In this document: positions 1 through 64,000 of the stretch, one piece after another
Position numbering within the stretch: position 1 is the first letter of the stretch
Layout of the letters: each line of letters begins with the position of its first letter
Assembly: GCF_003384725.1 (NCBI RefSeq)
Contig: NZ_QNVV01000005.1
Location: 1 to 64,000 of the forward strand
Length of the DNA: 64,000 bases
DNA from: Chryseobacterium pennipullorum
GTDB taxonomy: Bacteria; Bacteroidota; Bacteroidia; Flavobacteriales; Weeksellaceae
Direction of reading: 5' to 3'
Translations under genes and position numbers: made by a program
Notes under the pieces: generated by a model
Seen by the model: the letters and a program-made list of their open reading frames with translations, nothing else
Databases searched by the model: none
Told to the model about the DNA's origin: nothing

Positions 1-111
1 TTTTTGGCTCCTCCTGCTGGGCTCGAACCAGCGACCCTCTGATTAACAGTCAGATGCTCTAACCAACTGAGCTAAGGAGGAATGTCCTTTGTTTTAAGTG
101 GTGCAAATATA
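1..111. repeat. direct repeat around tRNA-Asn, copy 1
   Basis: Positions 1-111 are identical to 1573-1683: the complete tRNA gene, its 5' leader and the -7 promoter element. Identity stops directly upstream of the -7 element. The window starts at position 1, so the repeat may extend further left. Such a long exact copy points to recent tandem duplication or gene conversion. Confidence 0.9.
5..81 (-). tRNA. tRNA-Asn (GUU), copy 1
   Basis: Read on the minus strand this is a full cloverleaf with a 7-bp acceptor stem (TCCTCCT with AGGAGGA), the D-arm sequence AGCTCAGTTGGTTAGAGC, anticodon loop CTGTTAA giving anticodon GTT (Asn), the T-arm sequence GGTTCGAGCCC, discriminator G and an encoded CCA. 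The whole gene and its 5' flank are repeated exactly at 1577-1653. Confidence 0.96.
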
Positions 112-134
112 AAAGTAATATTAATATCAGTCAA
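104..134 (-). promoter_or_regulatory. promoter of tRNA-Asn copy 1
   Basis: On the minus strand TTG (132-134), a 20-nt spacer and TATATTTG (104-111) match the Bacteroidetes housekeeping promoter (TTG-N19/20-TAnnTTTG). The -7 element lies inside the 111-bp repeat shared with copy 2, while the -33 element lies outside it. Confidence 0.7.
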
Positions 135-335
135 GTTTTATCGCCTCTTCTCAATCATTTTAAACTAAATGTATTGAAATTCAATAAGAAATATTTTCAA
201 TATTTTTTTTGATAAATGAGAATTGCTCCCCAAAATATCAGCAAAGGGGTACTTAGAAAAGCCGAAAGCCTTTCCTTACCATATATAAATGCATCCTTCC
301 AGTAACCGAACTGATGAATCTTTTGAGGCTGCCTC

Positions 336-1379
336 TTACTGTGCATCTAATAGTTTGTAATGTAATACCCTATAAGGAGTGTTGCTGTTATCGTCAAAAA
401 AATTTTCTTTGTATGGGATCTTTAGATGATCTAATAACCGTAACATATTAAAACCTGTTGAGTAAAAATAACGGACAGAACTGCTTTGATACATCCATGG
501 CTTATCTTCCAGCTTAAACGCTTTTAATAGGGATGGATCATAATAGCGGTCGGTTTCAGCAAGTTCTTTGTCGACTGGGATATTTTTGAATGCAAGATAA
601 AGCTGGTACTCTATATATCTCGCGCTGCCTTCCATTTTTTCCATAAATTCTTCCTGGTGGGTAAGGTCAAATTTTTCCTCCTGACTAAATCTTAACAGGC
701 GTTGACTTCGCTTTAACGCATATTGAGCAAAAAGAGCCTTGATTTGGGGCAGTCTATTCTTGCTCAGACATTCCAATAAGAGCTGATTTTCTTGCTCAAT
801 ACTTTCCCTGAACCAGGGATAGCGCTCATAATAGGATTGCAGTTTGGTGATGCTAAGCGTTATCGAATCGTTGGCGAATCGGATAAATTCCGGATGCCTG
901 AACTGAAAGCCGTGAAAATATTCGTGAAGAATAACAGTTGCCCAGGTCTGGGTATCAGAGACCTCTTCAATATGTTGACGGGTGGACTCAAAATCACTGC
1001 AAAGTACAACGGGATACTGGTACCATAGCTTACTGCTGTCCGTGCTTTCGTAAGCGGTGGCCATATGAAATTCATCAGTATCCAGGCGTTGTGTTTCTTC
1101 AATGAGCAAACTTCCTTTTTTGTAAGTTTGCTTAGGTGACTTTTTTAAGGTTTTGGAAATAGGACGTCCTGTAATGAATGTGCTTGTAGGAGTGAAAAGG
1201 GCAATATCAGCAGCATACTTTTGTGAACTGAATTCCGGCCATGCCTTGTCAACATGCTTTTTAAGACTGTGAAGATATTCGATGCGCCGAACCTCAAGAT
1301 TGTTGTTTTGGGCATGAAAATATGATGTAAATGTGAATAGAGTGCTAAAGAGCAGTATCCTGAATAATGGTATCTCCAT
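336..1379 (-). CDS. putative secreted HExxH zinc metallopeptidase
   Basis: A 347-aa protein if started at the ATG at 1379, which places a signal peptide (MEIPLFRILLF... ending FHAQ) at the N-terminus; a longer frame to 1424 adds 15 residues that do not look like a start. The middle carries HEYFHGFQF, an HExxH zinc site, and about 110 residues later EGSARYIEYQ, where a glutamate could be the third zinc ligand as in gluzincin-type peptidases. I recognise no named family and the substrate is unknown. The gene lies alone between two identical tRNA-Asn genes and is transcribed in the same direction. That setting raises the possibility that it arrived with, or was trapped by, the tRNA duplication. 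The coding call is firm; the peptidase function is inferred from the motif. Confidence 0.75.
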   Translation of the reverse strand: MEIPLFRILLFSTLFTFTSYFHAQNNNLEVRRIEYLHSLKKHVDKAWPEFSSQKYAADIALFTPTSTFITGRPISKTLKKSPKQTYKKGSLLIEETQRLDTDEFHMATAYESTDSSKLWYQYPVVLCSDFESTRQHIEEVSDTQTWATVILHEYFHGFQFRHPEFIRFANDSITLSITKLQSYYERYPWFRESIEQENQLLLECLSKNRLPQIKALFAQYALKRSQRLLRFSQEEKFDLTHQEEFMEKMEGSARYIEYQLYLAFKNIPVDKELAETDRYYDPSLLKAFKLEDKPWMYQSSSVRYFYSTGFNMLRLLDHLKIPYKENFFDDNSNTPYRVLHYKLLDAQ

Positions 1380-1545
1380 GCCTTTTTTTGCTAATATAAT
1401 AAAGATATAGTGAATCAAGTGCAAAAGTTGTGGATTAAGGATTCAATTATGGAGGAACAGGTAGGAAAACTAGTAGTGCATATCTTTTTAGCGTCTGGTC
1501 CTTTACAATTTTGTCTAATTGCAGTACTGCTAAATAACAGAAATA

Positions 1546-1577
1546 AAAAAAGACCTACATTTCTGTAAGTCTTTTTT
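1546..1577 (-). terminator. terminator after tRNA-Asn copy 2
   Basis: Inverted repeat AAAAAAGAC-c-TAC / GTA-a-GTCTTTTTT with a short loop directly beyond the CCA end of the tRNA. It is A/T-rich on both sides and could stop transcription in both directions. Confidence 0.65.
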
Positions 1578-1683
1578 GGCTCCTCCTGCTGGGCTCGAAC
1601 CAGCGACCCTCTGATTAACAGTCAGATGCTCTAACCAACTGAGCTAAGGAGGAATGTCCTTTGTTTTAAGTGGTGCAAATATA
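1573..1683. repeat. direct repeat around tRNA-Asn, copy 2
   Basis: Exact second copy of positions 1-111. The two copies bracket about 1.46 kb that holds a single gene. Confidence 0.9.
1577..1653 (-). tRNA. tRNA-Asn (GUU), copy 2
   Basis: Identical in sequence to the copy at 5-81, with anticodon GTT, intact acceptor and T arms and encoded CCA. It has its own promoter upstream and its own terminator downstream, so it should be expressed independently of copy 1. Confidence 0.96.
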
Positions 1684-1706
1684 GGACGAATATTTATACC
1701 CTACAA
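1676..1706 (-). promoter_or_regulatory. promoter of tRNA-Asn copy 2
   Basis: Minus-strand TTG (1704-1706), 20-nt spacer, TATATTTG (1676-1683). The spacing equals that of copy 1 although the spacer sequence differs, so both copies look to have functional promoters. Confidence 0.7.
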
Positions 1707-1733
1707 ATATTTTTTAGAAAATTATCGAAAAAA

Positions 1734-3224
1734 TTATAATTTCCCTGCAAAGATCTTGAAAATATCACTTCCGAAAATCAGTAACATCAAACCTAACAGG
1801 AAGATAACTCCAATCATCTGTGCGTTTTCCAGCACCTTTTGCGGCACCGGTTTTCCTACAATTATTTCATATAATGTAAACAATACGTGTCCACCATCAA
1901 GTCCCGGGATTGGTATAAGGTTAAGGAAAGCCAACCATACCGAGAACATTGCTGTAAAGCTCCAGAAAGCTGTCCAGTCAATAGAAACATTACCTTTTGC
2001 GTCTTTACTCACGGGCATGTTTTTAACAATGGCGATAGGTCCCCCCACATTTTTATATCCCTGGATTTTGGAGTTAAACATGATCTTGAACTGTTTTACC
2101 TGTGTAGTCAGTGCATCGATAGATCTTGTAAACCCTCTTGGAATAGCCTCTCCGAACGAATATTTCTTAGTCGTTACAATAGATTTCGCGATACCCTTAG
2201 CATCAATAGCTACACCTAGTTTTCCGTTTTTATCTACTGAAACTGAAGGTAAAGTCTGTACAGTGCCATTTCTCTCGACATCTACAGTAATTGTTTTTCC
2301 TTTATTTTCACCTAAAAGTGTACTTACCTCATCAAAGAATGCTGCTTTTTTTCCATTGATTCCAATAATTTTATCTCCTTTAGCCAATCCTGAAGACTGG
2401 GAAGCCGGAGTGGCTAGCGAGTCAATCACCATTGGAACTCTCGGAGTAATATATAGTCTGGCTTCCTTCTGCTTAAGAACATCTGCAACACCGTCTGCAT
2501 TTACCGGGAATGTTACTTCCTGACCATTTCTCATTACAGTAACGTTATCGCCCAAAAGGATGTTGATGGATGTGCTTTCTAACCGTTCTGCCGGTTTTCC
2601 GTCGACACTGATGACTTTGTCTCCATTCTGAAAGCCCATTTTCTTTCCTGCATCTGTCGCTTCAATTCCATTGTTGAATTTGGTGATGTCGGTATAGGTC
2701 TCCCCATTGAAGAATGACAAGCCACTATAGATTAACCATGCCAGAAAAAAGTTCACAGTAACACCTCCCAGCATAATAATCAATCTTTGCCATGCCGGTT
2801 TTGATCTGAATTCCCATGGTTCTGCCGGTTTTTTCATTTGAGCAGTGTCCATGCTTTCATCTACCATTCCTGCAATTTTTACATAGCCTCCAAAAGGAAG
2901 CCATCCGATGCCGTATTTGGTTTGTTCTGGATGTTTTCTCCAATCACTGTCCGGAAGTTTAGATATATCGATAGGCACTTCTTCTTTCTTTCCATTGACC
3001 TCTATCACTTTAGAATCCGGCAGATTTGGGGAGAAAAACTTATATTCCCATTTTCCATTGATTTTTTTCATTGAAAAAATGGAAAACCATGGATCAAAAA
3101 ACAGGAAAAATTTCTCTGCTCTGGTCTTAAACCATTTTGCCGGTAAAAAGTGCCCTAGCTCATGAAGAAGCACAAGTATAGAGATGCTCAGAATGAACTG
3201 AAAGAGTTTGATTGCTATTTCCAT
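1734..3224 (-). CDS. rseP: RIP metalloprotease RseP (site-2 protease)
   Basis: A 496-aa polytopic inner-membrane intramembrane zinc protease. HELGH at residues 21-25 in the first membrane segment and NLIPIPGLDGGH near residues 435-446 are the two zinc-site motifs of the S2P/M50 family. Between them lie two PDZ-like regions with GxDKI/GDKV signatures. The family cleaves membrane-anchored anti-sigma factors and residual signal peptides. At 496 aa it is longer than the roughly 450-aa enterobacterial form, as is common in Bacteroidetes, because of an insertion after the first helix. It stands alone, with a good promoter at 3249-3278. Its targets cannot be deduced from the neighbours. Confidence 0.95.
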   Translation of the reverse strand: MEIAIKLFQFILSISILVLLHELGHFLPAKWFKTRAEKFFLFFDPWFSIFSMKKINGKWEYKFFSPNLPDSKVIEVNGKKEEVPIDISKLPDSDWRKHPEQTKYGIGWLPFGGYVKIAGMVDESMDTAQMKKPAEPWEFRSKPAWQRLIIMLGGVTVNFFLAWLIYSGLSFFNGETYTDITKFNNGIEATDAGKKMGFQNGDKVISVDGKPAERLESTSINILLGDNVTVMRNGQEVTFPVNADGVADVLKQKEARLYITPRVPMVIDSLATPASQSSGLAKGDKIIGINGKKAAFFDEVSTLLGENKGKTITVDVERNGTVQTLPSVSVDKNGKLGVAIDAKGIAKSIVTTKKYSFGEAIPRGFTRSIDALTTQVKQFKIMFNSKIQGYKNVGGPIAIVKNMPVSKDAKGNVSIDWTAFWSFTAMFSVWLAFLNLIPIPGLDGGHVLFTLYEIIVGKPVPQKVLENAQMIGVIFLLGLMLLIFGSDIFKIFAGKL

Positions 3225-3248
3225 TAATAAATTTTAGATTTTAATTTG

Positions 3249-3278
3249 CAAAGGTAACAATTATCAAAACTATGCCAA
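3249..3278 (-). promoter_or_regulatory. rseP promoter
   Basis: Minus-strand TTG (3276-3278), 19-nt spacer, TACCTTTG (3249-3256), ending 25 nt before the rseP start codon. This is a full match to the Bacteroidetes consensus. Confidence 0.65.
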
Positions 3279-3280
3279 AC

Positions 3281-3308
3281 AAAAAAGCCTCCCGATACGA
3301 GAAGCTTT
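3281..3308 (-). terminator. terminator of the outer-membrane protein gene
   Basis: Minus-strand hairpin CTTCTCG-tat-CGGGAGG within AAAGC...GCTTT flanks, followed by a T run. It separates the upstream beta-barrel gene from rseP. Confidence 0.6.
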
Positions 3309-3330
3309 GTCATATTTAAAGACGATTTGA

Positions 3331-3771
3331 TCATAAATTGAAAGAAACTCCAAGGCTTCCGTTATTCCCTACCTCAGCAAATACTCCAATTTTTTCAGTG
3401 AAAAAGTATCTTGCACCGATATGGGCTCCAATCCCGAAATCTTTTCCCAGAACACCCAGATCGACTCCTGGATAAATATCCCATTTTGCCGGTAGATTCA
3501 GAGCTTCCTGTAAATGGAAATTCAGCCTTCCAAAAATGAAAACACGATTATCCTTATCGTTGTCTTTATAATTGCTGAAATAGGCATTCAGACCGGCACC
3601 TACCGATATAAGCTTGTTAAGGCCATAATCATAAGTTCCCGTAACTCCTGTTCCGTATCCCCATGCACTCAGACCAAGCTGCACTTTCTGATCTCCCTTT
3701 CCTGTCCATGCCTGCGCATTGGCCATGCTTCCGAAAAAGAATATCATCACCATAAAAACCAGTTTCTTCAT
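3331..3771 (-). CDS. small outer-membrane beta-barrel protein
   Basis: A 146-aa protein with a clear signal peptide (MKKLVFMVMIFFFGSMANAQ). The mature part is a succession of alternating polar/hydrophobic strands (KVQLGLSAWGYG, LISVGAGLNAYF, VFIFGRLNFHL, IGAHIGARYFF, IGVFAEVGNNG) and ends in GVSFNL with an aromatic residue near the C-terminus, as expected for a small Bacteroidetes outer-membrane barrel. It may belong to the DUF6646-like group, but I cannot confirm that. It is monocistronic with a terminator downstream. The function is unknown; the outer-membrane location is inferred. Confidence 0.8.
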   Translation of the reverse strand: MKKLVFMVMIFFFGSMANAQAWTGKGDQKVQLGLSAWGYGTGVTGTYDYGLNKLISVGAGLNAYFSNYKDNDKDNRVFIFGRLNFHLQEALNLPAKWDIYPGVDLGVLGKDFGIGAHIGARYFFTEKIGVFAEVGNNGSLGVSFNL

Positions 3772-3972
3772 AAATTTTTTAAATTTTTAGTGATCGTAAT
3801 AAAAAGTATCTGTATCAAAAATGAAACCGAAAGATATTCATTTCTACAAAAATAAAATACTTTAGTAAAACATTATGAAAATAAGTCGTCAGAGAAAACC
3901 TGTTCAGCTGCCGGGTTTTCTTTTTTGCAGATAAAGGTGTATTTTTATATGATAATTTTAAAAAAAGAGAAG

Positions 3973-4725
3973 ATGAAAGTTGTAGGACTTAATTTGGATA
4001 TCATCTGGAAAAATAAGACTGAGAATTTTAAAATAATTGAGCATGAGCTCCGGGATGTGGAAGCAGATCTGATTGTACTGCCTGAAATGTTTTCCACAGG
4101 CTTCTGTATGGATGCTTCTGAAGTCTCTGACCGCCATGATGAATCGCTGGATTTTTTAAAAAAGATCGCTAAAGAAAAAAATGCAGCTCTCTGTGGAAGT
4201 GCTCCGGTAGAGCAGAATGAACACTTTTATAACAGGATGTATTTCGTGCAACCGGATGGTGAAACATTATTCTATGACAAAAGGCATTTGTTCTCTTTTT
4301 CAGGAGAAGATAAGGTATATACGCCGGGTAAAGACCGGGTGATTGTGGAATACAAAGGGCTGCGATTTCTGCTTCAGGTTTGCTATGATCTACGCTTTCC
4401 GGTCTTTGCAAGAAATAATAATGATTATGATGCCGTTTTGTATGTTGCCAACTGGCCTGAGAAGAGGGTGGGTGCCTGGGAGCATCTTCTAAAAGCAAGA
4501 GCGATTGAAAATCTGGCTTATGTTTTTGGCTTAAACAGAATAGGGACCGACGGAAATAATCTGTTGTATCAGGAAAGCTCTCACTGCTTCTTTGCGGACG
4601 GAACAGAAATCTCTCAAAAACAAGGAAACCTTGTATCTGCAGAATTGAATAGAGATGAATTGAAAGATTTCAGAACCCATTTTCAGTTTTTGAATGACAG
4701 AGATTCTTTTTCAATTGAATTTTAG
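3973..4725 (+). CDS. nitrilase-family omega-amidase (YafV/NIT2-like)
   Basis: A 250-aa carbon-nitrogen hydrolase. The catalytic triad is visible: Glu38 in LPEMFSTGF, Lys103 in YDKRHLFSF and Cys137 in QVCYDLRFP. LPEMFSTGF and the CYDLRFP context are typical of omega-amidases, which hydrolyse alpha-ketoglutaramate or alpha-ketosuccinamate formed by glutamine transaminases, for instance in methionine salvage. The ATG at 3973 is chosen over the upstream in-frame start at 3925 because it follows the purine-rich AAAAAGAGAAG and begins directly with the first beta strand (MKVVGLNLD). The gene is monocistronic, with a repeat and terminator downstream. Confidence 0.88.
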   Translation: MKVVGLNLDIIWKNKTENFKIIEHELRDVEADLIVLPEMFSTGFCMDASEVSDRHDESLDFLKKIAKEKNAALCGSAPVEQNEHFYNRMYFVQPDGETLFYDKRHLFSFSGEDKVYTPGKDRVIVEYKGLRFLLQVCYDLRFPVFARNNNDYDAVLYVANWPEKRVGAWEHLLKARAIENLAYVFGLNRIGTDGNNLLYQESSHCFFADGTEISQKQGNLVSAELNRDELKDFRTHFQFLNDRDSFSIEF

Positions 4726-4731
4726 GTTTTT

Positions 4732-4820
4732 CCCACAGATTTCGCAGATTTTCACAGATGTTTAATTTTTATACAAAAAAATAGGTGCAGTTATCTGTGG
4801 AAATTCGTGTGATCTGTGGG
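4732..4820. repeat. imperfect inverted repeat, REP-like
   Basis: Arms at 4732-4759 and 4793-4820, 28 nt each with 22 of 28 positions complementary; each begins and ends with CCCACAGAT- or ATCTGTGG-type blocks. The spacer is AT-rich. Because the element lies between two genes and is not a simple terminator, it may be a member of a dispersed intergenic repeat family. Confidence 0.6.
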
Positions 4821-4835
4821 GATGTAAAAACAAAA

Positions 4836-4859
4836 AAAACTGTGAAAAATCACAGTTTT
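4836..4859. terminator. bidirectional terminator
   Basis: Perfect hairpin AAAACTGTGA-aaaa-TCACAGTTTT between the convergent omega-amidase and thioredoxin genes; its right arm overlaps the trxA stop codon. Confidence 0.75.
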
Positions 4860-5157
4860 AAGCATATTCTTGTAAAAGTTGTGTGAGGGTATTCACATCA
4901 TGCACACCACTTTCTTTCCATAACAGTTCTCCTTTTTTGAAAACCGCCAGTGTAGGGACTCCGCGCACTCCATATTGAGCGGCCAGTGCAGGATATTGAT
5001 CTACATCTACCTTAATGATTCTGGCTCCCTCACCAATATTTTCTTTTACAGTATTTAAAACCGAAGACTGTACTTTACATGGTTGGCACCATGTGGCAAA
5101 AAAGTCAATAAGTACCGGTCTGTCAGAATCAATGATTTCCTGAAATTTTTGTGACAT
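4858..5157 (-). CDS. trxA: thioredoxin
   Basis: A 99-aa cytoplasmic thioredoxin-fold protein with no signal peptide. The redox site is WCQPCK in FFATWCQPCKVQS, with Gln in place of the usual Gly of WCGPCK. The cis-Pro loop GVRGVPTLAVFK is present. It is the last gene of a leftward operon behind a rhodanese lipoprotein (17 nt) and a persulfide dioxygenase-rhodanese fusion. This placement suggests a role in reducing protein or low-molecular-weight persulfides rather than general housekeeping. That role is inference from context. Confidence 0.9.
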   Translation of the reverse strand: MSQKFQEIIDSDRPVLIDFFATWCQPCKVQSSVLNTVKENIGEGARIIKVDVDQYPALAAQYGVRGVPTLAVFKKGELLWKESGVHDVNTLTQLLQEYA

Positions 5158-5174
5158 AATTGTGGTTTTACAGT

Positions 5175-5546
5175 TTATTTTTTATCCGTTTCTTCCTGAA
5201 TGGCTTTTACATTTTTCCAGCTGGTCCCATCGTAAGCCTCCACTCCGTTTTTCTTTAAGATTTCCATTGCCTGGTCTGCCTGTACGCCTTTATTGCAGAA
5301 AACAACCACTTTCTTTCCTTTTAGGGATTCCATATTGCTTTTAAGCTCTGCCAAAGGAATATTGACAGCATTCCTTGCAGAACCTGCTGCATATTGTTCG
5401 GGGATTCTTACATCTACAAGCATTGTTTCGCTATTGTTGACGGTCTCTCTGATAGAATGTGCAGGAATATCTGCAGTATGCGCCGTTTTACAGGCGTTGA
5501 TGATCAGCATTGAAGCTAAGAGGCCACCTAAAAGTTTAACTTTCAT
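5175..5546 (-). CDS. rhodanese-domain lipoprotein
   Basis: A 123-aa protein starting at the ATG at 5546. The first residues MKVKLLGGLLASMLIINAC form a lipoprotein signal with the cleavage Cys at residue 19. One rhodanese domain follows, with the active-site loop CNKGVQADQA in VVFCNKG; the catalytic Cys is present. It should sit in the periplasm or outer membrane and carry sulfane sulfur. It starts 4 nt after the stop of the MBL-rhodanese gene and precedes thioredoxin, so the three form one operon. The longer frame to 5576 overlaps the upstream gene and would bury the lipoprotein signal. Confidence 0.9.
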   Translation of the reverse strand: MKVKLLGGLLASMLIINACKTAHTADIPAHSIRETVNNSETMLVDVRIPEQYAAGSARNAVNIPLAELKSNMESLKGKKVVVFCNKGVQADQAMEILKKNGVEAYDGTSWKNVKAIQEETDKK

Positions 5547-5550
5547 GGTT

Positions 5551-6960
5551 TTAAGAAGTTTTAGATTGGCATACAAAATCCGTTGTTGGAAGTTTTTCTG
5601 TCTTTTTTATTCCGTTGAAACCGCCTTCTATTTCGGTGAAATTTCTGATACCGTGTGAGTTAAGGATACTTGCGGCAATCATGCTTCTGTATCCTCCTGC
5701 ACAGTGAAGGAAAAAGTGTTCGGAGTTATCAATTGTACGGGCCCAGTCACTGATAGCATCCAACGGCTTGTTGTAGGCATTATCAATATGTTCTGCTGAA
5801 TATTCGGTCAGTTTCCTTACATCAATTACTTTAGCCTCTTTTGTAAATTGCTCTGCAAATTCAGCAGGAGAAATTCTTTTGATTTCGTCTGTTTCTTTAC
5901 CAGCGTTTTTCCATGCGGCGAAACTTCCTTTAAGATAGCCAACCACATGATCAAAACCTACGCGGCTTAATCGGGTAATCACTTCTTCTTCTGTCCCTTC
6001 GTCTGCTATCAGTAATAAAGGATGCTTTACATCTACAATAAGAGTTCCTACCCAAGGGGCGAAATCTCCTTTCAGTCCTATATTGATCGAATTTGGAACA
6101 AAACCTTTGTGAAAGTCGGCAGCCCCACGGGTATCTAAGATCAATGCGCCGGTTTCTTCTGCCAGAGCTTCAAAATCTTCTGGAGCAACTGGGTGTAACC
6201 CTTTATCCATCACAACATCAAGGCTTTCATAGCCTCCTTTGTTCAGGGCTACATTCATTCCGAAATATTTCGGTGGTGCCGTAAGCCCGTCAAGAACTTC
6301 TCTGATGAAAGATTCTTTGTCAGGTTGGTTCAATGCATAATTTGTTCTTTTCTGATTTCCTAAAATATCCACGGTCTCTTTCTGCATATTTTTTCCGCAT
6401 GCCGAACCGGCACCGTGAGCCGGATAAACGGTAAGACTGTCATCTAAAGGCATTATTTTATTCTGAAGACTGTCGTACAGGATGCCGGCAAGATCTTCCT
6501 GCGTAAGATCGGTGGCTTTTTGTGCCAGATCCGGTCTCCCAACATCTCCAAGAAATAAAGTGTCTCCTGTGAAAATTGCAGTTTCAGTGCCGTTTTCATC
6601 AATCAGAAGGTAAGTGCTGCTTTCCATGGTATGTCCCGGAGTGTGCAGTACTTTTATCTTTACTTTTCCAATGTCAAAGATTTGATGGTCTTCCGCAATG
6701 ATTGTTTCAAATTCGGGAGCAGCGGTGGGTCCGTAAACAATCGGAGCACCGGTTTTCTTGCTAAGGTCCAGATGTCCTGAAACGAAATCAGCATGGAAAT
6801 GGGTTTCAAAAATATATTTTAAAGTGACATTGTCTTTCTCCAGACGATCCAGGTAAGGTTTTACCTCTCTCAAAGGATCAATAATAGCCGCTTCATTTTC
6901 TGATACAATATAATAGGCTCCCTGAGCCAGACAGCCCGTATATATTTGTTCAATTTTCAT
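5551..6960 (-). CDS. persulfide dioxygenase-rhodanese fusion (CstB/PRF-like)
   Basis: A 469-aa three-part protein. The N-terminal 230 residues are a metallo-beta-lactamase fold of the ETHE1 type (THFHADFVSGH, HTPGHTMES, FTGDTLFLGDVGRPDL), the non-haem iron persulfide dioxygenases. Next comes a rhodanese-like domain (LILDTRGAADFHKG) with no Cys in its active loop (LLIADEGTEEE), and then a C-terminal rhodanese with the catalytic loop HCAGGYRS. The order dioxygenase, pseudo-rhodanese, rhodanese matches the known CstB architecture, which turns persulfides into thiosulfate or sulfite. The ATG at 6960 opens directly on MKIEQIYTGCLAQG; a longer frame to 7029 adds an unlikely leader. First gene of a sulfur operon, with a palindrome upstream at 7053-7068. 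Confidence 0.92.
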   Translation of the reverse strand: MKIEQIYTGCLAQGAYYIVSENEAAIIDPLREVKPYLDRLEKDNVTLKYIFETHFHADFVSGHLDLSKKTGAPIVYGPTAAPEFETIIAEDHQIFDIGKVKIKVLHTPGHTMESSTYLLIDENGTETAIFTGDTLFLGDVGRPDLAQKATDLTQEDLAGILYDSLQNKIMPLDDSLTVYPAHGAGSACGKNMQKETVDILGNQKRTNYALNQPDKESFIREVLDGLTAPPKYFGMNVALNKGGYESLDVVMDKGLHPVAPEDFEALAEETGALILDTRGAADFHKGFVPNSINIGLKGDFAPWVGTLIVDVKHPLLLIADEGTEEEVITRLSRVGFDHVVGYLKGSFAAWKNAGKETDEIKRISPAEFAEQFTKEAKVIDVRKLTEYSAEHIDNAYNKPLDAISDWARTIDNSEHFFLHCAGGYRSMIAASILNSHGIRNFTEIEGGFNGIKKTEKLPTTDFVCQSKTS

Positions 6961-7052
6961 TGGGTCTTTTTTTAATGAGTTAAAGATACAAAGTATTAGA
7001 TGAAATCTAAATGAAATGTTAAATCCCATTGATAGTTTCTTTCAATACTTTG

Positions 7053-7068
7053 CTAAACGATTGTTTAG
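7053..7068. promoter_or_regulatory. palindromic operator candidate CTAAAC-N4-GTTTAG
   Basis: Perfect 6-4-6 palindrome in the 346-nt gap between the divergent persulfide dioxygenase operon and the HerA-like gene. Its core TAAAC-N4-GTTTA recurs at 24041-24054 in front of a TetR gene. It lies about 93 nt upstream of the dioxygenase start. The rest of this gap shows weak TACTTTG-like -7 elements in both directions and no convincing small ORF. Confidence 0.55.
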
Positions 7069-7306
7069 TGTTTTTTACTTTGAGCAAAAAGAATGCCTTG
7101 CCAAAAATGAATTTGCAATTGCTGTTTTTTATCATGTTTGGTAGCGTGAATAGAGGTTACAGGCGTCATATATAATATCGGATAAGTGGTTTGAAATTTG
7201 CAGGTGCTGTTCCAGAGTCCTTTCACAGGATAATGTAAGAAGTTCTGTGGGATATCATTAAATATTTTATAAAAACCTTTATATTTATCAGGTAAAAATC
7301 AATCAG

Positions 7307-8833
7307 ATGGCAGATAAAACACAATTTATTGAAGAACTAAATGCAAGATACACTCCTAAGGGAGATCATATTATATTAGGAAAGGGAATGCTGGATGGGG
7401 AGGTAGTTCCGGAAGTTAATGTAACCATTCCTCTAAAAACAATCAACCGCCACGGCCTTATTGCCGGTGCCACCGGAACCGGAAAGACCAAAACATTACA
7501 GGTCTTTGCAGAGCAGCTTTCACACGCCGGAATTCCCTCTCTTGTGCTGGATATCAAGGGAGACTTCTCCGGAATTGCAGAGGCAGGACAGATGAATGCC
7601 ATTATTGAAGAGCGGTATGCAAAAACACAGCTTCCTTACAATCCACAAGGATTTCCGGTAGAGCTGATGAGCATTTCCGGAGGAAAAGGGGTAAAGCTAA
7701 GAGCAACAGTTACAGAATTCGGACCTGTTTTATTAAGTAAAATTCTTGGGCTTAATGATACCCAGCAAAGCATCATGTCCATTGTTTTCAAATATTGTGA
7801 TGATAAAGGCTTACCACTGATTGATCTGAACGATTTGAAAAAAGTCCTGCAATATGTAACAGATAACGCTCAGGGAAAAGCAGAACTTGCAGCCAATTAC
7901 GGATCTATAGCCCCGGCTTCTTTGGGAGCTATCTTAAGATCTATTGTGGCTTTGGAACAGCAGGGAGCGGCCGATTTTTTCGGAGAACTGAGCTTTGACG
8001 TTCAGGACCTTCTGGAAACCAGGGACGGAAAAGGAGTGGTCAATATATTAAGAGTATCGGATATTCAGAATAAGCCACAGCTGTTCTCCACATTTATGCT
8101 TTCACTTTTTGCTGAAATTTATATGACGTTTCCGGAAGAAGGAGACAGTGGAAAACCGAAAATGGTCCTGTTCATTGATGAGGCTCACCTGATTTTTGAT
8201 GAAGCTTCGAAGGCACTGCTCTCCCAGATCGAAACCATGGTAAAGCTGATTCGTTCTAAAGGAGTGGGGATCTATTTCATCACACAGATTCCCGGGGATG
8301 TCCCTGAAAATGTACTTTCCCAGCTAGGACTGAAAATTCAGCATGCCCTTAGAGGTTTTACAGCAAAAGATAAAAAGGAAATTTCCAAAGCCGTGGAAAA
8401 CTATCCGACTACGGAATATTATAATGCTTCCAGCCTTATTCAGAATCTGGGAATCGGAGAGGCTTTTGTAACGGCGCTGGACGAAAAAGGAATTCCAACA
8501 CCGTTGGTACATACCTATCTGATCTCTCCCGAATCGAGAATGGATGTTTTGAATGAAACGGAGATTTCAGAACTAACCGGTAAATCTGCTTTAGTAGCAA
8601 AATATGAAAATGCTGTGGATAAAGAATCTGCGTATGAAATTCTGACCAGCAGAATGGAACAGGCGGCACAAAACCCGACAGCTGCTCAAAAGACAAGACC
8701 GGTAAAGCAAGAACCTGGAATGTTTGAGCAGGTTTTGCAGAGCAAAGCAGGTCGAACTTTTACGTCTACATTAATGAGAGAAGGAGCGAAAGCAATTCTC
8801 GGAATGTTCGGACTGGGAGGAAGAAGAAGATAA
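7307..8833 (+). CDS. HerA-like ATPase (DUF853/YjgR family)
   Basis: A 508-aa P-loop NTPase. Walker A is GATGTGKTKTL near residue 53 and Walker B is MVLFIDEAHLIFD near residue 288, followed by an arginine-finger-like KLIRSKGVGIYFITQ segment. The fold corresponds to the C-terminal domain of HerA-type DNA translocases, and the length and start match the YjgR/DUF853 group, whose cellular role is not settled. There is no HAS-barrel N-terminal domain and no NurA nuclease gene beside it, so it is not the classical HerA-NurA resection pair. A poorly conserved Gln/Pro-rich stretch precedes the basic C-terminal tail (GLGGRRR). Confidence 0.88.
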   Translation: MADKTQFIEELNARYTPKGDHIILGKGMLDGEVVPEVNVTIPLKTINRHGLIAGATGTGKTKTLQVFAEQLSHAGIPSLVLDIKGDFSGIAEAGQMNAIIEERYAKTQLPYNPQGFPVELMSISGGKGVKLRATVTEFGPVLLSKILGLNDTQQSIMSIVFKYCDDKGLPLIDLNDLKKVLQYVTDNAQGKAELAANYGSIAPASLGAILRSIVALEQQGAADFFGELSFDVQDLLETRDGKGVVNILRVSDIQNKPQLFSTFMLSLFAEIYMTFPEEGDSGKPKMVLFIDEAHLIFDEASKALLSQIETMVKLIRSKGVGIYFITQIPGDVPENVLSQLGLKIQHALRGFTAKDKKEISKAVENYPTTEYYNASSLIQNLGIGEAFVTALDEKGIPTPLVHTYLISPESRMDVLNETEISELTGKSALVAKYENAVDKESAYEILTSRMEQAAQNPTAAQKTRPVKQEPGMFEQVLQSKAGRTFTSTLMREGAKAILGMFGLGGRRR

Positions 8834-8998
8834 CTCTGAAGGTAAACTAAAGGAATCTGCTATGCTTTTTTTATTTTTTTTATTATTTTAGCAGGTTATC
8901 TTTACCGGCAGAGGAAAATAGGGTTAGATTTTTCGAGCGAAAGTTTCGGGAAAGAAAAAACAAATACAATTAAAAAAACAGCAGTTAACGGGAAATCA

Positions 8999-10222
8999 AT
9001 GTATTCAATTATAGATATAGAAAGTAATGGTGCAGGTTATAGACATGAATGCATTATCGATATTGCCATCTACAGGTATGATGGTCAGAAAATTACTGAC
9101 CAGTTTATATCTCTTGTCAACCCAGAGGGTGATATTACCCCTTTTGTACAAAAACTGACCAGTATCACCCCGAAAATGGTTAAAACGGCTCCTAAATTTC
9201 ATGAAATAGCCAAGAGGGTCATCGAAATCACACAAAATACAACTCTTGTGGGGCATAATATTGATTTTGATTACAGAATGCTCCGCCAGTCCTTTAAAAG
9301 GCTTGGCTATGATTTCAAGATCAATACTTTAGATACAATTCCGTTAGCGAAAAAGCTGATCCCTGATGAGGTTAGCTATTCATTGGGTAAGCTGGTGAAA
9401 TCACTGGGGATCCCGCTTACCAATCATCACAGGGCTGATGGTGATGCAAGGGCGACACTGGAGCTGTTCAAACTATTGGTGATCAAGGATACTGAAAATG
9501 AAATTATTCAGAAACAACATGATGAATCTAATGCGAAAACCTATATCAATAAAATAAAGGAACTCACGCAGGATCTTCCGAATGACAAAGGATTTGTCTA
9601 TTTTCAGGACGAAGCAGGACGTATTCTTTTCTCCGATTATGTACAGGATATCAATAAATTTTCGAAAAAAGTATTCAATTCAAAATCCCAGAAATGGGAA
9701 AGCGTTCAGAAAGGTGTGACGCAGATTAATTTCGAGCTTACAGGTACGGATACCATTGCCAAACTGATTCTTAACTCGAAAAATATTAAAAAGAAAGAGG
9801 TTCTGCCTTTCGGGCTTTATTTCAGAAACGGCAAATATATTGTTGAAAAGAATAATCTCAACAAGACGGAAAAACCTGCTTTGAAATTCAGATCTTTTAC
9901 CCAGGGTACAAAAGCGGTGCAATTTATCAGTGCATTGGAGGAGTTTAAAGATTTTACAGTCCTGAAACAGAAAATAGACTTCAAAAAGAGAAATGAGCTC
10001 TGGCTGGGAACAGGAAGGAAATTAGGAGAAAAACTGTTCTTAATTATTGATAATGGAAAGGTGGTTTCGTTTGGTTTTTATGAATTGTTTACGCAGATTC
10101 AGACTATGAGCAAGCTGGCAAAACTTAAAATTGATCTACCTATGTCCTCAACTGATTTGAATAACGAATTGCAGCTGGCCCTGCTTCGCGGTGATTTTGA
10201 GACTTTACCCTTACCAAAATAA
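8999..10222 (+). CDS. DEDDh exonuclease (DnaQ-like) with degenerate GIY-YIG domain
   Basis: A 407-aa protein. Residues 1-165 form a DnaQ-type 3'-5' exonuclease with all catalytic acids: DIES (Asp/Glu near residue 6), NIDFDYRML (Asp) and HHRADGDARAT (His and Asp). From about residue 196 the sequence GFVYFQDEAGRILFSDYV follows the shape of a UvrC/Cho-type GIY-YIG fold, but the GIY and YIG motifs are degraded (GFVYF and FSDY), so this half is probably not a nuclease. The C-terminal 100 residues are not recognised. Known relatives join DnaQ and GIY-YIG domains in repair proteins; this one seems to keep only the exonuclease activity. It is monocistronic, preceded by 165 nt of AT-rich DNA without visible features. 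Confidence 0.85.
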   Translation: MYSIIDIESNGAGYRHECIIDIAIYRYDGQKITDQFISLVNPEGDITPFVQKLTSITPKMVKTAPKFHEIAKRVIEITQNTTLVGHNIDFDYRMLRQSFKRLGYDFKINTLDTIPLAKKLIPDEVSYSLGKLVKSLGIPLTNHHRADGDARATLELFKLLVIKDTENEIIQKQHDESNAKTYINKIKELTQDLPNDKGFVYFQDEAGRILFSDYVQDINKFSKKVFNSKSQKWESVQKGVTQINFELTGTDTIAKLILNSKNIKKKEVLPFGLYFRNGKYIVEKNNLNKTEKPALKFRSFTQGTKAVQFISALEEFKDFTVLKQKIDFKKRNELWLGTGRKLGEKLFLIIDNGKVVSFGFYELFTQIQTMSKLAKLKIDLPMSSTDLNNELQLALLRGDFETLPLPK

Positions 10223-10301
10223 AGGAAAAATATAGAGATTGGGTTGTGATACGCAGGAAGGTGCGTTTCAAATCAATTTTTCTGGAATAAAAAATAAATA
10301 G

Positions 10302-10309
10302 TACTTTTG
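10302..10309 (+). promoter_or_regulatory. promoter -7 element of the leader transcript
   Basis: TACTTTTG, a full TAnnTTTG match, 20 nt before the ATG of the 23-codon ORF. The -33 element is not clear. Confidence 0.5.
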
Positions 10310-10328
10310 CAAAAAATAAATAGAAGCA

Positions 10329-10400
10329 ATGCAAAATTTTAAACAAATTAAAACTGGTAAAAAGGGAGCTGTAAAGTTCTCTAAGGTTTGGAATATTTAA
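10329..10400 (+). CDS. 23-codon leader/small ORF upstream of lysA
   Basis: ATG to TAA encodes MQNFKQIKTGKKGAVKFSKVW and two more residues. It is basic, with six Lys among 23 residues. A promoter element lies upstream and a terminator hairpin follows at 10433-10467, all before lysA at 10483. A Lys-rich short ORF ahead of a terminator and the last gene of lysine synthesis resembles an attenuation leader, but the terminator leaves only 15 nt before lysA and alternative pairing has not been worked out. It could equally be a small stand-alone mRNA. The start context GAAGCAATG is the same as that of the small ORF at 54085. Confidence 0.45.
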   Translation: MQNFKQIKTGKKGAVKFSKVWNI

Positions 10401-10432
10401 AAGACTTGTCTTGCATAAAAAATAATTAATGT

Positions 10433-10467
10433 GGCAGGCTCTTTTTCGAAGAATCTGCCTTTTTTTA
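10433..10467 (+). terminator. terminator/attenuator before lysA
   Basis: GGCAG (10433-10437) pairs with CTGCC (10455-10459), with further partial pairing inside (TCTT/AAGA), followed by eight T. It ends 16 nt before the lysA start codon. Confidence 0.7.
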
Positions 10468-10482
10468 TGTTAAAATGAAATT

Positions 10483-11685
10483 ATGAATTCAAAAGAATTA
10501 TTAAAGATTGCCCAAGAGTTTGGCACACCGGTGTACGTTTATGATGCTGAATCCATCAAAGTTCAATACGAAAAACTTACATCCTCTTTTTTAAAACACA
10601 CAAAGTTTTTCTATGCGGCAAAGGCGTTGACGAACATCAATATCCTTAAATATGTAAAGAACTTGGGTGCCTCTTTGGATTGTGTATCTATTAATGAAGT
10701 TAAACTTGGATTAAAGGCAGGATTTCCGAAGGAAAAGATTTTGTTTACTCCCAATTGTGTTGACTTGGCAGAAATAGAGGAAGCAATGACTTTTGGAGTT
10801 CATATAAACATTGATAACATTTCTATTCTTGAGCAATTCGGGAACAAATACGGAAATTCGTACCCGATTTTTGTAAGAATCAATCCACATATTTTTGCCG
10901 GAGGAAACTATAAGATTTCAACGGGGCATATCGACAGCAAGTTTGGGATTTCTATCCACCAGCTTCGTCACATTGAAAGAGTGATGAAAAGTACAAACGT
11001 TAATGTTGAAGGACTTCACATGCATACCGGAAGTGAAATCAAAGATCCTGAGGTATTCCTTCAGGCTTTGGATATCATGCTGGAGCTTTCAGAGCATTTC
11101 CCGAATCTGAAATATCTGGATATGGGAAGCGGCTTCAAAATCCCTTATCAGGATAATGAAGAGGAAACAGACGTGAAAACTCTGGGAAAAAAAGTAGAAA
11201 GAGTCTTGGGAGAATTCTCAAAATCGACAGGAAGAAAATTTGAACTATGGTTCGAACCTGGAAAATTCCTCGTAGGGAAAAGCGGCTATTTGTTGGTGAA
11301 AGCCAATGTGATTAAGCAGACAACCGCAACAGTTTTTGTAGGGGTAAACTCTGGTTTCAACCATCTGATCCGTCCGATGTTCTACGATTCTTATCACATG
11401 ATTGAAAACTTGTCCAATCCGAAAGGAGCGGAGAGAATTTATACTGTAGTGGGGAATATATGTGAAACGGATACGTTTGCATGGGACAGAAAGCTGAATG
11501 AAGTAAGAGAGGGTGATATCCTGGCCTTCCATAATGCAGGAGCTTATGGTTTTGAAATGAGTTCAAACTTCAACTCCAGATTAAAACCTGCAGAAGTTTT
11601 ATTCCTGGATGGAAAAGCTCACCTGATCCGTAAGAGAGACGAATTTGAAGATCTTCTGCGAAATCAGATCGAAGTCATCAACTAA
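10483..11685 (+). CDS. lysA: diaminopimelate decarboxylase
   Basis: A 400-aa PLP-dependent fold-III decarboxylase catalysing the last step of lysine synthesis, meso-diaminopimelate to lysine. Lys47 in FFYAAKAL is the PLP Schiff-base lysine. HMHTGSEI, the glycine-rich DMGSGFKIPY loop, WFEPGKFLV and the C-terminal CETDTF active-site segment are all in place and in order. Length is as expected. It is preceded by the leader ORF and terminator-like hairpin, which may regulate it, and followed by its own terminator. No other lysine genes are nearby. Confidence 0.93.
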   Translation: MNSKELLKIAQEFGTPVYVYDAESIKVQYEKLTSSFLKHTKFFYAAKALTNINILKYVKNLGASLDCVSINEVKLGLKAGFPKEKILFTPNCVDLAEIEEAMTFGVHINIDNISILEQFGNKYGNSYPIFVRINPHIFAGGNYKISTGHIDSKFGISIHQLRHIERVMKSTNVNVEGLHMHTGSEIKDPEVFLQALDIMLELSEHFPNLKYLDMGSGFKIPYQDNEEETDVKTLGKKVERVLGEFSKSTGRKFELWFEPGKFLVGKSGYLLVKANVIKQTTATVFVGVNSGFNHLIRPMFYDSYHMIENLSNPKGAERIYTVVGNICETDTFAWDRKLNEVREGDILAFHNAGAYGFEMSSNFNSRLKPAEVLFLDGKAHLIRKRDEFEDLLRNQIEVIN

Positions 11686-11707
11686 TCAGAGATAAAGTAT
11701 CAATAAG

Positions 11708-11736
11708 CAGCCGCCTTTTGGGTGGCTGTTTTGTTT
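11708..11736 (+). terminator. lysA terminator
   Basis: CAGCCgCC / GGgTGGCTG hairpin with a TTTTG loop and a T-rich tail, 23 nt after the lysA stop. Confidence 0.75.
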
Positions 11737-11789
11737 CAGTGATGAAGATACTGCAGATTCAGAATTAAAATAAAGGAGAATTTTGTTGC

Positions 11790-11824
11790 TAAACCAAACA
11801 GGTTTTCAAAACCTTTTAGGTTTA
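11790..11824. repeat. nested inverted repeat (AGGTTTT type)
   Basis: AGGTTTT-c-AAAACCT inside TAAACC...GGTTTA. It resembles the longer perfect palindrome at 56588-56618 in its AACCT/AGGTT arms and may be a decayed member of the same repeat family. The rest of the 268-nt gap before poxB holds only the lysA terminator. Confidence 0.4.
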
Positions 11825-11954
11825 ATCATTATAAAATAACAGATTTTTAACATTGAAATCCTAGGAAGGGTTCAGTTTAATTAGTTAATTTTGATAGAAA
11901 GACAGCTTTTGAACACTGTTGTCTGATCCTAAATAAATATCAAATCAATTAATT

Positions 11955-13688
11955 ATGGCCCAAAATATAGCAGAGCAGATTGTTGAGATGCTCGAAAATG
12001 CCGATGTGAAAAGAATTTATGCAGTAACAGGAGATAGTCTTAATCATCTTAATATTGCAGTTAAAAAGAGCAGTATAGAATGGATTCATGTGCGACACGA
12101 GGAGGTGGGAGCTTATGCCGCTGCAGCGGAAGCCGAACTGGATGGTCTTGCAGTATGTGCAGGTAGTTGTGGTCCTGGTCACGTTCATCTTATCAATGGA
12201 GTGTATGAAGCACACCGGTCACACGTACCCATGCTGGTTATTGCTTCTACCATCCCTAGTGATGAAATGGGTATGGATTACTTTCAGGAAACAAATACGA
12301 TAAAGCTGTTTGATGACTGCAGCTATTACAATCAAATGATTACACGTCCTGAACAGGTACAGCGAACGGTACAGACTGCTATTCAGCATGCGATTTCTAA
12401 AAAAGGAGTTGCGGTCATCGGGCTGCCGGGAGATGTTTCTGAGTTGGATGCTGAAGAAACAACCACATCCACTCAGATCTTTAAAACGAATCCAGTTATC
12501 CGGCCTTCGGATGATGAGCTCGAAAAACTGGCGACGCTGATTAACGACAGTAAGAAGGTAACCCTGTATTGCGGAATCGGAGCAGCAGCAGCCAGTGCGG
12601 AAATTATAGAGCTCTCCAGACATCTTAAAGCACCTGTAGGATATTCTTTCCGTGGGAAAATGGCTATTCAGCCCAACAACCCTAATGAAGTGGGCCTTAC
12701 AGGCTTACTGGGTCTTCCGTCGGCATACCATGCAATGCACGAGGCTGATCTGGTTATCCTTCTGGGAACAGATTTTCCGTATCAGAAATTCATGCCTGTA
12801 AAAAATAAAATCGTACAGATTGATGAAGGTCCGGAACGGCTTGGAAGAAGAGCCCGGCTGGAACTGGGGCTGGCAGGAGATGTCAGGGAGACCGTGAAGG
12901 CAGTATTACCTCTGCTCAGGGAAAAAACGGATATACACTTTCTGAATGAACAACTGGAATTTTATGGAAAGGTGAAGGAAAATCAACTCGAATATGTAAA
13001 AGATTTTGGTAAGGAAAATGCAATTCAGCCCGAATATGTAGCCCATACCTTAGACCGGCTAGCTAAAAAAGATGCGATCTTCACTGTGGATACGGGAATG
13101 TGTTGCGTATGGGGAGCCAGGTTTATTACCGGAACCGGAGAAAGGAAAATGTTGGGTTCATTTAATCACGGTTCAATGGCTAATGCGATGCCAATGGCTA
13201 TAGGAGCTTCTCTTGCACACCCCGAAAAGCAGGTTATTGCGATGTGTGGTGACGGTGGGTTGTCTATGCTTTTGGGTGATATGGCTACAATCTTTCAGTA
13301 TAAGCTTCCTGTAAAGCTGATCGTGTTCAACAACAGAACGCTGGGAATGGTGAAGCTGGAAATGGAAGTGGGAGGAATGCCGGATAATGAGACTGATCTT
13401 ATCAATCCGGATTTTGCAATGGTTGCCCAGGCCATGGGGTATCCTGGGAAAAATGTGCACCGGCCTGAAGAAGTGGAAAGCGCTATAAGAGAATGTCTGG
13501 ATTATAACGGACCTTATCTTCTGAATATATTTACGAATCCAAACGCACTGGCTCTTCCTCCGAAAATCGAATTTGATCAGGTATTGGGAATGACTAAATC
13601 TATGGCTCAGCTGATGCTTGGCGGAAAAATGGATGAGGTTCTTGATACAGTAAAAACCAATTATAAACATATCAAAGGACTGCTGTGA
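11955..13688 (+). CDS. poxB: thiamine-dependent pyruvate dehydrogenase (quinone)/pyruvate oxidase
   Basis: A 577-aa ThDP enzyme of the acetolactate synthase superfamily. The catalytic Glu lies in HVRHEEVGAYAAAAE (residues 46-60). The central FAD-type domain follows, and the C-terminal ThDP/Mg motif GDGGLSMLLGDM...FNN lies at about 430-460. Overall sequence and length match PoxB, which oxidises pyruvate to acetate and CO2 and passes electrons to quinone at the membrane. It is monocistronic with a strong terminator. The membrane-binding C-terminus known in E. coli is not obvious here, so pyruvate oxidase remains an alternative. Confidence 0.88.
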   Translation: MAQNIAEQIVEMLENADVKRIYAVTGDSLNHLNIAVKKSSIEWIHVRHEEVGAYAAAAEAELDGLAVCAGSCGPGHVHLINGVYEAHRSHVPMLVIASTIPSDEMGMDYFQETNTIKLFDDCSYYNQMITRPEQVQRTVQTAIQHAISKKGVAVIGLPGDVSELDAEETTTSTQIFKTNPVIRPSDDELEKLATLINDSKKVTLYCGIGAAAASAEIIELSRHLKAPVGYSFRGKMAIQPNNPNEVGLTGLLGLPSAYHAMHEADLVILLGTDFPYQKFMPVKNKIVQIDEGPERLGRRARLELGLAGDVRETVKAVLPLLREKTDIHFLNEQLEFYGKVKENQLEYVKDFGKENAIQPEYVAHTLDRLAKKDAIFTVDTGMCCVWGARFITGTGERKMLGSFNHGSMANAMPMAIGASLAHPEKQVIAMCGDGGLSMLLGDMATIFQYKLPVKLIVFNNRTLGMVKLEMEVGGMPDNETDLINPDFAMVAQAMGYPGKNVHRPEEVESAIRECLDYNGPYLLNIFTNPNALALPPKIEFDQVLGMTKSMAQLMLGGKMDEVLDTVKTNYKHIKGLL

Positions 13689-13718
13689 TCACAGAATAGA
13701 ATGTACTATAATACAGGC

Positions 13719-13743
13719 AAAACTTCACAATACGTGAAGTTTT
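13719..13743 (+). terminator. poxB terminator
   Basis: AAAACTTCAC-aatac-GTGAAGTTTTT, a perfect 10-bp stem ending in T residues. Confidence 0.8.
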
Positions 13744-13798
13744 TCTGTTTGAAAAGCCTGGTAAATATTTACCTTTGCTTATTCAATACGATCAAATT

Positions 13799-14278
13799 AT
13801 GAAAACTGTACTTTTGCTTTTGGCTTTTTTTGCTGCTCATTTTTCATTGGCACAAGACCTTGAAGACAGGGATGATTCATTTTTAGCAGAAAATAATAAA
13901 AACCTTTTTAAAATAGATATTAAAGAGCCTTTTATGCAGGTGGCGGTAAAATGCGATGACTTCAAACCTGCCGCTTTTGAAGGTGGAGCTGCGGCATACA
14001 GAGAGCTGTTGGGTAAATTTATGTACACCTACCTGAATGCTGATTTTTATACTTTGAGTGGAGACTTTACCTTCACCCTGACCATCGATGCAACAGGAAA
14101 AATAATCAATATTGTAGGTATTCCAAAAGTGTTGAACAGTGAAGTTTTTTTTGATGATATGAAATATGTAGTGAGGAGAATCAAGAAAGACTGGACCCCG
14201 GCGACATGTAACGGACAACCGGTGAAATCGGAAATGAGACTCAGAATGAATTTCTCTTCCTTATCCGTAGATATGTAA
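13799..14278 (+). CDS. secreted protein with TonB-C-like domain
   Basis: A 159-aa protein with a signal peptide (MKTVLLLLAFFAAHFSLAQ) from the ATG at 13799. The C-terminal 75 residues (GDFTFTLTIDATGKI, then RRIKKDWTPATCNGQPVKSE) have the beta-alpha-beta plan and the W-P-x-x-x-NGxPV signature of TonB C-terminal domains, but there is no N-terminal membrane anchor or Pro-rich linker, so it is not an energy transducer. A fragment of a similar domain follows immediately at 14280. Function unknown. Confidence 0.75.
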   Translation: MKTVLLLLAFFAAHFSLAQDLEDRDDSFLAENNKNLFKIDIKEPFMQVAVKCDDFKPAAFEGGAAAYRELLGKFMYTYLNADFYTLSGDFTFTLTIDATGKIINIVGIPKVLNSEVFFDDMKYVVRRIKKDWTPATCNGQPVKSEMRLRMNFSSLSVDM

Positions 14279-14279
14279 T

Positions 14280-14417
14280 GTGGACCGTGTATTAATTATT
14301 AAAGAAGATATCGTAGCAGAACTTTCTGCAGTAAAGGGAGGTTGGTTTCCTTCTACTTTCAACGGAATCCCTACAATCATGAAGGTACGTGTCCCATTGA
14401 CCGTGGACTCTGATTAA
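14280..14417 (+). pseudogene. fragment of a TonB-C-like domain
   Basis: An open frame of 45 codons starting at GTG right after the previous gene. It reads GGWFPSTFNGIPTIMKVRVP near the end, the same W-P-x-x-x-NG-x-P signature as the preceding protein, in a different frame. It lacks a signal peptide and the first strand of the domain, so it looks like the 3' remnant of a paralogue lost by deletion. Translation from GTG cannot be excluded. The rest of the 300-nt gap before miaB carries only the miaB promoter. Confidence 0.5.
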
Positions 14418-14505
14418 TCTCACGAAGCAAATATGATATTATACTTTTTTTAAACAGGTTTCAGAGATCCGGGCAATAGTCCTGCCATTCTGTCACAATA
14501 TTTTG

Positions 14506-14513
14506 TATCTTTG
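14506..14513 (+). promoter_or_regulatory. miaB promoter -7 element
   Basis: TATCTTTG, a full TAnnTTTG match, about 70 nt upstream of the start codon. No clear TTG is found at the expected -33 position. Confidence 0.5.
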
Positions 14514-14578
14514 CAGACTTATCTGTTCGTAATTTATATTCAGAAATTAAACCTGAAATGTAGGCTGCGGACCTTAAA

Positions 14579-16030
14579 TTGACTATTGTGCAGGAAAAAT
14601 ATATAGACGAAACAAAACAGGGAGAAGCTTTTGCTATTGCTGAAAGGCCTGAGAATTCTAAAAAACTTTTTTTAGAAAGCTATGGCTGTCAGATGAATTT
14701 CTCTGATTCTGAAATTGTTGCATCCATTCTTAACGAACAAGGGTATAATACAACAATGAAGGTGGAAGAAGCAGACCTGATCCTGTTAAATACCTGTTCC
14801 ATCCGGGAAAAAGCTGAGCAAACTGTTAGAATGCGGCTTTCTCAGTTTAAAAATCTTAAGAAGGAAAAGCCGAACATGACGGTAGGAGTTCTGGGTTGCA
14901 TGGCGGAAAGACTGAAAACTAAATTTCTGGAAGAAGAACAGCTTGTTGATCTTGTGGTGGGACCGGATGCTTACAGAGATTTACCCAACCTTCTGAAGGA
15001 GACGGATGATGGTAGGGATGCCATTAATGTTATTCTTTCTAAAGAAGAAACCTATGCTGATATTAATCCTGTACGTTTGGGTGGAAACGGCGTTACTGCT
15101 TTTGTTACCATTACAAGAGGCTGTGATAATATGTGTACTTTCTGCGTCGTTCCATTCACCAGAGGAAGAGAAAGAAGCCGCGATCCGCACTCTATTATAG
15201 AAGAATGTAAAGACCTTGCCAAGAATGGTTATAAAGAAATTACCCTTTTAGGGCAAAACGTTGACTCTTACCTTTGGTATGGAGGAGGCCCTAAAAAAGA
15301 CTTTGCCAAGGCTTCTGAAATGCAAAAAGCTACGGCAGTTAATTTTGCACAACTGCTGGATGTAGTCGCTAAGGCAGTTCCTGAACTGAGAATAAGGTTT
15401 TCTACTTCAAATCCTCAGGATATGAGCCTGGATGTATTCAGAATGATGGCCAAACATGACAACATCTGTAAATATGTACATCTTCCTGTACAAAGCGGAA
15501 GCAACAATATGCTGGAAGCGATGAACAGGCAACATACTCGTGAAGAATATCTTGAGCTGATCAAAAAAGCTAAGGAAATCGTTCCTGAAGTAGCTTTCTC
15601 CCAGGACATGATTGTCGGTTTCTGCAATGAATCAGAAGAAGACCACCAGGATACATTAAGTCTGATGAGAGAAGTAGAGTATGATTACGGATATATGTTT
15701 GCTTATTCTGAAAGACCCGGTACACCAGCTCATAAAAAAATGCAAGATAATATTCCTGCCGATGTGAAGCAGAGACGTCTCGCAGAAGTAATTGCGCTGC
15801 AGGGTGAACTGTCCAGAAAAAGAATGAAATCGTATGTGGGAAGAATACACCGCATTTTAATTGAAGGAACTTCCAGAAAGAACGAAAACCAATGGAAGGG
15901 GAGAAATTCTCAGAATGCAGTATGTGTCTTTGATAAACTTGAAGGACAGAAAATAGGTGACATTGTGAGCGTTTTTGTTGATGACAATACCCAAGGCACA
16001 CTTTTAGGGAGAACAGCTGAATTAAATTAA
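14579..16030 (+). CDS. miaB: tRNA-2-methylthio-N6-dimethylallyladenosine synthase
   Basis: A radical-SAM methylthiotransferase of up to 483 aa that adds the 2-methylthio group at A37 of tRNAs reading U-starting codons. The N-terminal UPF0004 domain has the auxiliary-cluster cysteines ([29 protein letters not shown]). The radical-SAM motif CDNMCTFC sits at residues 182-189 and a TRAM domain closes the protein ([11 protein letters not shown]). The start is unusual: no ATG is available, so either TTG at 14579 or GTG at 14588 ([10 protein letters not shown]) is used; I consider the GTG equally likely. The small lipoprotein gene follows after 5 nt, suggesting an operon. Confidence 0.95.
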
Positions 16031-16035
16031 GCTGG

Positions 16036-16551
16036 GTGAAAACGTTTTATCTTTTTTTCCTGTTTACCTGCGTTTTGATGTCATGCCAGACAGAAAAAAG
16101 GCTAAGCAGATATTCTGATACCGTAGGAGATATTCAGTTTGATGAAAAACTGGATGACCCTGATTTCCAAAAATGTGGAGCTGCTAAGGATACTCCTTTT
16201 AGTTTTCAGTATTACCAGGGCGTCCGGGGATTTAATTACAAAGGAGAAAAGATTGAAATTGTTGAAAAGCTTGGAAAAGAAAATATATATTCTGAAAAGA
16301 ATGTAAACGGCTATATTACCGTCAGATTTTTAGTAAATTGTGAAGGGAAAACAGGCTTGTTCAGGCTGCAACCTATGAGCCCGGATCTGAAAGATACGGT
16401 TTTGGATGTGGAGTTGGAAGATAAACTCCTGAAGTTCACAAAATCACTGAATGGCTGGATGCCGAATGAAATAAAAGGTTTTAAAGTAGATTATTATCAG
16501 TATTTAACCTATAAAATTGAAAATGGAAAAGTTTCAGAGGTATTACCTTAG
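16036..16551 (+). CDS. lipoprotein with TonB-C-like fold
   Basis: A 171-aa protein from a GTG start 5 nt after miaB. The signal MKTFYLFFLFTCVLMSC ends in a lipobox with the Cys at residue 17. The C-terminal half (NGYITVRFLVNCEGKTGLF... LNGWMPNEIKGFKVDYYQYL) resembles the TonB-C-like fold of the secreted protein at 13799, though the NGxPV signature is lost. The function is unknown. It overlaps the next gene by 29 nt, so the two are probably translationally coupled. Confidence 0.75.
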   Translation: MKTFYLFFLFTCVLMSCQTEKRLSRYSDTVGDIQFDEKLDDPDFQKCGAAKDTPFSFQYYQGVRGFNYKGEKIEIVEKLGKENIYSEKNVNGYITVRFLVNCEGKTGLFRLQPMSPDLKDTVLDVELEDKLLKFTKSLNGWMPNEIKGFKVDYYQYLTYKIENGKVSEVLP

Positions 16552-17320
16552 CTTTTTGTTACTTATCGTTTATACCAATACTATTGCACAGGTCAACTGT
16601 AATGCAGTAGAGGGAGAGGATTGCAAAAAAGCTTGTGAGTTGTACAACTGGGCTTCGGACCTGCAGGGCTCCAGAGAGTCTCAGGAAGGGTTTGATAAAG
16701 CTATTGAGCTCTGTCCGGGTTTCTCCAATGCTTATATGGAGAAAGCGGTTCCTTATCTCAAAAACGGAGATTTTGTAACCTGGAAAACTTTAATTGATAA
16801 GGCTGTTGCTGCAGATCCCAGAATGCATCTCGGATATAGAGGATGGTGCAAATTCGAGTTTTTGAGGGACTATAAAGGATCCATCCTGGATCTGGAGGAA
16901 TTAAGAAAATATTATCCTGAAGATTTAGGAAGATCCTTAAACGGAGATTATCACCTGGATGTTGTAAGAGCTATGTCTTACAGCGCATTGGGACAGAAAG
17001 AAAAGGCTACGAAAATTATTGAAACCCTTCTGGTAACCAGAGGATATGTAAAAGGACTTTACGATCATTATCAGCTGGGAGTTACCTATTTTGAGCTGGG
17101 CAAATATGATAAAGCCCTTGAAAATTTTGAAAAACAAAGCAAAGAATACGACTTTGCCGACAATATATACTTTAAAAGTAAAGTTTCTAAGATCAGAAAC
17201 AAAGATTATTTGGATTTAAAAATGTTAGCATTGAAAACCTACGATGAAGGCAAACACATGAAGGATGTTTACACTCATCATTTTAATAAGGTTTACAGAA
17301 AGCAAATGGAAAAGCTGTAG
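16523..17320 (+). CDS. secreted TPR protein
   Basis: A 265-aa protein with an N-terminal signal sequence (MEKFQRYYLSFLLLIVYTNTIAQ) starting at the ATG at 16523; an in-frame TTG at 16517 is less likely. Tetratricopeptide-like helical repeats follow, clearest in the C-terminal part (YQLGVTYFELGKYDKALENF). It overlaps the preceding lipoprotein gene by 29 nt and may act with it at the cell envelope. I recognise no named family. Confidence 0.75.
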   Translation: MEKFQRYYLSFLLLIVYTNTIAQVNCNAVEGEDCKKACELYNWASDLQGSRESQEGFDKAIELCPGFSNAYMEKAVPYLKNGDFVTWKTLIDKAVAADPRMHLGYRGWCKFEFLRDYKGSILDLEELRKYYPEDLGRSLNGDYHLDVVRAMSYSALGQKEKATKIIETLLVTRGYVKGLYDHYQLGVTYFELGKYDKALENFEKQSKEYDFADNIYFKSKVSKIRNKDYLDLKMLALKTYDEGKHMKDVYTHHFNKVYRKQMEKL

Positions 17321-17356
17321 ACCATTAACATTAGATCAATAATCAAAAATTTACTT

Positions 17357-18646
17357 ATGAGCAACGAGTTACAAAACATAAAAAATCGCTTTGGAATTAT
17401 CGGAAACTTTCCGGCCCTCAACAGGGCATTGGAAAAATCAATCCAGGTAGCCCCTACCGATATTTCTGTACTGGTGATTGGAGAAAGTGGGGTGGGAAAA
17501 GAATTTATCCCGAAAATCATCCATTCGGAATCCCGAAGAAAACATCAGCCCTATATTGTCGTCAACTGTGGAGCTATTCCCGAAGGAACGATAGACTCCG
17601 AACTGTTCGGGCACGAAAAAGGAGCCTTTACAGGAGCCACAGCAACCCGAAAAGGGTATTTTGAAGTGGCAGACGGTGGAACTATTTTTCTGGATGAGGT
17701 GGGAGAGCTTCCGTTACAGACACAGGTACGTCTTTTAAGAGTGCTGGAAAGTGGCGAATTTATGAAGGTAGGTTCTTCACAGGTCCAGAAAACCAATGTG
17801 AGAATTGTGGCGGCAACCAATGTCAATATGATGAAAGCTATTCATGACGGAAGATTCAGGGAAGACTTATATTACCGTTTGAATACCGTTCAGATTGATA
17901 TGCCTCCTTTGAGAGAAAGAAAGGGCGATATCCACTTGCTGTTTAGAAAATTCGCGATAGACTTTGCCGAAAAATATAGAATGCCTGAGCTTGAACTTGA
18001 GTCAAGTGCCGTGCATTATATTGAAAACTATTCTTTCCCCGGGAATGTCCGCCAGCTGAGAAACCTGGTTGAGCAAATGACCGTTGTGGAAAGAAACAGA
18101 AACGTTACCGCAGAAAAGCTTGCAGAATATATTCCTATGGAAACCCACCTTCCTATGGTGGTCAATACCCAGAATACACCCAAGCAGAGTGATTTTGGAA
18201 GCGAAAGAGAAATTATGTACAAAATTCTCTTTGATATGAGGAATGATATTAATGATTTAAAATCCTTAACTTCGGAACTGATCAAGAACAGAGGTGCCGG
18301 TGATCTCAGCAGTCATGAAAAAAATCTGATCAACAGAATTTACACTCCTGAAAGCCAGCCGCAGGTAAACTCAGGTTCCCTGCTGTATTTTGAAAATAAT
18401 AATGAAGTGCCTGCCGTTCAGACTCCAACGATTATTTCTAATTCTGATGACCGTTATGAAGATTTTGAAGACATTGAGGTAGAAGAAAACAGACCGGAAT
18501 CTCTTTCTCTTCAGAATAATGAAAAAGATTTGATTATCAAAGCTTTGGAAAAGCATAAAGGCCGCAGAAACAGAGCAGCGGATGAGCTGGGAATATCACA
18601 GCGAACTTTGTACAGAAAAATAAAACAATATAATCTGGAAGATTAG
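17357..18646 (+). CDS. sigma-54-type AAA+ transcriptional regulator
   Basis: A 429-aa enhancer-binding-protein-like regulator. The AAA+ domain occupies roughly residues 10-245 with Walker A GESGVGKE, the sigma-54 contact loop GAFTGA, Walker B GGTIFLDEVGELP and an R-finger region (FREDLYYRLN). A long linker of about 130 residues follows, then a Fis-type HTH (NRAADELGISQRTLYRKIKQ). There is no receiver or sensor domain at the N-terminus, so activity is set by another input, perhaps through the linker. The downstream genes lptE and an acidic TPR protein are close (55 nt, then 1 nt) and probably co-transcribed. Confidence 0.92.
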   Translation: MSNELQNIKNRFGIIGNFPALNRALEKSIQVAPTDISVLVIGESGVGKEFIPKIIHSESRRKHQPYIVVNCGAIPEGTIDSELFGHEKGAFTGATATRKGYFEVADGGTIFLDEVGELPLQTQVRLLRVLESGEFMKVGSSQVQKTNVRIVAATNVNMMKAIHDGRFREDLYYRLNTVQIDMPPLRERKGDIHLLFRKFAIDFAEKYRMPELELESSAVHYIENYSFPGNVRQLRNLVEQMTVVERNRNVTAEKLAEYIPMETHLPMVVNTQNTPKQSDFGSEREIMYKILFDMRNDINDLKSLTSELIKNRGAGDLSSHEKNLINRIYTPESQPQVNSGSLLYFENNNEVPAVQTPTIISNSDDRYEDFEDIEVEENRPESLSLQNNEKDLIIKALEKHKGRRNRAADELGISQRTLYRKIKQYNLED

Positions 18647-18701
18647 AATCCGGATCTTCCACAGAAGATGTGGGGATGTAATCCTATGAAATACATAAAA
18701 A

Positions 18702-19253
18702 ATGAATTGTAAGATCAAAAATATTAGTCTGAAACAGCCATTATGGGTAGGAGTGCTTTTTATCCTGCTGGGAGTATTACACTCGTGCTACAGCTTTACC
18801 GGATCATCACTTACCGATGAAAAAACGGTTCAGATTAATGAGTTCCCAAACAATGCTGCTCTGGTAAACCCTGCCCTGTCGCAGCAGTTTTCAACAGACA
18901 TACAGAACAGATTTCTACAAAGAACTACACTGAAGGGAACTAAAGAAAATCCTGATATTCTGATAGAAGGAGAAATCACAGATTACAGCATTACTCCTAC
19001 TACAATCAGCTCCAATACACAGACTAACCCATCAGGAGGTGTGATACAGCAGGCCCAGAACAAACTTACCATTACTGTGAAGGTACATTATGAAAATAAG
19101 ATACATCCGGATTCAAGTTTTGACAGGACCTATAGTGACGAAGCTGCTTTTAACAGCAACCTATCACAAAGTGACATCGAAAGCTCACAAGTGAAAATTG
19201 TAACCGAGAGAATTATTAATAAGATATTTAACGATATTGTAGCGAATTGGTAA
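18702..19253 (+). CDS. lptE: LPS-assembly lipoprotein LptE
   Basis: A 183-aa lipoprotein (LHSCYSFTGSS after a hydrophobic segment) with the compact alpha-beta layout of Bacteroidetes LptE: VQINEFPNNA, LSQQFSTDIQNRFLQRTTL, then NPDILIEGEITDYSI and a final helix VTERIINKIFNDIVANW. LptE plugs the LptD barrel in the outer membrane and helps deliver lipopolysaccharide to the surface. It lies directly after the sigma-54-type regulator and 1 nt before the next gene, a gene order I associate with Flavobacteriia. Confidence 0.88.
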   Translation: MNCKIKNISLKQPLWVGVLFILLGVLHSCYSFTGSSLTDEKTVQINEFPNNAALVNPALSQQFSTDIQNRFLQRTTLKGTKENPDILIEGEITDYSITPTTISSNTQTNPSGGVIQQAQNKLTITVKVHYENKIHPDSSFDRTYSDEAAFNSNLSQSDIESSQVKIVTERIINKIFNDIVANW

Positions 19254-19254
19254 G

Positions 19255-21312
19255 ATGAATCCAAGAGTTTTAGAATTAATAAAAGATCCGAAGAATATTA
19301 AGGTAGAAGACCTCAGTCTTTTACAGGAAGAGATTCAGACTTTTCCTTATATCCAGAATATAAGGGCACTTCATCTGTATGGGGTACACCTGTATCAGAA
19401 AGAGAATTATCAGAAAGAGCTTTCTACGACTGCAGCTTATACTACTGATAAAAAGATTCTTTACCAGCTGATTAACGGAAAGATCAGACAGGAAACAAAG
19501 CCTGTGATTGCTGAGAATAAAGAAACGCCGGCAAAAGCTGCGGAAAAAACAATTCTCCATCCATATAAAGGAAAAGGGTTCCCAATCAGAAGAGAGGAAG
19601 GACAACTATCTCCTTCTGAAAAAACTAACGAAGACATGCCGGAAAGCTGTTCTTTGCTCCCATCTCAGGATAGTACTCCTATTTACGTGAATGGCGAAAG
19701 GAACAGAATCCTCTTTGAAGGGGAAGAAAATTTCCTTGAAGAACACAATGCTGAAACCATCGACCTGGAATCTACAATGGAGTCAGGGACCCTGGTTGTC
19801 CAAAAGTCTGAACCTGCAATACAACCTGCTCAGGAAGATACAGAACCGGTATATTCTGAAGAAAATGAAAATACAGGAGAGAATTTTACTCCTGAAACTG
19901 TTATTGATGAAGAGCAAATCTCTTCAGAAGAACAAGAGGAAAAAATTACTGACGAAGAAAATATAAGTTTCCAGGAAACAGAACCTTTCCTGCCGGAAGT
20001 TAATATAGAAGTAGAAGAGAACGTAGGTGAAACGCCGGATGATCCTGCAAAATCTGTTGAAAATCAAGTTTCTGAGTCTGCTGAAGAACATGCCGCTGAA
20101 CATTCCGATGCAGAAGTAAGTTTCCATGGAATGGAAGCGTTTTTACCGGAAATAAAGATTCAGGCGAATAGTGAAGACCTTACCCAGGAAGCAGAAATTT
20201 CCCAACCTCATGTAAATAAGCATGAAGAAGAAATGAGACGTCTTATTGAGGAGGTTGAGAAAAAAATGAAGGCTAAAGGGGCTCCGCAAGAAGAAAAAGA
20301 AGAACCGGAGGTCATTGATGATCATAAAATTAGTTTTGCAGAGACCCAAAACTTCCATTTCTGGTCTACCGGTCAGGAATCTGAGCCCGGAAATGTAAAA
20401 GAAGAAGCAATACAGGAAAAGGAAATACAGATAGATGATCCTGTAAATGAAGAAGCAACAAAAGAAGAGATCAGCGAAGAGGTAGTGGAAGAAAAAGCTC
20501 CTGAAGAACAGGGAGCCTGGAAGCCCATGAGTGTTGAATCTCATAAACCGGATTCTCTCATCAGCAAATCATCTCAAACTCCTGTATCTGAAACGAAGGT
20601 TCCCGTACAGAAGGAAAGCCTTGTGGCTCCGGAAAAAAAGGACTCCGAAATGAATAATTCAGAACCTGCTGACGGACCTGAAAATGCTCATGTAGAAGAA
20701 TCTCCAAACAATATTGCAGTTGCTGAAGTTGAACATAATGAAATGGAAGAAGACCAACCGGAGCAAAATCCAGATGAGCATACATCCGCCTCTGAGCCTG
20801 CAACAACAAAAGACGAAGAAGTTCCGGTAATGAATGTTTCATTCTTTGGTTCAGATATTTCAACCCTGAAGGTTGAAGAAAAGCAGAAAGAGAGTAAAGA
20901 AGAACCTGTAGATATAGAAACAGTACAGGAGGTCACCATGAAGAATACGCAATCCCCGGCGGACAGTAACGTCCCAGGCTTTATCAATACCTGGCAAAGC
21001 TGGCTTAAAATCGACAGGACAGAAGAAGTTGAAAAGGAAAAATCCGAAATTAAAGAAAAGGCAATTGAAACCTTTATCGAAAAAAATCCAAGAATCAGTC
21101 AACTGAAGGAAGAAAGTTCCTATGTCGTGAAAGAAAAGAATGACGACATTTCACACCTGATGACCGAGACGCTGGCCAATCTTTATTTCGAACAGAAACT
21201 CTATACTAAAGCCATTAAGGCATTTGAAATACTGAGTAGGAAAAATCCTGAAAAGAAAGAATACTTTGAATCCAGAATTCAGGAAATAAAAGATTTCAGA
21301 AGTAAAAACTAA
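19255..21312 (+). CDS. acidic motif-repeat protein with C-terminal TPR
   Basis: A 685-aa protein that begins with an ordered N-terminus (residues 1-75), then about 500 residues of Glu/Pro/Ser-rich low-complexity sequence expected to be disordered, and ends in a TPR-like helical pair (ETLANLYFEQKLYTKAIKAF). Within the acidic part a short motif recurs: ISFQETEPFLPEVNI near residue 236, VSFHGMEAFLPEIKI near 287, ISFAETQNFHFW near 358 and VSFFGSDISTLKV near 527. No signal peptide, so cytoplasmic. It follows lptE with 1-nt spacing. I do not recognise the family by name; the repeats look like docking motifs for a partner. Confidence 0.8.
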   Translation: MNPRVLELIKDPKNIKVEDLSLLQEEIQTFPYIQNIRALHLYGVHLYQKENYQKELSTTAAYTTDKKILYQLINGKIRQETKPVIAENKETPAKAAEKTILHPYKGKGFPIRREEGQLSPSEKTNEDMPESCSLLPSQDSTPIYVNGERNRILFEGEENFLEEHNAETIDLESTMESGTLVVQKSEPAIQPAQEDTEPVYSEENENTGENFTPETVIDEEQISSEEQEEKITDEENISFQETEPFLPEVNIEVEENVGETPDDPAKSVENQVSESAEEHAAEHSDAEVSFHGMEAFLPEIKIQANSEDLTQEAEISQPHVNKHEEEMRRLIEEVEKKMKAKGAPQEEKEEPEVIDDHKISFAETQNFHFWSTGQESEPGNVKEEAIQEKEIQIDDPVNEEATKEEISEEVVEEKAPEEQGAWKPMSVESHKPDSLISKSSQTPVSETKVPVQKESLVAPEKKDSEMNNSEPADGPENAHVEESPNNIAVAEVEHNEMEEDQPEQNPDEHTSASEPATTKDEEVPVMNVSFFGSDISTLKVEEKQKESKEEPVDIETVQEVTMKNTQSPADSNVPGFINTWQSWLKIDRTEEVEKEKSEIKEKAIETFIEKNPRISQLKEESSYVVKEKNDDISHLMTETLANLYFEQKLYTKAIKAFEILSRKNPEKKEYFESRIQEIKDFRSKN

Positions 21313-21348
21313 AAAAAGGTACAGCTTTATGACGCTGTACCTTTTTTT
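21311..21348. terminator. bidirectional terminator
   Basis: AAAAAAAGGTACAGC / GCTGTACCTTTTTTT, a perfect 15-bp stem with an 8-nt loop between two convergent genes. Confidence 0.9.
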
Positions 21349-21355
21349 ATCAATT

Positions 21356-21955
21356 TTAGGGGACATTTTTGCTGCCCCGCAATTTTTTCCAGGCTTTCCG
21401 TCCGTAGATAACCACTACAAATACTAAGATAATTGCCAGAATAGCGGCAATGATCGGTGCTGCCATCGCCAGAACAGACATAATGCCTGCACCAGCTGTT
21501 TCGGTAGAGCCTACCACAGAATTTCCCAACCCACCGGTTGTTGCTGTAGACGCAGCCCGTATTCCGGCGAATCCGGAACTTATTGTTGCTGCAGTACCTC
21601 CACCTGCAACCAGAGCCAATGCCCACTGCGGGAAAGTACCCAGATCTGCAAACTGGCTGGCAAATAATATAGAACCTGCTACCGTTGCCATAGGAATGGA
21701 TAATGTATCCAGCAGATGATCTATAAAAGGGATATAATAGGCCAGGATTTCAGCTATGGTAGCAATTCCTGTAGTAATAAGCGTGGGCATGCCCGCCAGC
21801 CATTCAAACTGCTCATTCATTGGGATCCAGTGAAAATATGACGCCAGGCTTACCATAAACATCGGAAGAAATACTCTGAAACCGGTAGCCGCGGCCAAAC
21901 CGATACCAATGAATGCGCTTAGGACGTAGGAAAGGTAGGGAACATGATCTAACAT
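21356..21955 (-). CDS. DUF4126 family membrane protein
   Basis: A 199-aa integral membrane protein with about five hydrophobic segments. Glycine/alanine-rich helices (AFIGIGLAAATGFRVFLPMF, FASQFADLG, LALVAGGGTAATIS, GAGIMSVLAMAAPIIAAIL) and a basic tail (YGRKAWKKLRGSKNVP) fit the DUF4126 family, whose function is unknown. Monocistronic. The 225-nt gap upstream, to rnpA, is AT-rich and shows no clear feature. Confidence 0.85.
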   Translation of the reverse strand: MLDHVPYLSYVLSAFIGIGLAAATGFRVFLPMFMVSLASYFHWIPMNEQFEWLAGMPTLITTGIATIAEILAYYIPFIDHLLDTLSIPMATVAGSILFASQFADLGTFPQWALALVAGGGTAATISSGFAGIRAASTATTGGLGNSVVGSTETAGAGIMSVLAMAAPIIAAILAIILVFVVVIYGRKAWKKLRGSKNVP

Positions 21956-22180
21956 ATTAATTTTCAGATTTTTTGTTTTTCCTAAAATTACAAAAACTAT
22001 CTGAAATGAAAAGTATGGTTGATTTTTGAACCTCTGGATACGAGTTTCTAACTGTAGAAAAAAAATGCCTACGTAATAATCAGCATAAATTTGTATGATT
22101 CGTGGGAAAATAAAAAATCTGCATGGTTAGCATAATCCGTGAGATAAAATACATCACAGATCTCCTATTCTAACGAGAAA

Positions 22181-22552
22181 TTATTTTTTCTGTGCTTCAC
22201 AAAGCTTTATAAACTGAGCCTCCACATCCTGAAACTTTGGTGGCATTTCAGAAGAAACCCAAAATAACATAGCCATTGTTTTTTCTCCGAAAGCCTGCTG
22301 AAATAATTCCTTATTCAGACGGTAACATTCTCTCAGCAGTCTTTTGATACGATTTCTGTGGACCGCTTTTTTAAAATATCTCTTAGAAACAGAAACTCCA
22401 AATCTCGCAGATTCTATAGAAAGGGAGGGCTTATCTTTCAAAATGATGATTCTCAGATTGCCATTGGATCTCCATTTGCCTTTGTCAAAAAGCAAACTGA
22501 TTTCCGCGTTTTTTTTGAGCTTTTCCGCCCGGGGATATTGAGAATTTGTCAT
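22181..22552 (-). CDS. rnpA: ribonuclease P protein component
   Basis: A 123-aa basic protein that assists the RNase P RNA in 5' maturation of tRNAs. The family signature RFGVSVSKRYFKKAVHRNRIKRLLRE lies at its usual place (here residues 48-73). The rpmH gene that usually precedes rnpA in bacteria is not next to it, and the RNase P RNA gene is not in the window. Confidence 0.94.
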   Translation of the reverse strand: MTNSQYPRAEKLKKNAEISLLFDKGKWRSNGNLRIIILKDKPSLSIESARFGVSVSKRYFKKAVHRNRIKRLLRECYRLNKELFQQAFGEKTMAMLFWVSSEMPPKFQDVEAQFIKLCEAQKK

Positions 22553-22656
22553 TTACGAAGTATACATATGGGGTTTTTATTTTTTTTCGCAGTTCAGAAA
22601 CTCCTAAAGTAATACATGAATTGTTTTGTAAATCTGCGAAATGGGGTAAGTATATT

Positions 22657-23382
22657 TTAGTCCTGATCTAATAAATGGTTAATCACTTCTGAAGCGGTGT
22701 ACAAACCAAAAATGGCTGGCATATAGCTTATTGTTCCATAAAAAGATCTTTTATAATTGGTGCCGTCAGTCATTTTCAAGCTTTCTTCATCCTGGATGTC
22801 ATTGGCAAAAACACAACGCACTCCTTTGTCAATTTTTACTTTTTTGAGTCTTTTTCTTACCTGTCTTGCGAGGTGGCAATGTTCGGTTTTGCTGATATCT
22901 CTAACCAATACTTTGCTTGGATCGGTTTTTCCGCCGGCTCCCATTGAGCTTACAATTTTTATTCTTCTTCTTTTGGCAGCAATAATCAAACAAAGTTTTG
23001 GAGTAACACTGTCAATACAGTCCAAAACATAATCAAATTTGGCAGAATCTAAAACCTCCTCCATTCTTTCAGGGTTTAGAAACTCATTGATTTTGCTTAA
23101 ATTAAGCGCTGGATTAATATCAAGAAGCCTTTCTGCAACAACTTCTACTTTGTGTTTTCCAATGGTGGAATGTAAAGCAGGAAGCTGTCTGTTGATATTT
23201 GTAATATCTACGGTATCACCATCCACAATGGTCATGTTTCCTATTCCTGCTCTCGCAAGGAACTCAGCGGCAAAAGAACCTACTCCGCCCAGGCCTACAA
23301 CAAGCACATTCGCTTGGTTCAGCTTTTCCAATCCATCTTCCTTTATCAAAAGTTCAGTTCTTTCCAGCCAGTGTTTATCCAT
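22657..23382 (-). CDS. tcdA: tRNA threonylcarbamoyladenosine dehydratase
   Basis: A 241-aa E1-like ThiF-family enzyme. The nucleotide-binding loop VVGLGGVGSFAAEFLARAGIG, the DGDTVDITNINRQ segment and the Arg/Asp residues of the adenylation site are present. TcdA cyclises t6A37 of ANN-decoding tRNAs to ct6A. Length and sequence fit TcdA better than MoeB or ThiF, because the zinc-binding cysteines of those enzymes are missing. The start overlaps the 3' end of the TatD-like gene by 8 nt, so the two form one operon. Confidence 0.92.
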   Translation of the reverse strand: MDKHWLERTELLIKEDGLEKLNQANVLVVGLGGVGSFAAEFLARAGIGNMTIVDGDTVDITNINRQLPALHSTIGKHKVEVVAERLLDINPALNLSKINEFLNPERMEEVLDSAKFDYVLDCIDSVTPKLCLIIAAKRRRIKIVSSMGAGGKTDPSKVLVRDISKTEHCHLARQVRKRLKKVKIDKGVRCVFANDIQDEESLKMTDGTNYKRSFYGTISYMPAIFGLYTASEVINHLLDQD

Positions 23383-24001
23383 TTTTTATTGTATATAAAT
23401 TTTCTAAAATTTGTTCATTGAGTTGTTCCAGAGAAATTCCTTTTAATTCTGAAACTTTCAGATAGAGTTCTTCAATCTTAAAATCCTCATTGTCCGTTTC
23501 TAAAAAGATTTTGCCTATTGGGGTCGTTTTCACAATATCCTGCAAAGATAAATTATACAAAACAGCTTTTCCAAAACTCAGATAAAAATTATGGGTAAGA
23601 AGATCTTCTGCAACCTGTCTTTTTTTATTGAAACCATGGATCACCATGGCCTGTTCAGCCTTCTTTTTAAAAGAGATAACCTCATAAAACTTTCGTACAC
23701 AATGCACGATAATAGGTTTTTTTACCTCGTTGGCGATTATGATCTGCCGTAAAAATACTTCTTCCTGAATTTTATGATCAGCGGCCACCAAAGAATCCAG
23801 GCCACATTCACCAATGGCAAAACAGTTTTGAAATATCATCTGTTCCATCCAGTTAAATTGCTCTTCTATATTTTTAGGATCAATATCTTGAGGATGGATG
23901 CCGATGGAATACGGGAAATCCGGTGGAATACGTTCAATATCCAAATTGTAAATTCCGTTCGGGACCGATTTTTTATGATGGTGAAAATCAAAAAATTCCA
24001 T
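23375..24001 (-). CDS. TatD-family metal-dependent hydrolase
   Basis: A 208-aa protein started at the ATG at 24001; an in-frame TTG at 24007 is less likely. Metal-binding signatures of the TatD group are visible: FHHH near the N-terminus, IGECGLD, IIVHCVR and the terminal ETDNED. It is shorter than the usual 255-265 aa of TatD DNases and lacks part of the N-terminal region, so substrate preference may differ. The gene is first in an operon with tcdA. The palindrome at 24041-24054 lies about 40 nt upstream, between this gene and the divergent TetR gene, and may control both. Confidence 0.85.
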   Translation of the reverse strand: MEFFDFHHHKKSVPNGIYNLDIERIPPDFPYSIGIHPQDIDPKNIEEQFNWMEQMIFQNCFAIGECGLDSLVAADHKIQEEVFLRQIIIANEVKKPIIVHCVRKFYEVISFKKKAEQAMVIHGFNKKRQVAEDLLTHNFYLSFGKAVLYNLSLQDIVKTTPIGKIFLETDNEDFKIEELYLKVSELKGISLEQLNEQILENLYTIKNG

Positions 24002-24040
24002 TTTCAAAAATACGATTATTTGGAATTAACGTAAAATTAT

Positions 24041-24054
24041 TAAACAAACGTTTA
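24041..24054. promoter_or_regulatory. palindromic operator candidate TAAAC-N4-GTTTA
   Basis: TAAAC-AAAC-GTTTA in the 96-nt divergent promoter region between the TatD-like and TetR genes. It overlaps the expected -33 position of the tetR promoter (TAACTTTA at 24075-24082) and has the same half-sites as the palindrome at 7053-7068. The size and place suit autoregulation by the TetR protein. Confidence 0.6.
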
Positions 24055-24097
24055 TAAATGTGTTAAAAATTTCTTAACTTTACTCAAAGTACACTTC

Positions 24098-24727
24098 ATG
24101 AAAAAAAAATTTACCGAAAAACAGATTCATATCCTGGATATTGCGGAAGAGCTGATCGCGAAAAAAGGCTATGAGGGAACTTCTGTAAGAGATATTTGCT
24201 CCAAAGCCAATATCAACGTCGCCATGATTTCCTATTATTTTGGTTCCAAAGAAAAAATGATGTCTTATCTGTATCAGTACCGGGTATTGAAGACCAGGGA
24301 GAATTTTTCAGAATTTGCAGATACCATTAAAGAAGGGAAACCTGAAATGCAGATGCGCGAAATGATTAAATATATTGTTTCACAGCTGTTCAAATACAAC
24401 TATTTTCATGGCTTTGTCACTCAGGAATTACGCCATACGGAAAACCTGAAAGATGAGTTGCTGGATTTTTACCAGCTGTTTGTAAAAAAACTGGATGAAG
24501 TCATTAAAAAGGGTGTGGCATCTGGCGTTTTTACCTTTACTCCGAAACCTGAAGATATCCTTACCATGATTATCGGGTCTACTTTATTTGTGATCAGGAA
24601 TAAGAATTTCTATGAGCTGTATGTTCCGAGCAAAAACGAAGAAGCGTATAGCAAAGAAGCCGAAAAAAAAGTAAGAATGAATCTTTTACTAAGTGTTTTT
24701 GCTATTTTGGGATACGCTGCAGACTAA
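24098..24727 (+). CDS. TetR-family transcriptional regulator
   Basis: A 209-aa one-component repressor. The N-terminal HTH reads GTSVRDICSKANINVAMISYYFGSKEKMM (residues 28-56), the standard TetR DNA-binding region; the remaining helices form the ligand pocket and dimer interface and are not diagnostic. A perfect palindrome lies in its promoter and a second one in front of the persulfide dioxygenase operon, which gives two candidate targets. The divergent TatD-tcdA operon is a third. The ligand is unknown. Confidence 0.93.
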   Translation: MKKKFTEKQIHILDIAEELIAKKGYEGTSVRDICSKANINVAMISYYFGSKEKMMSYLYQYRVLKTRENFSEFADTIKEGKPEMQMREMIKYIVSQLFKYNYFHGFVTQELRHTENLKDELLDFYQLFVKKLDEVIKKGVASGVFTFTPKPEDILTMIIGSTLFVIRNKNFYELYVPSKNEEAYSKEAEKKVRMNLLLSVFAILGYAAD

Positions 24728-24774
24728 AATTACGTTAAATATTCATAAAAAAAAATCTATTGACAAAAAAGTTA

Positions 24775-24782
24775 TATTTTTG
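24775..24782 (+). promoter_or_regulatory. bamD promoter -7 element
   Basis: TATTTTTG 49 nt upstream of the bamD start codon, matching TAnnTTTG. A TTGAC lies upstream but only 12 nt away, so the -33 element is uncertain. Confidence 0.45.
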
Positions 24783-24830
24783 CAAATTAGTAAATCGGCT
24801 GTGTAATCCGAAAACTGTTGAATTTTTTAT

Positions 24831-25826
24831 ATGAAAAAATATATTTTAGGTCTTTTTGCTGTAGTGGTGGTTGCCTCTTGTGTCAGCCAGCAGGAAAGAG
24901 CAATGAAGAGTGCTGATAAAGAGTTTATCCTGAAGGCAGCTAATGAAAACTTCGCGAAGAAAAAGTGGAAAAATGCATTAGCTCTTTATGACAGACTTGC
25001 CAATCTTGTGGCAGGGACAGATGATTTTCCTAATGTAGGCTTCAATACTGCGTATGCCAATTATTACGATAAGAGTTATAAGCTGGCAGGTCATCAGTTT
25101 AAAAATTTCGCAGTTAACTTTCCAAAAGATCCTAGAGCAGAAGAGGCCGCGTATATGTCTGCCCTGTGTTACTATGAAGGATCTATGGATTATAACCTCG
25201 ATCAGTCTAGTACAGAATTGGCGATCAACGAACTTCAGGACTTCCTGAACAACTATCCGAATTCTGAAAGATCAAAAAATATCAGTCAGCTGATTGACGA
25301 ATTGTCTTATAAGCTTGAATTCAAAGCCTATGAAAATGGGAGACAGTATTTCAAAATAGGAGAATACAAAGCAGCCAACATAGCGTTGGAAAATGTACTG
25401 GAAGATTTTCCAAGTACAAAACTTCGTCCGAAAATTTATGACTATATCATGAAGTCACGCTACGAACTGGCTACAAAATCAATTTATGAATTGAAAGCAG
25501 AGCGTATAGAAAGTGCCATCACCTATACAAAACTGGTAGAAAAAGAACTTCCGAATACAGAATATTCCAAAACGGCAGTAGATCTTCGTGCAAAACTGGA
25601 CAAAGAAAAGCAGAACTTTGCGGTCGTTAAAAAACAAACAGAAGCCAGAATTGCAGCTTTAAATGCAAGACAGAAAAAAGAGATCGAAAAGCTTGCTGAA
25701 AGGAGTAAAACAGAACAGCAAATAAAAGATCAGATCAGCAATGAAAAGAAAGCAATGCAGATACAGAGGGACAGTGCAGCACTTAAGACCCCTCCTCCGG
25801 CAGCGACTTTCAAAATTCAAAGATAA
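24831..25826 (+). CDS. bamD: outer-membrane assembly lipoprotein BamD
   Basis: A 331-aa lipoprotein with the signal MKKYILGLFAVVVVASC and acylated Cys17. Tandem TPR-like helices follow (FAKKKWKNALALYDRLANL, AEEAAYMSALCYYEGS, FKIGEYKAANIALENVLEDF), the fold of BamD/YfiO in the barrel-assembly machine. The last 70 residues form a Lys/Glu-rich coiled-coil-like tail that extends beyond the E. coli protein (245 aa). It is the first gene of the block bamD - rpoZ - coaBC - porD-like - recN. Confidence 0.92.
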   Translation: MKKYILGLFAVVVVASCVSQQERAMKSADKEFILKAANENFAKKKWKNALALYDRLANLVAGTDDFPNVGFNTAYANYYDKSYKLAGHQFKNFAVNFPKDPRAEEAAYMSALCYYEGSMDYNLDQSSTELAINELQDFLNNYPNSERSKNISQLIDELSYKLEFKAYENGRQYFKIGEYKAANIALENVLEDFPSTKLRPKIYDYIMKSRYELATKSIYELKAERIESAITYTKLVEKELPNTEYSKTAVDLRAKLDKEKQNFAVVKKQTEARIAALNARQKKEIEKLAERSKTEQQIKDQISNEKKAMQIQRDSAALKTPPPAATFKIQR

Positions 25827-25868
25827 TTCGTAAATTTGCCATCTTAAAATAAAAATAATTTTCTCAAA

Positions 25869-26192
25869 ATGAGTGTAAAAGATACAAAAGCAGAAGTAAA
25901 TACGATTACTTACGATAAAGATAAGATTGAAGATAAAGTAGGTTCAATCTATGAAGCTATTGTTATCATGGGAAAGAGAGCAGAGCAAATCAATGCGGAG
26001 ATCCGTACAGAACTTCACAACAAATTGGATGAGTTTGCCGTTCACAATTCTACATTAGAAGAGGTTTTCGAAAACAGAGAACAGATTGAGATCTCTAAAC
26101 ATTACGAAAAGCTTCCAAAGCCTACATCAATCGCTATTGAAGAGTGGTTGAACGAGGATATCTATTTCAGAAAAACAGAAGACAGAAAGTAA
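25869..26192 (+). CDS. rpoZ: RNA polymerase omega subunit
   Basis: A 107-aa protein of the Bacteroidetes omega type: IYEAIVIMGKRAEQINAEI corresponds to the Rpb6/omega core that clamps the beta-prime C-terminus. It has extensions on both sides compared with the 91-aa E. coli subunit. Spacing after bamD is 42 nt. A very strong terminator follows, so omega ends the first transcription unit of the block. Confidence 0.88.
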   Translation: MSVKDTKAEVNTITYDKDKIEDKVGSIYEAIVIMGKRAEQINAEIRTELHNKLDEFAVHNSTLEEVFENREQIEISKHYEKLPKPTSIAIEEWLNEDIYFRKTEDRK

Positions 26193-26214
26193 TTATCTGT
26201 GCTTTTTATACTAT

Positions 26215-26249
26215 AAGGTCATAAAAGAATTCGGTTCTTTTATGACCTT
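26215..26249 (+). terminator. terminator after rpoZ
   Basis: AAGGTCATAAAAGAA / TTCTTTTATGACCTT, a perfect 15-bp stem with the loop TTCGG, followed by a T-rich stretch. Confidence 0.9.
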
Positions 26250-26315
26250 TGTTGTTTTAAACCCTGATTGTGTGGGAAAAAATAAGTATTTTAGTATTTC
26301 AAAAATTTAAACTAA

Positions 26316-27521
26316 ATGAGTGTTTCCGGTAAAAAGATCCTGATCGCCGTTTCTGGAGGAATTGCAGCCTATAAAATTCATTTTCTCATAAGGGATTTTG
26401 TAAAAAATGGTGCTGAAGTACAGGTAATCATGACGCCTGATGCTGAACATTTTGTGACTAAACTCAGCATATCCACCTTATCTAGAAAGCCTGTGTATTC
26501 AGATTTTTATGGCGACAACGGAACCTGGAACAGCCATGTAGAGATGGCATTATGGGCAGATGTGATGCTTATTGCTCCCTGTACCGCCAATACCCTGTCT
26601 AAAATGGTTCATGGGATGTGTGATAACCTGGTCATTGCGACTTATATGTCGGCAAAATGCCCGGTTTTTATTGCGCCTGCAATGGATTTGGACATGTATG
26701 CACACCCATCCACCAAGAAAAACCTGGAGCGAGCAGAAAGCTTTGGACATACGGTTATTCCGGCGGAAAGCGGCGAACTGGCGAGCGGACTCATCGGGCA
26801 GGGAAGAATGGCAGAGCCGGGAACTGTTTTTGAAGTCATTAACAACTATTTTGAAGGAGAGGGCATTCCAAAAAGTCTTGAAGGGAAAACCGTTTTAATT
26901 ACGGCAGGGCCCACGTATGAAGCCATAGATCCCGTTAGGTTCATCGGAAATCATTCCTCGGGGAAAATGGGATTTTCTTTAGCTGAAGAAGCTTCAAAAA
27001 GAGGAGCAAAAGTGATTCTTATCTCAGGACCCAGCTCACAAACCATTCATGATAAAAATGTGGAACTCCATAAAGTTACTTCGGCCAGGGAGATGCTGGC
27101 AAAAGTTTTTGAATTTTATGAGAAAATTGACATCGGTATTGCCAGTGCTGCGGTAGCAGATTATGCACCCAAAGAGGTCGCTGCAGAGAAGATCAAGAAG
27201 AACGATGAAAATCTGACGATTGAACTTGTTAAAAATCCTGATATCCTGAAAACAATGGGCGAAAAGAAAACGCACCAGTTTCTGGTTGGTTTTGCGCTGG
27301 AAACCCAAAATGAAGAGGAAAATGCAAAAGGGAAGCTGGAAAAGAAAAACCTGGATATGATTGTCCTGAATTCATTGCGGGATGAGGGGGCAGGTTTTAA
27401 AAATGATACCAATAAAATAAAAATATTTACCAAAACGGAAAAGAAAGAATTTGATCTCAAATCAAAGGACGAGGTAGCCGTTGACATTCTCAACTTTGTG
27501 GAGTCTCAGCTTTTAAAATAA
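26316..27521 (+). CDS. coaBC: bifunctional phosphopantothenoylcysteine decarboxylase/synthetase
   Basis: A 401-aa coenzyme A biosynthesis enzyme. The N-terminal flavin-binding CoaC part holds GGIAAYKIHFL, HVEMALWADVMLIAPCTANTLSK (with the FMN-site region) and APAMDLDMY. The C-terminal CoaB part begins near residue 187 with TAGPTYEAIDPVRFIGNHSSGKMG, the hallmark of the ligase. It makes 4'-phosphopantetheine from phosphopantothenate and cysteine in two steps. Positions and length are normal. Confidence 0.95.
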   Translation: MSVSGKKILIAVSGGIAAYKIHFLIRDFVKNGAEVQVIMTPDAEHFVTKLSISTLSRKPVYSDFYGDNGTWNSHVEMALWADVMLIAPCTANTLSKMVHGMCDNLVIATYMSAKCPVFIAPAMDLDMYAHPSTKKNLERAESFGHTVIPAESGELASGLIGQGRMAEPGTVFEVINNYFEGEGIPKSLEGKTVLITAGPTYEAIDPVRFIGNHSSGKMGFSLAEEASKRGAKVILISGPSSQTIHDKNVELHKVTSAREMLAKVFEFYEKIDIGIASAAVADYAPKEVAAEKIKKNDENLTIELVKNPDILKTMGEKKTHQFLVGFALETQNEEENAKGKLEKKNLDMIVLNSLRDEGAGFKNDTNKIKIFTKTEKKEFDLKSKDEVAVDILNFVESQLLK

Positions 27522-27558
27522 TTTTAATAAATTTCCGTTCTCAATTATTAATAAGACA

Positions 27559-28464
27559 ATGAAAAAAATTATAAGTTTATTTTTTCTGTTTTTCATATAT
27601 ACCTTTAGCTTTTCCCAGGAACTTCTGGCTACGGTTCAGGTCAATTCCCAGCAGCTTGGCGGAAGTAACCAGCAGGCGTATAAAGCACTGGAGAAAAGCC
27701 TCAGAGACTTTATCAATAATACAAGCTGGACGGGTAAAAAGCTTCAGAATTTTGAAAAGATCAAATGTGGATTCTCTGTTGTCGTTGCTGAAAGGGACGG
27801 AAACAGATTCAAAGGGTCCATTGTAGTGCAGGCCGTCCGTCCTGTATATAATACGCTCTATGAGTCTCCGCTGATCAATCTTCAGGATCAGAGGTTTAGT
27901 TTTGAATATATTGAAAATGAAAATCTTATTTTTAATGAGAGACAGTTTTCAGGCAAAAACCTTACTGATGTCATCAGCTTTTACATCTATCTCATTCTGG
28001 GTTACGATGCAGACAGTTTCCAGTCTATGGGAGGATCTCAATGGTTTGCCAAAGCACAACAGATTGCACAGAATTCTCAAAACAGAAACTATGACGGCTG
28101 GAATACCATCAATGAACCGAGAAGCCGCACCATATTGATTAATGAAATTCTTAATCCCAACTGGACCCAGTTGCGTTCCTCCATGTACACCTATTACCGG
28201 TCAGGATTGGATAATCTTTTTAATCAGGATCAGACCGCAGCAAAAAAAGTGATCTTTGACGCCCTTATGCAGTTGAAGATGTACGAAAACTCTTTTCAGC
28301 AAGGATTTTTCTTCAACCTTTTTATGGATAATAAAAGCGATGAGATTTTCAATATTTTCAATTCCGGGAATAATGGTGGGATTGTTCTTAATGATCTGAA
28401 ACAGACGATGATCATTTTATCTCCGAAATATATTGATGGTAAATGGAATAAATGGAAATCATAG
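27559..28464 (+). CDS. DUF4835/PorD-like type IX secretion protein
   Basis: A 301-aa secreted protein with the signal MKKIISLFFLFFIYTFSFSQ. The conserved stretch ELLATVQVNSQQLGG at the mature N-terminus and the motif FYIYLILGYDADSF place it in DUF4835, the family of PorD, linked to the type IX secretion system. Its position between coaBC and recN is conserved in many Bacteroidetes. At least three proteins in this window carry T9SS sorting domains, so the system must be active in this organism. The exact role of PorD is not settled. Confidence 0.85.
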   Translation: MKKIISLFFLFFIYTFSFSQELLATVQVNSQQLGGSNQQAYKALEKSLRDFINNTSWTGKKLQNFEKIKCGFSVVVAERDGNRFKGSIVVQAVRPVYNTLYESPLINLQDQRFSFEYIENENLIFNERQFSGKNLTDVISFYIYLILGYDADSFQSMGGSQWFAKAQQIAQNSQNRNYDGWNTINEPRSRTILINEILNPNWTQLRSSMYTYYRSGLDNLFNQDQTAAKKVIFDALMQLKMYENSFQQGFFFNLFMDNKSDEIFNIFNSGNNGGIVLNDLKQTMIILSPKYIDGKWNKWKS

Positions 28465-28482
28465 GCCTTTTTTTTCCAGGTC

Positions 28483-28513
28483 TTGAATCCTGAATTCTAA
28501 AATTTTATATTTG
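28483..28513 (+). promoter_or_regulatory. recN promoter
   Basis: TTG (28483-28485), 20-nt spacer, TATATTTG (28506-28513), a complete match to the Bacteroidetes promoter, 25 nt before the recN start. Confidence 0.7.
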
Positions 28514-28538
28514 CACTACTTAAAGTAACCCGTGATCC

Positions 28539-30194
28539 ATGCTTTCGAGAATTTACATTAAAAACTTTGCCCTGATTGATACCCTGGATGTATCGTTGAA
28601 AAACGGTTTACAGGTCATCACAGGTGAAACCGGAGCTGGAAAGTCTATTATTTTGGGAGCGCTCAGACTTATTCTGGGCGAAAGGGCAGATGTAAAATCC
28701 ATTTCAAAAACCGAGGAAAAAAGTGTTGTTGAAACAGAATTTTCATTGAATAATCAGTTTAAGAAGTTCTTTATTGAAAATGATCTGGATTACGAACTTC
28801 AGACCATTATCAGAAGAGAAATTCTTCCCTCCGGAAAATCAAGAGCATTCATCAATGATGTTCCGGTAACGCTGGATGTTCTTAGAGAACTTTCCTCCAA
28901 ACTGATCGATATACATTCTCAGTTTGAAACGTCCAACCTTTTTACATCGGAATATCAGTTTAAAATCATCGATGGACTGTCTGAGAATAAAAAGACGATT
29001 GAAGACTACCAACAGAACTTTTCAGACTTCCAAAGCCTGAAAATCCACCTTAAAAAACTGAAGACACAGCTCTCAGATGCCAATAAAGAAAGTGATTATA
29101 AAGAGTTCTTACTGAATGAGCTGGAAGAATTAAAACTGGATGACGTAGATTACGAAGAGATCCGGAACCAGCTTTCTATTCAGGAAAATGCGGGGATGAT
29201 TTCTGAAAATGTAGGCCAGATTCTGTCCAGATTCTATCAGGAGGAAATTGGAATCCTCTCTTTCTTTACTGAAGCCAAAAATAAACTGTCGAAGATTGCA
29301 GAAGTTTCCACAGGATTCGCCGAACTTAACGAAAGACTGGAAACCTCATTTGTCGAGCTGAAAGATATGATTTCAGAGCTTGAAAACGAAGCCGAAAAAG
29401 TAGAGATCAATCCTGAAAATCTGATCTACCTTACAGAATTGAACAATAAGATCAATATGCTGTTCCTCAAGCATAATGTTTCAGACCTTACCGAGCTTAT
29501 AGACATCAGAAACCAGCTGGCAGGTGATCAGAAAGGAGCTTCAGAACTGGAAGAGCAAATTGCTGACACCGAAGACAGTATTGCCCAAAAGGAAAAAACA
29601 CTGCAGGCACTTGCTGAAAAGCTCTCAAAAAACAGGAAGAAAAATATTCCGGTATTTATCAGGAAAGCGGAAAGCCTTCTGAAAAAACTGGGTCTTGAAA
29701 AAGCTAAAGTAGATATTGAACTGGTAGATATTCAGGAATTTACTGCGTTTGGTAAAGAGAATATCCAGCTATTATTTCAAGCCAATTCAGGGTTTCCTTT
29801 AAAACCTATCCAGACTGCTATTTCCGGAGGAGAAAGATCCAGAGTGATGCTCGCTGTAAAGAAAATTATAGCGGAAAGTGACGAACTGCCTACGCTTATT
29901 CTGGATGAAATAGATACAGGAGTTTCAGGGAAAGTAGCTGAAGAAATCGGAAATCTCATGCGCGAAATGTCAGAAGACATGCAGCTGATTGTCATTTCTC
30001 ACCTTGCACAGGTAGCGGCCAAAGGAAACGATAATTATAAAGTGGTGAAACAGGATATCTCGGGCAGAACACAATCTACCATTATTCCTTTGAGTAATGA
30101 GGAAAAGCTGAATGAAATTGCCCAGCTGCTTTCAGGCAGTAAAATTACCGAGGCTGCCTTAGCACAGGCCAAAGAGCTTATTGGATCACAATAG
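28539..30194 (+). CDS. recN: DNA repair protein RecN
   Basis: A 551-aa SMC-like ATPase for double-strand break repair. Walker A GETGAGKSIILGAL lies at residues 30-43. A long coiled-coil region covers roughly 150-370, and the C-terminal half carries the ABC signature SGGERSRVMLAVKK, Walker B LPTLILDEIDTGVSG and the D/H loop ISHLAQVA. It has its own promoter, so it can be induced independently of the preceding genes. No LexA-type box was identified. Confidence 0.95.
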   Translation: MLSRIYIKNFALIDTLDVSLKNGLQVITGETGAGKSIILGALRLILGERADVKSISKTEEKSVVETEFSLNNQFKKFFIENDLDYELQTIIRREILPSGKSRAFINDVPVTLDVLRELSSKLIDIHSQFETSNLFTSEYQFKIIDGLSENKKTIEDYQQNFSDFQSLKIHLKKLKTQLSDANKESDYKEFLLNELEELKLDDVDYEEIRNQLSIQENAGMISENVGQILSRFYQEEIGILSFFTEAKNKLSKIAEVSTGFAELNERLETSFVELKDMISELENEAEKVEINPENLIYLTELNNKINMLFLKHNVSDLTELIDIRNQLAGDQKGASELEEQIADTEDSIAQKEKTLQALAEKLSKNRKKNIPVFIRKAESLLKKLGLEKAKVDIELVDIQEFTAFGKENIQLLFQANSGFPLKPIQTAISGGERSRVMLAVKKIIAESDELPTLILDEIDTGVSGKVAEEIGNLMREMSEDMQLIVISHLAQVAAKGNDNYKVVKQDISGRTQSTIIPLSNEEKLNEIAQLLSGSKITEAALAQAKELIGSQ

Positions 30195-30262
30195 AAAGAT
30201 ACTTTCCTTAAAGAGGTGTAACATATTTTACATTATATTTACTAATGTATAAAAACTAAAAT

Positions 30263-31723
30263 ATGTTTCTAAAGTTCCTTAAGCTTGAAATCAAAAGCTT
30301 CTTTCGTGGTACATCTTTAGGGATTAATCTGACCATGAAAATACTCAGATTTTTCGGAATTCTTTACTTCATGGGATGTCTCGTAGGCGGAGCCTTTCTT
30401 GCTTTTTTTTACATACATAAGGAAATGCATCAGGATCCGTTAAAAGTAATTTCAAAATTCATGATTGTTGCCTGGATGATAGACCTGATCATCAAATATC
30501 TTTGGCAGGACATTCCTACACAGAATATTAAGCCATTTCTAACCATGAATATCAGAAAGAATACACTGGTCAATTATATGCTGGCCAAAACCTTTCTTTC
30601 CGTATTTAGCTGGCTGAGTTCTTTATTCTTTATAACATTTTCAATAGTTGCTTTGTTCAACGGATACAGTATTTTGGGAATACTGGGATGGTTTATCGGA
30701 GTAGTTGCATTGCTCTATCTGAATAACTTTATCAATATTTTTTTCAATGGCAAAGAAACTCTGGCTATTGTCATCGGTGTATGTTTTGTGATTATCGGAG
30801 CTTTGGGATACTATCAAGTAGTTCCTGTCCTTTCTTATTCTGAGTCAGTTTTTTTCAGTTTCTACGAAAAACCGTACCTGGCCTTCATCCCTGTCATTTT
30901 GTTCGTGGTATTATGGTGGGTATGCTTCCGTTATCTGCGTCAGGAGTTTTATCTGGATCAGGGTCTCGAAACGAAAAAAGACATCGGGAAAACAGAGAAT
31001 ATTGCTTTCCTCAATCAATACGGCGTTATTGGAACCTTTATCAATAATGATGTTAAAATGCTGAGGCGTAATAAGGTAACCAAAGGAATTTTGTTCGGTA
31101 GTTTTATGTTCCTGTTCTATGGATTGCTGATGTTTACCTCTTCAATCTACAAAACCCCGGCGATGATGATGTTTGTAGGGCTTTTTGTAACAGGAGGGTT
31201 TCAGTTCCTTTTTGGGCAAAGAGTACCGGCTTTCGACAGTTCCTATTATCCATTGATGATGACTCTGAATGTTCCATACAAAGAATATTTAAAAGCAAAA
31301 TGGTGGCTGATGAATATCGTAACGGGGATTTCTATAATAATAGCCCTTTGCTATGCTTATTTTGGCTGGGAGGTGTACATCACATTTTTTGCAGCAGGGT
31401 TATACAATATCGGAGTAAACTCTCAATTTACCCTGTGGTCCGGAGCTTTCAACAAAACACAGATTGATCTTAATTCAAAGGAGAAAAGATTGGGACAGAA
31501 AGGAAGTTTTAATATGATCGCTATGCTTTTATTGATTCCTAAAATGCTTCTTCCCATGGGAGTATTTGCTTTGGCAAAATATTTCACAGGAATTACAGGA
31601 GGAGTGATAAGTATTGCTATCATTGGTGTTATCGGGTTTTTACTAAGAGAGAAGATTTTCGATATCATTGTAAAGCATTATAAAAAAGAAAAATACAGCA
31701 CAATTGATGCCTTTAAAAAATAG
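30263..31723 (+). CDS. DUF5687 family ABC-type permease
   Basis: A 486-aa integral membrane protein with about ten hydrophobic segments. The N-terminus (FLKFLKLEIKSFFRG) and the arrangement of the helices fit DUF5687, the membrane partner of exporter-type ABC ATPases in Bacteroidetes. The ATPase gene follows after 10 nt. The substrate is unknown. Confidence 0.85.
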   Translation: MFLKFLKLEIKSFFRGTSLGINLTMKILRFFGILYFMGCLVGGAFLAFFYIHKEMHQDPLKVISKFMIVAWMIDLIIKYLWQDIPTQNIKPFLTMNIRKNTLVNYMLAKTFLSVFSWLSSLFFITFSIVALFNGYSILGILGWFIGVVALLYLNNFINIFFNGKETLAIVIGVCFVIIGALGYYQVVPVLSYSESVFFSFYEKPYLAFIPVILFVVLWWVCFRYLRQEFYLDQGLETKKDIGKTENIAFLNQYGVIGTFINNDVKMLRRNKVTKGILFGSFMFLFYGLLMFTSSIYKTPAMMMFVGLFVTGGFQFLFGQRVPAFDSSYYPLMMTLNVPYKEYLKAKWWLMNIVTGISIIIALCYAYFGWEVYITFFAAGLYNIGVNSQFTLWSGAFNKTQIDLNSKEKRLGQKGSFNMIAMLLLIPKMLLPMGVFALAKYFTGITGGVISIAIIGVIGFLLREKIFDIIVKHYKKEKYSTIDAFKK

Positions 31724-31733
31724 AGATTAAGCC

Positions 31734-32450
31734 ATGATTACAATACAAAATTTATCCAAAACCTATGGAACAGCAAGTGTTCTTAATATCGAACATCTGA
31801 AAATTCAAAACGGAGAAACATTTGGCCTGGTAGGAAATAACGGGGCAGGAAAAACAACTCTTTTCAGTCTGATGCTGGATTTGATTCAGGCTACAACAGG
31901 CTCTGTAAGCATCGATGGAATCAAAGTCAATGAATCCGAAGTCTGGAAAAATAAAGTGTCAGCCTTTGTAGACGATACTTTTCTTATCGGCTATCTTACT
32001 CCCGAAGAATATTTTTACTTTATTGGAGAATTGAGAGGCCAGAATAAAGCTTCTGTAGATGAGTTTCTAAAGCCTTTTCATGACCTTTTCAACGGCGAGA
32101 TCCTAAAGTCAGGAAAATATATCCGGGACCTTTCAAAAGGAAATCAGAAAAAGGTAGGAATTGTAGGGGCTATTATTGGAAATCCCGAAATTATTATTCT
32201 TGATGAGCCTTTTGCGAACCTTGATCCCTCTACACAGATTAAACTTAAAAACCTGATCAAAGAATTGTCAAAACAGGAAGGTGTAACATTTCTGATATCC
32301 AGCCATGACCTTTCGCACACCACGGAAGTTTGCAACAGAATTGTAGTCGTCAATAAAGGTCTTTTGGTAAAAGATATTCAGACCAATCCGGAAACATTGA
32401 AGGAACTTGAGCAATATTTTGCAGATCAGGTTTCAATTTCGGATATTTAA
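31734..32450 (+). CDS. ABC transporter ATP-binding protein
   Basis: A 238-aa ABC ATPase: Walker A GNNGAGKTT near residue 34, ABC signature LSKGNQKKVGI, Walker B EIIILDEPFANLDP and the H-loop SSHDLSH. It is most similar in layout to multidrug or bacitracin exporter ATPases. It forms a two-gene exporter with the preceding DUF5687 permease (10-nt gap); the DyP peroxidase gene follows after 18 nt and may share the transcript. Confidence 0.92.
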   Translation: MITIQNLSKTYGTASVLNIEHLKIQNGETFGLVGNNGAGKTTLFSLMLDLIQATTGSVSIDGIKVNESEVWKNKVSAFVDDTFLIGYLTPEEYFYFIGELRGQNKASVDEFLKPFHDLFNGEILKSGKYIRDLSKGNQKKVGIVGAIIGNPEIIILDEPFANLDPSTQIKLKNLIKELSKQEGVTFLISSHDLSHTTEVCNRIVVVNKGLLVKDIQTNPETLKELEQYFADQVSISDI

Positions 32451-32468
32451 TACGTTAAAAAAACACGT

Positions 32469-33407
32469 ATGAATACGATAGAATCACAGAATGTAACAGA
32501 CTATCCTAACAGCAATACCATTTTTATGGTTTGGAAGCTTCATGACGACCCGCAACTGAAAAATGTTTTCCAACAGCTCTGTGCCCTGGTTTTAAATCTT
32601 AATAATTCTGTTTTCAACAGATTCCCGGACAGCCGGGCAAGCTGTGTGATGGGAATTGGCCCGGATGCGTGGAAAAAACTGGGACTGCCGATACCAATGC
32701 CAAAAGAGCTGGCTCATTTTGAGGAGATAAAGGGAGTAAAGCATACCGCAGTATCTACCCCTGGAGACTTACACTTTCATTTAAGAGCGGATAACAAAAG
32801 CGTCATTTTTGATATGGCCATTGAAATATCAAAACTGTTGAACGCTGTGGCCGAAAGTGTGTTAGAAGTGCACGGATTTAAATATTGGGATGCGAGGTCG
32901 ATTCTTGGCTTTGTGGATGGAACTGAAAATCCCCATGGTGAAGACCGGGATTATTTTGCAAAAATCGGCGATGAAGATCTCCAGTATAAAGGCGGAAGCT
33001 ATCTCTTCGTGCAGAAATACCTTCACAATATGGACGCCTGGAAAAGCTTGTCTACCGAAGATCAGGAGAAAGTAATCGGCAGATCAAAGGAAAATGATAT
33101 TGAAATGTCCGATGAAGTAAAACCATCGAATTCCCATATTGCTCTGGCCAATATTGAAGGAGAAAACGGTGAAGAGCTGAAAATCGTCAGAGACAATATG
33201 CCTTTTGGCAATCCTTCCACCAATGAATTCGGAACGTATTTTATTGCATATTCGAGCACATTTACCACAACAAAGAGGATGCTCACCAATATGTTTATAG
33301 GAGATCCGCCGGGTAATTATGACAGAATTCTGGATTTCAGCACTGCGGTTACCGGAACCCTTTTCTTTGTTCCGACCAGAAATATGCTGGACGAATTTTC
33401 CGGATAG
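32469..33407 (+). CDS. Dyp-type peroxidase
   Basis: A 312-aa haem peroxidase of the dye-decolourising class. The GxxDG motif appears as GFVDGTENPHG (Asp at residue 150), and the proximal haem ligand is His223 in NSHIALAN. There is no signal peptide or Tat motif, so it acts in the cytoplasm, possibly inside an encapsulin shell, though no encapsulin gene is seen here. It lies 18 nt after an ABC ATPase gene. Confidence 0.92.
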   Translation: MNTIESQNVTDYPNSNTIFMVWKLHDDPQLKNVFQQLCALVLNLNNSVFNRFPDSRASCVMGIGPDAWKKLGLPIPMPKELAHFEEIKGVKHTAVSTPGDLHFHLRADNKSVIFDMAIEISKLLNAVAESVLEVHGFKYWDARSILGFVDGTENPHGEDRDYFAKIGDEDLQYKGGSYLFVQKYLHNMDAWKSLSTEDQEKVIGRSKENDIEMSDEVKPSNSHIALANIEGENGEELKIVRDNMPFGNPSTNEFGTYFIAYSSTFTTTKRMLTNMFIGDPPGNYDRILDFSTAVTGTLFFVPTRNMLDEFSG

Positions 33408-33432
33408 ATGGGCAGGCAGCTCATGTGAAATA

Positions 33433-33460
33433 AAAAAACCTTGGAAATCCCAAGGTTTTT
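33433..33460. terminator. bidirectional terminator
   Basis: AAAAACCTTGG-aaatc-CCAAGGTTTTT between the convergent DyP peroxidase and fumC genes. Confidence 0.85.
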
Positions 33461-33479
33461 GCTATACGGTGTAGTTCAT

Positions 33480-34874
33480 TTACTTCAGACTTCCTACCAT
33501 ATCTTCCGGCTTTACCCATTCATCAAACTGCTCTGCAGTTAAAAAACCGAGGTTAACGGCTTCCTCTTTCAGTGTTGTACCGTTTTTGTGAGCGGTTTTG
33601 GCAATTTTGGCTGCATTCTCGTAGCCGATGTGCGTATTAAGGGCGGTGACAAGCATTAAAGATTTGTCAACAAGTTCTTTGATTCTCTCATGGTTAGGTT
33701 CAATACCTACTGCACAATGGTCATTGAATGAAATACAGGCGTCTGCAATAAGCTGGGCAGACTGTAAAAAATTATACGCCATAACCGGTTTGAAAACATT
33801 CAGCTCATAATTTCCCTGTGTTCCTGCAAAAGAAATGGTGGTGTCGTTTCCGAGAACCTGAGCGCATACCATTGTAAGTGCTTCATTTTGAGTAGGATTT
33901 ACTTTTCCAGGCATAATGGATGATCCGGGTTCGTTTTCAGGAATATAGATTTCTCCGATCCCGGAACGTGGGCCGGAAGCCAACAGTCTGATATCCTGAG
34001 CAATCTTGAATAAAGAAACGGCAAGCTGCTTTAATGCACCGTGAGATTCAACAATAGCATCATGAGCCGCCAGAGCTTCAAACTTATTTTCTGCAGTGAT
34101 GAAAGGAAGGTTTGTAAAGGAAGCAATATATTCTGCTACTTTTACATCATATCCGTTAGGGGTATTCAGTCCGGTTCCTACTGCAGTTCCTCCCAGTGCA
34201 AGCTCGGAAAGGTGAGGTAAGGTATTCTTTAAAGCGCGTAAACCAAATTCGAGCTGTGCTACATAGCCTGAAAACTCCTGTCCCAAAGTAAGGGGAGTGG
34301 CATCCATAAGGTGGGTTCTCCCTATTTTTACGACATCCTTAAATGCTGCCGATTTCTTAGCAAGTGTATCTTTTAATTTTTCAACAGCCGGAATGGTAAC
34401 TTCCACTACTTTTTTATAGGCTGCGATGTGCATAGCCGTTGGGTAAGTATCGTTGGAGGACTGTGATTTATTGACATCATCATTCGGGTGAATTTCAGAC
34501 TTTTCTCCTAAAGTTCCCCCATTATTCACGTGCGCCCTGTTGGAAACCACTTCGTTAACATTCATGTTGGACTGTGTGCCGGACCCTGTCTGCCAGATAA
34601 CCAAAGGAAACTGGTCGTTCAGCTTTCCTTCCAGGATCTCATCACAAACTCTGGCGATCATATCTCTTTTCTCAGCAGGCAGCACGCCCAGATCCGCATT
34701 GGTATAAGCAGCTGCCTTTTTCAGATAAGCAAAAGCTTCAATGATCTCATGCGGCATTGAACCTTCAGGTCCGATTTTAAAATTGTTTCTTGAACGCTCC
34801 GTCTGTGCACCCCAAAGTTTATCTGCAGGTACCTGCACTTCCCCCATGGTGTCTTTTTCTATTCTGTAATTCAT
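33480..34874 (-). CDS. fumC: class II fumarate hydratase
   Basis: A 464-aa iron-independent fumarase of the aspartase/fumarase superfamily. The catalytic Ser lies in the signature [15 protein letters not shown], and the substrate-binding [10 protein letters not shown]-like loop appears as [14 protein letters not shown]. It interconverts fumarate and malate in the TCA cycle and resists oxygen and superoxide. A class I iron-sulfur fumarase is encoded 620 nt away on the other strand, so the cell has both types. Start and length are standard. Confidence 0.95.
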
Positions 34875-34875
34875 A

Positions 34876-35337
34876 TTATTTTACTTTACTTGATTTTTCT
34901 TTTGTTAATAAAATATCATTCAAATCCCCAGTATCTACTGATACATCGTCCATTATCCAACACGTGGGACCAACCGATTTTAAATTTAATACCTTATGAT
35001 TCTCATCAGAATTGACAATTGTAATAGTTCCTGTAGAAAAAACACAATTTTCAAAGCGTAATGAGGAAAATTTTGCTTCTTTTATATGGATAACAATTTC
35101 ATTTTTTTCATTTGTTATCACATCTGATTTTTTTATAATGAACTTTTGATTTTGAAAATTAATAATTGAAAATGTAAAAGAGTTTTTTCCATTTTGTACA
35201 ACTTGAAATTTAATCGGGTTGTCTCCGGCTTTTCCTAACCAAGTTCCTGAAAGCTTAGAAATATTATCTAATGTTTTTTGGGCAAAACTAATGTTGTAAA
35301 CAGTAAGTGAGAAAAGTATGGTTAAAATATTTTTCAT
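34876..35337 (-). CDS. small secreted protein between two fumarases
   Basis: A 153-aa protein with a signal peptide ([20 protein letters not shown]). The mature part is beta-rich ([49 protein letters not shown]), reminiscent of small lipocalin-like or DUF-type secreted proteins, but I do not recognise it. It ends 1 nt before fumC begins, so it is probably co-transcribed with it, although a link to fumarase is not obvious. Confidence 0.7.
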
Positions 35338-35469
35338 TAAACTTAAAAAATTGTTGCTTTTAAAAACTTTTTCATAAAATTAATCATTAACTCGGAAACC
35401 CACAATTTATAATCATTATAAATATCAATTCAAACTACTGATTTTACTCATGATTTTTGTGGTAAGCCG

Positions 35470-35477
35470 TATTTTTG
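35470..35477 (+). promoter_or_regulatory. fumA promoter -7 element
   Basis: TATTTTTG, a TAnnTTTG match 18 nt before the start codon; the -33 element is not at the normal distance. Confidence 0.5.
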
Positions 35478-35495
35478 CACAAACAAAAAAATTGA

Positions 35496-37103
35496 ATGGA
35501 TTTTAGATATCAGGATCCGTATCCGATTCAGAAAGATGATACGGTGTATAAAAAACTTACATCAGACTACGTAAAGGTTGAGAAACTGGGTGACAGAGAA
35601 ATTCTGACCGTTGATCCAAAAGGATTGGAGCTTCTGGCCGAAGAAGCAATGGCAGATGTTTCTTTTATGTTGCGTTCTTCCCATCTGGCAAGCCTTAAAA
35701 GAATTATTGATGATCCTGAAGCTACAGATAATGACAGATTTGTTGCTTATAACCTGTTGCAGAATGCTGCTGTGGCAGCAGAAGGTGCCTTACCTTCATG
35801 CCAGGATACCGGAACAGCCATAGTGATGGGTAAAAAAGGAGAAAATGTATACACGGGAGTGGAGGATGGTGAATACCTGAGCAAAGGAATCTACAATACC
35901 TATCAAAAAAGAAATTTAAGATATTCGCAGGTTGTGCCTTTAACGATGTTTGATGAGAAAAACTCAGGATCAAACCTTCCGGCACAGATCGATATCTACG
36001 CTAAAAAAGGAGATTATTATGAATTCCTGTTTTTGACAAAAGGAGGAGGTTCTGCTAATAAAACATTCTTATATCAAAAAACAAAATCTTTATTGAATGA
36101 AAAATCTCTTGAAGAGTTCATCAAAGAAAAGATTTCGGACCTTGGAACTGCTGCCTGCCCGCCCTATCACTTAGCATTGGTAATTGGGGGAACTTCGGCA
36201 GAAGCCAACCTTGCCGCAGTGAAAAAAGCGTCGGCCAAATATTATGATCATCTTCCTACTGAAGGTAACGAAGCCGGACAGGCATTCAGAGATCTTGAAT
36301 GGGAGGCTAAAGTGCAGAAAATCTGCCAGGAAAGTGCGATCGGAGCTCAGTTTGGAGGGAAATATCTTACCCATGATGTAAGAGTGATCAGATTGCCAAG
36401 ACACGCCGCCTCATGTCCCGTAGGGATGGGCGTTTCTTGTTCGGCAGATAGAAATATCAAAGGGAAGATTACCAGAGAAGGTATTTTCCTCGAGCAGCTG
36501 GAGCAGGATCCGAAGAGATTTTTACCAGATACGCCTCCACACCTGGAAGAGGCTATTGAAGTTAATCTTAATAAACCGATGCCTGAAATTCTGGCAGAGC
36601 TCTCGAAATATCCGATCAAAACGAGACTGAAATTGAACGGAACCCTAATTGTGGCAAGAGATATTGCTCACGCAAAGATCAAAGAACTGCTGGACAGTGG
36701 TAAACCAATGCCGGAATATTTTAAAAATCATCCGATCTATTATGCAGGACCTGCAAAAACTCCGGAAGGAATGGCTTCAGGAAGTTTCGGGCCTACCACA
36801 GCCGGAAGAATGGATGTGTATGTAGATGAGTTCCAGAGTCATGGCGGAAGCATGATTATGCTGGCAAAAGGAAACAGAAGTAAGGATGTTACCGATGCCT
36901 GCAAAAAATACGGAGGATTCTATATCGGATCTATCGGAGGTCCTGCTGCGATCCTGGCCAAAGACAATATCGTAGCTGTAGATATAGTGGATTTCCCGGA
37001 ATTGGGAATGGAGGCTGTAAGAAAAATTGAGGTCAAAGACTTTCCGGCATTCATTATTACAGATGACAAAGGAAACGACTTCTTCGCAGACCTGGCCCAT
37101 TAA
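35496..37103 (+). CDS. class I fumarate hydratase (4Fe-4S)
   Basis: A 535-aa iron-sulfur fumarase. The three cluster cysteines expected for the family are in [29 protein letters not shown] and neighbouring segments. The C-terminal part with [14 protein letters not shown] and the Ser/Gly-rich loop resembles the beta domain of the enterobacterial FumA/FumB single-chain enzymes. It interconverts fumarate and malate and is sensitive to oxygen. It is divergent from the fumC side of the locus and may be favoured at low oxygen; this is inference from the known properties of the two classes. Confidence 0.93.
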
Positions 37104-37170
37104 TTAATTTAAAATTAAAATAAATTATAAAATAGGGGTGGTATCTTTTGTGTAAAAAAGAAAAAAGCCC

Positions 37171-37178
37171 TATTTTTG
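37171..37178 (+). promoter_or_regulatory. promoter -7 element of the His-tailed membrane protein
   Basis: TATTTTTG. It overlaps a possible TTG start at 37176, which supports translation from the ATG at 37197. Confidence 0.55.
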
Positions 37179-37196
37179 CCTAAAATCTTTAAGAGA

Positions 37197-37478
37197 ATGA
37201 TAACGATTTTATCAGCATTTTGGCCGTTCTACCAGTTCCTTTGGACTGTATTCTTCATAATTATGTTCTTAGTGGGGTTCTGGTGTATTTTTATGTTCTT
37301 CGGATTGGTAATCCCAATGTGGTTAACTGAAGGCTTGAAAGAATACTTTGGAAAAGTAAAACCTTTCGATCCTGAAGATATCAGAAGAAAGAACCTTTAT
37401 GAGCAGGAAGGAGTAGAAGTAATCTACAACGATCCTAAAGGGAACGGACCTTTCATTCACGATCACGGACATCATTAA
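37197..37478 (+). CDS. small membrane protein with His-rich tail
   Basis: A 93-aa protein with two closely packed hydrophobic segments (FWPFYQFLWTVFFIIMFLV and GFWCIFMFFGLVIPMWL), then an acidic/basic stretch (YFGKVKPFDPEDIRRKNLY) and the His-rich end HDHGHH. The start at ATG 37197 follows its own promoter; a longer TTG frame would begin inside the -7 element. The tail may bind metal, but this is only suggested by composition. The family is unknown to me. Confidence 0.75.
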   Translation: MITILSAFWPFYQFLWTVFFIIMFLVGFWCIFMFFGLVIPMWLTEGLKEYFGKVKPFDPEDIRRKNLYEQEGVEVIYNDPKGNGPFIHDHGHH

Positions 37479-37542
37479 TTGATTGTCATTGCTTTTTCAC
37501 CTGAATTCTGAAAAAGTAATATCAAAGCAAAACAACATATAT

Positions 37543-37570
37543 AAACCGCTTATTTTTGTAAGCGGTTTTT
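37543..37570. terminator. bidirectional terminator
   Basis: AAACCGCTTA-tttttg-TAAGCGGTTT plus a T run between convergent genes. Confidence 0.8.
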
Positions 37571-37574
37571 CTAT

Positions 37575-38453
37575 TTACTGTCTTCTCAGCTGATCCGGTG
37601 AGATTCCAAATTTCTTTTTAAAAGCTCTCGTAAAATTCTGTAAGTATTCATATCCGCACTCTATCGCAATTTCTTTGATCATAATATCACTATTGATGAT
37701 CATTTTCTTAGCTTTCAGCATCCGCAGTTCAGAGGCATACTCGGAAATAGTAGTCTGATATTGTGCTTTGAACTCCTTCCGTACGGTATTCTGATTGATT
37801 CCTATTTGCTTTCCGATTTCTTCGGCGCTTATATTTCTGTGGTAATTCTCATCCACGAGTTGTCTGATGATTTCAGGGGTTCTGTCCGTAGGATGTGAGG
37901 TGTTTTTCTCGTTAAATTGTTCGAAAATAAGAATCAGGAGTTTGATGATCTCGGCTTCTACAAACAGTTTCTGAAGAACTCCTTTCCTGGAGTAGGTCAT
38001 GATTTCCTTTAGAATCATGTGCATTTCAACAGTCATGGTAGGAGGAGTTTGGTTATAGAGAAATATAAAATTGTTATGGATCATATTTTCTAAGATATCA
38101 GCACTTTCCAAATTCTCTTCAGGATTGATGAGGTTGAAAATATATTGGTAGTTGATCTGAATCTGCAGATATTGTAAAATTTCCTTGCTGTCTGTCCACA
38201 GTTCAGCAACCTGCTCTTCAGGCGAATAATGCAGTATATATTGGTTTTTTTCAAATGAGAACTGACGTTCGCAGTTATGAGCCGCCAGATGAATGTGGGG
38301 ACTCAGTAAAAAAAGAAGATTAAAACTGGATTTCCCCTCAATCATATGAGACCTGGAAGAGCGTCCGGAATATGAATCTTCCTGCATCACAATTTTGATG
38401 TCCTCGGATCTGAAAACGAGTCCGTTTTTCGATGAATTCCTCATGCGACACAT
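37575..38453 (-). CDS. AraC-family transcriptional regulator
   Basis: A 292-aa regulator. The C-terminal 100 residues carry the two HTH units of the AraC family: ISAEEIGKQIGINQNTVRKEFK and IKEIAIECGYEYLQNFTRAFKKKFGISP. The N-terminal 180 residues have no cupin motif I can name and are probably the sensor part. It is divergent from the FISUMP-like T9SS protein at 38589 with 135 nt between start codons, which makes that gene a possible target. Confidence 0.92.
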   Translation of the reverse strand: MCRMRNSSKNGLVFRSEDIKIVMQEDSYSGRSSRSHMIEGKSSFNLLFLLSPHIHLAAHNCERQFSFEKNQYILHYSPEEQVAELWTDSKEILQYLQIQINYQYIFNLINPEENLESADILENMIHNNFIFLYNQTPPTMTVEMHMILKEIMTYSRKGVLQKLFVEAEIIKLLILIFEQFNEKNTSHPTDRTPEIIRQLVDENYHRNISAEEIGKQIGINQNTVRKEFKAQYQTTISEYASELRMLKAKKMIINSDIMIKEIAIECGYEYLQNFTRAFKKKFGISPDQLRRQ

Positions 38454-38544
38454 TTTTACTGCTATGGTACAATTACTTAGACAAAAGTTCCACCCAGGAT
38501 AACCAAAAGTTCAGGAATGATAAGTCCGGAATAATAGGTTGAAG

Positions 38545-38552
38545 TACTTTTG
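38545..38552 (+). promoter_or_regulatory. promoter -7 element of the T9SS surface protein
   Basis: TACTTTTG 37 nt upstream of the start codon, in the region shared with the AraC gene; no clear -33 element. Confidence 0.45.
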
Positions 38553-38588
38553 CGCAAAATTAAATTAAATTTAGAATAAATAAAAATA

Positions 38589-39755
38589 ATGTTGACTATG
38601 TTTGAAAATTTACATTATGCAGTGAGGAAAATGAAGACTGGATTGATGCTGTTTATGATCGCTGGAAGTGGCTTATATGCCCAACAATTGGAACATCTTG
38701 ATGATGTACAAAATGTATCCGCACGAGGAAATAGTGTTGGTCATATGATTCTTGGCAACACAGTAAATTATAGCCCTTCCTCTTCATTGTTAGGAAATAA
38801 TCAGCCATGTAACAATACCGATCCGGGAGGAAATCCTGGAGATGTGGGATGTGTAAACTTTACATACCAGGGCCAGCAGGTTTCCTATACAACAGTAAGA
38901 GGAGGAGACGGAAAAATATGGCTGCAGCAGAATCTTGGAAGTGCAAACGTAGCAATAGCTGTAGGGGATGAGGATTCATTCGGTGACCTTTTCCAATGGG
39001 GAAGATGGGATGACGGACACCAGCTGAGGAACTCTCCACTTACTGCTGCTCCAGGTCCGAACAATCCTTCCGGGTTATCAACAGTACAGGGGGCTTTTAT
39101 TACAGGATCTCCGGCCTGGTGGGCAGGGTTTTTGGCCACCGACACATGGAATGCCACCAACATCATGGATGCAAAAGATGAAACCAGCGTGGATCCTTGC
39201 AAAGCAATAGGTCCCGACTGGAAAATGCCTTCCCAGTCCGAATGGGCAGGTATTGTAAGTGCAGAAGGTATTTCAAACCCGGCCACAGCTTACAGCAGTC
39301 ATTTGAAGTTACCGGCGGGCGGTTCCAGAGGATCAGGAAATGGAGATTTTTCATTTGTTGGTCAGAGAGGATATTTCTGGAGTTCCGATACCTCCGGACT
39401 GGGGGGCAAGTATCTGTATATCGGTAATACGATCGCCAATGCATCGGCAGGAGCACCAAGGGGACAGGGAGCATCAGTACGATGCATCAAGCCCTCTTCC
39501 TCGTTAGGAATTTCAGAAACCAAACCGGGCAACAGTATAGCAGGCCTATATCCTAATCCCACCAACGGGACTCTTTACATAAAAGCAGGGAGCAATATCG
39601 AGAATGTACAGGTGACCAATACACTTGGGCAAAAAGTCAATATCTTATTTTCAAACGATCAGATTGATATGACTGCTTTGCCAGATGGAATTTATTTAGT
39701 AGAATTAACATTAAAGAACGGACAGTCAGTTTCTAAAAAAGTGATAAAAAAATAA
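38589..39755 (+). CDS. secreted protein with FISUMP-like domain and T9SS sorting domain
   Basis: A 388-aa protein. The signal is best seen from a second possible start at 38631 (MKTGLMLFMIAGSGLYAQ), so the first 14 residues may not be translated. The central part (VRGGDGKIWLQQNLGS, FGDLFQWGRWDDG, SPAWWAG, GPDWKMPSQSEWAG, GYFWSSDTSG, RGQGASVRCIK) follows the Fibrobacter succinogenes major paralogous domain pattern. The C-terminal 80 residues (GLYPNPTNGTLYIKAG, LPDGIYLVELTLKNG, SKKVIKK) form a type A T9SS sorting domain, so it is exported to the surface or medium. Next to an AraC regulator. Confidence 0.85.
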   Translation: MLTMFENLHYAVRKMKTGLMLFMIAGSGLYAQQLEHLDDVQNVSARGNSVGHMILGNTVNYSPSSSLLGNNQPCNNTDPGGNPGDVGCVNFTYQGQQVSYTTVRGGDGKIWLQQNLGSANVAIAVGDEDSFGDLFQWGRWDDGHQLRNSPLTAAPGPNNPSGLSTVQGAFITGSPAWWAGFLATDTWNATNIMDAKDETSVDPCKAIGPDWKMPSQSEWAGIVSAEGISNPATAYSSHLKLPAGGSRGSGNGDFSFVGQRGYFWSSDTSGLGGKYLYIGNTIANASAGAPRGQGASVRCIKPSSSLGISETKPGNSIAGLYPNPTNGTLYIKAGSNIENVQVTNTLGQKVNILFSNDQIDMTALPDGIYLVELTLKNGQSVSKKVIKK

Positions 39756-39964
39756 GAGATCAGTTAGTCTTACCGAAGAGAAAAAGGAGATTATATCGGT
39801 CGCTGACTGGCTGCTAAACAGATAATAGTTCATTTCAATTACAATTACTTTTATTGAGAGGCTCATGTTTTCATGGGTCTTTTTTAGGCTTATCCCTTCA
39901 TCACAAAAACTGAAATAATGACGGAAGAATAAAAATTTGTACTATCTTGGGTAAAAATAAAGAT

Positions 39965-42799
39965 ATGAAAAAGTTTTATTCTGTTGTTGCAGTGTTCATT
40001 GCAGTATTTGTATTCGGGCAGATTAACTATACCGTCACTCCTCATCCTTTTAATGAAACGGATGCTGTGACCCTTACCATCCCAGGTGATCAGATTGATG
40101 AATCTGCGTGGGGAGTCACCAATCATGCCGTGTACATCTGGTCTTGGTCTTTTGATATTCATTATCAGAACAGCCAGGACTGTCCTTCCAATGGAAGCTG
40201 GAATGATTCCAGTGAGTTGAACAGGTTTGTTTACAATGCAGGAACCGATTCTTATTCTTTAACCTTCACCCCAACTACTTTCTTCGGCAGAACAGGAATA
40301 GGACGCTTTGGATTTTTAATAAAAGATAAAACAGGAGCTCACCAAACCTCACCCGATATTTTTGTGAATGTAGGGACATTGAATCTTGATTTAACCAATC
40401 CTCTGGCTAATAGTCTGACGTCAGTTCCTGCAGGAAACTCTATCAATATTACTGCTGCAACCAACGCAAACGCTACTTTTCAGCTGAAAGCAAACGGAAC
40501 TGTAGTACACTCCACCAGCAGCCCTTCGCAATCATATGCTCACCCGTACACCGTGACCCAGGATGCTGAAATGGAACTGGTGGCCACACAGGGTTCTAGT
40601 GTAAAAAAAGCAGTTTTTACGTTACAGGTCCCACGCAATGTGACTTCTGAAGCAATTCCGAACTGGATCAAACAGGGGATCAATGATCATCCCACAGACC
40701 AGACCAAGGTAGGATTGGCACTGTACGCCCCCGGTAAAAATTTCGTGCATGTAATCGGAAGTTTCAACAACTGGACCGTAAATGATGCTTATCTGATGAA
40801 AAGAGATACGGTAAACCCTGACCTGTACTGGATTGAGCTCACCGGAATAACCCCACAGCAGCTTTACACTTTCCAGTACCGGACCAATGACCTCAAAAAG
40901 GTAGCAGATCCTTATTCTCCACAAATCCTTTCTCCCTATGATGATCCGTGGATTTCAGCCTCTACTTATCCCAATTTACCTTCATTTCCTATAGGACAGA
41001 ATTTCGAAGTTTCTACATTCAGAACAGGAAAGACTCCCTACAGCTGGCAGGTTACCAATTTCCAGAGGCCCCCAAAGGAGGATCTGGTGGTATATGAACT
41101 GCTGTTAAGAGATTTTACGCAGGAAAAGAACTGGCAGTCACTGATCAATAAAATTTCTTATTTAAAAAATTTACACATCAACGCGATCGAGCTTCTTCCG
41201 ATCATGGAATTTGACGGGAATCTGTCATGGGGCTATAATACGTCTTTCCATTATGCATTGGATAAAGCGTATGGCACCCCGGAGAAATTTAAGGAATTTG
41301 TAGATCTGTGCCATCAGAATGGGATTGCTGTTATTCTGGATGTTGCTTTTAACCATGCTACAGGCCGATCTCCGCTCGTGAGATTATGGAATGTAGATCC
41401 CGACGGAGACGGCTATGGAGAGGTAGCCGCCAATAACCCGTATTTCAATCAGGTTCCGAAGCACTCGTATAATGTATTTAATGATTTCAACCATTCGAGT
41501 CTTTATACTCAATATTACGTCGAAAGATGTCTCCAGCAGTGGCTTACAGAATATCATATCGATGGTTTCCGTTGGGATCTTACTAAAGGATTTACTCAAA
41601 ACTGCTCTGAAAACGACGAGGCCTGTACCAATGCCTACCAACAGGATCGGGTAGATATTATGAAACAATATGCTGACAAACAATGGGCAATTGATCCCAA
41701 TTCCTACATGATCTTCGAACATCTTGGTACTGATGCAGAAGAACAGCAGTGGGCAAATTACAGGGTGGCAGAAGGAAAAGGTGTGTTGATGTGGAATAAA
41801 CAGACTGAGCCTTACAACCAAAATACAATGGGATACAAGGAGAACAGTAATTATGATAGGATGAATCATAACCTACACGGTTTTACTGAAATGCGTGCTG
41901 TGGGCTATGGAGAAAGCCATGATGAAGAGCGGTTAATGTTTAAAAACCTTGCTTACGGAGCTGTCAATGGTAGCTACAGCGTTAAAAATCTAACAACAGC
42001 ACTTGACAGAATGAAAACTTTTGGAGCGACGTTCTTTACGATTCCCGGTCCGAAAATGATCTGGCAGTTTGGAGAGCTTGGGTATGAGTTCAGTATCAAC
42101 AGATGTGCAAATGGCACCATTGATCCGGGATGCAGAACTGATGAGAAACCTGTTGCCTTTTCGTTAGGATATGATACGGACATTAACAGGAAAGCGGTAT
42201 ACGATACCTGGGCAAAAATTATCGATATCAGAAATACCAATGCCGTTTTCAGATCAAAAACCTATACGCTGGAGTCCAATAACCTTGCTAATGATCCCGA
42301 GGGACTGATTACAAGGCTCTATGTATATGACGATACCCTGAACGGTATTAAAAATGTGGTGGTCATAGCCAACTACTCCACTTCTGTACAGCAGGTAGTT
42401 CCTTACTTTCCGTATACAGGCCATTGGCAGAATCTGATGGATGCATCGTTGGTATCCGTTGTTTCCACTACTGCACCCATTTCGTTACAGCCTGGGGAAT
42501 TCAGAATCTTCGGAAATGATCCGGGAACACTTTCCACAGCAGATGAAAATGCTGCCCATAAGCTGTCGTTGCAAATAGCAGATAACCCGGTAAAAAATGG
42601 GGTGACACAGTTGATCTTCAATAAGGCTAAAAACGGTGAGATCCGGATTTTTGATAGGTCTGGTAAAATGCTGGATATGTTCAGGCTGAATAAAGAAAGT
42701 GGAAGTCATGAACTGAAAATCAGTTATCCTCCGGGAATTTACTTGGTTCAGCTGAAAACTGAGACCGGGATCGCGATTCAGAAAATGATTATACACTAA
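39965..42799 (+). CDS. secreted GH13 alpha-amylase-family protein with T9SS sorting domain
   Basis: A 944-aa protein starting at the ATG at 39965 with a signal sequence (MKKFYSVVAVFIAVFVFGQ). Beta-sandwich domains (E-set/CBM48-like, AVYIWSWSFDIHYQ and VHVIGSFNNWTVND) precede the GH13 barrel. Catalytic residues can be seen: LDVAFNHATG, nucleophile Asp in DGFRWDLTKG, acid/base Glu in IFEHLG and the GESHDEE His-Asp pair. A small C-terminal beta domain and a T9SS type A sorting domain (IADNPVKNG... GIYLVQLKTETGIAIQKM) end it. It probably cuts alpha-glucans outside the cell. No susC/D or other glycan genes lie next to it. Confidence 0.92.
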   Translation: MKKFYSVVAVFIAVFVFGQINYTVTPHPFNETDAVTLTIPGDQIDESAWGVTNHAVYIWSWSFDIHYQNSQDCPSNGSWNDSSELNRFVYNAGTDSYSLTFTPTTFFGRTGIGRFGFLIKDKTGAHQTSPDIFVNVGTLNLDLTNPLANSLTSVPAGNSINITAATNANATFQLKANGTVVHSTSSPSQSYAHPYTVTQDAEMELVATQGSSVKKAVFTLQVPRNVTSEAIPNWIKQGINDHPTDQTKVGLALYAPGKNFVHVIGSFNNWTVNDAYLMKRDTVNPDLYWIELTGITPQQLYTFQYRTNDLKKVADPYSPQILSPYDDPWISASTYPNLPSFPIGQNFEVSTFRTGKTPYSWQVTNFQRPPKEDLVVYELLLRDFTQEKNWQSLINKISYLKNLHINAIELLPIMEFDGNLSWGYNTSFHYALDKAYGTPEKFKEFVDLCHQNGIAVILDVAFNHATGRSPLVRLWNVDPDGDGYGEVAANNPYFNQVPKHSYNVFNDFNHSSLYTQYYVERCLQQWLTEYHIDGFRWDLTKGFTQNCSENDEACTNAYQQDRVDIMKQYADKQWAIDPNSYMIFEHLGTDAEEQQWANYRVAEGKGVLMWNKQTEPYNQNTMGYKENSNYDRMNHNLHGFTEMRAVGYGESHDEERLMFKNLAYGAVNGSYSVKNLTTALDRMKTFGATFFTIPGPKMIWQFGELGYEFSINRCANGTIDPGCRTDEKPVAFSLGYDTDINRKAVYDTWAKIIDIRNTNAVFRSKTYTLESNNLANDPEGLITRLYVYDDTLNGIKNVVVIANYSTSVQQVVPYFPYTGHWQNLMDASLVSVVSTTAPISLQPGEFRIFGNDPGTLSTADENAAHKLSLQIADNPVKNGVTQLIFNKAKNGEIRIFDRSGKMLDMFRLNKESGSHELKISYPPGIYLVQLKTETGIAIQKMIIH

Positions 42800-42807
42800 G
42801 AAAAATT

Positions 42808-42842
42808 AAAAAGGCAAGCCTGCATAGCAGATTTGCCTTTTT
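42808..42842 (+). terminator. terminator after the GH13 gene
   Basis: AAAAAGGCAA / TTGCCTTTTT stem with a 15-nt loop, separating the GH13 gene from the SAM riboswitch unit. Confidence 0.75.
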
Positions 42843-42864
42843 AATTGAAGGACCATTTCTTTTT

Positions 42865-42894
42865 TTGTCTATTAGAAAAAATAGTCTACTTTTG
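42865..42894 (+). promoter_or_regulatory. promoter of the SAM riboswitch transcript
   Basis: TTG (42865-42867), 19-nt spacer, TACTTTTG (42887-42894); transcription should begin directly at the 5' edge of the riboswitch. Confidence 0.7.
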
Positions 42895-42901
42895 CAGTAG
42901 A

Positions 42902-43003
42902 TTTATCAAGAAAGGTGGAGGGATTTGGCCCAATGAAACCTTAGCAACCTGCACGGTTCCAGAAGTGTAAAGGTGCTAATTCCAACCCGGAGGGGGAGAT
43001 AAG
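42902..43003 (+). promoter_or_regulatory. SAM-I (S-box) riboswitch
   Basis: The aptamer core is easily recognised: ATCAAGAAAGGTGGAGGGA, then TTGGCCCAATGAAACC, TTAGCAACCTGCAC, the variable arm with GGTGCTAATTCC and the closing P1 strand GATAAG pairing with TTTATC. All the conserved kink-turn and SAM-binding-pocket blocks of the S-box are in order. It lies 97 nt upstream of a TonB-dependent receptor gene. Downstream, TCTGCGG and CCGGCAGA can form a hairpin but without a T run, so the mode of control is not clear. The ligand, S-adenosylmethionine, normally turns expression off. Confidence 0.93.
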
Positions 43004-43099
43004 TGAAGTCAATATTCTTATATGAATTCCATTTCTTGAAGTCTTGTGTATCTGCGGAGCGATCCGGCAGAATCGTATTATTAATTGCAAGAGGAAAAG

Positions 43100-45543
43100 A
43101 TGAAAAAATTAAGCATCACAATTTTATTACTCACGGCAGGTTGGGCAACTGCTCAGGAGGAAGTGGACAAAGGAAAACAGATCGAAGACATTGTCATTGT
43201 TGGAAACCGGAATGTGAAGAGGACAAAACTGGAAACTCCGGTTCCTGTAGATGTGATCAGTATTGAAAAAATACAAAAAGCTTCACCTCAGACGACGGTT
43301 CAGGATCTGCTCAATTATGTAGTTCCTTCCTTTAATTCTGTGAGGCAGTCGGCATCGGATGGTACCGAGCATATTGATCCTGTAACGTTAAGAGGAATGG
43401 GGCCGGATCAGGTTCTGGTACTGGTGAATGGTAAAAGAAGGCATACCACTTCGCTGGTGAATTACCAGAATACGGTAGGAAATGGCTCCGTAGGGACAGA
43501 TCTCAGCACAATTCCTGTCATAGCAATTGACAGAATAGAGGTGTTGAGGGATGGAGCTGCCGCTCAATATGGTTCTGACGCGATTGCCGGTGTGATTAAT
43601 ATTATCCTTAAAAAGAATGCAGGGGCCTCAGCCAGCCTCACGTACGGCCTCAGCGGAAGAAATGACGGGGATACTTACCAGGCTGGAGCAAACTACGGAA
43701 CGTCTTTAGGTAAGGAAGAAAGTTATATCAACCTTTCATTACAATTGAGCCACAGAGGAAAAACAACAAGAACCCAAAATCATGATCTTGATATTTTTGG
43801 AGATAACTTTGCCTACGAATTTGCACCGAATCCTGTTCAGGCAAGAAAAGATGATGACGACGAAATAAGAGCAAGAGGGCTTACCCGGGACTATTTTAAC
43901 TTCCAGATAGGAGATGCTCAGATCCGACAGGCGCAGCTGGCCTTCAATGCAGAATATCCCTTTAATGATCGCCTGAAACTGTACTCTTTCGGAGGTTTTA
44001 GTATCAAAGAAGGAGAGGGTTTTGGTTTCAGAAGACTGCCCAATGAAACCTCCAATGTGGTTTCATCCATTTATCCTAATGGTTTTCAGGCGGTCTTGGG
44101 ATCTCAGATTTATGATTTTTCTTATGCTGTAGGAGCAAAATATAATATCAACAATTGGTTGTTTGATCTCAGCAATACATTGGGGAGCAACACATTCAAT
44201 TACAAGGTAAGCAATACCAATAATGCTTCTTTAGGTGTAAAATCCCCTACCAGCTTCTACGCAGGAGCCCATCGCTTTTTACAGAATACTGTAAATCTTG
44301 ACGTTTCTAAAAATATCAACCGGTTCAATATAGCTTTTGGTGGGGAATTCAGGTTTGAACAATATGAGATCAAAGCCGGTGAAGAAGCCTCTTATGCCCA
44401 GTATGATGTGAATGGAAACATTGCAGTGGGCGGATCAGAGGTGCTGGGAGTGGGTGGATCACAATCCTTTATAGGGTTTTCACCCCGCAATGCGCTGAAA
44501 AAAGACAGGCATTCAACAGCAGTGTATGCAGATGTATCCTATGACCTGGATAAAAAGCTGAATATAGATGCTGCCGCAAGATTTGAAAACTACTCAGACT
44601 TTGGAAATACACTGAACGGGAAGCTTTCCGTAAGATATGAATTCATAAAAAATTATGCAGTACGGGCAGCTGTTGGTACGGGCTTCAGAGCGCCATCGCT
44701 TCAGCAGCAGTATTTTAACAACTCTTACGCTGATATTTCCACAACAGGATCTAAAATTGTAACGAAAGGAATTTTCAATAATGATAGCAACGCATCGCAG
44801 ATTCTTGGATTCGACCGTCTGAAACAGGAAACCTCTTTGAATGGAAGCGCAGGATTTACCCTGAGACCAGCTAAAGGATTATTTATTACATTAGATGGAT
44901 ATATTATTAAAGTGAAAGATAGAATTGTCATTACCGGTAATATTACGGATGCCAGATTATCTGATCCCGGTGTCGTAGGTAATGGAAACGAAGTGGAAAG
45001 CGGAAGGTTCTTTGCCAACGCCATCGATACAGAGACAAAAGGAGTTGATCTGGTGGTTTCCTATGACTGGAAGCTGGGTAATGGAAACCTGAATGTAAAT
45101 CTTGCCGGAAACTACACGGAAACGAAGATTACGGACTTTCATTTTCCTGAAAATATAGATACGCCCCGTGAGCAGTATTTCGGCCCCGATCAGGTTAATA
45201 TCATTGAAACCCTCTCCCCGAAGACAAAAGCGTCTTTAGGATTGAATTATGGAGCCGGTAAATTAGTTTTCTTGTAAGAAATACCTATTTTGGTAAGGTG
45301 ATAAGAGACGGATTTCCTTTTGGAGAGGTTCAGGGATTTTCTCCGAAGGTGGTTACAGATATCAGTATTGGATATGATATCACAAAGAATATCAATTTTA
45401 CAGTGGGAGCGAACAATGTATTTGATGTTTTTCCTGACCTTCAGATTTACAAAAATTCATACTATGGAGTATTTAAATATGCCCCGGTTCAGATGGGAAC
45501 ACTGGGAAGTTATTTCTTCGGAAGACTTAATTTTAATTTTTAA
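43100..45543 (+). pseudogene. TonB-dependent receptor, frameshifted near the 3' end
   Basis: A TonB-dependent outer-membrane receptor interrupted by a frameshift. The first frame (43100-45277) has a signal peptide (MKKLSITILLLTAGWATAQ), the plug domain with VQDLLNYVVPSF, LRGMGPDQVLVLVNGKRR and IEVLRDGAAAQYGSDAIAG, and most of the barrel, ending early with KLVFL at a TAA. The next frame continues the barrel without loss (RNTYFGKVIRDGFPFGEV, then the terminal strands to GRLNFNF at 45543). One missing base near 45263-45271 joins the two (KLSFLVRN). Placed behind a SAM-I riboswitch and 6 nt before an APC permease. The substrate is probably methionine or a related sulfur compound; this is inference. 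Without the last strands the barrel should not fold, unless the shift is a sequencing error. Confidence 0.85.
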
Positions 45544-45549
45544 CCGTTA

Positions 45550-46878
45550 ATGAGTACCGTTTCACATCAGATCGGCTGGAAAACAGCGGCTGCCATTGTA
45601 GTCTCCAATATGATTGGGACTGGGATTTTTACCACTCTCGGGTTTCAGCTGTCCGATATAACCAATACATTCAGTATTTTTCTGCTTTGGGCTATTGGTG
45701 GTGTCCTCGCGTTGTTTGGAGCTTTTTGTTATGCCGAATTAGGCTCACATTTTAAAGGAAACGGAGGTGATTTTATCTATCTTAAAGAGACTTATCATCC
45801 GTTATTCGGATATCTTATCAGCTGGATTTCGTTAATCATTGGATTTTCTTCACCTGTGGCACTGGCTGCACTCGCGATGTCAAAATACCTTTCAGTATTT
45901 GAGTTTTCCTTTGGGAATGGGTTTGCCATTGCTGCTATTTGCCTGGTTGCTGCTGCCTTGTCATTCAGTTTAAAAACCTCAAGCAGATTTCATAATTTTT
46001 TCACCTTTATCAAAGTAGCTTTTATTATCGTTTTGGTGATTTTAGGCGTTGGTCTTTCGGGAAACCCACAGGTTGGAAATAGCCTGAATTTCAGTAACAG
46101 TTGGAAAGATGAGCTGTTACTTCCAGCCTTTGCTACTTCATTGGTTTTTGTGACCTATTCCTACACCGGCTGGAATTCTGCGTCTTATATTGCAGGGGAA
46201 ATAAAAGATGTACAGAAAAACCTTCCCAAATCCCTGATTATAGGAACTGTTTTTGTAACCGTAAGCTATATTCTTGTGAATTACATTATGCTGAAACACG
46301 CTCCGGCAGATCAGCTGGCAGGCAAAGAAGATGTAATGGGTGAAGCCGCTGTCAATATGCTGGGGCCTGCCTTTGGGAAAATAGTCAATATATTCATTGC
46401 ATTACAGCTTATCGCTACCATCAGTGGCTATCTTTGGGTTGGGTCAAGGCTTACGCAGGCTTTTGCAAAAGAGACCTATATCTGGAAGCCTCTTTCTACA
46501 GGCAATAAAAAAGGAATTCCGGTAAGGGCTATTTTTGCCCACGCAGTTATTGCTTCCATTATTATCCTGACCGGAAGCTTTAAAGAAATATTTGTGTATA
46601 CCGCCTTTATCCTTCAGCTGTTTGCGAGTCTGGCCATTTCTACCATATATTTTCTTAAAAAAGAAGACCGGAAAATATTTAAGTCCAATAGTTTCTATAT
46701 TTTCCCCACTGTTTTTCTACTATTCAGTGTATATATTCTCTATTTTACTTTGATCCATAATCCTAAAGAAAGCATGATCGGACTGGGAATTGTAGGAGTA
46801 GGAATTCTTTTGTATATACTCGACAGAAAACTTTCCCGTAATACGAAGAAGGAAACAGATGGTTCTGAAGAGGGCTAG
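45550..46878 (+). CDS. APC-family amino acid permease
   Basis: A 442-aa inner-membrane transporter with about 12 hydrophobic segments. The APC signature GTGIFTTLGFQ follows an unwound first helix (VVSNMIGTGIF), and the helix-6 region FVTYSYTGWNSASYIAGEI is typical. It begins 6 nt after the TonB-dependent receptor, and both are behind the SAM riboswitch, so it should carry the same type of substrate across the inner membrane, most likely methionine or a close relative. Confidence 0.9.
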   Translation: MSTVSHQIGWKTAAAIVVSNMIGTGIFTTLGFQLSDITNTFSIFLLWAIGGVLALFGAFCYAELGSHFKGNGGDFIYLKETYHPLFGYLISWISLIIGFSSPVALAALAMSKYLSVFEFSFGNGFAIAAICLVAAALSFSLKTSSRFHNFFTFIKVAFIIVLVILGVGLSGNPQVGNSLNFSNSWKDELLLPAFATSLVFVTYSYTGWNSASYIAGEIKDVQKNLPKSLIIGTVFVTVSYILVNYIMLKHAPADQLAGKEDVMGEAAVNMLGPAFGKIVNIFIALQLIATISGYLWVGSRLTQAFAKETYIWKPLSTGNKKGIPVRAIFAHAVIASIIILTGSFKEIFVYTAFILQLFASLAISTIYFLKKEDRKIFKSNSFYIFPTVFLLFSVYILYFTLIHNPKESMIGLGIVGVGILLYILDRKLSRNTKKETDGSEEG

Positions 46879-46959
46879 GCAAATCTAAAATTTTTCTTTT
46901 TTTATGATTTTACCCCTAATGCTCAAAAATTTATACTTTAATTTTGAATTAATAATCCT

Positions 46960-46967
46960 TATCTTTG
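46960..46967 (+). promoter_or_regulatory. prfA promoter -7 element
   Basis: TATCTTTG 19 nt upstream of prfA, matching TAnnTTTG; no TTG at the normal -33 distance. Confidence 0.5.
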
Positions 46968-46986
46968 CACCCACAAAATTTCCACA

Positions 46987-48072
46987 ATGTCTAAATCATT
47001 AATTCCAAAATTAGAAGCTATAAAACAAAGATATAATGAGGTTGCAGACCTTATTATACAGCCTGATGTCATTTCAGACCAAAAAAGATACTCTTCTTTG
47101 AATAAAGAATACAGTGATTTGGGAAAAATTGTTAGAGTTTATGACCAATATAAAGGAGCACTGGACAGTATTGCAGAATCTGATGAGATCATTGCAGATG
47201 GCTCAGACAGGGATCTTGTAGATCTGGCGAAAGAAGAAAAGCTGGAAGCACAAGCCAGAATTCCCGGATTAGAAGAAGATCTTAAAGTATTGCTGATCCC
47301 TAAAGATCCGGCAGATGATAAAAATGTTATCGTAGAATTGCGTGCCGGAACCGGTGGTGATGAGGCGGCGATTTTCGTTGAGGATGTTTACAGAATGTAT
47401 ACCATGTATTTTAAAACAAAGGGGTGGAGACATGAAGTGACAGATTCCAATGAAGCTGCAAAAGGCTACAAGGAATTGATTATGAAAGTGGAGGGAGAAG
47501 GAGTATACGGAATCATGAAATTTGAATCAGGAGTTCATCGTGTACAACGGGTACCGGAGACAGAATCTCAGGGAAGAGTTCACACCTCAGCGATTACGAT
47601 TGCTGTTTTACCGGAGGCAGAAGAAGTGGATTTCGAACTGAATCCTGCAGATATTGAGATGCAGACCTCACGTTCAGGAGGAGCTGGAGGTCAGAACGTG
47701 AACAAGGTTGAAACAAAAGTTCAGCTGACGCATAAGCCTTCAGGGCTGGTAGTTGTTTGCCAGCAGGCCCGTTCTCAGCTGGCAAACCGTGAATTGGCGA
47801 TGGAGATGCTAAGAACAAAATTGTATGATATCGAACTGCAAAAAGTACAGGGCGATATTGCTGCGCAACGTAAATCTATGGTTTCCACAGGAGACCGTTC
47901 TGCAAAGATTAAAACCTACAATTACCCACAGGGTAGAGTAACGGATCATAGAATCAATAAATCGATGTATAATCTTGATGCTTATATGAACGGGGATATT
48001 GCTGAAATGATTGATGCGGTCATTATGGCGGAGAATGCGGAGAAAATGAAAGGAGAAGAAGAAAACTATTAA
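46987..48072 (+). CDS. prfA: peptide chain release factor 1
   Basis: A 361-aa class I release factor reading UAA and UAG. The catalytic GGQ is in [16 protein letters not shown] near residue 235, and the anticodon-like tripeptide region PET lies at [13 protein letters not shown] (the RF1-type PxT). The N-terminal helical domain and length are normal. It is separate from the GGQ protein PrfH encoded 10 kb downstream. Confidence 0.96.
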
Positions 48073-48092
48073 TGTTTTTTATCATACAGCAC

Positions 48093-48128
48093 AAAGCCTC
48101 TGATTTTTTCGGGGGCTTTTCTTTTTTA
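48093..48128 (+). terminator. prfA terminator
   Basis: AAAGCCtCtG / CGGGGGCTTTT hairpin followed by a T-rich tail 20 nt after the stop codon. Confidence 0.65.
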
Positions 48129-48151
48129 AATAATTAAATCCAATATAAACC

Positions 48152-48829
48152 ATGAAAAATTACAAAATTATTTTAATGCTTTTGCTTACCGTAATGGGAC
48201 AATATGTTGCCGCCCAGACTGAAGTAAAGAAACCTAACGAAGCTTTTGAACTGTTCTTTGGAACCTTTGTGAATAATGATGAAGCAATATTGAAAACACT
48301 TAATGAGTATCTGAGACCTACCGTAGAAGGACAGGACGCCTATCAGGTCAATTTTAAAGAAACTTCTGAAGAGGTGAAGAACAGCAGTGTAGATCATTTT
48401 CTGGAAGCGTTTCCAAAATCTGCAGCATCAGCGTGTAAAAAAGAAGCCAGGGAGTATTTCACGGCAATGTTCGCCAATTTTAAAGCCGCAAAGCTCACCA
48501 TTAAAGAGGTTAAAGTTGTACCCAATGAATATGTGGAAGGCAGCAAAATTGCTGAGATCACTTATTCCGCAAGCTTTAAAGTACCAGCCAAATTAACGTC
48601 CGGACCTGCGGGAGACCCTAAAAAAATAAAAACTGAGGATCTGAAAAAATATTTGATTCAGGCAACTCAGGATTTTAAAAATGCGGATAAAACAGTGACA
48701 ACGGATCAGAATTTCAGTTTATATGAACTCAAAGAAGGGGACAAAATATATTATTGGAACGGAAGTCCGGACGAGATTGTGACAAACCTTACCGATTTCT
48801 ACTTCGAAAGTTTTGGCTCAAATGAATGA
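48152..48829 (+). CDS. secreted protein of unknown function
   Basis: A 225-aa protein with the signal MKNYKIILMLLLTVMGQYVAAQ. The mature part is a mix of helices and strands (EAFELFFGTFVNNDEAILKTLNEYL, AAKLTIKEVKVVPNEYVEG, IAEITYSASFKVPAKL) without a motif I recognise. Monocistronic, with terminators on both sides. Periplasmic or outer-membrane location is inferred. Confidence 0.75.
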   Translation: MKNYKIILMLLLTVMGQYVAAQTEVKKPNEAFELFFGTFVNNDEAILKTLNEYLRPTVEGQDAYQVNFKETSEEVKNSSVDHFLEAFPKSAASACKKEAREYFTAMFANFKAAKLTIKEVKVVPNEYVEGSKIAEITYSASFKVPAKLTSGPAGDPKKIKTEDLKKYLIQATQDFKNADKTVTTDQNFSLYELKEGDKIYYWNGSPDEIVTNLTDFYFESFGSNE

Positions 48830-48853
48830 TGGATAACGATCAAATAAAAATAT

Positions 48854-48880
48854 AAGTTCCGCTTTCCGGGACTTTTTTTA
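48854..48880 (+). terminator. terminator after the secreted protein
   Basis: AAGTTCCG / CGGGACTT stem (one G-T pair) with a T run. Confidence 0.65.
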
Positions 48881-48896
48881 TTTCACTTACTTTACG

Positions 48897-48904
48897 TATT
48901 TTTG
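48897..48904 (+). promoter_or_regulatory. promoter -7 element of the S9 peptidase
   Basis: TATTTTTG only 17 nt upstream of the start codon, giving a very short 5' leader. Confidence 0.45.
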
Positions 48905-48920
48905 AGAAAAACCGTTCACT

Positions 48921-51023
48921 ATGAATTTTAAACCAATATTGTTAACTGCTGGAGTACTTTTTTCAGCATCTTTTTATTCTCAGAAAATGAACTATCCTAA
49001 AGCATTAAAAGGAAATCAGTCCGATACCTATTTTGGAAATGCGGTTTCCGACCCTTTCAGAGACCTGGAGAACGATTCTGAAGCAACCAGAAAATGGGTG
49101 GATGAAGAAGTTGCTTACAGCCAGAATTATCTTTCAAAAATCCCGTTCAGAGATAAAATTAAAAATCAGCTAAAGGAGATCTGGAATTATGAAAAAATTT
49201 CAGCCCCGTTCAAAGAAGGAGATTATACCTACTATTCAAAAAATGACGGTTTGCAGGCACAATCTGTTTTATACAGAACCCATAACAAAACCAAGACTAC
49301 GGAAGTTTTTTTAGATCCTAATAAATTCTCAGATAAAGGAACAACTTCACTTTCTAACCTTTCGTTCAATAAAAAAGGAAATCTTGCCGCTTATTCTATT
49401 TCTGAAGGCGGAAGTGACTGGAATAAAATAATCATCATAGATGCTGTCACCAAAAAACAGATTGATGACACATTACTGGATGTAAAATTCAGTGGAATTT
49501 CATGGCAGGGAGATGAAGGTTTCTATTATTCAAGCTATGATAAACCCAAAGAAGGTACCGTGCTTTCTGGAATGACAGACAAGCACAAGGTATATTTTCA
49601 TAAGCTGGGAACGAAACAGTCTGAAGACAAGCTGATTTTCGGAGGGGATAAAACTCCGCGAAGATATCTGAGTGCCGGGGTTTCTGAAGACCAGAGATAC
49701 CTGATCATTTCTGCAGCCAATGCAACCAATGGAAACGAACTGTATGTAAAAGACCTGAAAAAAGGCGGGGACTTTGTACAGATGGTCAAAGGATTTGATA
49801 TCAACGCAAGTATCGTAGATACGCAAGGTGACGATCTTTTTATTTTTACAGATAAAGATGCTCCGAATATGAAGCTTGTGAAAACCACAATCAGCAATCC
49901 CGCTCCTGAAACCTGGAAAGATGTGATTCCACAGACGGAAAATGTATTGGGCATTACTTCGGGTGGTGGATATTTCTTTGCAACTTACATGATCGATGCC
50001 ATTGATCAGGTAAAGCAGTTTGATAAAACAGGAAAACTGATCAGGGAAATTACACTTCCAGGGAAGGGGAATATTTCCGGATTTGGAGGTAAAGAAAAGG
50101 AGAAAGATGTTTATTATTCTTTCAGCAACTATATTACTCCGGGAACTACTTATAAATTTAATGCAGATTCTGGGAAGTCAGAGATTTATCAGAAGCCGAA
50201 AGTGAAATTTAATCCTGAGGATTATGTTTCCGAGCAGGTGTTCTATACTTCAAAAGATGGAACGAGAGTTCCTATGATGATCAATTATAAAAAAGGAACG
50301 AAGATGGATGGTAAAAATCCTACCATTTTGTATTCCTATGGAGGGTTCAACATCAGCTTGCAGCCTTCGTTCTCTGTCGTGAATGCCATCTGGATGGAAA
50401 ATGGAGGAATCTATGCTGTTCCCAACATCCGCGGGGGTGGTGAATATGGTAAAAAATGGCATGATGCCGGCACAAAGCAACAGAAGAAAAATGTTTTTGA
50501 CGACTTTATCGCAGCCGGAGAATATCTGCAAAGCAAAGGATATACGTCTAAAGAGTATATGGCTCTTTCAGGAAGATCAAATGGAGGTTTGCTGGTAGGA
50601 GCAACAATGACGATACGTCCGGATCTTGCAAAAGTGGCATTTCCGGGTGTAGGGGTACTTGATATGTTGAGGTATAATAAATTTACTGCAGGAGCAGGGT
50701 GGTCTTATGATTATGGGACTGCAGAAGACAGCAAAGAGATGTTTGAGTATCTTAAATCATACTCTCCGGTACACAACGTGAAAGCAGGAACATGTTATCC
50801 GTCTACGATGATTATCACCAGTGACCATGATGACAGGGTAGTTCCGGCCCACTCATTCAAATTCGGAGCAGAGCTTCAGGAAAAGCAGGCATGTAAAAAT
50901 CCTGTTCTATTGAGAATTGAAAAGAATGCAGGTCATGGTGCCGGTAGAGCTACAGATCAAGTGATTAGCGAGAACGCGGACTTAATATCTTTTGCATTAT
51001 ATGAAATGGGAATTATGAAATAA
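48921..51023 (+). CDS. S9 family prolyl oligopeptidase, secreted
   Basis: A 700-aa protein with a signal peptide (MNFKPILLTAGVLFSASFYSQ). The N-terminal part, after PYPKALKGNQSDTYFGN-like sequence, contains the beta-propeller; the C-terminal alpha/beta hydrolase has the nucleophile Ser in SGRSNGGLL, Asp in TSDHDDRVVPAHS and His in AGHGAGR. It cleaves after proline in small peptides. The signal suggests a periplasmic location. Normal size for the family. It has its own promoter and a strong terminator. Confidence 0.93.
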   Translation: MNFKPILLTAGVLFSASFYSQKMNYPKALKGNQSDTYFGNAVSDPFRDLENDSEATRKWVDEEVAYSQNYLSKIPFRDKIKNQLKEIWNYEKISAPFKEGDYTYYSKNDGLQAQSVLYRTHNKTKTTEVFLDPNKFSDKGTTSLSNLSFNKKGNLAAYSISEGGSDWNKIIIIDAVTKKQIDDTLLDVKFSGISWQGDEGFYYSSYDKPKEGTVLSGMTDKHKVYFHKLGTKQSEDKLIFGGDKTPRRYLSAGVSEDQRYLIISAANATNGNELYVKDLKKGGDFVQMVKGFDINASIVDTQGDDLFIFTDKDAPNMKLVKTTISNPAPETWKDVIPQTENVLGITSGGGYFFATYMIDAIDQVKQFDKTGKLIREITLPGKGNISGFGGKEKEKDVYYSFSNYITPGTTYKFNADSGKSEIYQKPKVKFNPEDYVSEQVFYTSKDGTRVPMMINYKKGTKMDGKNPTILYSYGGFNISLQPSFSVVNAIWMENGGIYAVPNIRGGGEYGKKWHDAGTKQQKKNVFDDFIAAGEYLQSKGYTSKEYMALSGRSNGGLLVGATMTIRPDLAKVAFPGVGVLDMLRYNKFTAGAGWSYDYGTAEDSKEMFEYLKSYSPVHNVKAGTCYPSTMIITSDHDDRVVPAHSFKFGAELQEKQACKNPVLLRIEKNAGHGAGRATDQVISENADLISFALYEMGIMK

Positions 51024-51048
51024 CCTATCGATATTAATACATTAAATG

Positions 51049-51086
51049 TAATGGCTGATTTTTTAAAATCAGCCATTATTTTTTTA
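51049..51086 (+). terminator. terminator after the S9 peptidase
   Basis: TAATGGCTGATTTT / AAAATCAGCCATTA, a perfect 14-bp stem with a 2-nt loop, then a T run. Confidence 0.88.
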
Positions 51087-51273
51087 TGTAATGATGAAAA
51101 TGTTTTATTGGCTTACGCATTGGCTGATTGATGATCAGGCTACACTGCACAAGGGGAGAATTTACCTCGCAAAGAACTTTTTTATCCCTTAAACTCCAGA
51201 AAAGGCTGTATGTTAACAGATGTTTTGTGTTTCATTCAAAAAAATTAACTTTACGGAGATAAAAATTATTGGA

Positions 51274-53397
51274 ATGCGAAAGACAATTTCTGTGAAAAAG
51301 CCTGATTTTAAAGTATCCCCTCAGGAAAGAGAGGTTTACAATTTTGAAAAAGACGGGCTGGAGCTTACATCTTCTTATGAAAAAAAAGATGTTAAAAACG
51401 AATCACTAACACAGACTTCTCCAGGAATTGAACCGTATCTGAGAGGGCCGTATTCTACCATGTATGTTCAGAAGCCTTGGACAATCCGCCAGTACGCAGG
51501 TTTTTCTACCGCAGAAGAATCCAATGCATTCTACAGAAGAAACCTTGCAGCAGGCCAAAAAGGACTTTCCGTAGCATTTGACCTTGCCACCCACAGAGGA
51601 TATGACTCGGATCATACAAGGGTGGTAGGAGATGTAGGAAAGGCAGGTGTTGCCATTGATTCTGTGGAAGATATGAAAATTCTTTTCAATGAAATTCCGC
51701 TGGATCAGATCTCGGTGTCCATGACGATGAATGGTGCTGTGCTTCCAATTTTGTCTTTCTATATTGTTGCTGCTGAAGAGCAGGGAGTAAAGCAGGAACT
51801 GCTTTCAGGAACCATTCAGAACGATATTCTGAAAGAGTTTATGGTAAGAAATACCTATATTTATCCGCCTGCCCCTTCGATGAAGATCATTGCCGATATC
51901 TTTGAATATACCTCGCAAAATATTCCGAAATTCAATTCCATATCTATTTCAGGATACCATATGCAGGAAGCAGGAGCTACTCCGGTCCTGGAAATGGCGT
52001 ATACCCTTGCTGACGGCCTGGAATATGTAAGAACGGGGATCAAAGCTGGTATGAAAGTAGACGATTTTGCTCCCAGATTATCATTCTTCTGGGCAATTGG
52101 GATGAATCACTTTATGGAGATTGCTAAAATGCGTGCCGCAAGATATATCTGGGCGACGCTTCTGAAGCAGTTTAATCCCCAAAACCCTAAATCTCTTGCC
52201 TTAAGAACCCATTCCCAGACTTCTGGATGGTCACTCACAGAGCAGGAGCCTTTCAATAATATTACGAGAACAGCCATCGAAGCGCTGTCATCAGCATTGG
52301 GTGGAACCCAGTCGCTGCATACCAATGCTCTGGACGAGGCTATTGCCCTTCCCACAGATTATTCTGCAAAAATTGCAAGAAATACACAGATCATTCTCCA
52401 GCAGGAAAGTGGAATTTGTGACGTAGTCGATCCAATGGGAGGAAGCAATCTTGTGGAAAGCCTTACCCAGCAGATGATTGAAGAAGCAATGAGGTATATT
52501 GATGAGGTAGAACAGGAAGGAGGAATGACTAAAGCCATTGAAGCAGGAATTCCTAAAATGAGAATTGAAGAGGCTGCAGCCAAAAAACAGGCTAAAATTG
52601 ACAGTGGAGAAGAATTCATCATCGGGGTCAATTCATTCAGATCAGCTTTAAAGCAGGACCAGATAGAAATCCTCGATATTGATAATACAGAGGTGAGAAG
52701 AAAACAGATCGAAAGACTGAACAGTATTAAAGCAGGGAGAAATGCAGAGGCTGTTGCAGAAATTTTGAATGAGATCCGTGAAAGTGCCAAAACAGGAAAA
52801 GGAAATCTTTTGGCTCTATGTATTGAGGCTGCAAGAAGAAGAGTGACTCTTGGTGAAATGAGTGATGCCATGGAGGAAACTTTCGGAAGATATAAAGCAA
52901 ATATTAAAACAATTTCAGGAGTATATGCCATGAATGCCGGTAAAAACGAATACTTTGAAAAAGCACTTCATCTGACACAGAAGTTTGAAGAAGAAGAAGG
53001 ACGCCGCCCAAGAATTATGGTCGCTAAAATGGGACAGGACGGGCATGATAGGGGAGCTAAAGTGGTAGCCACAGCATTTGCAGATATGGGGTTTGACGTG
53101 GATGTAGCTCCGTTATTTCAGACTCCCGAAGAAGTAGCCAAGCAGGCTGTTGAAAATGATATTCATATTCTTGGAGTATCCTCACTGGCGGCAGGGCACA
53201 AAACATTGGTGCCACAAGTGGTGGAAGAGCTTGCAAAGTTGGGAGCAGATGATGTTACCATTGTTGTAGGAGGGGTGATTCCGCAGCAAGATTACGAATT
53301 CCTTTACGCTAATGGTGCTGATTTTATTTTCGGCCCGGGAACTAACCTACCAAAATGTGCCGTAGAGATTCTCGATATGTTTTTAAATAAAAGTTAA
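51274..53397 (+). CDS. scpA: methylmalonyl-CoA mutase large subunit
   Basis: A 707-aa B12-dependent mutase interconverting succinyl-CoA and methylmalonyl-CoA. The TIM barrel (residues about 50-540) includes [20 protein letters not shown] and [16 protein letters not shown]. The C-terminal cobalamin-binding domain carries the DxHxxG motif in [15 protein letters not shown] and ends in [12 protein letters not shown]. The ATG at 51274 is preferred over the longer frame from 51220. The usual small-subunit gene mutA is not next to it; meaB, which protects the enzyme, is encoded 8.5 kb downstream. Confidence 0.95.
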
Positions 53398-53456
53398 ATA
53401 ACTGGGCCTGGGCTTTTTTTGTATGGTTTTTGTACTTTTAAACAGAAATTTACGAT

Positions 53457-53957
53457 ATGGCTTATACAGTAATTTCAATATTTCCTGCAAACGCAGATGC
53501 AGAAGGAGTAAAAAGAGAACTACAAAATCAAGGTTTTAACGAAGCGGATATCATTGTTTCAAAATCAAAATTGGAAACTGAATCATCCCCGGATGATTAT
53601 GAGGATGATGTGAAAACAAAAAGCTTTTGGGGATATGTTTTTGCAAATGATTCTGAAATGCTAGATGCTTATAGCAAGCATAGCGTCGGAAAGCATGATG
53701 TCATTGTCTATGCTGAAGATTTTGAGAAAGCGCAAAAAGCAAAAAAAATTCTGAATGAAAAAGGGGCTCTTGAAGTATTCAAGAAGGACACGGAAAGTGA
53801 AGTGAAAAAAGATACGGCAGGTCTTCCGGAAGATGTTTATAATGGAATTATCGCAAAAGCAAGACACAATGTATACTTCCTTGATCCGGAAAGAACCTAT
53901 CGACCGAATAGCAGAGGAATGGGAGATACAATGGATGATCTTGGATCAAAAGATTAA
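53457..53957 (+). CDS. general-stress-like small protein
   Basis: A 166-aa cytoplasmic protein without a signal. The first part (YTVISIFPANADAEGVKRELQNQGF) and the region DVIVYAEDFEKAQKAKKIL resemble the general stress protein 17M/YflT-like fold, in which a ferredoxin-like unit is repeated. The C-terminal 40 residues (HNVYFLDPERTYRPNSRGMGD) are extended and unlike that family. The function is unknown and the family assignment is tentative. Confidence 0.65.
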   Translation: MAYTVISIFPANADAEGVKRELQNQGFNEADIIVSKSKLETESSPDDYEDDVKTKSFWGYVFANDSEMLDAYSKHSVGKHDVIVYAEDFEKAQKAKKILNEKGALEVFKKDTESEVKKDTAGLPEDVYNGIIAKARHNVYFLDPERTYRPNSRGMGDTMDDLGSKD

Positions 53958-53987
53958 ACCATCCTAAATTCCTGATGATATAAATAT

Positions 53988-54018
53988 AACCTGAACGATA
54001 ATGTTCAGGTTTTTTTTT
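53988..54018 (+). terminator. terminator after the stress-like protein
   Basis: AACCTGAAC-gataat-GTTCAGGTT, a perfect 9-bp stem followed by a run of T. Confidence 0.85.
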
Positions 54019-54036
54019 GTTTTTGAGAAAAATTTA

Positions 54037-54044
54037 TATATTTG
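54037..54044 (+). promoter_or_regulatory. promoter -7 element of the short transcript
   Basis: TATATTTG, a full TAnnTTTG match, just beyond the preceding terminator; a TTG lies 17 nt upstream (54017-54019), near the normal distance. Confidence 0.55.
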
Positions 54045-54049
54045 CACCT

Positions 54050-54217
54050 GAAAATCAAGTTTAACCATTTAAAACAACGAAGCAATGTTCAGAACTAATC
54101 AGAATTCTACAGTTGGATTGCCCCTTATGGTGGTAAGGCTTCGTGGTATGGTACATTCATAGAATAACAGTACAATGAAATATCAAAACCCGAAGTCGTA
54201 GAGATTTCGGGTTTTTT
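54050..54217 (+). ncRNA. short structured transcript upstream of the RtcB cassette
   Basis: Between the promoter at 54037 and the terminator ending near 54217 lies a unit of about 170 nt. CGAAGC (54078-54083) pairs with GCTTCG (54138-54143), and CCTTA-tggtgg-TAAGG (54123-54138) forms a hairpin next to the 3' side. A 25-codon ORF (54085-54162, MFRTNQNSTVGLPLMVVRL and six more residues) starts within it in the context GAAGCAATG, the same as the leader ORF at 10329. It may be an sRNA, a leader peptide gene or both. The remaining 144 nt to the first cassette gene contain only the hairpin at 54331-54348. Confidence 0.5.
54185..54217 (+). terminator. terminator of the short transcript
   Basis: AAAACCCGAA / TTCGGGTTTT, a perfect 10-bp stem with an 11-nt loop and T tail. 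Confidence 0.9.
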
Positions 54218-54330
54218 ATTGCGCAATATTTCAAACTCTAGTTTCCCCGAAATCTTTTAGTGTCGTTAAGGACAAAAATAGGATGAGGTTTTAATCTTAT
54301 AACTATACATGTCCATCATTATCAATATAT

Positions 54331-54348
54331 CAACTAATTTTTTAGTTG
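54331..54348 (+). promoter_or_regulatory. hairpin in front of the cassette ribosome binding site
   Basis: CAACTAA-tttt-TTAGTTG, a perfect 7-bp inverted repeat ending 13 nt before the start codon and immediately upstream of the purine-rich AAAGGAAAAG. It could be an operator or a 5' UTR element that affects translation. Confidence 0.45.
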
Positions 54349-54361
54349 GATAAAGGAAAAG

Positions 54362-55168
54362 ATGCAAAATACATCAGTAATTACGGATGTTGTGTCTGAT
54401 ACCCTATGTCTTAACATGGAAAATGATAACCTTCTGCTATACCGTCTTAGAAGCGTGCGAAGCAGAAAAAGAACTATAAGAAAAGATGTAATAAAGCAGA
54501 TAAGAAAAAAGGAAAAACGTAGTAATGAACTTTGGAACACCAGAAGAAATATTCCGTGGATTCCTCTGGATAAACCCTATCAGAGAGGATTTGTAAGATT
54601 TTTTGTGGTCCGCGAAGATGTCCTGAGAACAGAGGATGGCGAATTCTTCGAAGGAATTTTGAAGAAAATAAATACCTATATGTATTCCGAAAGCCGCCAT
54701 TTTCTGAAAAAGAAAAAGAAATACGGCAGAAGAATCTATGTAGAAAGAGAGCAGAAAATAAAATCTATTTCTGCCTGGTCCTGGAATGATCCCAATTTTT
54801 TTCTCACTCACAAGGAAAGACAATATTTTGTGAAACAGGAAGAATACTGCGTTTTCAGGAAAATGTACCAGCCTTACTATGAATTCACAGAGCCGTGGAG
54901 ATTTATCCTGAGAATAAGACCTCATATGATTACCCACTATAAGCCTGTAGACTTTGAACTTGAAAAAGAGTATGCAGAACTGGAATCCTATCTGGGGCAG
55001 CATAAAATTACAGGAATTGTCCACAAAACTATGGGTGGAAAATCAAGGTCATGGCGAACAAAAAAAGAAGACCAAAATCTTATCAGAAGCAGGAAATATA
55101 TTACCTGCAGAATGTCTGCAACAGAGATTGCAGAAAGCTTTATGGATAATGATGTCCAACAATTTTAA
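54362..55168 (+). CDS. basic protein of unknown family, first gene of the RtcB-PrfH cassette
   Basis: A 268-aa, strongly basic, aromatic-rich protein with no signal peptide and no motif I recognise. A Lys/Arg-rich N-terminal part (RLRSVRSRKRTIRKDVIKQ, RKKEKRSNELWNTRRN) is followed by IPWIPLDKPYQRGFVRFFVV, a central segment with many Tyr/Phe/Trp and Lys, and RFILRIRPHMITHYKPVD. Composition suggests RNA or ribosome binding. It ends 10 nt before the RtcB start codon. The start at 54362 has the purine-rich AAAGGAAAAG just upstream. I infer a function linked to RtcB and PrfH from the operon only. Confidence 0.75.
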   Translation: MQNTSVITDVVSDTLCLNMENDNLLLYRLRSVRSRKRTIRKDVIKQIRKKEKRSNELWNTRRNIPWIPLDKPYQRGFVRFFVVREDVLRTEDGEFFEGILKKINTYMYSESRHFLKKKKKYGRRIYVEREQKIKSISAWSWNDPNFFLTHKERQYFVKQEEYCVFRKMYQPYYEFTEPWRFILRIRPHMITHYKPVDFELEKEYAELESYLGQHKITGIVHKTMGGKSRSWRTKKEDQNLIRSRKYITCRMSATEIAESFMDNDVQQF

Positions 55169-55178
55169 AACAAAAACA

Positions 55179-56570
55179 ATGGGAAATTTAAAACTAAAAG
55201 GAAAAGATATATTAAAACTGGGTTATCCCAATAACCAAAGCGTAAATGTAGCACTGGAGGTCATGAAAAGAAATTTTGCAACGAAAAATATTCACCACGT
55301 AAAATCTCTTTTAAAGGAAATCCTGCTGAATCCGGAAGAATTTGAAAAAGATCTGACTTTCGGACAAATCGCAGAAACCCTGCTTTCATCCAAAAAAACT
55401 GAAAAAAGAATGTTGAATTCGCAGCGTTCTTCATTTCAGATTTTTGGTAACAATATCTCAGAAGAGGCAAAAAATCAGTTGTATACTGCTTTGAAACTGC
55501 CTGTTTCTACTCAGGGAGCATTAATGCCTGATGCCCACAGCGGGTATGGACTTCCAATAGGAGGAGTTCTGGCAGTGGAAAATGCGGTAATCCCTTACGG
55601 AGTAGGAATGGATATTGGCTGTAGAATGAGCCTTAGTATTTTGGATACACCGGTTTCATATCTTGACGGAGCAAGAGATAAATATGAAAAAGCTCTTGCC
55701 GAACATACAAAATTCGGGATGTATGAAACCCATAAATCGCACATAGATCATGAGATCTTTGAAAGAGATACTTTTGATCTGATTCCGATCCTCAGAAGAT
55801 TAAAAGGAAAGGCTGTCAAACAAATGGGATCGTCGGGTGGCGGGAATCACTTTGTAGAATTCGGTGAAGTTGAAATTACTGAAGAAGATGAACAGATTGG
55901 GTTACCCAAAGGAAAATACCTTGGTATTCTTTCTCATAGTGGCTCAAGAGGGCTGGGAGCAGAAATTGCACAGTATTATTCAAGAGCGGCAACAGAGCAG
56001 TGCCCATTACCAAAGGAAGCGCAGCAGTTTGCATGGCTAGATCTAAGCACTCATCTTGGTTTGGAATACTGGACTGCTATGAATCTTGCGGGTGACTATG
56101 CTTCAGCTTGCCATGATGATATTCACAGGAGGCTTGTAAAAGCAGTCGGTGGAAGAGTCAAAGCCAGAATTGAAAATCATCACAACTTTGCCTGGAAAGA
56201 AATCCATAACGGTAAAGAAGTGATTGTTCACCGCAAAGGAGCAACACCTGCCAATGAAAATGAGTTGGGGATGATTCCAGGGTCTATGACAGCGAAAGGA
56301 TTTATTGTTCGCGGAAAAGGAAATCCGGAATCCCTTAATTCAGCATCACATGGCGCAGGAAGAGCCTATTCAAGAGGAGAATGCAGAAGCCTTTTTACTC
56401 AGTATGATATCAAAAAAGAGCTGAAACTGAAAAATGTTACACTCATGGGCGGAAATGCAGAAGAAGCGCCAATGGCTTACAAAGACATTCATGAAGTAAT
56501 GAATGCACAGAGTGAATTGGTAGACATCCTGGGAACATTCCAGCCGAGAATTGTGAGAATGGATAGATAA
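55179..56570 (+). CDS. rtcB: RtcB-family RNA ligase
   Basis: A 463-aa GTP- and Mn-dependent RNA ligase that joins 2',3'-cyclic phosphate or 3'-phosphate ends to 5'-OH ends. Metal and catalytic residues are all visible: MPDAHSGYGLPIGG, Cys148 in GMDIGCRMS, GGGNHFVEFG, LSHSGSRGLG, HHNFAW and the His391 in SHGAGRAYSRGE that is guanylylated. The ATG at 55179 is preferred; an upstream frame extends into the previous gene. The company of PrfH in the same operon places it with the RtcB2 group, known to repair cleaved rRNA, rather than with tRNA-splicing RtcB. RtcA and archease genes are absent. Confidence 0.95.
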   Translation: MGNLKLKGKDILKLGYPNNQSVNVALEVMKRNFATKNIHHVKSLLKEILLNPEEFEKDLTFGQIAETLLSSKKTEKRMLNSQRSSFQIFGNNISEEAKNQLYTALKLPVSTQGALMPDAHSGYGLPIGGVLAVENAVIPYGVGMDIGCRMSLSILDTPVSYLDGARDKYEKALAEHTKFGMYETHKSHIDHEIFERDTFDLIPILRRLKGKAVKQMGSSGGGNHFVEFGEVEITEEDEQIGLPKGKYLGILSHSGSRGLGAEIAQYYSRAATEQCPLPKEAQQFAWLDLSTHLGLEYWTAMNLAGDYASACHDDIHRRLVKAVGGRVKARIENHHNFAWKEIHNGKEVIVHRKGATPANENELGMIPGSMTAKGFIVRGKGNPESLNSASHGAGRAYSRGECRSLFTQYDIKKELKLKNVTLMGGNAEEAPMAYKDIHEVMNAQSELVDILGTFQPRIVRMDR

Positions 56571-56587
56571 ACAATGTAATACTTTAC

Positions 56588-56618
56588 AACCTTATAGGTT
56601 TCTAAAACCTATAAGGTT
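56588..56618. repeat. perfect palindrome inside the RtcB cassette
   Basis: AACCTTATAGGTTT-cta-AAACCTATAAGGTT, a perfect 14-bp inverted repeat with a 3-nt loop in the 78-nt gap between rtcB and the nucleotidyltransferase-like gene. There is no long T run, so it is not a typical terminator. Related shorter arms occur at 11790-11824. It may be a dispersed repeat or an RNA processing signal. Confidence 0.75.
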
Positions 56619-56648
56619 TTGAATGTTCAATTTAAAAAAATAAAAAAA

Positions 56649-57194
56649 ATGGGAGCACCCCACAATATAAAAAGATACGGTGAAGTCTGGCCGGACTACA
56701 GAATTCGGTGCGGACTTGAAATATTAGAAAAACTAAAACGTAAAGTCATACTATCAGGAGGCTGGGCATGGCATTTTATGTCAGAAAAAGGGCATACAGA
56801 ATACAAGCATGCTCATGACCACAAGGATATTGATGTTTTTGTAAAGAAAGAGAATATAGCAGAGGTGGTTATCATTCTTCAGCAGGAAGGGTTTCAGAAA
56901 GTATGGACCCGATATGATCATCTGCCGAGTGAAGAAAACTTTCGCAGGTATGAGAAAACGGTAGAATTGGAAAGCGAAAAATTCCACAGAATTACGATTG
57001 ATTTCTTTGAAAGGGATGATCTTGAAACTATAGAAGCTAATGGTTTTGCCGTTGTGAAACCTGACATTTTACTTTCATTTTACAGGAATATTCACTCCAG
57101 TGACAAATGCTGGGCAGTAATGGCTGCAAAAGATTTATTACAAAAGGGAATAGATCCTGTTGGACACCCTTTATTAAGCAAAATGCCAACATAA
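56649..57194 (+). CDS. minimal nucleotidyltransferase-like protein
   Basis: A 181-aa protein from the ATG at 56649 (MGAPHNIKRYGEVWPDYR). VILSGGWAWHFM around residues 34-45 followed by HDHKDIDVFV gives the G-G...h-D-h-D pattern of the polymerase-beta nucleotidyltransferase fold; the third carboxylate may be the Asp in RITIDFFERDD. The layout recalls the MNT/aminoglycoside-adenylyltransferase-like group. It lies 1 nt before prfH, so translation is coupled. A role in adding nucleotides to broken RNA ends before ligation, or in modifying a target, is inference from context. Confidence 0.78.
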   Translation: MGAPHNIKRYGEVWPDYRIRCGLEILEKLKRKVILSGGWAWHFMSEKGHTEYKHAHDHKDIDVFVKKENIAEVVIILQQEGFQKVWTRYDHLPSEENFRRYEKTVELESEKFHRITIDFFERDDLETIEANGFAVVKPDILLSFYRNIHSSDKCWAVMAAKDLLQKGIDPVGHPLLSKMPT

Positions 57195-57195
57195 A

Positions 57196-57894
57196 ATGGA
57201 AAAATTAATACAGATCACTTCAGGGAGAGGGCCTTTAGAATGTCAATGGGTTGTAGCCAAGGTTCTGAAGACCTTTCTTGAAGAGGCAAAACAAAATACA
57301 ATAGAATACGAAATCATTCATCGTGAAAACGGTGATGAAAACCTGACATTAAAATCAGTGACTTTACTTTTAAAAGGAGAAGAAGTAAACCTGTTTTTAA
57401 AAAACTGGCTGGGAAGCGTGTGCTGGATAGGAAAAAGTACATTCAGAAAACTACATAAAAGAAGCAATTGGTTTATCGGAATTTTTGAATTGGAAAATAT
57501 AAAAATGATAGATTTCAATGAAAAAGATATCCGGTTTCAGAGCGCGAGAAGCCAGGGGAGCGGAGGTCAAAATGTAAACAAAGTGAATACGGCTGTTCGT
57601 GCTACTCACATTCTTTCTAAAGAAACAGTGTTTGTGCAGGATTCCCGGTCACAGCTGGAAAATAAGAAACTATCTGTTATCAGATTAAAAGAAAAGGTAA
57701 TGGCAGTGTATATCCAGCAGCTGGAAAGAAAACTGAAAGACACCTGGTCTCTTCAGATGCAGGTAGAGCGTGGAAATCCGGTTCGTACATTTTCAGGAAC
57801 AGATTTTAAAAAGAATGACGAAGACAGGACATTCAAAAAACAAAGGAATGCCTTGAAAAATGAATTAAAAAACTACAAAAATGACCTTAACTAA
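57196..57894 (+). CDS. prfH: release factor homologue PrfH
   Basis: A 232-aa class I release-factor relative. The peptidyl-tRNA hydrolysis motif GGQ is at residues 123-125 in [18 protein letters not shown]. The first 110 residues form a short domain (ITSGRGPLECQWVVAKVLKT) instead of the codon-recognition domain of RF1/RF2, as in PrfH. Known PrfH proteins release peptide from ribosomes damaged in the 16S decoding centre, which RtcB then reseals. The ATG lies 1 nt after the nucleotidyltransferase-like gene. Confidence 0.92.
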   Translation: MEKLIQITSGRGPLECQWVVAKVLKTFLEEAKQNTIEYEIIHRENGDENLTLKSVTLLLKGEEVNLFLKNWLGSVCWIGKSTFRKLHKRSNWFIGIFELENIKMIDFNEKDIRFQSARSQGSGGQNVNKVNTAVRATHILSKETVFVQDSRSQLENKKLSVIRLKEKVMAVYIQQLERKLKDTWSLQMQVERGNPVRTFSGTDFKKNDEDRTFKKQRNALKNELKNYKNDLN

Positions 57895-58387
57895 AAGTAA
57901 ATATTATTTTGAAGCATTAGATTATTTTCCATTCAATCTTTCTGAGTGTATGGATGCTCTGAACTATGCTCTGTCTTATGAACCGGAAGATTCAGACAGC
58001 CTCTGCCTGATGGGCCGTATATACTCTGAAGTTCTTAAAGATTATGAAACTGCTAAAAATTTCTTTAACGAAGCACTGCAAAACAATATGGGAAATGTGA
58101 ATATCCCTAAATATTATATTGAATGTCTTTTGAATTATGAAGATTATGACGAAGCAGAAAAACTAATCGGCTTTGCTTATACTATCAAAGGAATTGATAA
58201 AGCTGATATTCTACGTTGCAAGGCACTTTTATGTGAAAGAAAAGAGGAATATTCCGAAGCGCTGGAACATTTAAAAAATGCTGAGAGATTTAGTTATTGC
58301 AAAGAAATGACCGCTACATTAAAAGAAAGAGAAAGATTCATCAGGAAAAAAATGCCAAAAATGGAAAAAGAAGAGAAGGTCATCTAG
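57881..58387 (+). CDS. TPR-like protein, last gene of the RtcB-PrfH cassette
   Basis: A 168-aa cytoplasmic protein made of helical pairs typical of tetratricopeptide repeats (MDALNYALSYEPEDSDSLCL, YSEVLKDYETAKNFFNEAL, YDEAEKLIGFAYTIKG, YSEALEHLKNAERF). It overlaps prfH by 14 nt in another frame, so it belongs to the same operon and is translationally coupled. Likely a scaffold or adaptor; the partner is unknown. Confidence 0.78.
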   Translation: MTLTKSKYYFEALDYFPFNLSECMDALNYALSYEPEDSDSLCLMGRIYSEVLKDYETAKNFFNEALQNNMGNVNIPKYYIECLLNYEDYDEAEKLIGFAYTIKGIDKADILRCKALLCERKEEYSEALEHLKNAERFSYCKEMTATLKERERFIRKKMPKMEKEEKVI

Positions 58388-58401
58388 ATCTTCTTTTTTT
58401 T
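58373..58401 (+). terminator. terminator of the RtcB-PrfH cassette
   Basis: AGAAG / CTTCT stem around the stop codon of the TPR gene followed by a long run of T (58395 onward). Confidence 0.6.
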
Positions 58402-58471
58402 TGCATAAAATTAATAAAATAGATCACAATGTTATGAATAATTTATAGATTTGCTGTAAATAAACAATTTT

Positions 58472-61060
58472 ATGAATAGAAAATTATTTTTACTTCCGGT
58501 TTCGGTAGTCTTTCTCTTTGCCTTTGGCAAAATGAATGCACAAAACGCTACAAAGCTTATTCTGGACTATTACCGGAAAAGTGGAAAATTGATTCAGAAG
58601 AACAGCAGCAGTGATAAAGTTGGAGTGATTGTTCTGAATGAAGATCCTTCAAAAAGCCTTGGAGCTACTGTTGTTTATGTACAGCAAACCTACGATGGCC
58701 TCAGGATATATAATGCTTTGGGAAAAGTAATTATAAAAGGTGATCAGATCATTTCTGAAAAGAATGACTTTAGCAGGAATATTTTAACAGCCGGTTCTTC
58801 ACAAAACGCAAAGAGGTTTACGGAAGATTTTATCAGACAAAAATTGGGACTCACCAAAATTTCAAAATTAGATTATTCATCTGATTTATATTTTGAGAAG
58901 AATGGAATGTATGTTCTTTCAAAAGAAATATTCGTTTCAGACGGAAATTCTGCAGATGTATGGCACGTTATTATGGATGCTGCGAGTGGCGAGATACTGA
59001 GTAAAGATAACATGACTCTTCATTGTAATTTTGAAAACAGTTCGGATTCTCATGGACCATCCTTTGACGTATCAGATGCCCATACGGAACAGCATCCCAT
59101 AAATTATAAAGCTGAGACTCCAGCTGGCGCAGCTAATCTGCTTTTACCTGGTAACGCTTCGTATAATATTTTTGCACTACCGGTGGAAGCGCCAACATTT
59201 GGAACCCGTACCATCGTCAATAATCCATGGGATCTGACAGCGTCTCCTGAAGGATGGCATTCTGATGGTACAAATAATTATACCATTACAAGAGGGAATA
59301 ACGTATATGCGTATTCGGATCAGGACAATGCCAATATCCCGGGATATTCTCCTGACGGGGGGAGTACTCTGAATTTTAATTATGCTTTTGCCGATGACCG
59401 GTATGCCGACCCATTTGCCTACAGGGACGCTGCCGTAACCAATTTATTTTATATGAACAATAAGATGCATGACCTATTTTATAAGTTCGGATTTACAGAA
59501 ACAGCAAGAAACTATCAAACCAATAATTTTACGAATGGAGGATTTGGTGGTGATGCGGTAAGAGCAGAAGCTTTTGATGGAAGTGGCCTGAATAATGCTA
59601 ATTTCAGCTCAGGATATGAAAGAATTACAACTGCAGGTGTGATTCAGGTTTTAGCCCCGAGAATGCAAATGTATCTGTATGACAGAACCCAGACCGCAGC
59701 TGATCCTATTGTAAGATACCAATACAATGCGCCGGCAACGGCAGTAAGCAGACCGAAAGTATTAACCGGTGGGGCTTCATTCGGGCCTATCTTTGGACCT
59801 CCTGTTACGGGAGATCTTGCCTTGTCTGTCCCCACCGATGCCTGTACGGCGCCTGCAGCAGGAAGTCTTACGAATAAAATTGCAATAATGACCAGTACGG
59901 GATGCGAGTATGGACTTAAAGTACTGAATGCACAAAATGCCGGTGCCATTGGAGTCATTGTATACAGGCCATCCACTGATACTCCGGCAAGCATGGGAGG
60001 AGGAACATCAGGAAACCAGGTAACGATTCCAGCCATAAATATAGGGAAAACAGAAGGTGAATTCATGGTGGCACAGCTGAATGGCGGTACGACAATGAAC
60101 GCTACCTTAAATGTTGATTTTAGCGGATTTAAGCATTCAAGCTTTGACAACGGGATTATAGCCCATGAGTACGGTCATGGAATTTCAAATCGGCTTACAG
60201 GACAGGGATACAGTTGTCTTTCAGCAGCAAATACAACTGAGCAGATGGGAGAAGGGTGGTCTGATTATTTTGCACTGATGCTAACCACGAGACCCGGTGA
60301 CACTTCTGCTGTTGCAAGAGGTGTAAGCACTTATCCAAAAGGCCAGCCTAGTACGGGAGAGGGAAACAGGCCGGCAAAATATTCTCCGGATTTTTCAATA
60401 AATGATTATACCTATGCGAGAACAAACACGGCAGTGATTCCCCATGGAGTCGGATTTATATGGGCAACCATGCTATGGGATCTTAGCTGGAAGTATATCG
60501 AAAAATATGGATATAACAGTGACGTCTTAGCCAGTACAACTTCAGGAAATGCCAAAGTCTTACAGCTGGTGATAGATGGACTTAAACTACAGGCCTGTAG
60601 CCCGACGTTTATTGACGGGCGAGATGCCATTCTTCAGGCTGATGCCGTTGGAAACGGAGGCGCAGACAAATGTATGATCTGGAAAGCTTTTGCCAAACGG
60701 GGGCTGGGAGTAAATGCTTCTGCCGGAGTAAAGACGGTGGCCAATGATCAGGTAGAAGATTTTACAGTTCCACAGGAATGCGATACTATTCTTGCAACCC
60801 AGGATGTTAAAACAGCTGATCACCAATTCATTGTATTCCCGAATCCAACCTATGATGAATTCTTTGTAGGAAATATCGATCAGTCCTCTAAAGAAGTTAA
60901 GATTAAAATGTTTGATATGTCTGGTAAGCTGTTGTTGTCTGATTCCAGGGAATCCGGTTCAAAAAAGGCCATTTCTACAAAAGGATTCCAGAAAGGAGTG
61001 TATATGGTTCACATTCAGCAGGGAGATAAAACACAGCTTGAAAAGCTGATCGTAAGATAA
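58472..61060 (+). CDS. M36 (fungalysin-type) metallopeptidase with PA and T9SS domains
   Basis: An 862-aa secreted protease. Signal peptide (MNRKLFLLPVSVVFLFAFGKMNAQ), FTP/PepSY-type propeptide (to about residue 190), M36 catalytic region with a protease-associated domain inserted (KIAIMTSTGCEYGLKVLNAQ around 480-545), zinc motif HEYGHGISNR near residue 564 and the Glu ligand in GEGWSDYFAL. The last 85 residues (IVFPNPTYDEFFVGN, KGVYMVHIQQGDKTQLEKLI) form a T9SS type A sorting domain. Monocistronic with a strong terminator. Substrate range unknown. Confidence 0.94.
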   Translation: MNRKLFLLPVSVVFLFAFGKMNAQNATKLILDYYRKSGKLIQKNSSSDKVGVIVLNEDPSKSLGATVVYVQQTYDGLRIYNALGKVIIKGDQIISEKNDFSRNILTAGSSQNAKRFTEDFIRQKLGLTKISKLDYSSDLYFEKNGMYVLSKEIFVSDGNSADVWHVIMDAASGEILSKDNMTLHCNFENSSDSHGPSFDVSDAHTEQHPINYKAETPAGAANLLLPGNASYNIFALPVEAPTFGTRTIVNNPWDLTASPEGWHSDGTNNYTITRGNNVYAYSDQDNANIPGYSPDGGSTLNFNYAFADDRYADPFAYRDAAVTNLFYMNNKMHDLFYKFGFTETARNYQTNNFTNGGFGGDAVRAEAFDGSGLNNANFSSGYERITTAGVIQVLAPRMQMYLYDRTQTAADPIVRYQYNAPATAVSRPKVLTGGASFGPIFGPPVTGDLALSVPTDACTAPAAGSLTNKIAIMTSTGCEYGLKVLNAQNAGAIGVIVYRPSTDTPASMGGGTSGNQVTIPAINIGKTEGEFMVAQLNGGTTMNATLNVDFSGFKHSSFDNGIIAHEYGHGISNRLTGQGYSCLSAANTTEQMGEGWSDYFALMLTTRPGDTSAVARGVSTYPKGQPSTGEGNRPAKYSPDFSINDYTYARTNTAVIPHGVGFIWATMLWDLSWKYIEKYGYNSDVLASTTSGNAKVLQLVIDGLKLQACSPTFIDGRDAILQADAVGNGGADKCMIWKAFAKRGLGVNASAGVKTVANDQVEDFTVPQECDTILATQDVKTADHQFIVFPNPTYDEFFVGNIDQSSKEVKIKMFDMSGKLLLSDSRESGSKKAISTKGFQKGVYMVHIQQGDKTQLEKLIVR

Positions 61061-61086
61061 AAACTCTGTTGAACAGGATACAAAAT

Positions 61087-61120
61087 AAAAAATAAGCTTT
61101 CCAAAGAAAGCTTATTTTTT
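61087..61120. terminator. bidirectional terminator
   Basis: AAAAAATAAGCTTTC-caaa-GAAAGCTTATTTTTT between the M36 peptidase gene and the convergent cytochrome gene, overlapping the cytochrome stop codon. Confidence 0.88.
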
Positions 61121-61399
61121 ATTTACAGAAATCAGATAATCGTAAACCATTTGATGCTGGTCATCATTAAGCTTGGCTTTTGGAGCCATACGGTTTAACG
61201 TTTTGATCCATCCCTGGTTGTCATGCTTGGTAGGTTCAGGCAGTTTGTGGCATTTTGCACAAGAGTTTTCAAAAATTGTTTTTCCCTGAGCCAGCTGTTC
61301 GGATGCCGTGTACTTGGGACCTGTTACAGCTGTGCTTTTCGGACCACAGGATACAAGAAATGCCGATGCTGCGATACTCGTTAAAATTAATTTTTTCAT
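61112..61399 (-). CDS. c-type cytochrome lipoprotein, copy 2
   Basis: A 95-aa protein with a lipoprotein signal (MKKLILTSIAASAFLVSC), one haem site CAKCH in FENSCAKCHKLPEP and the axial Met in RMAPKAKLND. It is a close paralogue of the gene 24 nt upstream, from which it differs mainly at the N-terminus. It is probably attached to the outer or inner membrane on the periplasmic side. Electron partner unknown. Confidence 0.88.
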   Translation of the reverse strand: MKKLILTSIAASAFLVSCGPKSTAVTGPKYTASEQLAQGKTIFENSCAKCHKLPEPTKHDNQGWIKTLNRMAPKAKLNDDQHQMVYDYLISVNKK

Positions 61400-61422
61400 A
61401 CCGTATTATTTTTGTTTGATCT

Positions 61423-61716
61423 TTATTTTTTCCCAGAAACAATATAATCGTATACCCACTGATGCTGCTCATCGGTCAGCTTTGCCTTTGGAGCCATTGA
61501 ATTCATGATGCCTACCCACTGTACAGGATTGTGCGAAGCCGGATCCGGAAGTTTGTGACATTTACCACATGAATTTTCAAAAATCGTTTTTCCCTGGGCA
61601 ATCTGCTCTGCTGTGGAAAACGCCGTTCCAGGAATAGCGGGAGCCGTTGAAGCTTGCGGTGTACAGGAAACTAACAGGATAAATGTGAATAATGCCGCAG
61701 CAATGAGTTTTTTCAT
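61423..61716 (-). CDS. c-type cytochrome lipoprotein, copy 1
   Basis: A 97-aa protein from the ATG at 61716, with the lipoprotein signal MKKLIAAALFTFILLVSC, haem site CGKCH in FENSCGKCHKLPDP and axial Met in SMAPKAKLTD. The longer frame up to 61869 runs into the divergent meaB leader and is not supported. It shares the signal type, the EQIAQGKTIFENSC block and the haem site with the downstream copy, so the pair arose by tandem duplication. Confidence 0.9.
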   Translation of the reverse strand: MKKLIAAALFTFILLVSCTPQASTAPAIPGTAFSTAEQIAQGKTIFENSCGKCHKLPDPASHNPVQWVGIMNSMAPKAKLTDEQHQWVYDYIVSGKK

Positions 61717-61911
61717 TTTTCTTATTATTGTTGAATAACAAATGTAATCAATTCCACAGGCCGCTGATACAGAGCGATGTATTTTTAATTTAGAAGAAAT
61801 AAAAATTAAAAATTGACGAATAATGAATCCAAAAAGACACGTTGTTATTTTTCTGAGCTCATTCCTCACTGGCTATTGATCATTCGCTTTTTAATTATTA
61901 ATTTTGAAACA

Positions 61912-62898
61912 ATGAAATTTTCTACAGAAGAGTTAATAGCGGGAATACGGTCAGGGAATAAACGTCTGATCGCAAAAGCTATTACACTGGCTGAAAGTAA
62001 AAAAGCAGAGCATAGATTACAGGCGGAAGAACTTCTGAAAAAAATAATGCCTTTCACGGGCCACTCTGTTCGGGTAGGGGTGACCGGAGTTCCTGGTGCA
62101 GGAAAATCAACTTTTATAGAGAACTTCGGCAGGCTTGCTATTGCTGAAGGTAAAAAAGTCGCTGTCCTGGCTATTGATCCCAGTTCATCCCTTAATAAAG
62201 GAAGTATTTTGGGTGATAAAACAAGAATGGAAGAACTGGCCAGGGAAGAAAATGCATTTATCCGGCCTTCCCCGAGTTCCGGATTTCTAGGAGGTGTTGC
62301 CAATACCACTTTTGAAACCATGATGATCTGTGAAGCCGCCGGATACGATTATATTTTAATAGAAACCGTTGGAGTGGGACAGTCAGAAGTTCTGGTCGCA
62401 GATATTACTGACGTTTTCCTCTTTCTTAAAATTATTGGAGGCGGTGATGAACTTCAGGGAATAAAACGTGGAATAATGGAAATGGTAGACCTTATTTTTA
62501 TTAATAAGGTGGATCAGGACAATTTGCAGAAAGCTAAAAATACCAGATTAGAACTCAAAAGAGCTCTGGACTTTATTCCACCCAAGGAAAAAGGCTGGAA
62601 GATTCCTGTTTTATTGGGGTCAGCCCTTCATAATGAAGGACTGCAGGAAATTTATGATACGATCAGTGAATTTATCGGGCTTAAAAAGAAAACCGGCCGT
62701 TTTGATGAGGTACGAACCCAACAGGCTGAAAAACGTTTCGAGTATTGGGTTCAGGAATATATCTTATCCCTGATGAAAAAAAGTAATTCTGTGGAAGAAG
62801 CCTATCTGATGCATAAAAAAAATGCTTCAGAAATGGTTTCCAATCCAAGTACTGAAGCAAAATTATTTGTAGAAAAATTCTTATCTGATCAAAAATAG
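61912..62898 (+). CDS. meaB: methylmalonyl-CoA mutase-associated GTPase MeaB
   Basis: A 328-aa G3E GTPase (ArgK family). Walker A GVPGAGKSTF, the metal/G2 segment AIDPSSSLNKG, Walker B/G3 ETVGVGQSEV and the base-recognition NKVD are all present. MeaB loads and protects the adenosylcobalamin of methylmalonyl-CoA mutase. The mutase gene scpA is 8.5 kb upstream on the same strand. Start at the ATG 61912 (MKFSTEELIAGIRSGN) rather than the longer frame. Confidence 0.93.
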   Translation: MKFSTEELIAGIRSGNKRLIAKAITLAESKKAEHRLQAEELLKKIMPFTGHSVRVGVTGVPGAGKSTFIENFGRLAIAEGKKVAVLAIDPSSSLNKGSILGDKTRMEELAREENAFIRPSPSSGFLGGVANTTFETMMICEAAGYDYILIETVGVGQSEVLVADITDVFLFLKIIGGGDELQGIKRGIMEMVDLIFINKVDQDNLQKAKNTRLELKRALDFIPPKEKGWKIPVLLGSALHNEGLQEIYDTISEFIGLKKKTGRFDEVRTQQAEKRFEYWVQEYILSLMKKSNSVEEAYLMHKKNASEMVSNPSTEAKLFVEKFLSDQK

Positions 62899-62901
62899 GG
62901 A

Positions 62902-63450
62902 TTAAGGATTGTCTGTTTCCTGTTTAACCACTCTTTTGGAAACGTAGCCACTATAGGTGATAGGCTGCCTGTCGTTACTTCGTATATAAACAAATGCTTT
63001 ACCGTTGGTAAAAATTTCAATATTGATCTCGTCAACATTTTTTACATCATTAGGTTTGATCATTACCATCCATTTCCCTTTCTTACTTTGAGACGGCTTC
63101 ACACTAAAATCTTTTGAAGTAAACCTGTAGCTGTTACTGCTGGTATCACCGTAGCTCGGATTGAATACTCTTCCGAAATAAGGAAGGACCACTTCCAGGT
63201 TGGTTTTACTCATTTCTATTGTATAATTTCCATTGAGATCCAGCATTCTTGCAGCCGTGGAATTCGGTATGGAGTTCATTACATTAATTACATCATAATT
63301 CATAGGATTAGCTCGCTGCGCATGAAATGTGAAGTCCTGTGAATTCACCAGCGCATCCACTGTTTTTGAATCTGCAGAACCTTGGGATGCACAGCTCTGA
63401 AAAAAGAACAGAAATCCAAAAAACATTATAAGGGAAATATACTTTTTCAT
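62902..63450 (-). CDS. DUF4251 lipoprotein
   Basis: A 182-aa lipoprotein (MKKYISLIMFFGFLFFFQSC). The mature sequence (DFTFHAQRANPM, GNYTIEMSKTNLEVVLPYFGRVFNPSYG, KDFSVKPSQSKKGKWMVMIKP) matches the DUF4251 group of Bacteroidetes, whose function is unknown. It converges on meaB with only 3 nt between stop codons. Confidence 0.85.
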   Translation of the reverse strand: MKKYISLIMFFGFLFFFQSCASQGSADSKTVDALVNSQDFTFHAQRANPMNYDVINVMNSIPNSTAARMLDLNGNYTIEMSKTNLEVVLPYFGRVFNPSYGDTSSNSYRFTSKDFSVKPSQSKKGKWMVMIKPNDVKNVDEINIEIFTNGKAFVYIRSNDRQPITYSGYVSKRVVKQETDNP

Positions 63451-63556
63451 GATTGAGATAATTATTCAAAATAAACAGCAAAATGTATGCAAATATATTC
63501 GTTCTGAGATATTTTGGAATAAAAATTGTTAAGGTTGACTTATTAACACTCAAACT

Positions 63557-64000
63557 ATGAAAGTTACACATCTATTAGGAATGGGAGCTGTTGCTCTGAC
63601 CTTTGCCGCCTGTACTACGAATCCGATCACCGGAAGGTCGTCTTTACAGCTGGCTAATAATTCAGAAATTTTAACAATGTCTTCACAGGAGTACAGAACG
63701 ACATTGTCTAAAGGTAAAGTGATTTCCGGTACAGCAGATGCTAAGAGAGTGGTAAGCGTAGGGAACAGAATAAAAAATGCTGCAGAAAGATATTATCAGA
63801 GTATTGGCAGATCGGCAGATCTTGCCAATTACAGCTGGGAATTTAATCTTTTGCAGAGTAATGAACTGAACGCGTGGTGTATGCCGGGAGGTAAAGTGGC
63901 TGTTTACACAGGTATTTTACCCGTTACCAAGGACGATAACGGGCTTGCAGTCGTAATGGGACATGAAGTTTCCCATGCATTGGCAGGTCACGGTAATGAG
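63557..64000 (+). CDS. M48 family metalloprotease lipoprotein, 3' end missing
   Basis: The first 148 codons of a gene that continues past the window. MKVTHLLGMGAVALTFAAC is a lipoprotein signal, followed by TTNPITGRSSLQL, LNAWCMPGGKVAVYTGIL and the zinc motif HEVSHALAGH, typical of the LoiP/YcaL-type M48 peptidases. These degrade misfolded periplasmic or outer-membrane proteins. The third zinc ligand would lie outside the window. Confidence 0.92.
   Translation, partial: MKVTHLLGMGAVALTFAACTTNPITGRSSLQLANNSEILTMSSQEYRTTLSKGKVISGTADAKRVVSVGNRIKNAAERYYQSIGRSADLANYSWEFNLLQSNELNAWCMPGGKVAVYTGILPVTKDDNGLAVVMGHEVSHALAGHGNE

Follow-up and report, generated by a model that had tools for sequence, protein, structure and literature searches.

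A SAM-I riboswitch leading a TonB-dependent receptor and an amino acid permease in Chryseobacterium and two related genera: a candidate route of methionine uptake

The 64,000-nucleotide stretch of Chryseobacterium pennipullorum DNA analysed here (the window) carries an operon in which a SAM-I riboswitch precedes the genes for a TonB-dependent receptor (TBDR) and an amino acid permease. Since we found this unit in three related genera, in differing surroundings, we regard it as a probable dedicated route of methionine uptake. Judging from the sequence, SAM-controlled uptake of a methionine-related solute is the likely function of the operon; given such uptake, free methionine as the substrate of the receptor is conceivable, at somewhat less than an even chance. 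Among the open-access papers covered by our searches we found no description of this uptake arrangement. Many TonB-dependent receptors are, to our knowledge, without a known substrate, and here the riboswitch gives a direct hint of what is carried. With the conserved unit, the question whether an amino acid, or a small compound yielding one, is actively taken up through the outer membrane can be put directly to experiment. The unit also suggests that in the Bacteroidota control by methionine extends as far as the cell surface, with possible consequences for the cross-feeding of amino acids.

Anatomy of the operon and its leader

Table 1. Features of the riboswitch-led operon in the window
Feature	Position	Strand	Basis
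Promoter TTTG-N19-TACTTTTG	42864..42894	+	TTTG 42864-42867, 19-nt spacer, TACTTTTG 42887-42894
SAM-I (S-box) riboswitch aptamer	42900..43005	+	RF00162, 79.4 bits
Putative expression-platform element ATTCCATTTCTTGA	43026..43039	+	complementary to aptamer bases 42906-42913 (TCAAGAAA)
TBDR, N-terminal 725 aa up to frame break	43100..45277	+	PF07715, PF00593; SAM-I and permease also present at orthologues
C-terminal part of this receptor, other frame	45265..45543	+	90% identity to L040, an intact orthologue, by tblastn
APC-superfamily amino acid permease, LAT type, 442 aa	45550..46878	+	PF13520, 179.9 bits

The aptamer matches the RF00162 covariance model over its full length (model positions 1-108; 79.4 bits vs a gathering score of 44.4; E 4.7e-17 in the window). 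It contains GCAACC/GGTGC, which we take to be the canonical SAM-I core motif and which is also present in 40/40 orthologous leaders; a chance match is ruled out by score and conservation. A reading made earlier from the sequence only had described the S-box as nearly canonical and preceded by a matched promoter, and both descriptions hold. The promoter elements, presumably the Bacteroidota consensus, have mean column identities of 0.94 (TTTG) and 0.95 (TACTTTTG) over 41 leaders vs 0.815 for the spacer, and a scan of the leader region for sigma-70-type promoters returned 0 sites on the + strand.

In the leader comparison the platform diverges except for one element, the 8-nt TTTCTTGA. It is complementary to the aptamer, exact in 40 of these 41 leaders and in 17/18 leaders of two other genera, and better conserved than any other 8-mer of the platform (0.997 vs a median of 0.805). 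Among other SAM-I leaders of the genus it is absent from 30/30 metX and 21/21 SusCD leaders. For the duplex between platform element and aptamer strand -13.1 kcal/mol is predicted. The fold of the whole leader RNA is no better than that of shuffles (z -0.20). When G-U pairs were tolerated, between 1 and 137 of 200 shuffles reached the observed helix length in 19 leaders (87 for the window), and the helix with the 5' side of the aptamer is not reliably singled out in single leaders. Since such shuffles do not discriminate, the case for an alternative helix rests on conservation. An intrinsic terminator was looked for on the + strand from 42700 to 43300 and none was found; the start region is predicted to be sequestered only weakly (unpaired 0.48 vs 0.57, mean of 40 leaders). 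Control by the platform would probably be exerted at translation.

SAM-I riboswitches normally turn expression off when SAM is bound, and we infer the same here, with translational control and a methionine-related substrate. At low intracellular SAM, UUUCUUGA would pair with UCAAGAAA of the aptamer, and receptor and permease would be made. With ample SAM, the aptamer would close, the element would be released and expression would fall, probably at translation. The TonB-energised receptor would bring the solute through the outer membrane, after which the solute, or an amino acid derived from it, would cross the inner membrane by way of the LAT-type permease.

The receptor starts at the ATG at 43100, and its Plug (PF07715, 80.9 bits) and barrel (PF00593, 108.3 bits) domains score above the Pfam cut-offs. 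Its frame stops at 45277, and the remainder continues in another frame to 45543. Accordingly, the intact orthologue L040 (814 aa) matches the window in two frames (43100-45274 at 88% and 45265-45540 at 90% identity). A frame complete to the C-terminal strand is lacking in the window and present in relatives, whose orthologous receptor frames are intact at about 800-870 aa. The sequence-only reading had overlooked this disruption near 45.27 kb. The receptor and carrier genes that it named are confirmed by their domains, but the 6 nt that it placed between them apply solely to the out-of-frame end at 45543, because the receptor frame stops at 45277.

The break may be real or an assembly error. 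As the frame is broken in the assembly, this strain of C. pennipullorum may lack a working uptake route. It is a real possibility, if not quite a probable one, that the unit is decaying in this strain, with the receptor a pseudogene and only the permease perhaps still active; this would be compatible with SAM-controlled uptake as the function of the operon. Decay would explain a disrupted frame whose C-terminal part is otherwise 90% identical to L040, next to an open permease frame. However, an event of very recent date or a fault of the assembly would leave the sequence past the break just as similar, and the orthologues are intact.

Conservation of the unit in relatives

SAM-I precedes the receptor by at most 250 nt in 37/38 orthologues of the genus (at least 77% identity), a count obtained by comparing two result tables by eye and not by script. 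In the exception (G039, 410 contigs) SAM-I was not found on the contig of the receptor orthologue. The receptor has the core motif upstream and the permease downstream in 40/40 loci, 39 from Chryseobacterium and one from a Weeksellaceae MAG. In two other genera (g260 and g264) all 18 fetched loci have RF00162 above the gathering score upstream and the permease directly after, at 56-62% identity for the receptor and 55-61% for the permease, so that riboswitch, TBDR and inner-membrane carrier occur together across genera. The genes flanking the unit differ between genera, which we take as a sign that it has been kept together for its function.

The search in relatives that had been suggested with the sequence-only reading thus recovered the arrangement, and in none of the three comparisons did it bring to light orthologues under another ligand, which would have spoken against that reading. 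Of the two-membrane route that it proposed, the arrangement is conserved, with the permease as partner in 40 plus 18 loci; the substrate, methionine or a related compound, we infer. The route is dispensable, since 22/60 genomes of the genus are without a receptor orthologue. A tree of 23 sequences separates the receptors linked to SAM-I and permease from the rest, with a local support of 1.000. The paralogues L281 and L282 from g260 and g264 have neither SAM-I nor permease, and three receptor paralogues in the C. pennipullorum genome have no SAM-I nearby. Elsewhere in that genome SAM-I heads a methionine-biosynthesis operon (metX-HSD-metB/Z-metH) at one site and a SusC/SusD pair at a second, which speaks for SAM-controlled uptake of a methionine-related solute.

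All six g260 genomes keep the operon. MetX gave no match in four of them, a marginal one in the fifth and a clear one in the sixth (G751), and MetA was found in 0/6; metB-like, HSD-like and MetH-type genes are retained. Methionine auxotrophy, considered in view of the missing MetX and MetA, is not established, and we do not claim it: genes resembling metB and HSD are still there, the MetX match in G751 is clear, and the cut-off of the MetX model was reached by 0/19 genomes, that of C. pennipullorum included. Nor would it be general, as 11/12 g264 genomes have a clear MetX.

Candidate substrates

The permease has an open frame and scores 179.9 bits with PF13520 (cut-off 27). None of the curated models for its substrate scored above cut-off: the best NCBIfam model, TIGR00911 (L-type amino acid transporter), gave 179.8 bits, below its cut-off of 701.8, and the L-methionine/branched-chain transporter model NF008245 gave 65.5 vs 284 bits. 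It matches a b(0,+)-type transporter (E 1e-44) and 6f2g (E 2e-34) in the PDB and appears to belong to the group of neutral/large amino acid transporters. Its YTGW is aligned opposite the YDGW of b(0,+)AT, where the aspartate favours cationic substrates. For the first 725 aa of the receptor, too, no curated substrate model was reached above cut-off, neither the BtuB model TIGR01779 (101.9 vs 599.7 bits) nor the FepA-type siderophore model NF010048 (102.1 vs 493 bits). The SusC signature stays below cut-off (20.1 vs 46.2 bits), and the gene next to the receptor is the permease, not a SusD-type partner. The predicted structure of L040 (21-row alignment) has a mean pLDDT of 55.2.

It might also be that a peptide containing methionine, or some other organosulfur compound, enters and is cut in the periplasm, and that the amino acid thus freed is what the permease carries. 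We consider this rather unlikely, although it overlaps with SAM-controlled uptake of a methionine-related solute. It draws on other SAM-I sites, which we surveyed among the better-scoring ones listed, partly chosen by hand and hence not a random sample; genes were assigned by BLAST matches to a few reference proteins or by eye, with Pfam on selected proteins. The order of SAM-I before SusC/SusD in the C. pennipullorum genome was found at 20/20 fetched Chryseobacterium sites as well, with a variant aptamer core, and would suit peptide uptake, as RagAB, a SusCD-type system, is implicated in protein uptake in the accessible text of PMC11817032. At L261 (family f3) SAM-I leads a one-strand series of genes for SusC and SusD, a thioredoxin-like protein, two peptidases (an M14 carboxypeptidase and one of family S9), an APC permease and an aminotransferase of class V, a plausible peptide route that uses the same superfamily of inner-membrane carriers. 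However, the window operon has neither a peptidase nor a SusD-type lid, and a TBDR of this simple kind, about 815 aa long, would rather suit a smaller ligand.

That the substrate is cobalamin or a corrinoid, brought in to serve MetH, and that the receptor is under SAM control for this reason, is very improbable. MetH-type domains are present, and the TIGR01779 score exceeds those of the first parts of the two cobalamin-riboswitch-led receptors of the C. pennipullorum genome (84.3 and 60.3 bits). But this score lies far below cut-off and near the scores of several siderophore models, and the partner gene is an amino acid permease in all 18 plus 40 SAM-I loci. Moreover, B12 uptake has its own control, as the genome has five cobalamin riboswitches, two of them leading TBDRs and one MetE. 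Even more remote is a siderophore or metallophore receptor merely positioned behind the riboswitch: the plug domain resembles FepA/PirA-type receptors, but all such models stay below cut-off, and SAM-I and permease remain with the receptor across three genera in differing neighbourhoods.

Relation to known systems

Gram-positive SAM-I (S-box) regulons include inner-membrane methionine transporters. The window operon resembles them in probably placing methionine uptake under SAM-I; those bacteria lack an outer membrane, whereas here a TonB-dependent receptor would be controlled as well. SusCD/RagAB systems are likewise TonB-dependent importers of the Bacteroidota, and other SAM-I sites of the phylum lead SusC/SusD, whereas the window receptor is without a SusD partner and shows the SusC signature only below cut-off.

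A parallel with another small solute is the uptake of thiamine. In Bacteroides thetaiotaomicron, according to the accessible text of PMC5613172, TPP riboswitches precede OMthi, which is TonB-dependent, and PnuT, in two operons, and deletions raised the thiamine requirement, which gives genetic support to TonB-dependent thiamine uptake in Bacteroides. Here as there, an end-product riboswitch stands before a TonB-dependent transporter and a separate inner-membrane transporter for a small solute; the window differs in its SAM-I sensor, its APC permease and the placing of both genes in one operon. With this precedent, and with the other SAM-I-led outer-membrane loci, the statement of the sequence-only reading that TonB-dependent uptake of so small a solute is unusual needs softening. 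Cobalamin riboswitches upstream of TBDR genes appear in the accessible text on F. psychrophilum (PMC9723704) and on Gluconobacter (PMC5756330). Such BtuB-type systems, which the C. pennipullorum genome has as well, share the riboswitch upstream of a TBDR, but in the window the aptamer is another one, the receptor is below the B12 cut-off and the partner is an amino acid permease.

SAM-I also stands with a TBDR of a second clade in another genus (L118) and before SusCD with another SusD type in family f17 (L258-L260). That it recurs ahead of outer-membrane transporters unrelated to each other hints at a regulon that is general and has been overlooked. We tentatively suggest that the Bacteroidota might have an undescribed SAM-riboswitch regulon for scavenging methionine at the outer membrane, recruited several times independently (the TBDR with LAT permease, L118, the Chryseobacterium SusCD, L261 and L258-L260), in which the TBDR-permease form would actively pump free methionine across the outer membrane.

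The neighbourhoods of the receptor paralogues, considered as a hint of substrate, gave no consistent picture. One paralogue in the C. pennipullorum genome stands behind a class I/II aminotransferase gene, and one precedes genes for a cobalamin adenosyltransferase and a thiamin pyrophosphokinase. Another is convergent with thiamine-salvage-like genes (assigned by eye), near which a TPP riboswitch lies on the other strand, about 3 kb from the receptor.

Architecture of the operon

A SAM-I riboswitch followed by a TonB-dependent receptor and an APC permease had been recognized in the sequence-only reading, and this arrangement proved right, but a break in the receptor frame had gone unnoticed. 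Counted from its ATG, the frame ends after 725 codons at 45277, and the C-terminal part resumes in another frame and runs to 45543. Both parts match the intact 814-aa receptor of an orthologous locus (L040; 88% and 90% identity), and orthologous frames elsewhere are about 800-870 aa long. The receptor gene is thus interrupted in the assembly at hand (4.80 Mb in 61 contigs), through either a real break or an assembly error. At the locus of Chryseobacterium sp. E1 (L079, CP078104) receptor and permease each match in pieces only, perhaps owing to sequencing errors in this entry. TTTG and TACTTTTG at their spacing are what we take to be the usual Bacteroidota promoter. Around the operon lie an amylase-domain gene and a gene we read as release-factor-like.

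Features of the window (plain positions) and further riboswitches of the same genome
Feature	Position	Strand	Remark
tRNA genes (two)	8-81; 1580-1653	-	identical sequence in the alignments shown
Promoter	TTTG 42864-42867, 19 nt, TACTTTTG 42887-42894	+	just 5' of the aptamer
SAM-I aptamer	42900-43005	+	RF00162, whole model matched, 79.4 bits (gathering score 44.4)
TCAAGAAA	42906-42913		within 5' side of the aptamer
TTTCTTGA	43032-43039		expression platform
TonB-dependent receptor	start 43100	+	Plug and barrel domains
APC amino acid permease	45550-46878	+	
SAM-I before SusC/SusD pair	C3:237253-237349 (L034:354-450)		
Cobalamin riboswitches (five)	C1:166652; C2:59768; C2:186171; C3:280175; C7:175859		L295-L299

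Distribution of the arrangement

Receptor orthologues of at least 77% identity occur in 38 of 60 Chryseobacterium genomes (two as two-piece matches). Comparison of two match tables places a same-strand SAM-I site at most 250 nt upstream in 37 of them, the only one lacking a site in that range being from a genome in 410 contigs (G039). A scan of named genomes returned 41 receptor loci, 39 titled Chryseobacterium, one from a Weeksellaceae MAG and one from Luteimonas, the last a 34% relative. All 40 orthologous loci carry the aptamer core motif upstream and the permease downstream; the gap from receptor stop to permease start is 3-92 nt in 38 of the 40, and at one locus (L070) the permease begins 268 nt past the stop; the remaining locus is the fragmented L079.

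Sought beyond the genus, the arrangement recurred. Among 197 genomes of the family, 18 from two other genera (g260 and g264) hold receptor orthologues of 60-63% identity; in each genus another of the genomes listed (G755 and G725) has a 45% relative only. At all 18 loci, each of which was fetched, RF00162 scores above gathering immediately upstream of the receptor and the next gene is a permease relative (55-61%). The surroundings differ among the window, g260 and g264, with a gene read as ClpC-like upstream in five of six g260 loci and other genes in g264. These 18 loci form a stronger test against chance than those within the genus. Two paralogues from g260/g264 (L281, L282; 42-43% identity) have neither SAM-I nor such a permease, and three receptor paralogues of the own genome have no SAM-I nearby. 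In a tree of 23 sequences, which the window receptor entered as its first piece, a split with a local support of 1.000 sets the receptors linked to SAM-I and permease apart from all others. Another genus (g3) has a SAM-I site leading a 936-aa TonB-dependent receptor that belongs to a different clade and is not followed by a permease (L118). This receptor lies on the opposite side of the split, next to one of the paralogues from the window's genome that lack SAM-I, which suggests that SAM-I was recruited there separately.

Of the genomes sampled, 175 of 296 from the order and 312 of 392 from the phylum contain SAM-I matches (E 0.001). A TonB-dependent gene comes first behind two of the 88 order sites read (L118 and L158 among L081-L168, three of the sites being from Chryseobacterium). 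Six lead thioredoxin-like and/or class V aminotransferase genes, as read, and the remaining 80 have methionine-pathway-type genes within two frames. Three of 69 phylum sites (L189-L257) lead SusC/SusD, L229 directly and L243 and L247 after one gene. A third Chryseobacterium class of SAM-I leads SusC/SusD in all 20 fetched loci (L169-L188) and in the own genome; instead of GCAACC/GGTGC its core reads ACAACC (21/21) and GGTGT (19/21, two not found). This variant core is also shared by L118.

The richest case of SAM-I-led outer-membrane uptake is L261 of family f3, where SAM-I (called on L158, a shorter cut of this locus) is followed by SusC, SusD, thioredoxin-like, M14 carboxypeptidase, S9 peptidase, APC permease and class V aminotransferase genes. 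This locus is thus a second, independent instance in which SAM-I precedes both outer-membrane uptake and an APC permease. Apart from L261, six SAM-I sites of its genus lead thioredoxin-like and/or aminotransferase genes, as read. Translations from family f17, as read, show a 212-aa redoxin-like protein behind SAM-I at L226, L248 and L253, and a cysteine-desulfurase-like one at L235 and L260; the L260 protein matches Aminotran_5 and has SusC/SusD next.

A candidate switch in the expression platform

Between aptamer and receptor start codon, TTTCTTGA is the most conserved 8-mer (mean identity 0.997 vs a platform median of 0.805). An exact copy stands in 40 of 41 Chryseobacterium-group leaders and in 17 of 18 from g260/g264, whose platforms otherwise diverge. 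None of 30 metX and 21 SusCD leaders from the genus contains it; it is present in 7/86 other order leaders and 0/69 phylum leaders. TTTCTTGA is complementary to TCAAGAAA, and the extended duplex reaches -13.1 kcal/mol. We propose that TTTCTTGA pairs with the aptamer when SAM is absent, and that bound SAM frees it to pair near the start codon. This second half of the model is weak, because the unpaired fraction of the start region shifts little (0.48 vs 0.57, mean over 40 leaders), no + strand terminator was found in the leader, and the overall leader fold has a z of -0.20. Taken singly, 19 leaders mostly do not exceed a G-U-tolerant shuffle control, a helix as long as the observed one arising in 1-137 of 200 shuffles (87 for the window leader).

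No description of SAM-I ahead of a TonB-dependent receptor was found in the literature searched, which covered few subscription journals; the word TonB is absent from the main text of PMC2258182 and of the regulon survey PMC3766115. The nearest known logic is that of OMthi and PnuT, which TPP controls in B. thetaiotaomicron (PMC5613172). In that system a response at the RNA level was seen for the biosynthetic operon and none for the transport operons; in our reading, translational control of the latter would fit this.

Possible substrate

The comparative evidence supports the earlier proposal that receptor and permease may form a two-membrane uptake route for a methionine-related solute; we infer the substrate from the regulation of the operon, and infer the direction of control as well. 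No curated substrate model attains its cut-off for receptor or permease. Among named models the permease is nearest to the LAT group, and its nearest structures are b(0,+)-type and 6f2g. It carries threonine opposite the b(0,+)AT aspartate of the YDGW stretch, a residue that favours cationic substrates; this suggests that the permease takes neutral ones. A B12 receptor is unlikely, since the genome has five cobalamin riboswitches of its own, leading two TonB-dependent receptors, MetE and, by reading of translations, a thioesterase-like small protein and a secreted protein.

Besides the SusC/SusD site, the own genome has one more SAM-I site outside the window, before genes read as metX (a sub-cut-off match), homoserine dehydrogenase, Cys/Met-metabolism PLP enzyme and homocysteine S-methyltransferase. 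MetA has no match in any of 19 genomes, and a MetH-type domain is found in all 19. MetX matches clearly in 11 of 12 g264 genomes (weakly only in G711); in g260 it is clear in G751, marginal in G723 and without match in the other four of six. The gene content suggests that some g260 genomes might depend on outside methionine. In five g260 genomes a second SAM-I site leads metB-like and HSD-like genes.
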